Shown here one piece after another: positions 1-38,178 of a stretch of 38,178 nt of DNA. The notes beneath the pieces were generated by a model. That model worked only from the letters and a program-made list of their open reading frames with translations, ran no database searches and was not told where the DNA came from. Each line of letters starts with the position of its first letter. Positions within the stretch are counted from its first letter, which is position 1. A program made the position numbers and the translations under genes. The stretch comes from Clostridia bacterium (GTDB lineage: Bacteria; Bacillota; Clostridia; Oscillospirales; CAG-272): assembly GCA_017415485.1 (NCBI GenBank), contig JAFQGP010000142.1, positions 1 to 38,178 of the forward strand, given 5' to 3'.

Positions 1-1
1 T

Positions 2-946
2 ACATTGAACAGAAAAGGCTACCGTACACGGAGAGGGCAACCGTTTGCCAAAAATTCGCTCAATAATATTCTGAAGAACGAAAGATATACGGGTGTGTAT
101 ATTTACGTTAAAGATACTAGCAAGAATCCTAAAGGAAAGTATGTCAGATTCGGACAATACGATCCCGAGTCCGTTATTAGAATTCCCGGCGGGATGCCCG
201 CTATTATTTCCGAAGATGATTTCAATAAGGTTCAACAAAAGATGAAGGAGCGCCAACACAAAGCGGCAAGGTTCTCTGCAAAGCAGGAGTATCTTTTGAG
301 CGGCAAAATATATTGCGGCGAATGCGGAAGTCCGTATGCCGGTAATTCGCGTAAGCCCCGCCCCGATCATCCATTATATATTTCTTATAAGTGTACGAGG
401 AGAAATCAGCGTAATAAATGTTGTAAAAATCCCGAAATAAACCGTGATAAACTTGAGGGACTTGTTCTTGAGAAACTGTCCGCTGTCTTATTTAACCCTG
501 ATGTGATTCCTTCGCTTGTATCAAGGTATAACCAATATATAGCCGAGAAAAATAGTGGAGCAAAGGAGAGGGTGGATGCTCTGAGGATTCAACTGCGTGA
601 AGTTGAACGCAAGATAAACAATACCATAAATTTGATGATAGATACGGGTTCAGCGGCTTTGAAGAATAAGTTGAGTGAATTGGAACAGAGCAAAGAGACT
701 CTACAGTTTGAATTGTCCGAAGCAGAAAAAGCAATGCAACAGGAGATCTTTTCAGAGGACGAAATTAGCAGATTGTTTCATAAAGCTGAAATCCAATTAA
801 AGAACGGAACTCTTGCAACCCGCCGAACTATCATCGACCAATACATCAGCAAGGTTGTCATATACCCGACAAAGATCGAGGTGTATATGAATTTGATGCC
901 CGATTATGTGGTTAAAGAGATAATAGAGCAAAAACAAACTAGCTAG
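2..946 (+). CDS. Large serine recombinase, C-terminal part (cut by window edge)
   Basis: Site-specific DNA recombinase of the large serine (resolvase/invertase) family. The reading frame is open to the first bases of the window, so the N-terminal catalytic domain lies outside and the TTG at position 5 is probably internal. What remains starts in the recombinase domain (KGYRTRRGQPF, then SLNNILKNERYTGVY), which is typical of these enzymes. A zinc beta-ribbon follows at about residues 100-145 (CGEC, later YKC and KCC), and then a charged coiled coil from about 180 to 265, used for synapsis control. A GC-rich hairpin terminator follows 45 nt downstream. Such genes sit at the end of integrative elements, so it marks the adjacent AT-rich DNA as mobile. 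Which side the element lies on cannot be decided without the left flank. Confidence 0.93.
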   Translation, partial: TLNRKGYRTRRGQPFAKNSLNNILKNERYTGVYIYVKDTSKNPKGKYVRFGQYDPESVIRIPGGMPAIISEDDFNKVQQKMKERQHKAARFSAKQEYLLSGKIYCGECGSPYAGNSRKPRPDHPLYISYKCTRRNQRNKCCKNPEINRDKLEGLVLEKLSAVLFNPDVIPSLVSRYNQYIAEKNSGAKERVDALRIQLREVERKINNTINLMIDTGSAALKNKLSELEQSKETLQFELSEAEKAMQQEIFSEDEISRLFHKAEIQLKNGTLATRRTIIDQYISKVVIYPTKIEVYMNLMPDYVVKEIIEQKQTS

Positions 947-990
947 AAGACATGATGCTTTGTATGTTAATTCTTGATACTAAAAGTTGT

Positions 991-1022
991 GCGCTCCCGC
1001 TAAAAAGTGGGAGCGCGATTTT
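991..1022 (+). terminator. Intrinsic terminator after the recombinase
   Basis: An 11-bp stem (arms 991-1001 and 1006-1016, one G-T pair) has an AAAA loop and is followed by GATTTTGCTTTATTT. It lies between the recombinase and the convergent STAND gene, so it ends the recombinase transcript and may also block read-through from the other side. Confidence 0.75.
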
Positions 1023-1048
1023 GCTTTATTTAATATCAGCAATAAAAC

Positions 1049-3667
1049 TTACTTACATAAGTCATTGGTCAGTTTTTCAAGATCGTTTGCCAAATTATTG
1101 CATTCATCGTTCACAGTTTTGAGGTTTCGTACAATCCCAATTGCTTGATGGTTGATGTTTGCTTTTTTCTTATTAAAAAGCCCACGATTACTTATCATTT
1201 GGGTAAGTGTGATTAACCTTTCAAGAGACGCTTGAATCTCTGGGTTTAGATTAAGACCGCAATCACGATAAATTTCAAAAGCAATACGCATATAATCGAA
1301 GATGATATGAGACAATTCATCAAAGGTCAATCCAATTGTCTTTTTGAGAAGTTGGTCATCATTGATTGTTGATACCAATTCAAGTGCAGAACCTGAAAAT
1401 CTGTTATAATTTCCGATAGTTCCTATCGTATTTGTGTCAAACTCGAACTCTTTATAGATATCTATAGCTTTCAGATTGCTATTGTATGATTTGAGCAAAT
1501 GCCGTATCTTCTCGTCGCTTGTGGTGGCTTCTTTAGCCATGTAATAATGATCTGTTCCAATTGCTCTATGCATAAATGAGATTCTCCGGATCATTCGTTC
1601 TTTTTCAATAGGATTCGATCCAAGCTTTTCCTTGAACGTTTCCCTTTCCTCAAGGGCGAGAGTATGATAATTAAGCGCAGATTTATAATCTTTTATTCTC
1701 AGATAATAACCTGCTTTTATGCCGTGGAGCTGACTTAAAACCCTCATGGCACGAATTTCGTCTTCAGTAGTATCAGACAAAAGTTTCTCACCATACTTAA
1801 TGCATTCGTCAACGATTTTCAGTCTTTTCTCGAGGGATTCGCTCTTATTGTTTAAATATGCATACCCAATAATATTGCAGCAGTTTGCTATTGTCACTTT
1901 GTCGAGTTCGGTTTTCTGGTTGGTTGCTATTTTTTCTCTTGATATTATATCATTCATCTTTTTAAATGCACGTTTAGCATATTCGTAGCCTTTATCGAAT
2001 ATATCAATTGCGGTATAGCATGATGAGATTCTCGCATCGATAACCAAAGACATATCAAGAGTTTTTTTAATTATATCTCCTCCGGAAGGATTCCCTTTCA
2101 ATTCAATAGTTCGCTTTTTTGCTTGTTTCTTTATGTTATCGTCACTAAGAACTTTTGACACGGATTCTGATATTCTAACCCAATCCATCATTTCAGACTT
2201 CAAAATATCCGCGTCCAAATATATGTTTAAGGTACAAAGAAGATCAAATATTTGATTAAAAATCAAATGATTACGGATTACATATTCCATAACGACAGGT
2301 TGCATATAAATCTTACCATTGTTACGGAAGATGATATTATGGTCTTTAAGACGTACCATGGACTTCTCGTCTTCTTTGCTAAGACCGCCGAATGCTTTTT
2401 CAAAATATTCCTCTTTAACTCCACCAATCGGAAGCATGGCAAGAGTTACAAGAATCTTATGCACCGATTGCTTCTCATTATCATCATCAGGATTAACAAT
2501 TCTGTTATTATCTAGGATACAACAAAAATGCTCTAATAGCGTTTTTTCATCCTGTCTTTTTCCGTCCTTCTGAATAGGGAAAGGTTTAGTATTATCTGCT
2601 TTCAGATGAGCTATAGAATCAATAATTTTGTTGACTTCCATTCCTTGATTTGCCAACTCAGCACATAACACGGTAAGATATGTGTTTCCAAGCAGATAAT
2701 TGTCTATTAAATTACACACATTTTTTTTATCAGTTGATTGACCTCTAATTTTGCAAAAAATACTCAACAGGTCGCGCGTTGGAAGAGGAGCTAAACGCGT
2801 TATATGTTTATTGTCATCAATACAGTAGCATTTACTAAGATTCAAGTTTGTGGTTATTAATATTTTGCAACCTGTCTCAAGTAATTGAATATACTCCTTA
2901 TTGCTTGCTGTCAGTTCGCTGCTGGCTTTGGGATTGTCATAATTATCAATTATCAGAAGAACCGATTTTTGATCAGTACTACATATTTTCCGCAACCGGA
3001 AAAGATTTCTCTCAAAGAGATCAACGGAGACGCCGTACTCAATGCGCTCATTCCCCAGATCGGAGATGGTTTGCTTGATTGAATTGTGGTAAGTGACAAC
3101 GAACACATAATCAAATTTACGGTCCTTGATAACTTCATTTGCATAATTAAGTGCATACGTTGTTTTACCCATGCCCGGTTCAGCGTAAATCACGTGGACC
3201 TGGTCATATGGATCAGAGTAAGCACTGCCCAAATGGTCATCAGAATTCTTTTCGCGCTTACAGAAAAATGGAGGTAGACGGTATTTACTCACCGTCATAA
3301 AAGGAACAGGAGGATTTCTATCGCTTATTAAAAACCTGATGAAAAAAGATTCAAACTTTTTTGCATTAAATCTTTGATTTCTATCAAAAATTTCTTCTTC
3401 CGGAAAGTATTCGAATAATGCGATATACTGCAAAAAATTCTTCACGCATTCCTCATCATATTGTGTGATGTCTTCTTTTTTTGAGAACGCGGTTTTACAA
3501 ACGAATATTGCATCTATGTCTCGGGAACGACCGAATCCATTATTAATCCAGTTTCTCAAGGTTTTGGGGGTTACTTCAATATCTCCCGCAAAAGCTTCTT
3601 GCGTGAATTTTCTTGACTTTTTCAAAAAATCCCACAGAATATTAAATGTTGTTTGGCTCGGATTCAT
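1049..3667 (-). CDS. STAND/NB-ARC-like NTPase with N-terminal HTH and helical-repeat C-terminus
   Basis: 872-residue signal-transduction NTPase. Residues 5-45 resemble an HTH (TQEAFAGDIEVTPKTLRNWI). The nucleotide-binding core has a clear Walker A at 163-170 (EPGMGKTT) and a Walker B at 236-244 (VLLIIDNYD), followed by a segment like the STAND sensor/arm region and a winged-helix-like stretch. From about residue 580 the protein is all helical, with TPR-like pairs (for example YKSALNYHTLALEERE). This layout matches STAND proteins such as MalT/AfsR-type regulators and Avs-like or NLR-like defence proteins, which stay off until a ligand binds the C-terminal repeats. No effector nuclease, protease or TIR domain is visible, and the HTH suggests a regulator. 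The start has AAGGAG 8 nt upstream and a consensus promoter. It is divergent from the secreted hydrolase gene. Ligand and target are unknown. Confidence 0.8.
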   Translation of the reverse strand: MNPSQTTFNILWDFLKKSRKFTQEAFAGDIEVTPKTLRNWINNGFGRSRDIDAIFVCKTAFSKKEDITQYDEECVKNFLQYIALFEYFPEEEIFDRNQRFNAKKFESFFIRFLISDRNPPVPFMTVSKYRLPPFFCKREKNSDDHLGSAYSDPYDQVHVIYAEPGMGKTTYALNYANEVIKDRKFDYVFVVTYHNSIKQTISDLGNERIEYGVSVDLFERNLFRLRKICSTDQKSVLLIIDNYDNPKASSELTASNKEYIQLLETGCKILITTNLNLSKCYCIDDNKHITRLAPLPTRDLLSIFCKIRGQSTDKKNVCNLIDNYLLGNTYLTVLCAELANQGMEVNKIIDSIAHLKADNTKPFPIQKDGKRQDEKTLLEHFCCILDNNRIVNPDDDNEKQSVHKILVTLAMLPIGGVKEEYFEKAFGGLSKEDEKSMVRLKDHNIIFRNNGKIYMQPVVMEYVIRNHLIFNQIFDLLCTLNIYLDADILKSEMMDWVRISESVSKVLSDDNIKKQAKKRTIELKGNPSGGDIIKKTLDMSLVIDARISSCYTAIDIFDKGYEYAKRAFKKMNDIISREKIATNQKTELDKVTIANCCNIIGYAYLNNKSESLEKRLKIVDECIKYGEKLLSDTTEDEIRAMRVLSQLHGIKAGYYLRIKDYKSALNYHTLALEERETFKEKLGSNPIEKERMIRRISFMHRAIGTDHYYMAKEATTSDEKIRHLLKSYNSNLKAIDIYKEFEFDTNTIGTIGNYNRFSGSALELVSTINDDQLLKKTIGLTFDELSHIIFDYMRIAFEIYRDCGLNLNPEIQASLERLITLTQMISNRGLFNKKKANINHQAIGIVRNLKTVNDECNNLANDLEKLTNDLCK

Positions 3668-3710
3668 AACTGTATCTCCTTAAAACATAGAAATATATCT
3701 ACATATTTTT

Positions 3711-3739
3711 ATTATATCATAATTATTTTTCAATGTAAA
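3711..3739 (-). promoter_or_regulatory. Sigma-A promoter of the STAND NTPase gene
   Basis: On the minus strand TTTACA (3734-3739) and TATAAT (3711-3716) are separated by 17 bp, about 40 nt before the start codon. Confidence 0.75.
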
Positions 3740-3804
3740 GACAAATAATGATTATTTTCAGCAAATTGTATTACCGCTTTTTCCTATTTTACCTATTAGG
3801 TTTC

Positions 3805-3833
3805 TCGACAGATATTTAACTGTATGGTATAAT
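3805..3833 (+). promoter_or_regulatory. Sigma-A promoter of the secreted hydrolase gene and perhaps the downstream genes
   Basis: TCGACA (3805-3810) and TATAAT (3828-3833) are 17 bp apart, upstream of the ATG at 3880. It is back-to-back with the STAND promoter. The 65 bp between the two promoters is the natural place for a shared operator. Confidence 0.7.
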
Positions 3834-3879
3834 TTATTCACGGGAATCATTCTCGAACGAACGAATAAAGGAGTCAATC

Positions 3880-5220
3880 ATGAAAACCAAAACATCTCGC
3901 ATTCTCAAAAGAACCATCGCGCTTATCTTCGCGATCCTCACAATTTTCAACTCCATTGCATATCTTGATCTTACCATCGGTGCCGCAGAGTGTAATAAGA
4001 AAAGCATCTCGAGCGTTTCTCTGGATACAATTGGCGAAAACCTGTATAGAGTTACTAAAAACAGTGTGCCTGTTCGTGTAGGTCAGAGTGTTCGTTCCGA
4101 ACTCTATTGCTACTTTAACAAAAATACTGTTTTTGTAGCTTCTGAATCTACGAAGACGCACTACAAAATTCAGATGGATAAAAGGACGGTCTATATTAAT
4201 AAGGAGTATTGTTCTAAGGTTGGCGATACTTACAATGCTTCTCTTGCTAAAGCAGTCAACGACTGCAAGGTCAGGGAGGCTCCTTACGAAAGTGCAGCCA
4301 CTCTTGTGTCTCTGAAAAAAGATGATGTAATTTGTATCGTCGGTTATAATAGTGTACGAAATAAGTATCTTATCGGGAACCATTGGTGGACTGCCGTTTA
4401 TGTTGGTGACAATAAGATTGGATATATTTATACGAAGAACATCACAAAGATTTCCAGCCTTAGTCTATCTGTTACTGGGCGAACCCGCGAACTTATGGCC
4501 GGTGAGAGTATGAAAATGACATACAACGTTTCACCTGTAGCAAACGGTGTAGTTTGGAGCACCTCCAACAATAAGGTGGCAAAAATTGATATTTCTGGAA
4601 AAGTTACCGCTATTGCAGGAGGCAATTGCAAGATCTATGCCAAGGTTAATAATATCATTACAGTTTCCTACGATCTTCATGTTGAAAGTTGGGAAGATTA
4701 CCTCAAAAAAATCAACTCCAAATCCAAAGAAGTTGCTAATAGAAAGTCCTTCAATGGATATTGCGGTCTCTTCGTTGGTGCACAGGTCAAAGCCGCTGGA
4801 ATTACTAGTAAGATCGTCGATGAGAATGGTAATAATCAGTATGATTATTACACGAACTATGCACAGAAGCATAACGGTAAAACCGATGCAGGTTACATAA
4901 TTAATAGCTATCCTGCTGACCAATATAATCTCAAAAACGCTCTCAATAAGTTGACAAATAATGGCAAAAAATCCATCTGCAATATACTTGTTGGATTTCA
5001 CACCGGCTCGGGAGAGGATGGCAGAAGATACGGACATGCAGTGATGATCCACCATTTCTCATCGGAGGATGGCAAAATATATTTTTCCGAATCTTTCTCT
5101 GCAAAAGTAGCCGGCAAAACATATTCTGAAGGAACACCTATCGTTTGTACCATTGACCAGTTCGTTCAGTACTATAGTAGTTGGTGTACTTACGAAGGTA
5201 TTATTCATTTTTATAAATGA
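3880..5220 (+). CDS. Secreted SH3b / Ig-like (Big2) / CHAP-like cysteine hydrolase
   Basis: 446 residues with a basic N-terminus and hydrophobic signal segment (residues 12-35), so it is probably exported. Two SH3b-like segments follow (about 50-110 and 115-185), which usually bind cell wall. Residues 188-270 form a bacterial Ig-like (Big2) domain (VVWSTSNNKVAKID, then GKVTAIAGGNCKIYA). The C-terminal 170 residues contain YCGLFVGAQVKAAG with Cys295 and GHAVMIHHF with His386, spaced like the Cys/His dyad of CHAP or NlpC/P60 peptidoglycan hydrolases and related papain-fold enzymes. The start is supported by AAAGGAG ahead of ATG. The likely role is cutting peptidoglycan or a surface substrate outside the cell. 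The family assignment of the last domain is tentative. Confidence 0.72.
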   Translation: MKTKTSRILKRTIALIFAILTIFNSIAYLDLTIGAAECNKKSISSVSLDTIGENLYRVTKNSVPVRVGQSVRSELYCYFNKNTVFVASESTKTHYKIQMDKRTVYINKEYCSKVGDTYNASLAKAVNDCKVREAPYESAATLVSLKKDDVICIVGYNSVRNKYLIGNHWWTAVYVGDNKIGYIYTKNITKISSLSLSVTGRTRELMAGESMKMTYNVSPVANGVVWSTSNNKVAKIDISGKVTAIAGGNCKIYAKVNNIITVSYDLHVESWEDYLKKINSKSKEVANRKSFNGYCGLFVGAQVKAAGITSKIVDENGNNQYDYYTNYAQKHNGKTDAGYIINSYPADQYNLKNALNKLTNNGKKSICNILVGFHTGSGEDGRRYGHAVMIHHFSSEDGKIYFSESFSAKVAGKTYSEGTPIVCTIDQFVQYYSSWCTYEGIIHFYK

Positions 5221-5303
5221 AAAGTAAGATGATACAAATGTTATGTTAACTAATTCGAGTAGGCAGTTTGAGTTGTTTAGAAAGCCTTGAAAGGAATTGT
5301 ATA

Positions 5304-5576
5304 ATGAAGAACAAAATTAATAAAGTACTTGAAGCAATATTGGAAGATGCCATTGTTTCAGGAGAAGATATACTTGAAATCATTGACGAAAGATACAGTG
5401 GTCGTGAGGCGGTTGATATTTTCTTAGGTATTATTGCTTATTTTGATGATTGGCGGATATACCAAGCACTTTTGACAAATTACAGAGATTATCTTTTGCC
5501 CAATGAGATTAAAAGGATTACAGATAGTGCAGAAGATCTCTTCGATTCCGAGCTGCTCACGTGGCTTGAAGAATAA
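5304..5576 (+). CDS. Small acidic helical protein, unknown function
   Basis: 90 residues, starting at ATG 5304 with AAAGG about 10 nt upstream. A longer frame from 5268 lacks a ribosome site. The product is rich in Asp and Glu, predicted mainly helical, and has no signal peptide or membrane segment. I recognise no domain. It lies 83 nt after the secreted hydrolase and 32 nt before the next gene, so it appears to be part of the same transcription unit. Its size and charge would suit an adaptor, immunity or chaperone-type partner, but nothing in the sequence proves that. Confidence 0.6.
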   Translation: MKNKINKVLEAILEDAIVSGEDILEIIDERYSGREAVDIFLGIIAYFDDWRIYQALLTNYRDYLLPNEIKRITDSAEDLFDSELLTWLEE

Positions 5577-5608
5577 CAATTATAAATAATTGAAAGGAGA
5601 AAAATCAA

Positions 5609-6061
5609 ATGAAACACAAAAGAGAACTCTGTTATTTTATTACTCTTCCGAAGAGAAGAGAGCGGTATGTGTTTCTCCATAAAGTATGGAAAAACATAAA
5701 AAATCTGCATGATATCAATTTTATTTTTGACCACGACATTCGAATTCACGAAAATGTCAAAGAGCTCTATGATGACGCTGTTCGGCTCATTCGGGAGATT
5801 GACGTGATGCTGTTTTTTGTTCAGTTAGACTTCCTCGATACCGACGAAGAGCGCCCAGATTATGATTCTATCTTTCGCTTTACACATATTCCATACTCAG
5901 TGTCTCTTTTTGTTCTTCCCCCGGATCTGAAATGTGAGGATGAGAAGTGGGTCAATGGACTTTATGAAAGATTTCGCGAAGAGAACTCGGAAATTATCAT
6001 TCTTCCTCATGACGAAGAAGCTGTTGCATCAATTATAGCGTATGAATTCAAAGGAGCCTAA
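5609..6061 (+). CDS. Stand-alone alpha/beta domain protein, paralogue of the next two genes
   Basis: 150 residues with a good ribosome site (GAAAGGAG). The pattern is strand (LCYFITLP), helix (FLHKVWKNI), strand (VMLFFVQLDF), strand (VSLFVLPPD), helix (KWVNGLYERFREE), strand (IIILPH), helix: a Rossmann-like alpha/beta fold. The last third aligns by eye with the 6813 product (VFFVPLESK, then KKFLFRLKEEY) and more weakly with the 6066 product (YMVIVPADD, then FVYLMEKASE). This protein has only the shared domain and lacks the C-terminal L7/L12-like extension. No P-loop or catalytic motif is evident. It could be a sensor or a ligand-binding domain, possibly distantly related to TIR or flavodoxin folds, but that is a guess. 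Confidence 0.65.
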   Translation: MKHKRELCYFITLPKRRERYVFLHKVWKNIKNLHDINFIFDHDIRIHENVKELYDDAVRLIREIDVMLFFVQLDFLDTDEERPDYDSIFRFTHIPYSVSLFVLPPDLKCEDEKWVNGLYERFREENSEIIILPHDEEAVASIIAYEFKGA

Positions 6062-6065
6062 AATA

Positions 6066-6809
6066 ATGATAATGCCTACATTTGACGATTACTGCACCAA
6101 AAAAATGGAAGCCCACGCCTACCGTTTTAGTCTCAGTGATATTATTATCGCCTATTGCTCGGATGAAAATGTCGATACTTTAGTTCGACGCACAAGAGGG
6201 CGGACCAAACCGAGTTGTTACCGTGAATATACAGTCGAGAATCTTGATAACTCTACATCGCTTGAAAACGTACATAATAGAATCGCCAAAAAGCAGCGCA
6301 AGTGCATTAGTGCTGATGGCAAGCTCCTCTGCTTTTTGAATTGCCACGGCCTTATCAATAGTGATCTTATTGATATAGACAAAACTATATCTCTGTTAAG
6401 TATTAAAATGGCGACATATATGGTAATCGTCCCCGCTGATGATACCGCAGTCGATGTGGAAAGCTTTGTGTATTTGATGGAGAAAGCATCCGAAGGTTTG
6501 GGTAAAAGCATAGAGTACGTTCGCTTTGGCGACAAGCCTGAAAGCTCTCTTGATAAAGACGAAGCTAGCGCCGATACCGATGATAATAGGGTTGCGATTG
6601 CAATACCTGACGGCGTCCCAAATAGCATTGAGCGTGTGGACATTGCAAGAGCTTTGAGAAGTCTCAGTATCAGCCATACCTCGCTCCTTGATAATATGTT
6701 GACTCTTGGAGAACCGACAAAAGTTATCTGTAAAGATACCGAAATAGCAGGTATCATTTTGCGATCTCTTATAAGAAGAAATGTAAAAGCCTATATAACG
6801 GAGGATTAA
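6066..6809 (+). CDS. Alpha/beta domain fused to an L7/L12 C-terminal-like domain
   Basis: 247 residues. The ATG at 6066 is preferred over the upstream ATG at 6042 because AAGGAG lies 9 nt ahead of it. The 6042 start would also overlap the previous gene. Residues 1-160 have the alpha/beta pattern shared with the neighbours (LLCFLNCHGL, then YMVIVPADD). After an acidic, low-complexity linker (about 165-185), the last 70 residues follow beta-alpha-alpha-beta-alpha-beta: VAIAIP, SIERVDIARALRSL, SLLDNML, PTKVICKD, EIAGIILRSLIRRN, VKAYITED. This is the order and spacing of the ribosomal protein L7/L12 C-terminal domain, a protein-protein interaction fold. It is translationally close-coupled to both neighbours (gaps of 4 and 3 nt). 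Function unknown. Confidence 0.65.
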   Translation: MIMPTFDDYCTKKMEAHAYRFSLSDIIIAYCSDENVDTLVRRTRGRTKPSCYREYTVENLDNSTSLENVHNRIAKKQRKCISADGKLLCFLNCHGLINSDLIDIDKTISLLSIKMATYMVIVPADDTAVDVESFVYLMEKASEGLGKSIEYVRFGDKPESSLDKDEASADTDDNRVAIAIPDGVPNSIERVDIARALRSLSISHTSLLDNMLTLGEPTKVICKDTEIAGIILRSLIRRNVKAYITED

Positions 6810-6812
6810 ACT

Positions 6813-7703
6813 ATGAAAGCAATTGACAGATTGTTGAACGAAATCAGACGCATCACTTACCGACATGTCGGTGACAACAAGCCCTTTTTCTCATTTGAAA
6901 TGCCATGCTTTATCGTGCACAGTCCCAAGAGTAAGCATGTTCGTATCAAACGTGAAATGCTGAGAATTTTTAAAGAGTATAATGAGGATTTCACCCAGAA
7001 GTCTCTGAGAATCAACGAACGGAACTATGCAAGCGAATTTCGTGCCTACTGTAGAGACCTCGGTATGGAGGATGATGAACGCGTGACATTTATACACATA
7101 TCGGACTCGGTATTTGATAATACTCTTCCTCCGTCAGCAGAAGAACTTCTCTGCTGGGGCTGCATGGGGGCGGTTGTGTTCTTCGTTCCTCTTGAATCAA
7201 AACTCTCACGCAAAGCGAAGAAATTCCTATTTCGTCTGAAAGAGGAGTATATCGAAGCCGGCTTAACTCTTCATGAGTTACACTATGATCGCTTGGCTGC
7301 CGACGCAGAAAGCGAGACCAACCTATGTATTGAGGCCGCCAAAATAATGAAGCATTGCCACAACTGTGTCGTCGAAAAGAAGAAAGCTTTTTCAATCAAA
7401 GACAATGAAGAAATTGCAGTATCTAAACCTGAGGCTCATTGGCTTGTTGACAAAATATTTGAAACGAAGAATGATGATGGAAGTGAGATAGGGGTTATTG
7501 AGATCATCGATATTCCCCCGCTTGTGGACAAGTATGATCTTGCTCGCACAATAAATGGCAAATATCCTAAAGTAAGCTTTATTGACACATGGCTTGGCCT
7601 TTGTGGTCATCTGCCTCATCGAATCTATTGCTATTCATCATCTGATGCCCAAGAACTTGAAGATTATCTCCAGTCGAGAGGGATTACTTGCTATTCGTAT
7701 TGA
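6813..7703 (+). CDS. Alpha/beta domain fused to an L7/L12 C-terminal-like domain (second paralogue)
   Basis: 296 residues, with GGAGG 7 nt upstream. Residues 25-180 are the alpha/beta domain (CFIVHSPKSK, VTFIHISDSV, VVFFVPLESK, FLFRLKEEYIEA). The final 75 residues repeat the L7/L12-like pattern seen in the gene before it: GVIEIIDIPP, KYDLARTING, FIDTWLGL, PHRIYCYSS, AQELEDYLQSRG, ITCYSY. The two C-terminal domains differ widely in sequence but keep the hydrophobic pattern, which argues for old paralogues rather than recent duplication. It lies 3 nt after the previous stop, so the two proteins are probably made in similar amounts and may form a complex. No enzymatic motif is visible. Confidence 0.65.
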   Translation: MKAIDRLLNEIRRITYRHVGDNKPFFSFEMPCFIVHSPKSKHVRIKREMLRIFKEYNEDFTQKSLRINERNYASEFRAYCRDLGMEDDERVTFIHISDSVFDNTLPPSAEELLCWGCMGAVVFFVPLESKLSRKAKKFLFRLKEEYIEAGLTLHELHYDRLAADAESETNLCIEAAKIMKHCHNCVVEKKKAFSIKDNEEIAVSKPEAHWLVDKIFETKNDDGSEIGVIEIIDIPPLVDKYDLARTINGKYPKVSFIDTWLGLCGHLPHRIYCYSSSDAQELEDYLQSRGITCYSY

Positions 7704-7744
7704 AGAAAAAACAAACTTGCCAAGAAAAAACGGAGGTGATTAAT

Positions 7745-8719
7745 TTGAGAATTATAATTCGATTCATCAGCGGTTGGGAAGGTTGGGGTACAGCTTTTGC
7801 GGTGCTTCTCATAGTTTGTATTCTCGGCAGTGCTCTTTCTGGCGCTACTGACGCTGTGCCTTATAATCCGTTAAATCAACTGCATGAATCTTCCACATTT
7901 GACAGCGGTGTCAGGAAGGTTGACACATTCTATGACAAAAGCGGGAATAAGTATGCTGCTGCCTTGATGTTCCAGTATGGTGACCCATCTGACCGAGATG
8001 TATATAAACTGGATGGCAAGTACACATCCTTTAGCGGCACAGTGTTTGTTCCTTCCAGTAGAGGTAACAAAGAAGACAGCGCACCAATCTTTATCTACGG
8101 CGATGGCAAGCGTCTTTGGGCAAGTTCGCACATGCGAGCTGACAGCCCTCCCGAAGATTTTTGCATTAATGTTAGTGGCGTAAATGAGTTGGAAATCCGA
8201 TATGATGGAGGCGCAATCACTTGGAAATTACCCATCGCAATCGGAAACATCAGTATCGGAACAGATACAGTTAGCGGTTCTGCGCCTTCTGAGTTGCCGA
8301 CTCGTCTTTTGGATTTGCCGATGAAGGAGTCCACGTTTATTTGCCGTTATACTCATAGAGCAGTAGAAGATCACTTTGGCAACTACTACGAAGATGTAGT
8401 GCTGTATTATTTTGGTAGTGAGGACGACAAAGATGTATATCTGCTGAATGGTGAGTATTCTTATTTATCTGGTACCATCTGTATTCCTACCGAAAGAGGC
8501 ACTTCTGTTTCCGACGAGTGGGGACTCGATAAAATGTACTACATTCGAATCTATGGCGATGGAAAGCTTTTGTATACCTCCCCACAGATGGTAGGACTAC
8601 AAGAGCCGGTTGACTTCAAAATTCCCGTGGACAATGTAAAAGAGTTAACTGTCACCTATTATGGCGGTGCTTCGACTTGGAATATGCATATTGCTATGAC
8701 AAATCTCCTTCTGACATAA
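7745..8719 (+). CDS. Membrane-anchored protein with two NPCBM-like domains
   Basis: 324 residues from a TTG start. GGAGGTGA at 7732-7739 fits this start, and the longer upstream frame would overlap the ribosome site and run into the previous gene. An N-terminal hydrophobic segment (AFAVLLIVCILGSAL) anchors or exports the protein. Two tandem beta-rich repeats of about 120 residues follow (about 45-165 and 190-320). Each has the same markers: DVYKLDGKY or DVYLLNGEY, FSGTVFVP or LSGTICIP, IFIYGDGKRLW or IRIYGDGKLLY, then VNELEIRYDGGA or VKELTVTYYGGA. This pattern matches the NPCBM (novel putative carbohydrate-binding module) family. It probably binds glycan at the outer surface, in line with the secreted wall-acting protein at 3880. 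It is the last gene of the set. Confidence 0.7.
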   Translation: MRIIIRFISGWEGWGTAFAVLLIVCILGSALSGATDAVPYNPLNQLHESSTFDSGVRKVDTFYDKSGNKYAAALMFQYGDPSDRDVYKLDGKYTSFSGTVFVPSSRGNKEDSAPIFIYGDGKRLWASSHMRADSPPEDFCINVSGVNELEIRYDGGAITWKLPIAIGNISIGTDTVSGSAPSELPTRLLDLPMKESTFICRYTHRAVEDHFGNYYEDVVLYYFGSEDDKDVYLLNGEYSYLSGTICIPTERGTSVSDEWGLDKMYYIRIYGDGKLLYTSPQMVGLQEPVDFKIPVDNVKELTVTYYGGASTWNMHIAMTNLLLT

Positions 8720-8742
8720 ATTGATAAGACGCTACACAACTC

Positions 8743-8784
8743 TGCGTAACAAATTGCGTAACACCCATCAAAAAGCTGCGTAAC
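8743..8784 (+). repeat. Three direct repeats of TGCGTAAC
   Basis: TGCGTAAC occurs at 8743, 8755 and 8777, spaced 12 and 22 bp, in the gap between the last island gene and the tRNA. The rest of 8720-8902 holds no gene or promoter that I can see. The repeats could be a recombinase or excisionase binding site, or a leftover of a coding frame (they read LRNKLRNTHQKAA on the plus strand). Confidence 0.55.
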
Positions 8785-8902
8785 AGGGCATAAAAAAGAG
8801 CATTTCAGATTGATTGAAATTTGATATAGCTCTGTTTAGGGTATCTAAAATTATTTGTTGTTTCCAAGTCAATTCATTCATATTTAACTCCCTATATGAA
8901 AC

Positions 8903-8930
8903 AAGTCCACAACATTGCTGTTGTGGACTT
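8903..8930 (-). terminator. Hairpin downstream of tRNA-Ser
   Basis: A perfect 11-bp stem (8903-8913 with 8920-8930) has a 6-nt loop and starts 3 nt after the tRNA 3' end on the minus strand. The T-run after it is weak (GTTTC), so it may act as a terminator or as part of an attachment site. Confidence 0.55.
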
Positions 8931-8933
8931 GAC

Positions 8934-9025
8934 TGGCGGAGATGGAGAGATTTGAACTCTCGCGCCGGTTATCCCGACCTACACCCTTAGCAGGGGCGCC
9001 TCTTCGGCCTCTTGAGTACATCTCC
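8934..9025 (-). tRNA. tRNA-Ser, anticodon GCU
   Basis: Long-variable-arm tRNA of 92 nt including an encoded CCA. On the minus strand it begins GGAGATG and ends CATCTCC-G-CCA, forming the 7-bp acceptor stem. The anticodon loop is CTGCTAA (anticodon GCT, reading AGC/AGU codons), the variable arm is long as in serine tRNAs, and the T-loop reads GTTCAAATC. It has its own consensus promoter and points towards the AT-rich island, so the island abuts the 3' end of the gene, a classic integration site. Confidence 0.95.
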
Positions 9026-9070
9026 GTGTTGTACTTGCGCGAGCGGCCGTTTGCAGAACTCGCGGATAAT

Positions 9071-9099
9071 ATTATACACTATTTTTATGTGTTTGTCAA
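9071..9099 (-). promoter_or_regulatory. Promoter of tRNA-Ser
   Basis: Minus-strand TTGACA (9094-9099) and TATAAT (9071-9076) with a 17-bp spacer: a perfect consensus, as expected for a stable RNA gene. Confidence 0.85.
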
Positions 9100-9178
9100 G
9101 ACGTTTTTGAGCTTTTCTTATACTTTTATAATAATTATTTGCTTTTCCTTTCGTTTTTTTGCCTCTGAACGATTATTC

Positions 9179-9207
9179 TTGACATTCTACGGTGTTTATG
9201 ATATAAT
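9179..9207 (+). promoter_or_regulatory. Promoter of the YcxB-like gene
   Basis: TTGACA (9179-9184) and TATAAT (9202-9207) with a 17-bp spacer, followed by GGAGGTGA and the ATG at 9237. Confidence 0.85.
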
Positions 9208-9236
9208 GAGATTGAAAAATATTGGAGGTGACCGAA

Positions 9237-9752
9237 ATGGAACTCAAAATTTCAACCGTTTATACCAAACAGCGGCTTTTGCGTTTCAATGATTATTTTT
9301 GGAAGCAAAGAAAAGTCTTTTTCTCTTTTATGGCTGCTTGCACTTTGCTCATTTGGGCGTGCGTCGGTTTCTTGATTATGATCAATGCGCTTACCGACAC
9401 CGTTGTTTTGTGCGGAGCTATGGTCACGCTTATGGATCTTGCCTACCTTTTCGGTGCTTTTGTAATGCCGAGGCTGGTGAAAAAATCACCTTCGGTAGAT
9501 GCGGTGTTGAATTTCTCTTTTAAGGATAGTGAAATGAACTATACTGCCGAAACAACCCAAGAAATTGCGTCGGGCACTATAAAGTATTCTGCCATAATCA
9601 AGGTCGGAAAAAAGGATGATGACGTATATCTCTTTATCTCCAAAAGGCAGGGGTATATCGTTGACGTATCCGCGCTGTCCGAGATCGAGCTGCTTGCGCT
9701 GAAGGCTCTTGTGACCTCGCACCTGCCCGCAAGGAAGGTCAAATGGAAATAA
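9237..9752 (+). CDS. YcxB-like membrane protein
   Basis: 171 residues, starting at ATG 9237 after GGAGGTGACCGAA. Two adjacent membrane segments lie at about 27-50 and 55-75 (FMAACTLLIWACVGFLIMI, then CGAMVTLMDLAYLFGAFVM). They are followed by a soluble beta-rich domain (LNFSFKDSEMNYTAETTQEIASGTIKYSAIIKV, then VYLFISKRQGYIVDVSALS). This is the layout of the YcxB-like family, whose members are small membrane proteins of unknown role with a PH-like cytoplasmic domain. It is transcribed alone, from its own promoter to its own terminator. Confidence 0.75.
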   Translation: MELKISTVYTKQRLLRFNDYFWKQRKVFFSFMAACTLLIWACVGFLIMINALTDTVVLCGAMVTLMDLAYLFGAFVMPRLVKKSPSVDAVLNFSFKDSEMNYTAETTQEIASGTIKYSAIIKVGKKDDDVYLFISKRQGYIVDVSALSEIELLALKALVTSHLPARKVKWK

Positions 9753-9759
9753 ATTGTCA

Positions 9760-9793
9760 CCTCACGGTAAAAAAATTGCCGTGAGGCTTTTTT
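9760..9793 (+). terminator. Intrinsic terminator
   Basis: 8-bp stem CCTCACGG/CCGTGAGG (9760-9767 and 9779-9786), then CTTTTTTG. Confidence 0.88.
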
Positions 9794-9797
9794 GTTA

Positions 9798-9826
9798 TTG
9801 ACTTTTTCCTATTAATATGATAAAAT
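9798..9826 (+). promoter_or_regulatory. Promoter of the APH-like kinase gene
   Basis: TTGACT (9798-9803) and TAAAAT (9821-9826) with a 17-bp spacer, giving a short leader before the kinase start. It may also serve the two solute-binding protein genes. Confidence 0.65.
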
Positions 9827-9865
9827 TATATTAACTATGTATTATTAACCGAAAGTGTGTCCGCG

Positions 9866-10651
9866 ATGCAAAGGGTTCTCACTCAGATCAATATTGAAAA
9901 CTATCCCGAATCGCTTCGCCCGTTGCTTGCGGGCGCGGATGTTTATGACAGCCGTTGCGCAAGCGGCGCGGAGGTTCTATTCATCGACCGCGACGGCGGG
10001 TATTTCCTTAAAAGCATGAAGCGCGGCGAGCTTGAGGCTGAGGCGAGGATGACGAAATATTTCGGCTCGCTCGGGCTTGGAGCGAAGGTCCTTTCCTTCG
10101 AGCAGACCGACCGCGATTATATGCTCACCGAGCGCGTGCGCGGCGAGGACTGCACCGACCGCCGCTATCTTTCAGACCCGAAGCGGCTTTGCGAGCTTTA
10201 TGCCGAGCTCCTTTACGATCTGCATCGTCGCGATCACGCAGACTGCCCCGTGCAGAACAGGATCGAGTCCTATTCCGCTATCGCCTTTGAAAACTACCGC
10301 ACGGGCAATTACGACAAGTCTTCCTTCCCCGATTCCTTCGGCTACGCATCGGCAGAGGAAGCGATGGAGGTCATCAAAAAATACGGCTCTGCGCTGAAAA
10401 ACGACACCCTCATCCACGGCGACTACTGCCTGCCGAACGTTATGCTTGACGATTGGCGCTTTTCCGCTTTTATCGACGTCGGAAACGGCGGTGTCGGCGA
10501 CAGACACATCGACCTTTTCTGGGGCGCTTGGACGCTTTGGTATAATCTTAAAACAAACGAATACGAGGATCGCTTCCTTGACGCTTACGGAAGGCAGAAC
10601 TTCGATCGCGATATGCTCCGCGTTGTTGCGGCATTCGAGGTATTTGGATAA
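9866..10651 (+). CDS. Aminoglycoside 3'-phosphotransferase-like kinase
   Basis: 261 residues from ATG 9866 (GTG at 9857 is possible; neither has a strong ribosome site). It has the protein-kinase-like fold of APH enzymes. The phosphate-binding lysine lies in YFLKSMKRGEL, the catalytic loop is HGDYCLPN (HxDxxxxN), and the metal-binding segment is FIDVGNGGVGDRHIDLFW, in the same position as FIDLGRSGRADKWYD in APH(3')-III. Length and ending match the APH(3') group. Substrates of such chromosomal homologues vary (aminoglycosides, macrolides, small metabolites), so drug resistance should not be assumed. It precedes two solute-binding lipoproteins with a 38-nt gap, so co-transcription is possible. 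Confidence 0.78.
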   Translation: MQRVLTQINIENYPESLRPLLAGADVYDSRCASGAEVLFIDRDGGYFLKSMKRGELEAEARMTKYFGSLGLGAKVLSFEQTDRDYMLTERVRGEDCTDRRYLSDPKRLCELYAELLYDLHRRDHADCPVQNRIESYSAIAFENYRTGNYDKSSFPDSFGYASAEEAMEVIKKYGSALKNDTLIHGDYCLPNVMLDDWRFSAFIDVGNGGVGDRHIDLFWGAWTLWYNLKTNEYEDRFLDAYGRQNFDRDMLRVVAAFEVFG

Positions 10652-10689
10652 AAATAAAAATATAACATAAATCAAACGGAGGCAATGTT

Positions 10690-12198
10690 ATGAAAAACAT
10701 CACACGCATTATCATCGCGCTTCTCATTCTTGCAATGACGCTCCCGATGGCTCTTGCCTGCGCCGAAACGGCTCCGCAGGAAGAAGAAACCACCGCGCCT
10801 GCAATTACGGAAGCTCCATCGGCAACCGATGCTCCTGTGGAAACCACCGCTGAGGAGACCCTTTTCGTCCCCAGCAACATTCCCGAGAACCTCAGATTCG
10901 ATGGTACCACCATCAACATTCTTCACAGAACCGACTCCAACAGGAATGAATTCTTCGTCGAAGATCAGAACGGTGAATCGGTAAACGATGCGGTGTTCAG
11001 AAAGAACGCAAATGTTCAGGAACAGTTCGGCGTTACCCTTGAGTTCTACGGCATCCCCGGTGCTTATGAGCAGCAAAAGGATTTTGTAAACACCTGCATC
11101 AACAGCCTTCAGGCAGGCGCAGATGCTTACGATCTTTTCTGTGGCTATTCCATGACCGGTGCAACTCTCGCAGTTGAGGGTGCTGTTCAGGATATGACAC
11201 AGTATCCCATCCTTGAGTTTGACAAGCCTTGGTGGCCCGAAAGCCTTATCTCCAAGGCTACCATCAACGACGGTATTTATTTCGCGTCCGGCGACATCGC
11301 TCCCTCGTTCCTTTATATGATGTACCTCATCGTATTTAACAAGGATCTCTTCACCGATTTTCACAAGCTTCAGGCGAACGATCTTTACTCGCTTGTTTAT
11401 GACGGCAAGTGGACGATCGACAGACTTATCGAGTACACTCAGGGTGTTTATCTTGATCAGGACGGCGATAACTCCTCGAGCGAAGCCGACCGCTACGGTC
11501 TTGTAATCACCACCGTTCCCTTTGACTCCTTCTATACCGCATCCGACCTTTACACGGTAGAGCTTGACAAGGACGGCGCGTTCGTTATGTCCGACGACCT
11601 TTTCTCGCAGAAGACCGTTGACCTTCTTGACAAGGTCTGCAACCTCCTTCACACCTCGGGTGACGCATATATCAAGACTGATACCGCACACTTCAAGACC
11701 GGCAACTCCCTCTTTATCATCCAGGCTGCAAGCATTACCGCAAATCACCTCACCGACGTTGATTTTACTTACGGTGTTCTTCCCATGCCTAAGTATAGCG
11801 ATGATCAGGAAAACTACCGCACCGCACTTTCCTTCCCCTACACCATGTATATGATCTCAGCATCCGCACCCGATGCTGAGGCAGCTGCTGCGACCATCGA
11901 GCTTTTGGCTTATCAGAGCTACGTCAACGTAACTCCCGCTATCTTTGAGGAGTCGATGAAGCTCCGCTATGCCGACCAGAGTGACGACGCGTTCATGTTC
12001 GATATTATCCGCGAGAACGTTGTTATCGACATCGGCAGACTTCTCACCACCCAGCTTGACAACATGTCATTCAGCATCTTCCGTAACGCGGTAAACAACA
12101 ACACCGCAGGAAGCTATATGTCCGCGCAGAAGGTATATCAAAAGAACTTCGCAAAGAAGCTTGAGACCATCACCAAGAAGCTTGATGATCTGAAATAA
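10690..12198 (+). CDS. Extracellular solute-binding lipoprotein (paralogue 1)
   Basis: 502 residues after CGGAGG. It has a signal peptide with a lipobox (ALAC, Cys24), then a Thr/Glu/Ala/Pro-rich linker to about residue 60, then a periplasmic-binding-protein fold of the family-1 ABC sugar-binding type (INILHRTD, FGVTLEFYG, GADAYDLFCG, GIYFASGD, and a closing helical part). It is 500 residues long, like many Clostridia carbohydrate-binding lipoproteins. It would be lipid-anchored outside the membrane. No permease or ATPase of the sugar-uptake type is adjacent, so it is an orphan binding protein. The next gene is a close paralogue 18 nt downstream. Confidence 0.82.
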   Translation: MKNITRIIIALLILAMTLPMALACAETAPQEEETTAPAITEAPSATDAPVETTAEETLFVPSNIPENLRFDGTTINILHRTDSNRNEFFVEDQNGESVNDAVFRKNANVQEQFGVTLEFYGIPGAYEQQKDFVNTCINSLQAGADAYDLFCGYSMTGATLAVEGAVQDMTQYPILEFDKPWWPESLISKATINDGIYFASGDIAPSFLYMMYLIVFNKDLFTDFHKLQANDLYSLVYDGKWTIDRLIEYTQGVYLDQDGDNSSSEADRYGLVITTVPFDSFYTASDLYTVELDKDGAFVMSDDLFSQKTVDLLDKVCNLLHTSGDAYIKTDTAHFKTGNSLFIIQAASITANHLTDVDFTYGVLPMPKYSDDQENYRTALSFPYTMYMISASAPDAEAAAATIELLAYQSYVNVTPAIFEESMKLRYADQSDDAFMFDIIRENVVIDIGRLLTTQLDNMSFSIFRNAVNNNTAGSYMSAQKVYQKNFAKKLETITKKLDDLK

Positions 12199-12216
12199 AA
12201 CACCGGAGGAAAGATT

Positions 12217-13719
12217 ATGAAAAATATCTCGCGTATTATCATAGCTCTGCTTATCCTTGCGATGACCCTTCCAATGGCGCTTTCCTGCGCAGAAACTGCT
12301 CCCTCGGGCGAGACCACCGCTCCCGCAGAAACAGATGCTCCCTCGGGTGAGGTCACAGTTGAAACAACTGCAGAGGAAACTCTTTTTGCAGCAAGCAACA
12401 TTCCCAGCGATCTGAAATTTGACGGAACAACAGTCAATATCCTTTATTGGGATGACGTTCCCAACCCCGAGTTCTTCGTTGATGATCAGAACGGCGAGTC
12501 CGTCAATGACGCCATCTACAGAAGAAATGCAAAGGTTCAGGAGCAGTTCGGCGTGGCCCTTAACTTCGTCGGAACTCCCGGTAACTACAACAATCAGTCT
12601 TCGTTCGTAAACGCTTGCGTCAACAGCACACAGGCGGGCGCAGATGCTTATGACATCTTCTGCGGTTACACCATGACCGGCGCGACTCTTATGACTCAGG
12701 GCGTTACCCAGGATCTCACCGATTACGAGATCATGGAATTTGACAAGCCCTGGTGGCCCAAGAGCCTTATTTCCAAGGCGAGCGTCAACGGCGGCGTTTA
12801 TTTCGCATCCGGCGATATTTCGACCAACTTTATTCACATGATGTACCTCACCATATTCAATAAGGATATGCTGCTGGACATCCATAATATGAACGCAGAG
12901 GAGCTTTACGATCTTGCTTATAACGGTCAGTGGACTCTTGATAAGCTCATTGAGCTTACCGAAGGCACTTACGTTGATCAGGACGGCGACAACACCGCAT
13001 CCGAGGGCGACCGCTACGGCTTGGTTGTTACAAACGTTCATTTTGACCCCTTCTATGCAGGCTCAGGTCTTACCACCGTTGAGGTAAAGGAAGACGGCAG
13101 CCTTGCGCTCTCCGCAGACCTTTTCTCGCAGAAGACCGTTGACCTTCTCGAGAAGCTTTGCAATCTTCTTCACACCTCGGGCGATTCTTACATAAAGAAG
13201 AGCGAGCCACTCTTTGCCGCAGGCCAGGCGCTCTTCCTTGTTGACCGTCCCTACATAATTACAAGAAGTCTTACCTCCACCGGCTTCAACTTCGGCATTC
13301 TTCCCATTCCGAAGTATGATACCGACCAGGAGGAATACCGCACCTGTCTCGGCTTCGGTTACACAATGTATATGCTCTCTGCAGCAGCACCCAACGCCGA
13401 AGCAGCAGCAGCGACCCTCGAGCTTATGGCATATCAGAGCTATCTCAACATCACTCCCGCACTCTTCGAGGAGTCGATGAAGCTCCGCTACGCTGACCAG
13501 AGTGATGACGCATTTATGTTCGATGTTATCCGCGATAGCGTTGATATCGACGTTGCAAGACTTTTCACCATGCAGCTTGATAAGATGTCCTACAGTATCT
13601 TCCGCAATGCCGTCAATGGCAACGCCGCGGGTAGCTATATCTCCCAGCAGAAGGTTTACGAAAAGACCCTCAACAAGAAGCTTTCTGACATCAACGATAT
13701 TCTGAAGAATCTTAAGTAA
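12217..13719 (+). CDS. Extracellular solute-binding lipoprotein (paralogue 2)
   Basis: 500 residues, ribosome site CCGGAGGAAAG. It is closely similar to the preceding protein along its whole length: same lipobox context (ALSC), same acidic linker, and shared blocks such as QNGESVNDA, AGADAYD, FDKPWWP, DQDGDN, LFSQKTVDLL and EESMKLRYADQSDDAFMFD. Divergence is greatest around residues 80-120 and 230-330, which may reflect different ligands. It lies 18 nt after the first copy, so they form one transcript ended by the hairpin at 13731. The tandem pair likely arose by duplication. Ligand unknown. Confidence 0.82.
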   Translation: MKNISRIIIALLILAMTLPMALSCAETAPSGETTAPAETDAPSGEVTVETTAEETLFAASNIPSDLKFDGTTVNILYWDDVPNPEFFVDDQNGESVNDAIYRRNAKVQEQFGVALNFVGTPGNYNNQSSFVNACVNSTQAGADAYDIFCGYTMTGATLMTQGVTQDLTDYEIMEFDKPWWPKSLISKASVNGGVYFASGDISTNFIHMMYLTIFNKDMLLDIHNMNAEELYDLAYNGQWTLDKLIELTEGTYVDQDGDNTASEGDRYGLVVTNVHFDPFYAGSGLTTVEVKEDGSLALSADLFSQKTVDLLEKLCNLLHTSGDSYIKKSEPLFAAGQALFLVDRPYIITRSLTSTGFNFGILPIPKYDTDQEEYRTCLGFGYTMYMLSAAAPNAEAAAATLELMAYQSYLNITPALFEESMKLRYADQSDDAFMFDVIRDSVDIDVARLFTMQLDKMSYSIFRNAVNGNAAGSYISQQKVYEKTLNKKLSDINDILKNLK

Positions 13720-13730
13720 AATAAAAAACA

Positions 13731-13761
13731 AAAAGACTGTCTCCCGAGGCAGTCTTTTTTT
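13731..13761 (+). terminator. Intrinsic terminator of the solute-binding genes
   Basis: AAAGACTG paired with CAGTCTTT around a 10-nt loop, followed by a run of seven T. Confidence 0.9.
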
Positions 13762-13830
13762 GCGTTTTACCCCCATTTTAGCCCAAAATGCCCGCATCTA
13801 CGCTAAAAATGCCGTAGTTACGGAAAAATA

Positions 13831-13859
13831 TTGACATGAGGAAATTTTTTTGATACAAT
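13831..13859 (+). promoter_or_regulatory. Promoter of the ABC transporter operon
   Basis: TTGACA (13831-13836) and TACAAT (13854-13859) with a 17-bp spacer. Confidence 0.8.
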
Positions 13860-13908
13860 TAAATCGGTCGAAAAGGCAAAAAATTCATCCATGAAAGGAA
13901 GTAAAAAG

Positions 13909-15264
13909 ATGATTAAAAAGACACTGAAAACCCTAAAACGCGCCCCCGTCCGCGCCTTAGCGGTGTTGTTATTCGCCGCGGTGATTACTATGATCATTTG
14001 CTCCCTGCACGCCTCAAATGAAGCCGAACTTCGTAATTATGAAGAGGTCTGGCAATCGGTTCCGATCACGGTGACTGTCACGGAGCCGTCTGGAGTAAAT
14101 TCCGATATGTTTTTAATTAATACTTGGGTATATGAATTGTTTACCAAGAAAGATCCTCAGGTGTTCTATGACGTATCCGAAGCTAAAAGTTTAGAGGAAA
14201 GGGTTGACTTGATATCAGATGGAGATGCACTTGTCTTAGAGGTCGCTTTGGCAGAATATATAAAAGACGTTCAAGTTAGGATGTCACGCGTAATAAATAA
14301 AATCAACGCCAAAGATTATAAGAGTCCTAATTTGATCGGAATTTCATCTCTTTCATGTGACAAACAACTCCTTCCGGAATATGGATGTGATATTACGTGG
14401 CACGAGGGATATGACGAAAGTATTTTTGACGGTGAACAGTTTGTTTGTATCATTCCTGCAGGCACTGTAGAGGATTATGATAACGGTAGCGGAGAGGTGG
14501 TATTGGATTTCTCCAATACAGGCACCCCGACTGTCACAATTGTAGACGGCAAACCGGTGGTGGAGATTAATAAACACGAATATCAGTGTACATTTAAGAT
14601 CGTCGGCACATACACCGCTGGTGATGAAAAAAGTATTTATTGCCCAGTACCGATCGTTGAGCAGATTGTAATCAGCGAACTTGAAGAACCGCTGTTGATT
14701 TATTCACTTAGCGCAACTCTTGCGGACAACAACCGCTTGGATGAATTCCGCGAAAAATCGAACCTTTGCTTTATAGAACCTACGCTAGATGCTGAGGAAA
14801 CTCCTTGGGGATATGATGTGCAACTTAGTAAGAGTGATGAACCTTTTCGTTCTACTCATTACGATTTTTATCCATTTGCTTTGGATATCAATGATGATAA
14901 TTTGTTCGACCTTTCCGCGATACTTGAAGACAGCATCAAATTTAACCGCAACGTCACGGTAATGGTTGTTGCCCTCTCGGTAGTCGCAGGATTCCTTGTT
15001 GGTTTCCTCATGATCCGCCGCCGCAAGAGAGATATTTTGCTGATGCGTATGGTCGGCGAATCAAACGCAAGAGTATACGCCGGTTTCGCGCTTGAGCAGA
15101 TGATCTGTATAATCCTCGGTATAGTGATCGGAGGTGCGTATTATAATTGGAACCCGATAAATAACCTCGCGATCTTCGCCGTCTCCTACTTCATCGCCCT
15201 CAGCCTTGCGCTTACAATATTTATGAGTAAAAAGCTTATCAAAAACGTCAAGGAGGATGAATAA
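13909..15264 (+). CDS. FtsX/MacB-type ABC transporter permease (copy 1)
   Basis: 451 residues. ATG 13909 is preferred over 13891 because AAAGGAAG precedes it and the second copy starts at the same point (MIKK). One membrane helix lies near the N-terminus (about 17-35), then a large extracellular domain (about 35-345). Three helices follow near the C-terminus (VTVMVVALSVVAGFLVGFLMI, GFALEQMICIILGIVIGGAYY, NLAIFAVSYFIALSLALTI). This is the topology of FtsX/MacB permeases, which convert ATP hydrolysis into motion of an extracytoplasmic domain rather than channel transport. It is the first gene of a permease-permease-ATPase operon. The role could be antimicrobial peptide export or sensing, lipoprotein release, or wall hydrolase control. 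Confidence 0.82.
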   Translation: MIKKTLKTLKRAPVRALAVLLFAAVITMIICSLHASNEAELRNYEEVWQSVPITVTVTEPSGVNSDMFLINTWVYELFTKKDPQVFYDVSEAKSLEERVDLISDGDALVLEVALAEYIKDVQVRMSRVINKINAKDYKSPNLIGISSLSCDKQLLPEYGCDITWHEGYDESIFDGEQFVCIIPAGTVEDYDNGSGEVVLDFSNTGTPTVTIVDGKPVVEINKHEYQCTFKIVGTYTAGDEKSIYCPVPIVEQIVISELEEPLLIYSLSATLADNNRLDEFREKSNLCFIEPTLDAEETPWGYDVQLSKSDEPFRSTHYDFYPFALDINDDNLFDLSAILEDSIKFNRNVTVMVVALSVVAGFLVGFLMIRRRKRDILLMRMVGESNARVYAGFALEQMICIILGIVIGGAYYNWNPINNLAIFAVSYFIALSLALTIFMSKKLIKNVKEDE

Positions 15265-15303
15265 ATGACGGCGGAGTCTGCACGAAAGGAAGTAAAAAGA
15301 TGA
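15265..15303 (+). other. 12-codon ORF bridging the two permease genes
   Basis: ATG at 15265, immediately after the stop of copy 1 and preceded by AAGGAGG. It reads MTAESARKEVKR and ends in an ATGA overlap with the start of copy 2 at 15300. This arrangement would support translational coupling; the peptide itself need not have a function. Confidence 0.35.
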
Positions 15304-16646
15304 TCAAAAAGGCACTGAAAACTCTAAAACGAGCTCCCGTCCGTGCTGTCGCGGTGCTGTTATTTGCCGCGGTAATTTCTATGATCATTTGCGCATTGCA
15401 AGCGTCAAACGAGGCTGAACTTCGGAATTATGAAGAGGTCTGGCAATCCGTTCCGATCACAGTGACAGTTACCGATCCTACGGGAAAAAATGACGGTGAT
15501 CTTTTGATCAGTCCTTGGGTACTTAGCTTATTTACCGATGATACCCCCGTAAAATTTTACGATGATTCGGCTGAGAAAAAATATTCTGATCCGGTGGAAG
15601 AATTATCATTGGCAGCATATCTGAAAGACGTTCAGAGCATGATGTATACTCCGATTTCCACGATCAACGGCACTAATTATACAAGCGCGGCCGGAACGAC
15701 TATGCTGTACGGTATTTCATCGCTCCCTTGCGACAAGCAGCTGCTTCCTGAAAACGGATGCGAGATCACGTGGTACGAGGGGTATGACGAAAGTATATTT
15801 GCAGGTGAAGAACTGCTCTGCATCGTTCCCGAGGGGATGGTGGAGCGTTATGATAACGGCGGCGAGGCTGATCTGTATTTTTCCGGCAGAAGCAATATAC
15901 CGTTTATTCACAGAGATGAAAACGGCGAATTTCTGTGGGTAGACGGCGAATTGGTTGTAGAGTTCCCGAAGGTAGAATATAATTGCTCACTAAAGATCGT
16001 CGGAACATACACAGCAGGAGACGAAAAAAGCATTTATTGCCCGTATCCCGTTATTGATAAAGTGTACGACGAGCTTAGAAAGAATAAAATTATTCGGGTA
16101 CTGAGCGCAACGCTTTCAGACAACAGCCGCCTTGATGAATTTCGCGAAAAAGCAAGTTATTGTTTTTTGGAGCCTTCCCCGAATGCAAAGAAGACCGCTT
16201 GGGGTGTGAGCGTGGATTACGGCACTTTGCCATATATCACAGAAAAAAACTATAGCTATGCGCTTGACATAGACGATAATAATTTGTTCGACCTTTCCGC
16301 CATCCTTGAAGACAGCATCAAATTCAACCGCACGGTGACTGTGTTTGTCGTGATCCTTTCGGTCATTTCGGGCTTCCTCGTCGGATTCCTTATGGTTCGC
16401 CGACGCAAGAGAGATATTATGCTGATGCGTATGGTCGGCGAATCGAATGCGAGAGTATACGCCGGCTTTGCGCTTGAGCAGATGATCTGTATCATCCTCG
16501 GCATAGTGATCGGCGGTGCGTATTATAAGTGGAACCCGATAAATAACCTCGCGATCTTCGCCTTCGCCTACTTCATCGCCCTCAGCCTCGCACTCGCGAT
16601 ATTTATGAGTAAAGAACTTATCAAAAACATCAAGGAGGATGAATAA
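15300..16646 (+). CDS. FtsX/MacB-type ABC transporter permease (copy 2)
   Basis: 448 residues with the same topology as the preceding permease: one N-terminal helix, a large outer domain and three C-terminal helices. The first 55 residues and the last 130 are almost the same as copy 1 (for example LEDSIKFNR, MRMVGESNARVYAGFALEQMICIILGIVIGGAYY), while the outer domain has diverged much more, apart from blocks such as ISSL-CDKQLLPE and GTYTAGDEKSIYCP. The two probably form a heterodimer powered by the ATPase that follows directly. Both copies end with KEDE, and in both the stop codon is followed at once by ATG (the 12-codon ORF after copy 1, the ATPase gene after copy 2). Confidence 0.83.
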   Translation: MIKKALKTLKRAPVRAVAVLLFAAVISMIICALQASNEAELRNYEEVWQSVPITVTVTDPTGKNDGDLLISPWVLSLFTDDTPVKFYDDSAEKKYSDPVEELSLAAYLKDVQSMMYTPISTINGTNYTSAAGTTMLYGISSLPCDKQLLPENGCEITWYEGYDESIFAGEELLCIVPEGMVERYDNGGEADLYFSGRSNIPFIHRDENGEFLWVDGELVVEFPKVEYNCSLKIVGTYTAGDEKSIYCPYPVIDKVYDELRKNKIIRVLSATLSDNSRLDEFREKASYCFLEPSPNAKKTAWGVSVDYGTLPYITEKNYSYALDIDDNNLFDLSAILEDSIKFNRTVTVFVVILSVISGFLVGFLMVRRRKRDIMLMRMVGESNARVYAGFALEQMICIILGIVIGGAYYKWNPINNLAIFAFAYFIALSLALAIFMSKELIKNIKEDE

Positions 16647-17306
16647 ATGAGTATTTCGCTTAATAACGTATCTTACAGCTACAAAGGAAAATATCAGACC
16701 GTCCGCGCGGTGGACGGCGTGTCCTATGATTTCGAGCCCGGAAAGTGCTATGCCATCATCGGCAAGTCGGGTTCGGGAAAAACGACCCTTCTCTCGCTGA
16801 TGGCGGGACTCGATGTTCCCACCGAGGGCGAGGTCATCATCGACGGCAAGTCCACAAAGAATTGGAACCGCAACCGCCTTCGCCGCGATGCCGTCAGCGT
16901 TATCTATCAGAATTACAACCTCTTTCCGCTTCTGACCGTGCAGGAGAACATAATGTACCCGCTCGATCTCAAGAAAATGTCGAAAAAGAAGGCGGCAGAG
17001 CTTGCAATCAAGATGCGCGAGCGCGTTGAGCTTTCGCCCGCATACGACAAACGCCTTCCCGCCCACCTCTCGGGCGGCGAGCAGCAGCGTGTGGCGATCG
17101 CAAGAACTCTCGCACAAGGCTGCAAGATCATCCTCGCCGACGAGCCGACGGGAAATCTCGACTCGACCAACACCGCCAACATAGTCAAGATCCTCTGCTC
17201 CCTCGCGCATGACGACGGCTGTACCGTCATCATAGTGACCCACGACCCCGCCGTAGCCGAACAAGCCGACGCCGTCCTCCAAATGAAAGACGGCGCGTGG
17301 ATATGA
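16647..17306 (+). CDS. ABC transporter ATP-binding protein (MacB/LolD-type)
   Basis: 219 residues. All ABC ATPase motifs are present: Walker A GKSGSGKTTLL (about 38-48), Q-loop YQNYNLFPLLTVQENI, signature LSGGEQQRVAIARTL, Walker B IILADEPTGNLD, and the H-loop histidine in VTHDP. The YQNYNLFP and QENI blocks and the LDSTNT end of Walker B are typical of the MacB/LolD/FtsE subfamily, which pairs with FtsX-like permeases. It starts directly at the stop of the second permease, with the ribosome site inside that gene (AAGGAGGATG). It energises the two permeases. A terminator follows 8 nt downstream, which closes the operon. Confidence 0.93.
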   Translation: MSISLNNVSYSYKGKYQTVRAVDGVSYDFEPGKCYAIIGKSGSGKTTLLSLMAGLDVPTEGEVIIDGKSTKNWNRNRLRRDAVSVIYQNYNLFPLLTVQENIMYPLDLKKMSKKKAAELAIKMRERVELSPAYDKRLPAHLSGGEQQRVAIARTLAQGCKIILADEPTGNLDSTNTANIVKILCSLAHDDGCTVIIVTHDPAVAEQADAVLQMKDGAWI

Positions 17307-17313
17307 AAACTAC

Positions 17314-17346
17314 CCCCGCCGAGACCAATTCTCGACGGGGTGCTTT
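17314..17346 (+). terminator. Intrinsic terminator of the ABC operon
   Basis: 11-bp stem with one C-A mismatch (17314-17324 with 17330-17340), then TGCTTTTTG. The rest of 17347-17505 shows no gene. Confidence 0.85.
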
Positions 17347-17505
17347 TTGTGCTAAATATTTGACATAATTCAATTAATGCTTGCCGTCCGTACTGTATAA
17401 ACGACAGGCGTATTTATTGGCGCTAAATTTCTCAAGGTTACAGTATTATTTTGTGAAGAAAATAATGTGTTGCTTTATTTTACTAAAAAATAAGAGTCTC
17501 ATTCT

Positions 17506-18324
17506 TTAATATATATCAACAACCGCGTCACGGAATTCTTTCGGGGTCATACCCGTTTGGCTTTTGAACACCTTGTTGAAATGCGACTGTGAGCAAAAGC
17601 CTGTTTCGAGTGCGATAGTCAGCATGGATTCACGCCCCGCCGCGATCAGCCTTTTGGCTTTTTCGATCCGCATTTTGGTGACGTATTCGTAAGGAGTTTC
17701 GCCAAATGCTTCCTTGAATGCCGTGTGCAGATAATTCGGCGAGAGATTGACCTCGCAGGCGATCTTTGAAAGCGAGCAGTTTTCCGAAAAATGCTCGATG
17801 ATGTACTCGCGCGCGGCGTGGATCGGGTCGCCGACGGGGCTTGCGGTCTCCGAAGCTGTCTTCTCGCCGCAAATTTTGTGCAGGCGGTACAAAATATCCA
17901 AAAACAGCGCATTCGCACGAAGAGCGGTCAATCCGTCCTCGTTGCCGCCGAAAAGCCGACGCTCGAGCTTTGAGAAAAGCGCGATCACCTCGTCAGCCGC
18001 GGCGCGGTCTTCCATATAAGTATAGGAGGGCAGGGAGGAGAGCAGGTCGGCAAGTCCCTCGCGGCGGGCGCTGTCCTCGGTTATTCGGATGTATCCGCAT
18101 TTCACGGGAAAGTCGCTTCGTCGGATCGCCCCCGGCTTGGCGCAAAGGAGCAGCCCGCGGCGCACCTCTCTGTGCTCGTCGTTCATAAAGCTCACCCCGC
18201 CGTCGGCAAGAAAGATCTCAAGCTCATAGCAGGCAACCTCCCTCGGGTTGCTTTTGGTTTGCCTTTTTCGCAAAAGCGAACTGTCGAATATTCCGCAGTT
18301 TATATCTTTTTCGGGAGTAAGCAT
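17506..18324 (-). CDS. AraC-family transcriptional regulator
   Basis: 272 residues. The start follows AAGGAG by 7 nt on the minus strand. The N-terminal 150 residues look like a cupin-type sensing domain (YELEIFLADGGVSFMNDEH, then RRGLLLCAKPGAIRRS). The last 100 residues contain the two AraC helix-turn-helix units: HAAREYIIEHFSENCSLSKIACEVNLSPNYLHTAFKEAFG, then IEKAKRLIAAG, LTIALETGFCSQSHFNKVFKSQTGMTPKEFR. Such proteins usually activate sugar genes in response to a ligand. It is divergent from the glycosidase at 18481, which has a weak -35 box, as expected for an activator-dependent promoter. Confidence 0.92.
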   Translation of the reverse strand: MLTPEKDINCGIFDSSLLRKRQTKSNPREVACYELEIFLADGGVSFMNDEHREVRRGLLLCAKPGAIRRSDFPVKCGYIRITEDSARREGLADLLSSLPSYTYMEDRAAADEVIALFSKLERRLFGGNEDGLTALRANALFLDILYRLHKICGEKTASETASPVGDPIHAAREYIIEHFSENCSLSKIACEVNLSPNYLHTAFKEAFGETPYEYVTKMRIEKAKRLIAAGRESMLTIALETGFCSQSHFNKVFKSQTGMTPKEFRDAVVDIY

Positions 18325-18376
18325 ACCAATTCTCCTTGAATCGTAATATTGTGATAAAACAAGAGTATATTTTGCC

Positions 18377-18405
18377 TTTTCAAAGCAGTTATATCGTGAT
18401 ATAAT
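18377..18405 (+). promoter_or_regulatory. Probable activator-dependent promoter of the glycosidase gene
   Basis: TATAAT (18400-18405) with a poor -35 (TTTTCA, 18377-18382) at 17 bp. The surrounding AT-rich DNA has dyad symmetry (TTATATCGTGATATAA and repeated ATATC/GATAT), a possible AraC site. Confidence 0.5.
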
Positions 18406-18480
18406 TAAAATAACGATATTTATATTATATCAGATACCGCAGAAAAAGTAAATAGTATTATTAAAAATTCGGAGGTTATT

Positions 18481-19905
18481 ATGGAAAGACTTAAAAAGAT
18501 CGGCACCCTGCCGAAGCTCGCATCGAATGAGATCGAATATTCAAAGATAGGAATCGGCTTTGAAAAGCTCGACCGCGACGTTTTTGATCCCGAAAAGGCT
18601 TATGACAAGGTCGCCGCGATCGGCGTCAAGAAGGTAAGGATCCAGTCGGGCTGGCTCAAGACCGAGCGCGAGCGCGGAGTTTATGATTTTGAGTGGCTCG
18701 ATAAGATCGTCGATAATCTCCGCTCGCGCGGAATGGAGCCTTGGATCTGCCTTTGCTACGGCAACCCGCTCTATACCGATTTCGCCGCAAAGATCTTCGG
18801 CGCGGTCAAGTGCCCGCCGATGGGCGATGATGCAAGACAGGGTTGGGTCAACTATGTTACCGCTATCACCGAGCATTTTAAGGGCAGAGTTGAGTTCTGG
18901 GAGATCTGGAACGAGCCCGAGCTTGGCTGGAAGCATTATTTTGAGGAAACGAAGGCCGACTACGATATGACGCAGAACGCCCGCGAGTACGCGCAGTTCG
19001 CCATCGACACCTCGAAAGCGATCAAGGCGGTCGATCCCGATGCCAAGGTCGTCGGCTTTGCCCTCGCACACACCCGCGCTCCCTATTTTGTCAACACCGC
19101 CCTCCGCGCGGGACTCGGCGATTATATCGATTACATCTCCTTCCACCTCTATTCCGCCGCCGATTGGCAGCGCGAGGACATCATCCGCGCGCTTCGTTCG
19201 CTTGTTGATATGTATAACCCGAAGATCGGGCTCATTCAGGGCGAGGGCGGCGCGCAGTCGAGAAGCGACGGCAACGGCGCGGTCAAGGGCTTCGCCTGGA
19301 CACCCGAAAAGCAGATGAAGATCCTGCTGCGCACCCTCGTCACCGATCTGCACTCGGGCGTGGAATTTACCTCGTATTTCTCAACGATGGATATGATCGA
19401 GGCGCTTTACGGCGTCGTCGGCGACAAGTCCACCTACCTCGATTTCGGCTATTTCGGCGTTCTCGGCGCAGATTTCGACGAGGACGGCGTTGCAACGGGC
19501 GAATATAAGCCGAAGCCTTCCTATTACGCACTTCAGACCCTCGCGACCCTCTTCAAGGGCAACGTCAAGCCCGCGAATATCCCCTACTACCGCGCATATA
19601 ACCCCTCGCGCCGCATCAACGCGACCGAGGAAGACGAGCAGGCAAAGATCTACGGCTTCGAGCTCGACGACGGCAGCCACGCGCTCGTTTATTGGAACGC
19701 AACTCCCGTCCTGACCACCACCTACGAGGGAACGATCTCCTTCGCCCTCTGCGGACAGAAGCCCGAGGACATCAAGCTCTGCGACCTCCGCAACGGCGAT
19801 ATATACACCCTCCGCGAGGATATGCTCGAGGACGCGGGTGAGGACATCGTAAGACTCAAGAACCTTCCTCTGCTCGATGCACCTTTGGCGATTTTGATGA
19901 AGTAA
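18481..19905 (+). CDS. Clan GH-A glycoside hydrolase (GH39/GH5-like)
   Basis: 474 residues after CGGAGG. It has a TIM-barrel retaining glycosidase pattern: the acid/base in FWEIWNEPE (Glu145 after Asn144) and the probable nucleophile in GLIQGEGGA (Glu255), with FHLYSAADW between them, as in the GH39 and GH5 families. The C-terminal 100 residues form a beta-sandwich-like accessory domain (YGFELDDGSHALVYWNATP). No signal peptide is visible, so it probably acts on imported oligosaccharides in the cytoplasm. It stands under the divergent AraC regulator and belongs functionally with the sugar-acid operon downstream. The exact substrate (xyloside, uronide or other) cannot be read from the sequence. 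Confidence 0.8.
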   Translation: MERLKKIGTLPKLASNEIEYSKIGIGFEKLDRDVFDPEKAYDKVAAIGVKKVRIQSGWLKTERERGVYDFEWLDKIVDNLRSRGMEPWICLCYGNPLYTDFAAKIFGAVKCPPMGDDARQGWVNYVTAITEHFKGRVEFWEIWNEPELGWKHYFEETKADYDMTQNAREYAQFAIDTSKAIKAVDPDAKVVGFALAHTRAPYFVNTALRAGLGDYIDYISFHLYSAADWQREDIIRALRSLVDMYNPKIGLIQGEGGAQSRSDGNGAVKGFAWTPEKQMKILLRTLVTDLHSGVEFTSYFSTMDMIEALYGVVGDKSTYLDFGYFGVLGADFDEDGVATGEYKPKPSYYALQTLATLFKGNVKPANIPYYRAYNPSRRINATEEDEQAKIYGFELDDGSHALVYWNATPVLTTTYEGTISFALCGQKPEDIKLCDLRNGDIYTLREDMLEDAGEDIVRLKNLPLLDAPLAILMK

Positions 19906-19915
19906 GCGCAAAACC

Positions 19916-20057
19916 GTAGGGGACGGCGCCCTCGACGTCCCGTGACAGCACGAAATTATAGCGTTGACTAAATTCAGAAACTATAATTATATTTCCTTGA
20001 TCAAGCTCACAGCAGTAACTGAATTGGGCTCGGGACGTCGAGGGCGCCGTCCCCTAC
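19916..20057 (+). repeat. Palindromic intergenic element with 27-bp perfect inverted ends
   Basis: Arms 19916-19942 and 20031-20057 are exact inverse copies (GTAGGGGACGGCGCC... against ...GGCGCCGTCCCCTAC) flanking 88 bp of AT-rich DNA. It lies 10 bp after the glycosidase stop, so it would fold as a long hairpin in the mRNA tail. It looks like a MITE or REP-type dispersed repeat. No coding frame is inside. Confidence 0.85.
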
Positions 20058-20139
20058 AGACTCGTATTTTGAATATATCGTAATATGCGATAATCTACTC
20101 GTACATCATAAATATGCATTAATACAGGAGGGACAATCA

Positions 20140-20442
20140 ATGAAGGCTTCAGATAATTCATTCCCCAAGGAACTTGACGGCGCAAAAGTGCTTTACTATA
20201 CCGACAAAGCTAATTATGGTGAAGTCCGGTATCCTGACGGGACGATCAGCGATTATATATTTTATCTTGCAATATGTGTATATCCGAAAGATCAATCCTA
20301 TTATGTGTTCTGTTGTGATGAAAACTATGAAGTGGTCAGCGATGCTGTGTGGGACAGTGTGGAAGAATGCAAAAGGATTACCGATACTCTGTATCCGAGT
20401 GTTAAATGGATTGATTTTTCGCAAGATAATGCTTTAGATTGA
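20140..20442 (+). CDS. Small hypothetical protein
   Basis: 100 residues after a strong ribosome site (AGGAGGGA, 7-8 nt from ATG). The product is acidic and rich in Tyr and aromatic residues (VLYYTDKANYGEVRYPDGTISDYIFYLAICVYP, then VSDAVWDSVEECKRI), has no signal peptide, and is probably a small mixed alpha/beta fold. I recognise no family. It sits between two palindromic repeat elements and has no visible operon partner. The consistent codon use and ribosome site make it a likely real gene. Confidence 0.6.
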   Translation: MKASDNSFPKELDGAKVLYYTDKANYGEVRYPDGTISDYIFYLAICVYPKDQSYYVFCCDENYEVVSDAVWDSVEECKRITDTLYPSVKWIDFSQDNALD

Positions 20443-20449
20443 TTATAAA

Positions 20450-20797
20450 ACAAGTGCTAACAAAGCGTTCTTGGTGTCCCCTCATCACCCGCTGCGGCGG
20501 GAGCTTCTCCCAGGAGAAGCCTGGAGTTACTGCAAGCTTCGTTTGGGTATTTCTATTCTTCGAATTATTTATTAAATTGAAATTTGCCTTAGCAAATTTC
20601 TACCTTTGCATTCCGCTTCAGCGGAATATTTAGCTCGCGCGAAGCGCGTATTTAGCTTTTGCATAGCAAAAATTTAGCATTTCTCTAACAGAGAAATATT
20701 TAGCTCAAAACGACAGCTTTTCTTCAGGCTTCTCCTGGGAGAAGCTCCCGCCGCAGCGGGTGATGAGGGGACACCAAGAACGCTATGTTCGCACTTG
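20450..20797 (+). repeat. MITE-like element: long terminal inverted repeats enclosing a hairpin array
   Basis: A perfect 59-bp inverted repeat (20465-20523 with 20725-20783) extends with two mismatches to 20450 and 20797. Inside, at 20579-20697, are five short hairpins: GAAATTTGC/GCAAATTTC, ATTCCGC/GCGGAAT, CGCGC/GCGCG, TTTTGC/GCAAAA and ATTTCTC/GAGAAAT. The later hairpins are separated by copies of TATTTAGC or a one-base variant. No transposase is present. It holds no convincing ORF. Confidence 0.85.
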
Positions 20798-20838
20798 TCA
20801 ATAATGTTGTTAAGCGTATCAATCTGGAATAAAAGAAA

Positions 20839-21171
20839 ATGGTAGCAAACTTAAGAATAATAATCAAGAATACTCATCAATTAGATTTTCGTGTAAAGCT
20901 TGATGAGGTTTTATCCGAACTCGGATGCTTAAAAATCAAAGAAAAGACGAGCGAGGAATATTGGAAAGACCAAAGCCGCGCGGAGATAACGTATTTCTTT
21001 GATGAAACCAAACAACCTCTGTCTGCGTGGGAAGCTTTATTTGAAAAGACAGTTGGCACTTATACGGTTGAGCGCGACAACGAGTTCACCACCCTTGAGC
21101 ATTTCTGTTCTCTCGAAGACGAAAACGGAATATTTGCTGTACTTAACATTCCGAGCATATTTATCGAATAA
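20839..21171 (+). CDS. Small hypothetical protein
   Basis: 110 residues; ATG 20839 with only a weak purine-rich upstream region (GGAATAAAAGAAA). The product is soluble, mixed alpha/beta, moderately acidic (FRVKLDEVLSELGCLKIKEKTSEEYWKDQSRAEITYFFDE), with no recognised domain, signal or membrane segment. It lies between two repeat elements, so it may be part of a small accessory insertion together with the gene at 20140. The evidence that it is expressed is only the open frame and its codon pattern. Confidence 0.5.
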   Translation: MVANLRIIIKNTHQLDFRVKLDEVLSELGCLKIKEKTSEEYWKDQSRAEITYFFDETKQPLSAWEALFEKTVGTYTVERDNEFTTLEHFCSLEDENGIFAVLNIPSIFIE

Positions 21172-21192
21172 TTTTCGAGCAGAAGTAGGAAT

Positions 21193-21402
21193 GAAGGAGC
21201 AAAATCCTCCCGCGAGGGGAGGATTTACTCCTTCCAAAATGTCGACGGGGCGTCGCCATTTTGAAGCGCAAAGGATAGTTTCGCGCTCTGCGGAGCGCGA
21301 CTTAAGAAACTTTTTGAAAAAAGTTTCTTAAGGATCTTCAAAAACTTTTCCGCTATTGTAATTCAATAGAATCGAAAATTTCCGAGCAAAGCGAGGAAAT
21401 TT
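21193..21402 (+). repeat. Cluster of short hairpins (intergenic palindromic element)
   Basis: Successive palindromes: 21193-21234 (GAAGGAG and AAATCCTCCC arms), 21281-21300 (TCGCGCTC/GAGCGCGA), 21301-21332 (CTTAAGAAAC... against ...GTTTCTTAAG, nearly no loop) and 21376-21402 (AAATTTCC/GGAAATTT with loop GAGCAAAGCGA). The last module recurs at about 30074-30098 with almost the same loop. Confidence 0.75.
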
Positions 21403-21464
21403 ACCTTCACTGACCACTAACCACTGATCACTTGGATCAAATAAAAAACAGGAGCACAAATAAT

Positions 21465-22157
21465 ATGAAAATCACCTGGCTCGGACAAGCAGGCCTCCTC
21501 TTCGAGCGCGGCGGAGTTTCCGTCATGATCGATCCCTACTTGTCGAATTACGTCCAAAAGGTTCAGCCCGCGAACTATCGCCGCTCGCCCGTCAACGAAG
21601 CTTATTTCAATATCGATCCCGATATTATGATCTTCACCCACGATCATATCGACCACTACGACCCCGAAACCGCGCCCGTTTTCTTCAAGAAATCGAGGAA
21701 ACCGATGTCCGTCCTCGGACCCACTTCCGTCCGCGCGAAGGCAATGGGCGACCTCTGCGGTCAGAATTATATCCTATTTGATAAATTCACAAGCGTTTCG
21801 CTCGAGGGATTCATCTTCACCGCCGTCCGCGCCGCGCACAGCGACCCTTACGCGATCGGCGTTGTCATCGAGGATACCGTTGAAAACAAGGTCTATTACG
21901 TCACTGGCGACACGCTCTATAACAGCAGAATTTTCGATAGTCTCCCCGACACAGGGCGCAATATCGACGTCCTCTTCCTGCCCATCAATGGCGTTGGCAA
22001 CAATATGAACATGGAAGACGCCGCGCGGTTTGCGAAGAAAACGCACGCAATGACGGTCGTTCCGCTCCATTTCGGAATGTTCGACTCGCTTGACCCGAAG
22101 GACTTCCCCTGCAGAAATAAAGTAATTCCCACCATCTGGGAAGAGATCGAGGTATAA
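21465..22157 (+). CDS. UlaG-like metallo-beta-lactamase-fold hydrolase (putative sugar lactonase)
   Basis: 230 residues from ATG 21465 (CAGGAG upstream; the frame from 21432 has no ribosome site). The metal site motif is HDHIDH (residues 59-64), with further ligands in AAHSDPYAIG, TGDTLYN and VPLHFGMFD. The compact size and MKITWLGQAG start are those of the UlaG branch, which includes L-ascorbate-6-phosphate lactonase. It is cytoplasmic. It begins the operon MBL / dehydratase / SDR / glycosidase, with only 2 nt to the next gene. A lactonase would fit between an SDR sugar dehydrogenase and an aldonate dehydratase, although UlaG relatives have many activities. Confidence 0.8.
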   Translation: MKITWLGQAGLLFERGGVSVMIDPYLSNYVQKVQPANYRRSPVNEAYFNIDPDIMIFTHDHIDHYDPETAPVFFKKSRKPMSVLGPTSVRAKAMGDLCGQNYILFDKFTSVSLEGFIFTAVRAAHSDPYAIGVVIEDTVENKVYYVTGDTLYNSRIFDSLPDTGRNIDVLFLPINGVGNNMNMEDAARFAKKTHAMTVVPLHFGMFDSLDPKDFPCRNKVIPTIWEEIEV

Positions 22158-22159
22158 AA

Positions 22160-23320
22160 ATGAAGGTTATTGACGTTAAAACTTTTGCGGTCGATTGCTT
22201 CCGCACGAATTGGATGTTCGTCAAGGTCTACACCGACGAGGGTATCGACGGCGTGGGCGAGGCGACGCTTGAATATAAGGAAAAGGCACTCATCGGCGCG
22301 GTCGAGCACATCAAGGAATACCTCGTCGGCAAGGATCCGCGCACGATCGAAAAGCACTTCCACGACATCTACCGCGATGCATATTGGCGCGGTGGTCCCG
22401 TGCTTATGAGCGCGCTTTCGGCAGTAGAGATGGCTCTTTGGGACATCCTCGGCAAGTCGCTCGGCGTGCCCGTTTATCAGCTCCTCGGCGGCAAGGTCAA
22501 TGAAAAGTGCCGCATTTACGTCAACGGCTGGTTCTCGGGCGCAAAAACACCCGAGGAGTTTGCCGAAAAGGCAAAGATCGCCGTAAAACGCGGCGTCACG
22601 GCAATGAAGTGGGACCCCTTCGGCAAGAGCTATCTTGAGATTTCAAATAAGGATCTCGACACCGCTCTGCGCAACATTGCGGCAGTCCGCGAGGCGGTCG
22701 GCGACAAGGTCGACTTGCTCATCGAGGGTCACGGCAGATTCAACGTACCCACGGGCATCAAGATCGCAAAGCTGATCGAGGAATTCAAGCCCCTCTTCTT
22801 CGAGGAGCCCACCCCGCCCGATAACCTTGAGGCACTGAAGGCAGTCCGCGATAAATCCCCCGTTGCTATCTCTGCGGGCGAGCGTCTTTATTCAACTAAG
22901 GATTTCAAGGACCTCTTCGAGATGCGCGCCGCCGACTATATCCAGCCCGACGTCAGCCACGCGGGCGGAATTATGGAGCTCAAAAAGATCGCGGCGATGG
23001 CGGAGACATATTATATCCCCTTCGCGCCGCATAACCCCTCGGGCCCCGTTGCAAACGCCGCAACACTCCAGCTCGCGGCTTGCTGCCCGAATTTCTCGAT
23101 CCTCGAAATTATGTATAGCGACGTGACTTGGAGAGCGGACGTGACGAATGAATCGCTCGAATATTCGGACGGCTATATCACCATCCCCTCGAAGCCCGGT
23201 CTCGGAATTGAGATCAACGAGGAAGAATGCCTCAAGCACCCCTATCAGCCGCACACCCTCCGCCACTACACGGGCGCTCTGACCGACATCCGTCCTCCCG
23301 AAACAGCATTTTATTTTTAA
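22160..23320 (+). CDS. Mandelate racemase/muconate lactonizing family dehydratase (DgoD-like)
   Basis: 386 residues, enolase superfamily. Residues 1-120 are the capping domain. The barrel carries metal ligands in LLIEGHGRF (Glu189, with His191), FFEEPTPPDN (215-216) and ISAGERLYS (Glu241), then QPDVSHAGG and the catalytic His291 in PHNPSGP. The x-G-H pair plus the distal His is typical of galactonate/gluconate-type acid-sugar dehydratases, which remove water from an aldonate to give 2-keto-3-deoxy-aldonate. The first ligand is Glu rather than the more common Asp, which is worth noting. It lies 2 nt after the lactonase-like gene and 10 nt before the SDR gene. The exact substrate is unknown. 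Confidence 0.88.
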   Translation: MKVIDVKTFAVDCFRTNWMFVKVYTDEGIDGVGEATLEYKEKALIGAVEHIKEYLVGKDPRTIEKHFHDIYRDAYWRGGPVLMSALSAVEMALWDILGKSLGVPVYQLLGGKVNEKCRIYVNGWFSGAKTPEEFAEKAKIAVKRGVTAMKWDPFGKSYLEISNKDLDTALRNIAAVREAVGDKVDLLIEGHGRFNVPTGIKIAKLIEEFKPLFFEEPTPPDNLEALKAVRDKSPVAISAGERLYSTKDFKDLFEMRAADYIQPDVSHAGGIMELKKIAAMAETYYIPFAPHNPSGPVANAATLQLAACCPNFSILEIMYSDVTWRADVTNESLEYSDGYITIPSKPGLGIEINEEECLKHPYQPHTLRHYTGALTDIRPPETAFYF

Positions 23321-23330
23321 GGGGTGGGTT

Positions 23331-24110
23331 ATGAAAAGTGTACTTATCACCGGCGCAACGATCAACACGGGCGTTGCGATAGTTGAAAAATTCGCCTCCG
23401 AGGGCAAAAATATCGTATTCACGGGCAGAGACCCCGAAAAAGTCGCCGAGGCAGAGAAGAAGTACCGCGCCAAGTTCCCGCGTGTAAATATCATCGGCTG
23501 CGCCATCGATTCGCTGATCGACGAGCGCACCGTTGACGAGGAAGGCGTCGAGGAATTGTTTGCTTTTCTTGACAAAAAGGGCATTTTCGTTGAAACCCTC
23601 GTCCTCAACGCCGCAGATCAGGGACTCGGACAAAAGATATTTGAAAATCCGCTGACCGACTTGATGAAGGTCATCAACACCAACGTCGTCTGGAACTATT
23701 GCCTGTGCGAGCACGCGGCGGCGAGAATGAAGGAACAGGGCGGCGGAAATATCGTGTTTATCAACTCGAACACCGCCTACCGCGCTATCCCCGACCGCGT
23801 GGCATATGTCGCGTCGAAGGGCGGTCAGCTCGGACTTATGCGCGCGCTGACACTTGACCTCGGAAAGTATAATATCCGCGTCAACGCCGTGCTTCCCGGT
23901 ATGATCAGAACCGACCGTTGGGAAAAGAATCCCGATTTCTACCGCGACGTCCCCTCGCGCTTCACCCCCATCGGCGACGTCGCCGACGGCGCGGACATCG
24001 CCGACGCCGTCTGGTATTTCGCCGAATGCGCCCGCAACACCACCGGCGCCGAGCTCGTAGTAGACGGCGGAAATACGGTTCAGCTTTATCCGATAATTCC
24101 AAAGGAGTAA
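23331..24110 (+). CDS. Short-chain dehydrogenase/reductase
   Basis: 259 residues. The NAD(P)-binding motif at the N-terminus is TGATINTGVAI, a variant of TGxxxGxG with Asn at the middle Gly. The catalytic residues are Ser146 (INSNTAY), Tyr159 and Lys163 (YVASK), followed by VNAVLPGMIRT. The usual NNAG is replaced by LNAADQG. It likely oxidises a sugar or polyol at C1 or a secondary hydroxyl. Within the operon it is the natural redox step before the lactonase and dehydratase. The start follows AAGGGGTGGG, and the gap to the next gene is 3 nt, so translation is coupled. Confidence 0.88.
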   Translation: MKSVLITGATINTGVAIVEKFASEGKNIVFTGRDPEKVAEAEKKYRAKFPRVNIIGCAIDSLIDERTVDEEGVEELFAFLDKKGIFVETLVLNAADQGLGQKIFENPLTDLMKVINTNVVWNYCLCEHAAARMKEQGGGNIVFINSNTAYRAIPDRVAYVASKGGQLGLMRALTLDLGKYNIRVNAVLPGMIRTDRWEKNPDFYRDVPSRFTPIGDVADGADIADAVWYFAECARNTTGAELVVDGGNTVQLYPIIPKE

Positions 24111-24113
24111 ATT

Positions 24114-25559
24114 ATGAAAATCAAGATCAACCGACCCGAAAAACTCGGAAAATATATCGATCCCACACGTTTTCAGAACAGCACCCTGCGCTATTCGCCG
24201 CCCGAGGATTTCCCTGCTTACATGGCTGGGCAGATCGGTCGTGCGGAGGTTATGCGCGTGTGGATCACGCTCGATGAGTATTGGGATTACAGAACGGGAG
24301 AGTTTTATCCCGACTATGACATCGGCGTTGCGCGATACCCTGCCGAGGAGCTTCATTATCCATACGATTGGAAAAACATCGTCCCCGCACCGTCGGGAAC
24401 GCGCTTCAAGGCATATCTCACCTCGCACGCAAAGGAAGCCGATGAGCTTCTCTTGAACGTCCGCCGCCTCGAGCGCGAGGTCTCGGACGGAGTGATAACA
24501 TACGATCAGTATGAAACTATATTCGAGAAGTCTGTCGAATATTGCAAGGAGCTTGCGCCGAATATCCGCTATATCGAGTGCTGCAACGAGGTCGATATAC
24601 GTTCCTTCGGTCTTCTGAACGCCGAGGAATACGTAAAGATCTACCTCTGCGCGCACCGCGCGGTCAAGAGGCTCAACAAAAAGCATAACTATGAGCTCCC
24701 CCTCGAGCTCGGCGGCTTCGCCGCGGCGCATCCAATCGCGGTCTGGGATATGATGCGCGAGATAGTCGGAAAGCTCAAGGCAGAGGGCGTGGAGATGCAG
24801 TTCTATTCCTACCACCACTATGATTCGGGCGCGACGATGGATCTTGTGTCGAAGAAAAAGTACGAGGTCGCAAAGCTTTCGGGAGTGGATAAGCTTAAGC
24901 ATCTCTTGAAACTCCACAACGAAATGCTCGCGGACTTCGGTCTGCCGAAGCGCAAGGTCTTCCTCAACGAACTTGGTAAGGCGCGCACAACGGGCATTGA
25001 CGGCGACTCGCTTTACAACGCCGCGGGCAACATCACCTATCTTCTCGCCTTCGGTTGCGATGAAGAACCCGAGCTCTGCCCCTTCCCTTGGTGCACCTTC
25101 CACAACCCGAAGCTGCAGATCTCATTCACGCAGTTCTTGCTCTGCGAGGACGGCAGCTACGCCATGACACCGAACGGTGTTGCGATCAAAATGCTCCACG
25201 ACCTTCGCGGCGAGCGCCTTTCGGCATCGGTCAGCGAGGCTCTATCGCGCGATGCGGAATACTGCACCGTCGCGGTCGAGGACGAAGGTGGAATATCCGT
25301 GATCGTCGTCAACACCTCGGGCGAGACCATCATCGGCGAGCTTGCGATCGAGGGTATGCCCGCGGGCGACTACTCCATCAAGGGACACCTTTGCGATTCG
25401 AACCACAACAACGTGGTCACGGGCAAGACTTGCACGGGCAAAGCGATCGATCAGACCGCCGAGGCTCTCCGCAAAGTCGGCGAGGACGGCGTGTTCAAGC
25501 ATATCTTCTCGCTTGAAAAGAATGCGTTCACACTGTATCGGATAGAAAAATATGAATGA
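24114..25559 (+). CDS. Clan GH-A glycoside hydrolase (GH39-like), second enzyme
   Basis: 481 residues, last gene of the operon. TIM-barrel glycosidase pattern: acid/base Glu159 in YIECCNEVD (Asn-Glu pair) and nucleophile Glu286 in VFLNELGKA, with FYSYHHYDSG between. The C-terminal portion from about 380 is a beta-sandwich (VAVEDEGGISVIVVNTSGETIIGELAIEG), similar in position to that of the glycosidase at 18481. The two enzymes share architecture but little sequence, so they probably cut different linkages of one substrate. No signal peptide. It provides the monosaccharide for the SDR/lactonase/dehydratase steps. Confidence 0.78.
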   Translation: MKIKINRPEKLGKYIDPTRFQNSTLRYSPPEDFPAYMAGQIGRAEVMRVWITLDEYWDYRTGEFYPDYDIGVARYPAEELHYPYDWKNIVPAPSGTRFKAYLTSHAKEADELLLNVRRLEREVSDGVITYDQYETIFEKSVEYCKELAPNIRYIECCNEVDIRSFGLLNAEEYVKIYLCAHRAVKRLNKKHNYELPLELGGFAAAHPIAVWDMMREIVGKLKAEGVEMQFYSYHHYDSGATMDLVSKKKYEVAKLSGVDKLKHLLKLHNEMLADFGLPKRKVFLNELGKARTTGIDGDSLYNAAGNITYLLAFGCDEEPELCPFPWCTFHNPKLQISFTQFLLCEDGSYAMTPNGVAIKMLHDLRGERLSASVSEALSRDAEYCTVAVEDEGGISVIVVNTSGETIIGELAIEGMPAGDYSIKGHLCDSNHNNVVTGKTCTGKAIDQTAEALRKVGEDGVFKHIFSLEKNAFTLYRIEKYE

Positions 25560-25563
25560 TCGC

Positions 25564-25817
25564 ATTCCGCTTGCGGAATATATCGTATCGCGCTCGAGCG
25601 GTATATCGTGTGTCAACATATCGTATCGGCACGGCCGATATATCGTGCGACGTCCGCAGACGGCGCAAGTTACCCAAAACGCCGGGGAAGTGCGACCTCT
25701 GCGGAGGTCGCGCGATATGCCTTCGGCACGATATATCCTACGGACACGATATGCCTTACGGCACGATATATTTCGCAAGGCGAAATGTAAAGGAAGAAAT
25801 TTGCTACGGCAAATTTC
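25564..25817 (+). repeat. Array of short hairpins joined by ATATCGT-type spacers
   Basis: About ten small palindromes in 254 bp, for example 25564-25579 (ATTCCGC/GCGGAAT), 25625-25639 (ATCGGC/GCCGAT), 25692-25711 (GCGACCTC/GAGGTCGC), 25770-25786 (ATTTCGC/GCGAAAT) and 25796-25817 (GAAATTTGC/GCAAATTTC). The spacer ATATCGT, or its complement ACGATAT, lies between many modules. It follows the glycosidase stop directly. No credible ORF. Confidence 0.82.
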
Positions 25818-25856
25818 AATTAGAAAAATTGACTTTAGGCTTGGCTGAAAAGTTGA

Positions 25857-25888
25857 CCGCCGCTTTGTCATCATCGACAAAGCGGCGG
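25857..25888 (+). terminator. Strong hairpin, probable terminator of the sugar operon
   Basis: Perfect 13-bp stem (25857-25869 with 25876-25888), ATCATC loop, then TTTGCATTATTTTT. It also lies just beyond the stop of the convergent TM2 gene and may serve both strands. Confidence 0.8.
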
Positions 25889-25894
25889 TTTGCA

Positions 25895-26170
25895 TTATTT
25901 TTGCAAGGGTAAGTTATTGCTGTCGGTAAATTTGCCCATGAGCAGCTTGATGAAGTCGATCAAAGCACCCCATCCGAGGCAACCAAGTGTTAACAGCCAT
26001 ACAACGCCGGTTCCTGTTTTGCCCACATAGAATCTGTGCGCACCTAAATGACCGAACAAAAGGCAGAGGATAATTGCAGTAATTTTGGATTTCGGCGAAA
26101 CCGTAGGCTTTTCCTCCGGTATTTTTTCTGTTACGGGTGTTGTGTTGAACTGATATTCACCGTTGTTCAT
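25895..26170 (-). CDS. TM2-domain membrane protein
   Basis: 91 residues; AAAAGGAG precedes the start on the minus strand. A hydrophilic N-terminus of about 30 residues is followed by a TM2 domain: [27 protein letters not shown], then [22 protein letters not shown], with the typical [12 protein letters not shown] and W-lID-I motifs. Two membrane helices are joined by a short loop. TM2 proteins are common small membrane proteins without a settled function. It is second in a two-gene unit behind the 26193-26930 gene (22-nt gap). Confidence 0.88.
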
Positions 26171-26192
26171 AATAGTATCTCCTTTTTATTTT

Positions 26193-26930
26193 TTATTTGG
26201 TGATAAAGTTAACGAATTGCATTATTTCGATAGCTTGCAGGTGAGCATTAGTTTGTGCCTGTCTGGAGTTCAACTCATCCATTGCAAGCGCGCAATATTC
26301 TTGTGCTTCTGCGCCTTGACGAGCGTATTGCTCCAATTTCCAACGATGAAGCTGTTCTTCGTAGAGATTGATGGCCTCCTTTAGAGTATCGGCTCTACCG
26401 TTAGAAACTGCCAAAAGCATATATGATGTAGCTTGAGGGTTGCGGTAAGAGGCAGGAAGAAACTCGACTACGTGGTGATTGTCTTTTGCAAAAGTGGAAA
26501 GATTTTGCTTGAGTGTAATCAAATTGCTTTGTGATTCTTCAATCTGCGGCTTGATATGGCTTTCAAATTCATCGTCGCATTCTTTTTCTATTCTCTTTGT
26601 CTTGGATTTTGCTGCAGTGGCTATAATAATAGAAACAATTAATGCTATACCCATAATCGGCAGTAGTATCTTATCGGACGCGTCGGGTTCGACACCAGCC
26701 ATTGCAACAATTCCGCAAAGCAACAGAAAAATTCCGTTTGGTATGGCGATCCATTTTCCTATTTTGCACATCAAAATACTCGATTCTGTTTTCTTTCGTT
26801 TGTTGTTTTCGGGGTAGGCGCTCAATGTTTGAATGTTTTTATTTTCCTTTTGTATGCGATCCTCAAACTCGTTTCCAATCAAATAATACTTCGTTGCCGC
26901 CGCCAAATCGGCGTATAGTTTTTCATCCAT
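26193..26930 (-). CDS. Membrane protein with two central helices and a coiled coil, unknown family
   Basis: 245 residues. A cytoplasmic N-terminal helix (1-50) is followed by two membrane segments (about 60-80 and 88-108: IAIPNGIFLLLCGIVAMAG and ILLPIMGIALIVSIIIATAA). A coiled-coil region (112-155) and a helical C-terminus with TPR-like or TIM-like helices (DTLKEAINLYEEQLHRWKLEQYARQG) come next. It is transcribed with the TM2 gene from a strong promoter that overlaps a palindromic operator, opposite a small XRE regulator. This suggests a regulated envelope or stress pair. No domain recognised. Confidence 0.65.
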   Translation of the reverse strand: MDEKLYADLAAATKYYLIGNEFEDRIQKENKNIQTLSAYPENNKRKKTESSILMCKIGKWIAIPNGIFLLLCGIVAMAGVEPDASDKILLPIMGIALIVSIIIATAAKSKTKRIEKECDDEFESHIKPQIEESQSNLITLKQNLSTFAKDNHHVVEFLPASYRNPQATSYMLLAVSNGRADTLKEAINLYEEQLHRWKLEQYARQGAEAQEYCALAMDELNSRQAQTNAHLQAIEIMQFVNFITK

Positions 26931-26948
26931 TTCTCAATCTCCTTATAT

Positions 26949-26967
26949 TGACATTTAGTGAATGTCA
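26949..26967. promoter_or_regulatory. Palindromic operator, probable XRE repressor site
   Basis: TGACATT-TAGTG-AATGTCA, a perfect 7-bp dyad, lies just downstream of the minus-strand -10 box. A further half-site AATGTCA occurs at 27014-27020, just beyond the -35 box. The position between divergent genes fits autoregulation by the XRE protein at 27046. Confidence 0.65.
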
Positions 26968-26978
26968 TTTATGAGCAT

Positions 26979-27007
26979 ATTATAGCATAAAATATACTTA
27001 TTGTCAA
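26979..27007 (-). promoter_or_regulatory. Consensus promoter of the membrane protein/TM2 unit
   Basis: Minus-strand TTGACA (27002-27007) and TATAAT (26979-26984), spacer 17 bp. A fully consensus promoter flanked by operator half-sites implies strong expression held down by a repressor. Confidence 0.85.
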
Positions 27008-27045
27008 GCACTGAATGTCAAAAAAGTCAAAAAGGAGAAAAATCA

Positions 27046-27288
27046 ATGTTTATCAATAAGACTGACGACGGGAACAACAACCTTTGCGGAAGACGTGTTG
27101 CGCGTTTTCGTACAGAGATGAAGATATCACAGCGTGAGCTTGCCGATCGTCTTCAGCTTGTGGGTCTTGATATGGATAAAAACGCTGTTCAGAGGATCGA
27201 GGCGGGAAAACGATTTGTGACCGATATTGAAATTGTGGGACTTTCACAGGTGCTCGGAAAAAGCTTTGACGAGCTTTTGCTCGGTTAA
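27046..27288 (+). CDS. Small XRE-family HTH regulator
   Basis: 80 residues from ATG 27046 (AAAAAGGAGAAAAATCA upstream; the frame extends to 27001 but those codons overlap operator and ribosome site). The helix-turn-helix is GRRVARFRTEMKISQRELADRLQLVGLDMDKNAVQRIEAGKRFVTDIEIVGLSQVLGKSFDELL, the whole protein being little more than the DNA-binding domain. It is divergent from the membrane protein/TM2 pair and probably represses both that pair and itself through the AATGTCA sites. No sensing domain is present, so release would need a partner or a small ligand. Confidence 0.88.
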   Translation: MFINKTDDGNNNLCGRRVARFRTEMKISQRELADRLQLVGLDMDKNAVQRIEAGKRFVTDIEIVGLSQVLGKSFDELLLG

Positions 27289-27308
27289 AAGATTTAAATA
27301 TGCAGGAA

Positions 27309-27345
27309 CCGGCTCACTAATGTATGTGAGTCGGCTTGTTATTTT
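27309..27345 (+). terminator. Probable terminator of the XRE gene
   Basis: CCGGCTCAC/GTGAGTCGG stem (27309-27317 with 27326-27334, one G-T), then CTTGTTATTTT. The following 27346-27539 is AT-rich and shows no gene. Confidence 0.65.
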
Positions 27346-27539
27346 ACTTAAGGACCAAATTGTAATTAATTAATAAAGACTTGCATAACGAGAGCATCGG
27401 TCTACACAAATTGGTGAAATAGTTATTATATTTATCGTACTGTAAAACACGTTTGGCAATATGGCAAAGCGGAATGGGCGGCTTGGTTTCGCTTAATGCG
27501 ACAACCCATTTTTAAAATGTAAATATTAAACCAACCATC

Positions 27540-27568
27540 TTGACAAAAAGTCGCAAAAGTGTTATTAT
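27540..27568 (+). promoter_or_regulatory. Promoter of the frameshifted AraC gene
   Basis: TTGACA (27540-27545) and TATTAT (27563-27568), spacer 17 bp, about 40 nt before the ATG at 27609. Confidence 0.75.
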
Positions 27569-27608
27569 TATCTTAAATACATCTCATAAATTTACAGGAA
27601 GGCACAAA

Positions 27609-28516
27609 ATGCGTCAGGAAATTTCAATTCCGCTGACGAGCGGACAAAGAATAAAAGTCAGATACGCACGCGAGGATGTTTCGCCCGAAACATATTACGA
27701 TCATATGCACGACCACTCATTGCTCGAGGTATGCATCTTTCTTTCGGGCAAGATGCTGCATTTCTCGGGCGGGCACACTTACCGGCTCTCGCGCGGTGAT
27801 ATATTTTTCGCGCGACCCGGCGAGCTTCACTATGCCCTGGCGGCGGAGGATTCGCTTTACGAGCGGTATGCCTTCTGGATCCCCGAGGATTTCTTTTCCT
27901 TTTTTTCGTCGGGCGACAGCACCGCTCTTTCTGTGTTTTCCGATGAAAGACTCGGGGAGGGAAGAGTGTTCCGCCTTTCCGCGGGTGCGGATGAGGTGCT
28001 GTTTGAACGTCTTGAACGCCTTCGCGAGTCGCTTTCGGGCGACGAAAGTATCGTCATTTTCGCGCGGCTTTGCGAGGTCATCAGTTTTATAAATAAAAGC
28101 GCAGAGGAATCGGATTCGGTTTACGGAAGCGGCACGGGCGAGATTCCCTCGGTGATTCACGACGTTGTCCGTTATGTGCGTGAAAATTACCCCACTGTCA
28201 CGGGTGTCGACGAGGTTGCCGACAGGTTTTCATCAACCGCGACTACCTCACCCGAGTTTTTGCAAAGTACACGGGCATGACTGTGCACGATTATATCCGC
28301 GTCATCCGCCTCAACCGCGCACGCGCAAGGCTTGCGGACGGATACGGCGTCACGGAGACGGCTTACGCCTGCGGATTCAACAGCACTTCCTATTTCATCC
28401 GCGTTTTCACGCGCTCTACGGGAATGACCCCGGCAAAATACCGTGCGGCAGCCGCACAAAGATCCACAAAAGGCGGGTATGCACCCGAGAATCAGCAAAA
28501 AAGTCGTAAAAGTTAA
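27609..28516 (+). pseudogene. AraC-family regulator split by a 1-nt frameshift
   Basis: The first frame (27609-28280) encodes an AraC-type sensing domain (HMHDHSLLEVCIFLSG-like cupin, RGDIFFARPGELHYAL) and the start of the HTH region up to DEVADRF. After the T-run at 28227-28230 the frame is wrong. Adding one T restores FINRDYLTRVFAKYTGMTVHDYIRVIRLNRARARLADGYGVTETAYACGFNSTSYFIRVFTRSTGMTPAKY, the rest of the double HTH, which is open in another frame to 28516. The protein would be about 300 residues if repaired. Both halves are otherwise intact, so the break is recent, a sequencing or assembly error in a homopolymer, or slippage-controlled. Its likely target is the oxidoreductase gene downstream. 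Confidence 0.85.
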
Positions 28517-28609
28517 ATTTTTAGTAGTATTTGTGGTATATAGTTGCAATAATTCGATATATAATTAAGTCGATAATTATATTTTCATTCGGAGGAAAGA
28601 AAAAAGACA

Positions 28610-29902
28610 ATGGATAAGCTTACATATTCAAGCAATATTCCGTACCTCGGCGAATACGAGGTATGCGTTATCGGCGGCGGTCCTGCGGGCGTTTGCGCCG
28701 CTATCGAAGCCGCTCGCGAGGGCAAAAAGACCGTCATCGTTGAGACCACGGGTATGCTCGGCGGTATGGCTACGGCGGCGCTTGTCGGTCCCTTTATGAC
28801 CTGCTATGACAGCAAGGGCGACGAGCGAGTCGTTCGCGGTCTCTTTGATGAGATCGTTGAGCGCACCATTGCTATCGGCGGCGCGATCTCGCCCGACGAT
28901 ACCGACGCGCCCAGCCTTTACACCTCATTCCTCAAAAAGTATCACCGTCGCGTCACCCCCTTCGATTCCTATGCACTCCAGCTCGTTCTTGACAGAATGT
29001 GCATCGAGGCGGGCGTTGAGATCTTCCTTTATACAAAATACGTTGACAGCGTGCTCAAGGACGGCGCGATCGACTCGATCGTTCTTGCCGCACCCGAGGG
29101 ACTTGTTGCGCTCAAGGCAAAGCTCTATATCGACTGCACGGGCAACGCTGACGTTGCCGAAAAATCGGGCGTCGAGACCTGGTGGGGCTCGGAGGACGGT
29201 ATGCTCCCTCAGCCCGGAACGCTGTTTTTTGAGGTAGACGATGCGGATGACGAAGCCTTCCTCGGCAGAGGCAAGCGCCCCACTCTTCCCACAAAATGCT
29301 ATCGAAAGCCGATCCCGGGTACTTACAAGGTCAACCATTATCGTGTCTACGGCGTCAATGCCAACAGCGCGCGCAGTATGACGGATGCGCACATCGAGGC
29401 TCGCGAGCAAGTCCTTGACTCCTACCGCGATCTGCTTGAGACCGAGGGCTTTGAGCACTGCAAGATCACGCAGGTCGCTCCCGTTCTCGGCATCCGCGAG
29501 TCGCGCCACATCGTCGGCAAGTACCGCCTCACCGTAAACGACATTTCCGAGGGCGTGTTCTTCGACGATACCGTCGTTGTTTTCGGCTACGGAATGGACG
29601 TTCACAGCCGCGACGGTCAGATCTCGGGCGGATTCCACGGCAAGGTCGCGCCGAAATATACGATCCCTTACCGCTCTCTCGTTCCCGAGGGATGCTCCAA
29701 TCTCCTCGTTGCGGGCAGACCAATCTCGGCGGAGTCGCAGGCGGCGGGCGCTTTCAGAGTAATTCCCGCTTGCATGGCAATGGGTCAGGCGGCAGGTCAG
29801 GCTTGCGCCATCGCGCTTGACAAAAACTGCACCGTCGGCGATATTGATACCGATCTCCTTCGCTCGAATCTCCGCGCACACGGGGCGATAGTTGATTATT
29901 GA
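28610..29902 (+). CDS. FAD-dependent oxidoreductase
   Basis: 430 residues after CGGAGGAAAG. The N-terminal dinucleotide-binding motif is VIGGGPAGVCAAIEAAREGKKTVIVE, followed by MLGGMATAALVGPF. A C-terminal FAD-closing segment is GRPISAESQAAGAFRVIPACMAMGQAAGQACAIAL. This is the FAD_oxidored family often found in carbohydrate loci of Clostridia and Bacteroidetes. The substrate is not evident; sugars and sugar derivatives are common. The length is usual for the family. It is preceded by the broken AraC regulator, and the upstream region has a TATAAT at 28560 without a good -35, as for an activated promoter. If the regulator is truly lost, expression may be altered. Confidence 0.9.
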   Translation: MDKLTYSSNIPYLGEYEVCVIGGGPAGVCAAIEAAREGKKTVIVETTGMLGGMATAALVGPFMTCYDSKGDERVVRGLFDEIVERTIAIGGAISPDDTDAPSLYTSFLKKYHRRVTPFDSYALQLVLDRMCIEAGVEIFLYTKYVDSVLKDGAIDSIVLAAPEGLVALKAKLYIDCTGNADVAEKSGVETWWGSEDGMLPQPGTLFFEVDDADDEAFLGRGKRPTLPTKCYRKPIPGTYKVNHYRVYGVNANSARSMTDAHIEAREQVLDSYRDLLETEGFEHCKITQVAPVLGIRESRHIVGKYRLTVNDISEGVFFDDTVVVFGYGMDVHSRDGQISGGFHGKVAPKYTIPYRSLVPEGCSNLLVAGRPISAESQAAGAFRVIPACMAMGQAAGQACAIALDKNCTVGDIDTDLLRSNLRAHGAIVDY

Positions 29903-29904
29903 TC

Positions 29905-30138
29905 AAAATGCAAAATGCAAAATGCAGAATGCAAAATTAAGGAAAATTTTCGCTGAAGCGAAAATTTATATCTAAAACAAAAAAACTCGGATGTTTTGAA
30001 GCCAAAATCTTCAAAACATCCGAGTTTTCAATTTTAGGCATTGAATTATCAACACCAAAGTATTATTATATATTATTTCCAAGCAAAGCGAGGAAATATT
30101 CCTCAATTTTGCATTCTGCATTTTGCATTATGCATTTT
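29905..30138 (+). repeat. Palindromic element with TGCAAAA-rich inverted ends
   Basis: Arms 29905-29948 and 30095-30138 match as inverse copies with 3 mismatches in 44 bp and are built from repeated AAAATGCA units. Inside are smaller hairpins at 29944-29967 (AAATTTTCGC/GCGAAAATTT), 29982-30028 and about 30074-30098 (TTTCC/GGAAA, loop AAGCAAAGCGA). It follows the oxidoreductase stop by 2 bp. The remaining part up to 30261 is AT-rich with no gene. Confidence 0.82.
29982..30028 (+). terminator. 20-bp perfect hairpin, possible terminator of the oxidoreductase gene
   Basis: AAAACTCGGATG... arm (29982-30001) pairs fully with 30009-30028 and ends in a TTTT run. It lies inside the palindromic element, so that element may supply transcription termination. 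Confidence 0.65.
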
Positions 30139-30261
30139 TTGACACCACACCATCTACCATTATATCACAGTATTTGCAAGATGTCAACAACAAATTCATT
30201 ATAGTACCCAATTTCTGCGTGTTGCACAAAAAAATATTGTATACTTTGTGAAATCTGCATA

Positions 30262-30290
30262 TTGCAATACGGAAAAAGATGTGCTATAAT
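30262..30290 (+). promoter_or_regulatory. Promoter of the non-coding RNA
   Basis: TTGCAA (30262-30267) and TATAAT (30285-30290), spacer 17 bp. There is no long ORF after it for over 500 nt. Confidence 0.75.
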
Positions 30291-30652
30291 ATAGACAACA
30301 AGAAAGGAAGGTACGGGCCAATGTACAACTAAAGTACAGACTCACAAAGAATCCGCTTGAATAACTCGATGCTGTGGCGAAGGATCACAGGTCGAAAAGA
30401 CGCAGAGCCGGGAGGCTTAAACAAAGATCAAGCCCGCGTGTAAAGGACACGGAGCGAAGGTCAATTAATATAAATAAGGTTCAAGCGACAATCCTTTGAA
30501 AAATTTGAGTCATAGGAAAAACCTTCGCCTTTATCCGAATCAAAGATGCGCGAAAAAAGCATACGGGTATTCTCCTTAGAGAAAAAAGAAATTGATGCTT
30601 TTGAATGTGTGATGTGAAGGAAAAGGTAGATAAAGAAAGAGAGGATAATCAA

Positions 30653-30685
30653 ATGATGTTAGATACTAAGATCGATCACAAATGA
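30653..30685 (+). other. 10-codon ORF running into the ncRNA terminator
   Basis: ATG-ATG start with AGAGAGGA upstream, reading MMLDTKIDHK. Its TGA stop lies inside the 5' arm of the terminator at 30680. A ribosome here could disturb the hairpin, as in leader-peptide attenuation, but this is only a layout argument. Confidence 0.3.
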
Positions 30686-30736
30686 CCCTTGGCTGGCAGG
30701 TGTAAAGAAACCGCAGTCAAGGGTCATTTGTTTTTT
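30680..30736 (+). terminator. Strong intrinsic terminator of the ncRNA
   Basis: A 16-bp stem (30680-30695 with 30714-30729, one G-T) is followed by GTTTTTT. Confidence 0.9.
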
Positions 30737-30758
30737 ATATCGTGGTATTAATTTGACC

Positions 30759-30787
30759 TTGACATAGGTCTTTTTTTATTGTATAAT
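30759..30787 (+). promoter_or_regulatory. Promoter of the flavodiiron gene
   Basis: TTGACA (30759-30764) and TATAAT (30782-30787), spacer 17 bp: full consensus, about 30 nt before the start at 30818. Confidence 0.88.
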
Positions 30788-30817
30788 ATAAGAAAAAATA
30801 AAAAACGGAGAATATAA

Positions 30818-32146
30818 ATGATAAAATACATTGGTGTAAACGATAGAGAGATTGACCTTTTTGAGGGTCAGTATGACGTGCCGAACGGTATGGCATACAA
30901 TTCTTACCTTATTGTTGACGAAAAGATCGCGGTCTTTGACACTGTCGACGCGCGTTTTGGTGGCGAGTGGATGGCAAATCTCAAGTCCGCGCTCGACGGA
31001 AGAACTCCCGATTACCTCATCGTTCAGCACATGGAGCCCGACCATTCCTCGAATATAAATCTTTTTGCGGACGAGTTCCCCTCGGCAACTATTCTTGCCT
31101 CCGAGCGCGCTTTCATTATGATGAAGCAGTTCTTCGGCAGAGATTATGCCGACCGCCGCATCGTCATCAAGGACGGCGACAAGCTCGAACTCGGAGCGCA
31201 TACACTCAATTTCATCGCCGCGGCAATGATCCATTGGCCCGAGGTCATGATGACCTACGAATCGAGCGAGAAGGTGCTCTTTTCTGCGGACGGATTCGGC
31301 AAATTCGGCGCACTTGACGCCGATGAGGACTGGGCTTGCGAGGCGAGAAGATACTATTTCGGCATCGTCGGCAAGTACGGCGCGCAGGTGCAGAAGCTGC
31401 TGGCGAAGGCTTCGGGACTTGAAATTGCCAAGATCTGTCCCCTCCACGGCCCCGTTCTGACCGAAAACCTCGGCTACTATCTCGATCTTTACAACACCTG
31501 GTCGAGCTACGGCGTCGAGAGCGAGGGCGTGGCTATCGCGTACACCAGCGTTTACGGCAACACCAAAAAGGCGGCTCTCCTGCTTGCCGAGGAGCTCGAA
31601 AAGCTCGGTTGCCCCAAGGTTGCAGTCAGCGACCTCGCGCGCGACGATATGTCCGAGGCTCTCGAGGATGCCTTCCGCTACGGCAAGCTCGTTCTCGCCA
31701 CAACCACCTATCAGGGCGACATTTTCCCATATATGAATACATTTATCCACGCCCTCGTTGAGCACGGATATCAGAAGCGTACCGTGGGTATAATAGAAAA
31801 CGGAAGCTGGGCGCCAACAGCGGCAAAGAAGATGAAGACGATGCTTGCGGAGTGCAAGGACATTACCTTCACCGACACCGCCGTCACGATCCGTTCAGCG
31901 ATGACCGATGCGAACCGCGAGGAGATCAAAAACCTCGCTCTCGAGCTCGCGGGCGGTTGCAATAATGATGAAAAGGAAGAAAACAGCGTGAAATACGTAT
32001 GCGAGATCTGCGGCTACGAATACGACGAGTCCGCCGGCGACCCCGATAACGGCATCGCCCCCGGCACAAAGTTCGAAGACCTGCCCGAGGATTGGTCCTG
32101 CCCGCTCTGCGGAGTTGGTAAGGAGAATTTCAAGAAGGAAGAGTGA
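30818..32146 (+). CDS. fprA: Flavodiiron protein (FprA-type) fused to rubredoxin
   Basis: 442 residues. The N-terminal metallo-beta-lactamase-like domain carries the di-iron site in HMEPDH (His71, Glu73, Asp75, His76), with more ligands in [17 protein letters not shown] and CPLHGPV. A flavodoxin domain follows at about 250-385 ([14 protein letters not shown], the FMN loop). The last 50 residues are a complete rubredoxin ([11 protein letters not shown] and [13 protein letters not shown], four Cys for one iron). It reduces O2 to water, or NO to N2O, with electrons passed from rubredoxin through FMN to the di-iron centre, protecting an anaerobe. The fusion supplies its own electron donor. Transcribed alone, from its promoter to a hairpin at 32151. 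A decayed copy of the same rubredoxin tail lies at 36449. Confidence 0.95.
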
Positions 32147-32150
32147 TCAT

Positions 32151-32196
32151 AAGCGACAGCTCCACCGTTATGCGAACGGAGCCGTCGCTTTTCTTA
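32151..32196 (+). terminator. Terminator of the flavodiiron gene
   Basis: 13-bp stem with one mismatch (32151-32163 with 32178-32190), then TTCTT. An alternative inner pairing CCGTT/AACGG is possible. Confidence 0.75.
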
Positions 32197-32258
32197 ATAC
32201 TATCTTAATACCGGGCGCTTTAATTCTAATATACCCTTAAAAGCTCTTAATGTATAAT
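32192..32258 (+). promoter_or_regulatory. Promoter region of the kinase operon with OmpR/KdpE-type direct repeats
   Basis: TCTTAATAC occurs at 32192 and again at 32203, an exact 11-bp period as in PhoB/OmpR-family boxes, with a third partial copy TCTTAAT at 32245. A TATAAT -10 lies at 32253-32258 without a good -35, as for an activator-dependent promoter. The regulator encoded downstream is the likely ligand. Confidence 0.6.
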
Positions 32259-32284
32259 ATAAATTGAAAAGGGAGGGATGTTGG

Positions 32285-32446
32285 ATGCTTAAGGCGTTTG
32301 GATATATTTTATTGACTTGTGCTTCGATCGCCATTATCGTAATAGGATACCTGTTTATGGCAAAAATAGACCGTTTTATTGAGGAAAATCGAGAAGCACA
32401 GAAAGAAGAGGAGACAGATGAGGTACAGGAAGATAACGAAGGATAA
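32285..32446 (+). CDS. 53-residue single-span membrane protein
   Basis: Start ATG 32285 with GGGAGGG about 8 nt upstream. One hydrophobic helix (LKAFGYILLTCASIAIIVIGYLFMA) is followed by an acidic, charged tail (IDRFIEENREAQKEEETDEVQEDNEG). The stop at 32446 lies inside the next gene, whose start overlaps by 29 nt, so the two are translationally coupled. It sits where a KdpF-like small subunit might stand, but does not look like KdpF and there is no kdpABC. A regulatory small protein acting on the sensor kinase is plausible. No family recognised. Confidence 0.65.
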   Translation: MLKAFGYILLTCASIAIIVIGYLFMAKIDRFIEENREAQKEEETDEVQEDNEG

Positions 32447-34394
32447 TATACACGATCATATACTCGTTTGCCTGTCGTCGTCGCCGTCTAACGCAAAGAT
32501 CATAGGAACAGCTGCTATGATGGCAAAGGCTTTCAGAGCGGAATTTACTGCGCTGTATGTTGAAACGCCGGAAGAAGAGCTGATGGTCGAAGCGGATAAG
32601 CGGAGGCTTGCGGAAAATATCGAATACGCCAAGGAATGCGGGGCAGTTGTGACAACGGTCTGCGGAGACGATATCGCCTTGCAAATTACAGAGTTTGCAA
32701 GGATATCGGGGGTAACCAAGGTGGTTTTGGGCAGGAGTTCGGTATCTCGCGGAGGATTGATAAAAAAGCAGTCTTTGACCGAAAAGATCATTCGGCTTGC
32801 GCCCGAGTTGGATATACATATTATTCCGGACAGCAGTATCGAAGGAAAGCGAAGGAAGAAGCATATTTTCAGCCGAAAGAGCCTGATTAGCTTGATAAAA
32901 GAGCTTGCGATCAGTGCTTTGATACTTGGTGCGGCATCGGCAATAGGATTCGGATTTCATTATCTGGGATTTACCGAGGATAACGTTGTAACAATATATA
33001 TTCTGGCTGTTCTCGTGACGTCTGTGTTGATCGACAGCAAGATCTGCTGGGCGCTGACTTCCGCAGCGGGTGTATTGCTCTTCAACTTCTTTTTTACACA
33101 GCCGAAATTTACTTTTCTTGCTTATGACAAGGGATATCCGCTTACATTCATTGTTATGCTCATGGCATCGCTTATAACCGGAAGCATAGCCGCACGAATG
33201 AAAAAGCAGGCAAAGCTTTCAGCACAGGTAGCGTACAGAACGCAGATATTGCTTGATACCGATCAAATGCTTGCAAAGTCAAAGAATGCCGACGAGATAC
33301 TTGTTGTCGCATCAAAGCAGGTGAGGAAACTTACTTCCCGAGGGGTCATTCTTTACCCGACGTGGAACGGCACTTTCGGAGAAGCTCTGATCTTCGGAGA
33401 CGAGGAGGAGCGTATTGAGGAATATATTAATGATGACGAAAGGGCTGCCGCTTTCAGAGCTTATGAAAATAATATTCAAACGGGTGCGCCGGGATCGCTC
33501 TACAGTGCGGAGTGCATGTATTTCCCCATTGGAATAAAAGATGAGGTCTACGGCGTTATCGGTGTTGTTCCCGGGAAGAAAGCCGATCCGTTTGAGCAGA
33601 GTATAATGGTGTCCATTATCGGAGAATGCGCCCTCGCGCTTGAAAACGAGAAAAATATCCGTGAAAAGGAGGAGGCGGCGGTACGGGCAGAAAACGAGCG
33701 TTTGCGCGCCGATCTTTTGCGTGCAATATCGCATGATCTGCGCACGCCTTTGACATCGATCTCGGGGAATGCCGGTAATCTTTTGTCAAATGACAGCTTT
33801 TTTGATGAAGCAACAAGAAGACAGATATATTCGGATATTCTCGATGATTCGGTCTGGCTGATCTCGCTTGTTGAGAATCTTCTGTCAATTACCCGTATGG
33901 GTGAGGGAAGAGCGAAGATCAACAAGACAGCGGAACTTATGTCCGATGTTATAGATGAAGCCCTGAAGCACGTCAATAAAAGAAAGACCGAGCATAGAAT
34001 AAAGGTTTCGCTTGAAAATGAGTTGATGCTTGCCAATATGGATGCAAGGCTGATAGTTCAGGTGATCGTCAATCTTGTGGACAATGCGATCAAATATACC
34101 GACTGCGGCTCAACCATAGAAATATCCGCAAAGCAAGATAACGGTAAGGTTCTCGTATCTGTCAGCGACAACGGATATGGTATACCCGATAAAATGAAGG
34201 AACAAATTTTTGATCTGTTTTATGTAGGTGATAACAACAGATCGGACAGCAGACGAAGCCTCGGGCTCGGACTTGCGCTATGCCGTTCCATAGTAGAGGC
34301 GCACGGCGGAAGAATATGGGTCGAAGATAATTATCCGAGAGGCGCGTCTTTCTGCTTTACTTTACAGACAAAGGAGATAGAGATCAATGAATAA
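32418..34394 (+). CDS. kdpD: KdpD-like sensor histidine kinase without the N-terminal KdpD domain
   Basis: 658 residues from ATG 32418 (AAGAGGAG ahead; the TTG at 32379 is less likely). Domains in order: UspA-like domain (about 8-125, ending VVLGRSS), a DUF4118 four-helix membrane unit (about 165-265), a GAF-type segment (about 285-410), HisKA with the phospho-acceptor His439 (AISHDLRTPLT), and HATPase (VNLVDNAIKYT, VSDNGYGIPD, SLGLGLALC). E. coli KdpD is about 894 residues. Here the first ~230 residues with the Walker motifs are absent, as in short KdpD forms. It senses potassium, osmotic stress or nucleotide second messengers in relatives. It overlaps the regulator gene by 8 nt. No kdpFABC pump follows, so its targets are elsewhere. 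Confidence 0.92.
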   Translation: MRYRKITKDNIHDHILVCLSSSPSNAKIIGTAAMMAKAFRAEFTALYVETPEEELMVEADKRRLAENIEYAKECGAVVTTVCGDDIALQITEFARISGVTKVVLGRSSVSRGGLIKKQSLTEKIIRLAPELDIHIIPDSSIEGKRRKKHIFSRKSLISLIKELAISALILGAASAIGFGFHYLGFTEDNVVTIYILAVLVTSVLIDSKICWALTSAAGVLLFNFFFTQPKFTFLAYDKGYPLTFIVMLMASLITGSIAARMKKQAKLSAQVAYRTQILLDTDQMLAKSKNADEILVVASKQVRKLTSRGVILYPTWNGTFGEALIFGDEEERIEEYINDDERAAAFRAYENNIQTGAPGSLYSAECMYFPIGIKDEVYGVIGVVPGKKADPFEQSIMVSIIGECALALENEKNIREKEEAAVRAENERLRADLLRAISHDLRTPLTSISGNAGNLLSNDSFFDEATRRQIYSDILDDSVWLISLVENLLSITRMGEGRAKINKTAELMSDVIDEALKHVNKRKTEHRIKVSLENELMLANMDARLIVQVIVNLVDNAIKYTDCGSTIEISAKQDNGKVLVSVSDNGYGIPDKMKEQIFDLFYVGDNNRSDSRRSLGLGLALCRSIVEAHGGRIWVEDNYPRGASFCFTLQTKEIEINE

Positions 34395-35082
34395 ACCGCT
34401 TATACTTGTCGTTGAGGATGATCCTCCCGTCAGAAATCTGATAACAACAACGCTTAAAGCCCACGGTTACAGATATATCACAGCACATAACGGAAATGAT
34501 GCGCTTCTTGAGGCGTCGACACATAATCCCGATATACTCCTGCTTGATCTCGGTCTTTACGATATTGACGGTATGGAGGTCATCGGTAAAGTCAGAAGCT
34601 GGTCGGAAATGCCGATAATTGTTATCAGCGCACGAAGTGAGGACAGGGATAAGATCGATGCTCTTGATGCGGGCGCCGATGATTATCTTACAAAGCCGTT
34701 TTCGGTAGAAGAGCTGCTTGCGAGGATCAGGGTAAGCCAAAGAAGACTGAATTCGAGCGGAAATCAATCCTCGGGAACAGTTTTTGTGAATGGTGAGCTT
34801 AAGATTGATTATGCCGCCGGTTGCGCTTACATACGCGGAGAGGAGCTGCATCTGACACCGATAGAATATAAGCTCTTGTGCCTTTTGTCGAAGAATATCG
34901 GCAAGGTACTGACACATACTTATATTACGCAAAAGATATGGGGAAGCACTTGGGAGAAGGATGTCGCATCATTGCGCGTATTTATGGCTACTCTTCGGAA
35001 AAAGCTTGAGAGAGCCGAGGGGTCGACACAGTTCATACAAACACATATCGGTATTGGATATAGGATGATAAAGGTGGAATAA
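34387..35082 (+). CDS. kdpE: KdpE-like response regulator (OmpR family)
   Basis: 231 residues. The receiver domain has the acidic pair Asp11-Asp12 (VVEDDPPVR), the phospho-acceptor Asp54 (LLLDLGL) and Lys103 (LTKPF), with the KdpE-like block GKVRSWSEMPIIVISARSEDRDKIDALDAGADDY. The C-terminal winged helix (about 135-230) has LTPIEYKLLCLLSKNIGKVLTHTYI and VFMATLRKKLE, typical of OmpR/PhoB DNA binding. It starts inside the kinase gene and ends directly at the citrate synthase start, so all form one operon. The 11-bp direct repeats at 32192 are its likely autoregulatory site. Confidence 0.94.
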   Translation: MNKPLILVVEDDPPVRNLITTTLKAHGYRYITAHNGNDALLEASTHNPDILLLDLGLYDIDGMEVIGKVRSWSEMPIIVISARSEDRDKIDALDAGADDYLTKPFSVEELLARIRVSQRRLNSSGNQSSGTVFVNGELKIDYAAGCAYIRGEELHLTPIEYKLLCLLSKNIGKVLTHTYITQKIWGSTWEKDVASLRVFMATLRKKLERAEGSTQFIQTHIGIGYRMIKVE

Positions 35083-36444
35083 ATGAAAAACTATTCTGTA
35101 ATAACAGATTATATCAAAGATCTGGCAGATCTTTCCGACAGGAATAACGGGATCAAGCCCGAAATGTACGGAACTTATGACGTTAAGCGAGGACTGCGTG
35201 ATATAAACGGCAACGGTGTTGTTGCCGGGCTTACCGAGGTCTCCCGTATCAAAGCGAAGGAGAAGGACGCAGACGGAAATGAGATCCCCTGCCGCGGAGA
35301 ACTTTATTACCGAGGCATCGATCTCAAGGACATTGTATCCGGATTCCTTGATGAGGGCCGCATGGGATTTGAGGAGACGGTATTTTTGCTTCTGACATCA
35401 AAGCTACCAAACCGCAAGGAGCTTGCGGATTTTAATGCGCAGCTTTCCGCATACCGTGATCTGCCGAAATTCTTCGTATCCGATATGATCCTTAAGGCTC
35501 CCGGCAAGGATATGATGAATATGCTTTCGCGCGGCGTGTTGGCACTTTATGCCTATGATGAAAGACCCGATGATATTTCAACGCCCAACGTGCTCAGGCA
35601 GTGTTTGCAGCTCATAGCCGAATTTCCGTTGCTTGCGGTCTATGGGTATCATTCCTTTATGCACTACCATAACGGAAGCAGTCTCTTTATCCACTATCCG
35701 AAAAAGGAGCTTTCAACTGCAGAAAACCTGCTCTATATCCTCCGTGAGGACGGTGAATACACTCCGCTTGAAGCCAAGCTTCTTGATCTTGCGCTCGTTT
35801 TGCACGCCGAGCACGGCGGAGGAAACAATTCGACCTTTACAACGCATGTTGTGACTTCTTCGGGTACGGATACCTATTCAGCGATATCTGCGGCTCTTGG
35901 CTCGCTCAAGGGCCCCCGCCACGGAGGCGCGAATATCAAGGTCGTTCAGATGTTTGACGATATCAAGGCAAACGTCGATTACCGTGACGAGGGCGCGCTG
36001 AAGGATCATCTTGTAAAGCTTCTTGACAAGCAGGCATTTGACCGCTCGGGTCTGATCTACGGCATGGGACATGCCGTATATTCACTTTCCGACCCGAGAG
36101 CCGAGATACTTCATAAATATGCGCAAAAGCTCTCGGCTGAGAAGGGGCTGGAGGAGGATTTCGCTCTTTACGAGACAGTTGCCCGCCTCGCCCCGGAGAT
36201 CATAGCCGAAAAGCGACGGATGTATAAGGGTGTCAGCGCAAACGTGGACTTTTATTCGGGAATGGTATACAGAATGCTCGGCCTGCCCGAGGAGCTGTTT
36301 ACCCCGATCTTTGCCGTTTCAAGGATAGCAGGCTGGAGCGCGCACCGCCTTGAGGAGATACAGAACGCGGGTAAGATCATCCGACCTGCATATACGAACG
36401 TCAAGAAAGAGATAGCGTATCTCCCTATAGGAGAAAGGAAATAA
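35083..36444 (+). CDS. Citrate synthase (citrate/2-methylcitrate synthase family)
   Basis: 453 residues, starting one base after the regulator stop with AAGGTGG ahead. It makes citrate from acetyl-CoA and oxaloacetate. Key regions: HAEHGGGNNSTFTTHVVTSSGTD (first catalytic His), SLKGPRHGGAN, GMGHAVYSLSDPRAEIL (second His), NVDFYSGMVYRMLG (catalytic Asp) and a C-terminal IAGWSAHRLEE. The length and insertions fit the Clostridia form with an extended N-terminus. Being in an operon with KdpDE-type regulators is unusual and may tie carbon entry into the TCA branch (glutamate or osmolyte supply) to potassium or osmotic signalling. No other TCA enzyme is near. Confidence 0.95.
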   Translation: MKNYSVITDYIKDLADLSDRNNGIKPEMYGTYDVKRGLRDINGNGVVAGLTEVSRIKAKEKDADGNEIPCRGELYYRGIDLKDIVSGFLDEGRMGFEETVFLLLTSKLPNRKELADFNAQLSAYRDLPKFFVSDMILKAPGKDMMNMLSRGVLALYAYDERPDDISTPNVLRQCLQLIAEFPLLAVYGYHSFMHYHNGSSLFIHYPKKELSTAENLLYILREDGEYTPLEAKLLDLALVLHAEHGGGNNSTFTTHVVTSSGTDTYSAISAALGSLKGPRHGGANIKVVQMFDDIKANVDYRDEGALKDHLVKLLDKQAFDRSGLIYGMGHAVYSLSDPRAEILHKYAQKLSAEKGLEEDFALYETVARLAPEIIAEKRRMYKGVSANVDFYSGMVYRMLGLPEELFTPIFAVSRIAGWSAHRLEEIQNAGKIIRPAYTNVKKEIAYLPIGERK

Positions 36445-36448
36445 TCAC

Positions 36449-36505
36449 GACGATCGGCGTTCCCCGCTCTGTGGAGTTGGCAAGGAGAATTTTAAGGCTG
36501 AATAA
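36449..36505 (+). pseudogene. Decayed C-terminal fragment of a rubredoxin
   Basis: Just after citrate synthase, the frame reads [18 protein letters not shown] and stops. It matches the end of the rubredoxin domain at 32080-32146 ([19 protein letters not shown]). Over the 33 bases from CCGCTC, only three differ and all are synonymous. The first Cys of the CPLC pair has become Ser and the Trp has become Arg, so it is non-functional. There is no upstream rubredoxin part. Confidence 0.75.
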
Positions 36506-36510
36506 AAAAG

Positions 36511-36617
36511 AGTTATGAGTTTAGAGTTATGCTTTGCCTTCGGCAAAGCTAACGCTTGCATAGCAAGTTCATAACTGCCCGCAGGGCATCATAACTCTAA
36601 ACTCTAAACTCTAAACT
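36511..36617 (+). repeat. Palindromic element with GTTTAGAGTTATG ends and internal hairpins
   Basis: GTTTAGAGTTATG (36519-36531) pairs with 36590-36602; the outer parts continue as tandem AACTCTA units. Inside are GCTTTGC/GCAAAGC with a CTTCG-type loop (36531-36549), CTTGC-ATA-GCAAG (36555-36567) and a GCCC/GGGC hairpin near 36577. It is the same style of element as those at 20.5, 25.6 and 29.9 kb. Confidence 0.75.
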
Positions 36618-36626
36618 GAAAAATCC

Positions 36627-36660
36627 CCCCGACAGACTTTGAATTCTGTCGGGGTGATTT
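36627..36660 (+). terminator. Bidirectional terminator between citrate synthase and the minus-strand gene
   Basis: CCCCGACAGA/TCTGTCGGGG (36627-36636 with 36645-36654), followed by TGATTTTC. The flanking AAATC and GATTT can extend the stem. Confidence 0.8.
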
Positions 36661-37047
36661 TCAGTACCACATTATTCTGCGGTATGTGAGAAAATCGTCA
36701 ACTTGTTCTTGGGTGAATTTATTTATATTATCTGCATTAACCAAATTATTAAGATCAGCCATCTTTTCAATCATTTTTCGAATGTTTCGTCTTTGCCACC
36801 ATCTCGCCCGGTGCTTTTCATAGTAATCTCTTATCAAGTAGTCTAAGGTTTCTTTATATAGCCTTTTATATTCACGATTTTTTGTTAATTCCATATGTTC
36901 GCGAAGATAGAGAAATATTTTGTTTACATAATAAACCGGAGGCGGTGAGAATTGGTTTAGATTTATGGTATCTTCGCTGAGATAATTGAGCTTTCTGCTT
37001 GAAAAGCCAAACAGAATTATATATTTGAAATGTGAATTATTGTTCAT
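36661..37047 (-). CDS. Hypothetical protein
   Basis: 128 residues. The start overlaps the end of the upstream SLOG-like gene by 11 nt. The N-terminal 40 residues are mixed (HFKYIILFGFSSRKLNYL), the rest helical and very basic-aromatic (YEKHRARWWQRRNIRKMIEKM), ending in FLTYRRIMWY. There is no signal or obvious membrane span. I do not recognise it. Translation coupling with the SLOG-like gene suggests a shared role, perhaps a partner or effector. Confidence 0.55.
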   Translation of the reverse strand: MNNNSHFKYIILFGFSSRKLNYLSEDTINLNQFSPPPVYYVNKIFLYLREHMELTKNREYKRLYKETLDYLIRDYYEKHRARWWQRRNIRKMIEKMADLNNLVNADNINKFTQEQVDDFLTYRRIMWY

Positions 37048-37468
37048 TTTCTGTAATATTTATTACCTTTCTGTTTTGTTTTATGCTTCTTTTATAAAAA
37101 CTATACGCACCGCCCCATTTACGAGCAATGTGTGTTATAACGAATTCTGCTTTATTCAACATCCATACGTTTCTGTAATTAACAGCGGATTTGGGGTGGC
37201 AGAGTTCAATTCCTTCGGGGAGAAGAGTATTCTCCTCGAGGGATTTTTCTTTTGGAAAATATGCAAGCACAACATAATACCTGATATGCGGATATATCTT
37301 TGCAAGCTCTTTCAAGGACGAAAGAGCCATCGAGTCAAATTGTCCGTGATTGCCTACATAAAAAACGCTAACACCGTGTTGTTCGATCAATTCGGTGATT
37401 TTTTCTTTAATTGCTGATTTTAAGTTTTGCGGCGCATCACTGTGCCCGAAAAAGGTGCAGGTGTTCAT
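37037..37468 (-). CDS. SLOG/YpsA-like Rossmann protein
   Basis: 143 residues, with GGGAGG ahead of the start. It begins MNTCTFFGHSDAP, followed by a helix and VSVFYVGNHGQFDSMALSSLKELAKIYPHIRYYVVLAYFP, then WMLNKAEFVITHIARKWGGAYSFYKRSIKQNRKVINI. The early strand with FGH, the GNHGQFD turn and the final GGAY-F glycine loop fit the SLOG superfamily (DprA/LOG/YpsA-like), thought to bind nucleotide-like ligands. Small YpsA-like members are common in Firmicutes accessory regions. It has its own consensus promoter and is divergent from an XRE regulator. Confidence 0.75.
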   Translation of the reverse strand: MNTCTFFGHSDAPQNLKSAIKEKITELIEQHGVSVFYVGNHGQFDSMALSSLKELAKIYPHIRYYVVLAYFPKEKSLEENTLLPEGIELCHPKSAVNYRNVWMLNKAEFVITHIARKWGGAYSFYKRSIKQNRKVINITENEQ

Positions 37469-37497
37469 AATATCCTCCCTGATTATTGGATACTATA

Positions 37498-37526
37498 ATT
37501 ATAATCTAAACAGGCAGGTTTGTCAA
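37498..37526 (-). promoter_or_regulatory. Promoter of the SLOG-like operon
   Basis: Minus-strand TTGACA (37521-37526) and TATAAT (37498-37503), spacer 17 bp. Confidence 0.85.
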
Positions 37527-37587
37527 TAATCTGATTAGGCATATTTTATAATATTTTATACTAATTTGGTTATTTTACGAGGCAATT

Positions 37588-38025
37588 ATGTATCCGCATA
37601 TAAGAGACATTCGAGAAGACAGAGATAAGCTCCAACGAGAGATTGCTGATTATTTGGGAATTACCAGCACAGCCTATGGAAAATATGAAACCGGGCAAAA
37701 CAAGATTCCTGTAAAAAATGTAATAGCGCTTGCTGAATATTATGATGTAAGCATAGACTTTTTGCTCGGAGAAACTCGAAGTCTTATTCGACATCCTGCA
37801 ACTACGGATAAACGAGGTAACAGACTTCGTGAGATAAGAAAGAGACACAATTTTAATCAGACTCAAATCGCAGAGAAAATTAATATGTCGCAGATGGGAT
37901 ATTCAAAATATGAAACAGGTGAGATCTTGTTGAATACGCATACTTTGATAAAACTCGCGAGAATATATAATGTCAGCATTGATTATCTTCTTGGCTTGAC
38001 AGATGTGGAAGAAAGATATGAGTGA
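37588..38025 (+). CDS. XRE-family regulator with two tandem HTH domains
   Basis: 145 residues starting MYPHIRDIRED after ACGAGG. Two complete helix-turn-helix units stand in tandem. The first is residues 1-62: IRDIREDRDKLQREIADYLGITSTAYGKYETGQNKIPVKNVIALAEYYDVSIDFLLGET. The second is 75-138: LREIRKRHNFNQTQIAEKINMSQMGYSKYETGEILLNTHTLIKLARIYNVSIDYLLGLT. The two are alike (GKYETG/SKYETG, YDVSIDFLLG/YNVSIDYLLG), so the gene arose by an internal duplication. One chain could bind both half-sites of an operator. It is divergent from the SLOG-like pair, which it may control. Confidence 0.92.
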   Translation: MYPHIRDIREDRDKLQREIADYLGITSTAYGKYETGQNKIPVKNVIALAEYYDVSIDFLLGETRSLIRHPATTDKRGNRLREIRKRHNFNQTQIAEKINMSQMGYSKYETGEILLNTHTLIKLARIYNVSIDYLLGLTDVEERYE

Positions 38026-38040
38026 TAGAATGACATAAAA

Positions 38041-38066
38041 GAACCCCGTCCGTCAAGACGAGGTTC
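38041..38066 (+). other. Hairpin after the XRE gene
   Basis: GAACC-C-CGTC with GACG-A-GGTTC. It lacks a T-run and may be a weak terminator. Confidence 0.4.
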
Positions 38067-38155
38067 AGACTGCTGACAAACTTGTATATGGAAAAACAAT
38101 ATGTCAAATTGCACAATAATGGTCAAGCAACTGTGTTCGCAATTTCTAATAGGGG

Positions 38156-38178
38156 TGCAGGGGGCGAAGCCCCCTGCA
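38156..38178 (+). repeat. Perfect 10-bp GC-rich palindrome at the window end
   Basis: TGCAGGGGGC-GAA-GCCCCCTGCA. It probably continues as a dispersed repeat or terminator beyond the window. Confidence 0.6.

What the first reader, a model, noticed from the sequence alone, without database searches (positions are those of the whole stretch)
3668..8719. Candidate undescribed system: STAND NTPase divergent from secreted hydrolase, triple paralogues and NPCBM protein
A STAND NTPase with an HTH faces six plus-strand genes across a 212-bp gap with back-to-back promoters. Most of the plus-strand genes are tightly packed (3-41 nt gaps; 83 nt after the hydrolase gene). Two products act outside the cell (a CHAP-like hydrolase with SH3b/Big2, and a two-NPCBM membrane protein), and four are cytoplasmic. 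The combination suggests a signal-controlled surface or defence system carried on an island. Function is inferred only.
Basis: partly seen in the sequence, partly recalled or inferred. Interest (0 to 1): 0.85.

Follow-up and report, generated by a model that had tools for sequence, protein, structure and literature searches.

The report
NTPase switch paired with secreted hydrolase
A mobile island in an uncultured Clostridia-like bacterium carries a nucleotide-driven switch protein, probably a gene regulator, facing an operon that begins with a secreted cell-surface enzyme; the same regulator–enzyme pairing recurs at two other loci, so the pairing looks real, but what it senses and what most of the operon does are unknown.

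Summary
The layout is confirmed: a HTH–STAND NTPase (1049-3667, -) and six plus-strand genes (3880-8719) across a 212-bp gap with two 11/12 sigma-A-type promoters. "Triple paralogues" is not: only the 247- and 296-aa proteins share a C-terminal domain (z 7.9); the 150-aa protein shows no similarity to either. All three are orphans in every collection searched. The whole system as proposed was therefore not found twice. A core of it was: all three members found of this STAND subfamily (window; another contig of the same genome, 42% identical; Clostridiaceae MAG DUPQ01000070, 25%) lie beside a secreted Ig-like-domain cysteine-peptidase gene, although such peptidases number only one or two per genome. 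Across the pairs the STAND body is kept while its N-terminal DNA-binding domain is swapped (Xre-like HTH or winged helix), and in the window's genome the hydrolase's SH3/Big2 scaffold is kept while its catalytic domain is swapped. Best reading: an AfsR/MalT-like NTPase transcription switch that controls a secreted hydrolase, here extended into a six-gene surface operon, carried at the tRNA-Ser end of a genomic island. Defence is possible but unproven. New variant of a known kind.

The parts
1049..3667 (-). HTH-STAND NTPase with helical C-terminal region; predicted NTP-dependent transcription regulator
   Evidence: HTH_19 E 0.002 at residues 14-47, NACHT/AAA_22 at 156-263; phage transcriptional-regulator family E 7e-4; homologues in G000:C74 (42%) and L017 (25%)
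3668..3879 (.). divergent intergenic region with back-to-back sigma-A-type promoters (+: TCGACA/TATAAT 3805-3833; -: TTTACA/TATAAT 3739-3711)
   Evidence: both 11/12 matches, 17-nt spacer
3880..5220 (+). secreted hydrolase: signal peptide, SH3-like, Big_2, C-terminal papain/CHAP-like domain with conserved Cys and His
   Evidence: Pfam; domain family of five with invariant Cys, His; scaffold homologue beside the second STAND
5304..5576 (+). 90-aa helical-looking orphan protein
   Evidence: ORF with RBS; only a weak PD-T4-2_A match, E 8e-4
5609..6061 (+). 150-aa orphan protein; no sequence similarity to its two neighbours
6066..6809 (+). 247-aa orphan; C-terminal ~85-aa domain shared with next gene
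   Evidence: z 7.9; no family match
6813..7703 (+). 296-aa orphan; same C-terminal domain, predicted b-a-a-b-a-b order
   Evidence: model of low confidence (pLDDT 38)
7745..8719 (+). membrane-anchored or secreted protein with two NPCBM domains
   Evidence: Pfam NPCBM E 6e-18; internal duplication z 31
8733..8806 (.). island-end sequence with three TGCGTAAC repeats
   Evidence: 82-89% identical to island ends in L047, L048, L049, two of them near tRNA-Pro and one of these with a tyrosine integrase
8934..9025 (-). tRNA-Ser (GCT); conserved synteny of relatives begins exactly at its 3' end (8934)

Best explanation
The STAND protein is a signal-dependent transcription regulator of the AfsR/MalT type. 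An N-terminal DNA-binding domain is held in check by the NTPase and a helical sensor region; binding of an unknown cytoplasmic inducer allows ATP exchange and activates it. It then switches on the divergent promoter at 3805-3833, producing a secreted SH3/Big_2 papain-like hydrolase and, from the same run of tightly spaced genes, four cytoplasmic proteins and a surface-exposed two-NPCBM protein. The response therefore acts at the cell envelope: remodelling, shielding, or attacking a neighbour or invader. Shown: the anatomy, the recurrent STAND-secreted-peptidase linkage, the N-terminal domain swap, the island position. Inferred: DNA binding, direction of regulation, single transcript, envelope target. 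Unknown: the inducer and the role of the four cytoplasmic proteins.
For: Three of three subfamily members found lie beside a secreted Ig-like cysteine-peptidase gene: window (divergent, 212 bp), G000:C74 (divergent, 138 bp; SH3_3 + Big_2 + Peptidase_C39_2), L017 (same strand, one gene between; fn3 + C39_2). C39_2 genes number only 2 in the window's genome and 1 in L017's genome, and one in each is the STAND neighbour. The window hydrolase's scaffold (residues 5-269) has one clear homologue in its genome, the one beside the second STAND. The STAND N-termini are unrelated to each other (z 1.3 or less) although the bodies align from about residue 120 on, and two of them match Trans_reg_C, one at E 9e-6 and one at 0.002: the N-terminal domain is swapped between DNA-binding types, whereas three of the more distant relatives examined (L021, L030, L032) begin with what reads as a TIR domain. 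AfsR has the same order (winged helix, NTPase, TPR) and is autoinhibited by NTPase and TPR (PMC10936776). Two 11/12 promoters in the gap.
Against: Only three members were found, two in one genome, which could be a local duplication with later domain change. The HTH match in the window protein is below Pfam's cut-off. No operator could be distinguished from chance. The rest of the operon was not seen elsewhere, so its membership rests on gene spacing alone. In L017 the peptidase is not divergent, and the hydrolase's catalytic-domain relatives elsewhere in the family are not beside STAND genes.
Confidence: 0.55

Rival explanations
1. Anti-phage or anti-plasmid defence: the STAND senses an invader protein and triggers a lethal or protective response in which the orphan proteins are effectors.
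For: Island cargo next to a tRNA; a related island end carries AbiH; more distant relatives of the STAND body begin with TIR-like regions; NPCBM domains occur with AP-ATPase-TPR genes in predicted conflict systems (PMC8195603).
Against: No PADLOC match to any part above noise; the STAND carries a DNA-binding-type N-terminus rather than a toxic effector; the constant partner is a secreted enzyme, and the published NPCBM systems are intracellular.
Confidence: 0.22
2. Competition or self-protection at the envelope: the hydrolase attacks rival cell walls or processes an extracellular peptide, with the NPCBM protein as surface receptor or shield.
For: Signal peptide, SH3 and Big_2 with a Cys/His catalytic domain; swap between papain-like and C39_2 domains on one scaffold.
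Against: No immunity gene recognisable; substrate unknown; compatible with the best explanation rather than exclusive of it.
Confidence: 0.3
3. Coincidental stacking of unrelated island cargo: a STAND-hydrolase pair, and a separate orphan/NPCBM operon acquired independently.
For: The 83-nt gap after the hydrolase and a promoter-like site at 5276-5305; the second STAND locus lacks the orphan genes.
Against: Same strand, gaps of 3-41 nt after the first, similar low G+C, no terminator-like site on the + strand between the hydrolase and the next gene.
Confidence: 0.3

Closest known systems
AfsR (SARP-NOD-TPR) and other STAND transcription activators such as MalT and GutR
   Same: DNA-binding domain, NTPase and helical C-terminal region in one protein; two of the three subfamily members have the winged helix in the N-terminal place as AfsR does
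   Different: Window member has an Xre-like HTH instead; no bacterial transcriptional activation domain found; linked to a secreted peptidase gene; inducer unknown
NPCBM and AP-ATPase conflict systems (Kaur et al. 2021, PMC8195603)
   Same: NPCBM domains encoded near a STAND/AP-ATPase-type NTPase
   Different: There NPCBM is fused to TIR, kinase or bDLD3 or encoded with caspases and acts inside the cell; here it has an N-terminal membrane segment and none of these partners
TIR-STAND NTPases of Clostridia
   Same: NTPase body detectably related
   Different: TIR replaced by a DNA-binding domain

Membership tests
STAND transcription regulators (AfsR/MalT type) | STAND-type P-loop NTPase core | tested here: met
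   GMGKT and LLIIDNYD-type motifs conserved; NACHT/AAA_22/NB-ARC matches, though weak
STAND transcription regulators (AfsR/MalT type) | DNA-binding domain in the same chain | tested here: met
   HTH_19 E 0.002 (window, below cut-off); Trans_reg_C E 9e-6 and 0.002 in the two relatives, just below and below cut-off
STAND transcription regulators (AfsR/MalT type) | TPR-like sensor region | tested here: inconclusive
   no TPR family match in the three members; region not modelled
STAND transcription regulators (AfsR/MalT type) | activates target promoter on inducer and ATP binding | not testable with these tools
   needs in vitro transcription
NPCBM/AP-ATPase conflict systems (PMC8195603) | NPCBM fused to or beside effector (TIR, caspase, kinase, bDLD3) | tested here: not met
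   no such domain in 1049-8719
known anti-phage systems in PADLOC | match to system components | tested here: not met
   only weak partial matches
CHAP amidase family | Pfam CHAP or NlpC/P60 match | tested here: not met
   no match in Pfam with the sequence and no relevant match in PDB with the five-member profile; Cys and His conserved

The most novel reading that the evidence does not exclude
A modular mobile system in Clostridia in which a STAND NTPase with exchangeable DNA-binding domains controls a secreted hydrolase with exchangeable catalytic domains, and in this island also an operon of previously unseen cytoplasmic proteins and a surface NPCBM receptor: an inside-sensing, outside-acting defence or competition system.
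Probability: 0.3. Interest if true: 0.75.

Novelty: new variant of a known kind. Interest (0 to 1): 0.5.

Why it matters
Bacterial STAND proteins are mostly studied as intracellular immune sensors or metabolic regulators. A recurrent pairing of a STAND regulator with a secreted cysteine peptidase, in which both partners exchange domains while the pairing holds, would link an NTPase switch inside the cell to an enzyme acting outside it, and gives a simple two-gene module (G000:C74) on which to test that link.

Tried and rejected
Searches for relatives of the orphan proteins found nothing convincing: 295 genomes of the order and 146 of the family, all genome contigs (close relatives only), viral contigs, plasmids and phages; two borderline hits (L034, L035) lie in or beside ordinary genes and were rejected. 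Structure predictions of the 255- and 296-aa ORFs without relatives failed (pLDDT 35 and 38), so no fold search was run; the b-a-a-b-a-b order of the shared C-terminal domain recalls ribosomal L7/L12 or ClpS but is only a lead. The weak PD-T4-2_A, Cas3, sigma-factor and restriction-subunit matches were rejected as partial and weak. No operator in the intergenic region stood out from chance: three 6-bp-arm inverted repeats against 1.6 expected. Viral-contig scans for the STAND family found none. More distant STANDs (L018-L021, L029-L032) have other N-termini and no secreted peptidase neighbour was seen in the stretches read; they were not counted as members. Literature searches for a STAND regulator paired with a secreted peptidase found no description.

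Full report
What is there. The window is one contig (C140, 38,178 bases) of a 2.69-Mb, 154-contig, 87%-complete genome. The described genes are present. The STAND ORF occupies 1049-3667 on the minus strand. Six plus-strand genes follow from 3880 to 8719. RBS-supported starts are 3880, 5304, 5609, 6066, 6813 and 7745, giving gaps of 83, 32, 4, 3 and 41 nt. The 212-bp gap holds two promoter-like sites of 11 of 12 consensus bases, one on each strand, both with a 17-nt spacer and TG before the -10 hexamer. These are the two best of 27 promoter-like matches in the region, where 15 are expected by shuffling.

Proteins. The STAND has weak NACHT/AAA matches at residues 156-263 and an HTH at its N-terminus. 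The hydrolase has a signal-peptide-like start, a weak SH3, Big_2 and a C-terminal domain that matches no Pfam family and no relevant solved structure. Its close relatives are secreted proteins elsewhere in the same bacterial family (G000:C19, G384, G380, G342), with invariant Cys and His residues as in papain-like enzymes. The last gene encodes an N-terminal membrane segment and two NPCBM copies that are internal duplicates (z 31). The four proteins between are orphans.

Paralogy. Shuffle tests show that the C-terminal ~85 residues of the 6066 and 6813 products are related (z 7.9). Nothing supports a relation of the 5609 product to either, or between the N-terminal halves (z below 1). So two of the three are partial paralogues; 'triple' is not supported by sequence.

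Does it recur? The orphan proteins do not: no homologue in 295 genomes of the order, 146 of the family, 84,980 species' contigs (close relatives only), viral contigs, plasmids or phages, each for the proteins tested there. The STAND does. A second copy, 42% identical over residues 126-866, lies on contig C74 of the same genome, and a third, 25% identical, in a Clostridiaceae MAG (L017). Profile searches of 394, 391 and 388 genomes of the order, class and phylum returned no other close member; the weaker hits examined differ at the N-terminus, and three of them (L021, L030, L032) begin with what reads as a TIR domain.

The pairing. On C74 the STAND (L005 4799-7333) is divergent, across 138 bp, from a secreted protein with SH3_3, Big_2 and Peptidase_C39_2 (L005 3356-4660). 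In L017 it is followed by one unknown gene and then a secreted fn3 + C39_2 protein (L017 13441-14655). C39_2 domains number two in the window's genome and one in L017's genome, so adjacency in both is unlikely to be chance: for about 2,500 genes, a C39_2 gene within two places of a given gene is expected in well under 1% of cases in each genome (my estimate). In the window the corresponding gene has a different catalytic domain on a homologous scaffold: residues 5-269 of the hydrolase match only the C74 peptidase's N-terminal part in its genome at E 1e-5 or better (E 5e-21). The regulator shows the mirror image: bodies align from about residue 120, N-termini do not (z 1.3 or less), with HTH_19 in the window and Trans_reg_C in the other two. 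The two Trans_reg_C members align with each other from residue ~38, so they may share a divergent winged helix.

Mechanism. A STAND NTPase whose N-terminus is exchanged between DNA-binding types, lying beside the gene for one kind of secreted enzyme, is best read as its transcription regulator. AfsR has the same domain order, and its activator domain is inhibited by the NTPase and TPR regions and released with ATP (PMC10936776). Regulation, direction and inducer are inference. In the window the regulated unit probably extends through the NPCBM gene because of spacing and strand, but an internal promoter-like site at 5276-5305 leaves two units possible.

Island. DNA of same-genus genomes is colinear from exactly 8934, the 3' end of tRNA-Ser(GCT), and not to its left. 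The stretch 8733-8806, with three TGCGTAAC repeats, is 82-89% identical to sequences at other loci, two of them within 150 bp of a tRNA-Pro; one of those (L049) carries a tyrosine integrase and an AbiH gene. G+C is 38.5% for 947-8719 against 48.1% for 9222-38178. The cargo thus lies at the tRNA end of an island. The serine recombinase at 5-946 is cut by the contig start, and its relation to this island is unknown.

Known systems. Predicted conflict systems combine NPCBM with AP-ATPase-TPR genes, but with intracellular NPCBM fusions to TIR, kinases or bDLD3, or with caspases (PMC8195603). None of these partners is present here. No component gives more than a weak partial match in PADLOC. I found no paper describing a STAND regulator paired with a secreted cysteine peptidase in the open-access library searched; subscription journals are mostly not covered.

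Verdict. The small number of members (three, two of them in one genome) is the main weakness.

Noticed in passing
window 5-946: Large serine recombinase whose N-terminal catalytic part is cut off by the contig start; it faces the STAND gene's 3' end and may be a second mobile element nested in or beside the tRNA-Ser island.
   Followed up: no
window 8733-8806; L047 10008-10081; L048 10006-10073; L049 4892-4967: A conserved ~70-bp island-end sequence with repeated TGCGTAAC shared by several islands of one genus, two near tRNA-Pro, one near tRNA-Ser; could serve as a tag to find these islands.
   Followed up: partly
L049 3494-4711: AbiH-family gene (Pfam E 7e-35) lies directly inside the same kind of island end.
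   Followed up: partly
L047 10156-12933: 925-aa fusion of a CoiA-like nuclease region with a UvrD-type helicase at an island end.
   Followed up: no
L005 3117-3360: The second STAND-peptidase pair lies next to the 3' end of a tRNA-Arg, followed by what looks like a tRNA fragment on the other strand; possibly another integration site.
   Followed up: partly
window 8902-8931: Perfect 13-bp hairpin just past the 3' end of tRNA-Ser, probably its terminator, outside the stretch conserved in relatives, so apparently supplied by the island.
   Followed up: no
L015 16464-17770: Two adjacent small genes whose N-termini read like TIR domains, by eye only, near an integrase-like gene in genome G380.
   Followed up: no
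L013, L014, L015, L016 and window 4650-5220: Secreted Cys/His catalytic domain with no Pfam family, found in low copy in a few genomes of this bacterial family, usually with SH3 repeats.
   Followed up: partly
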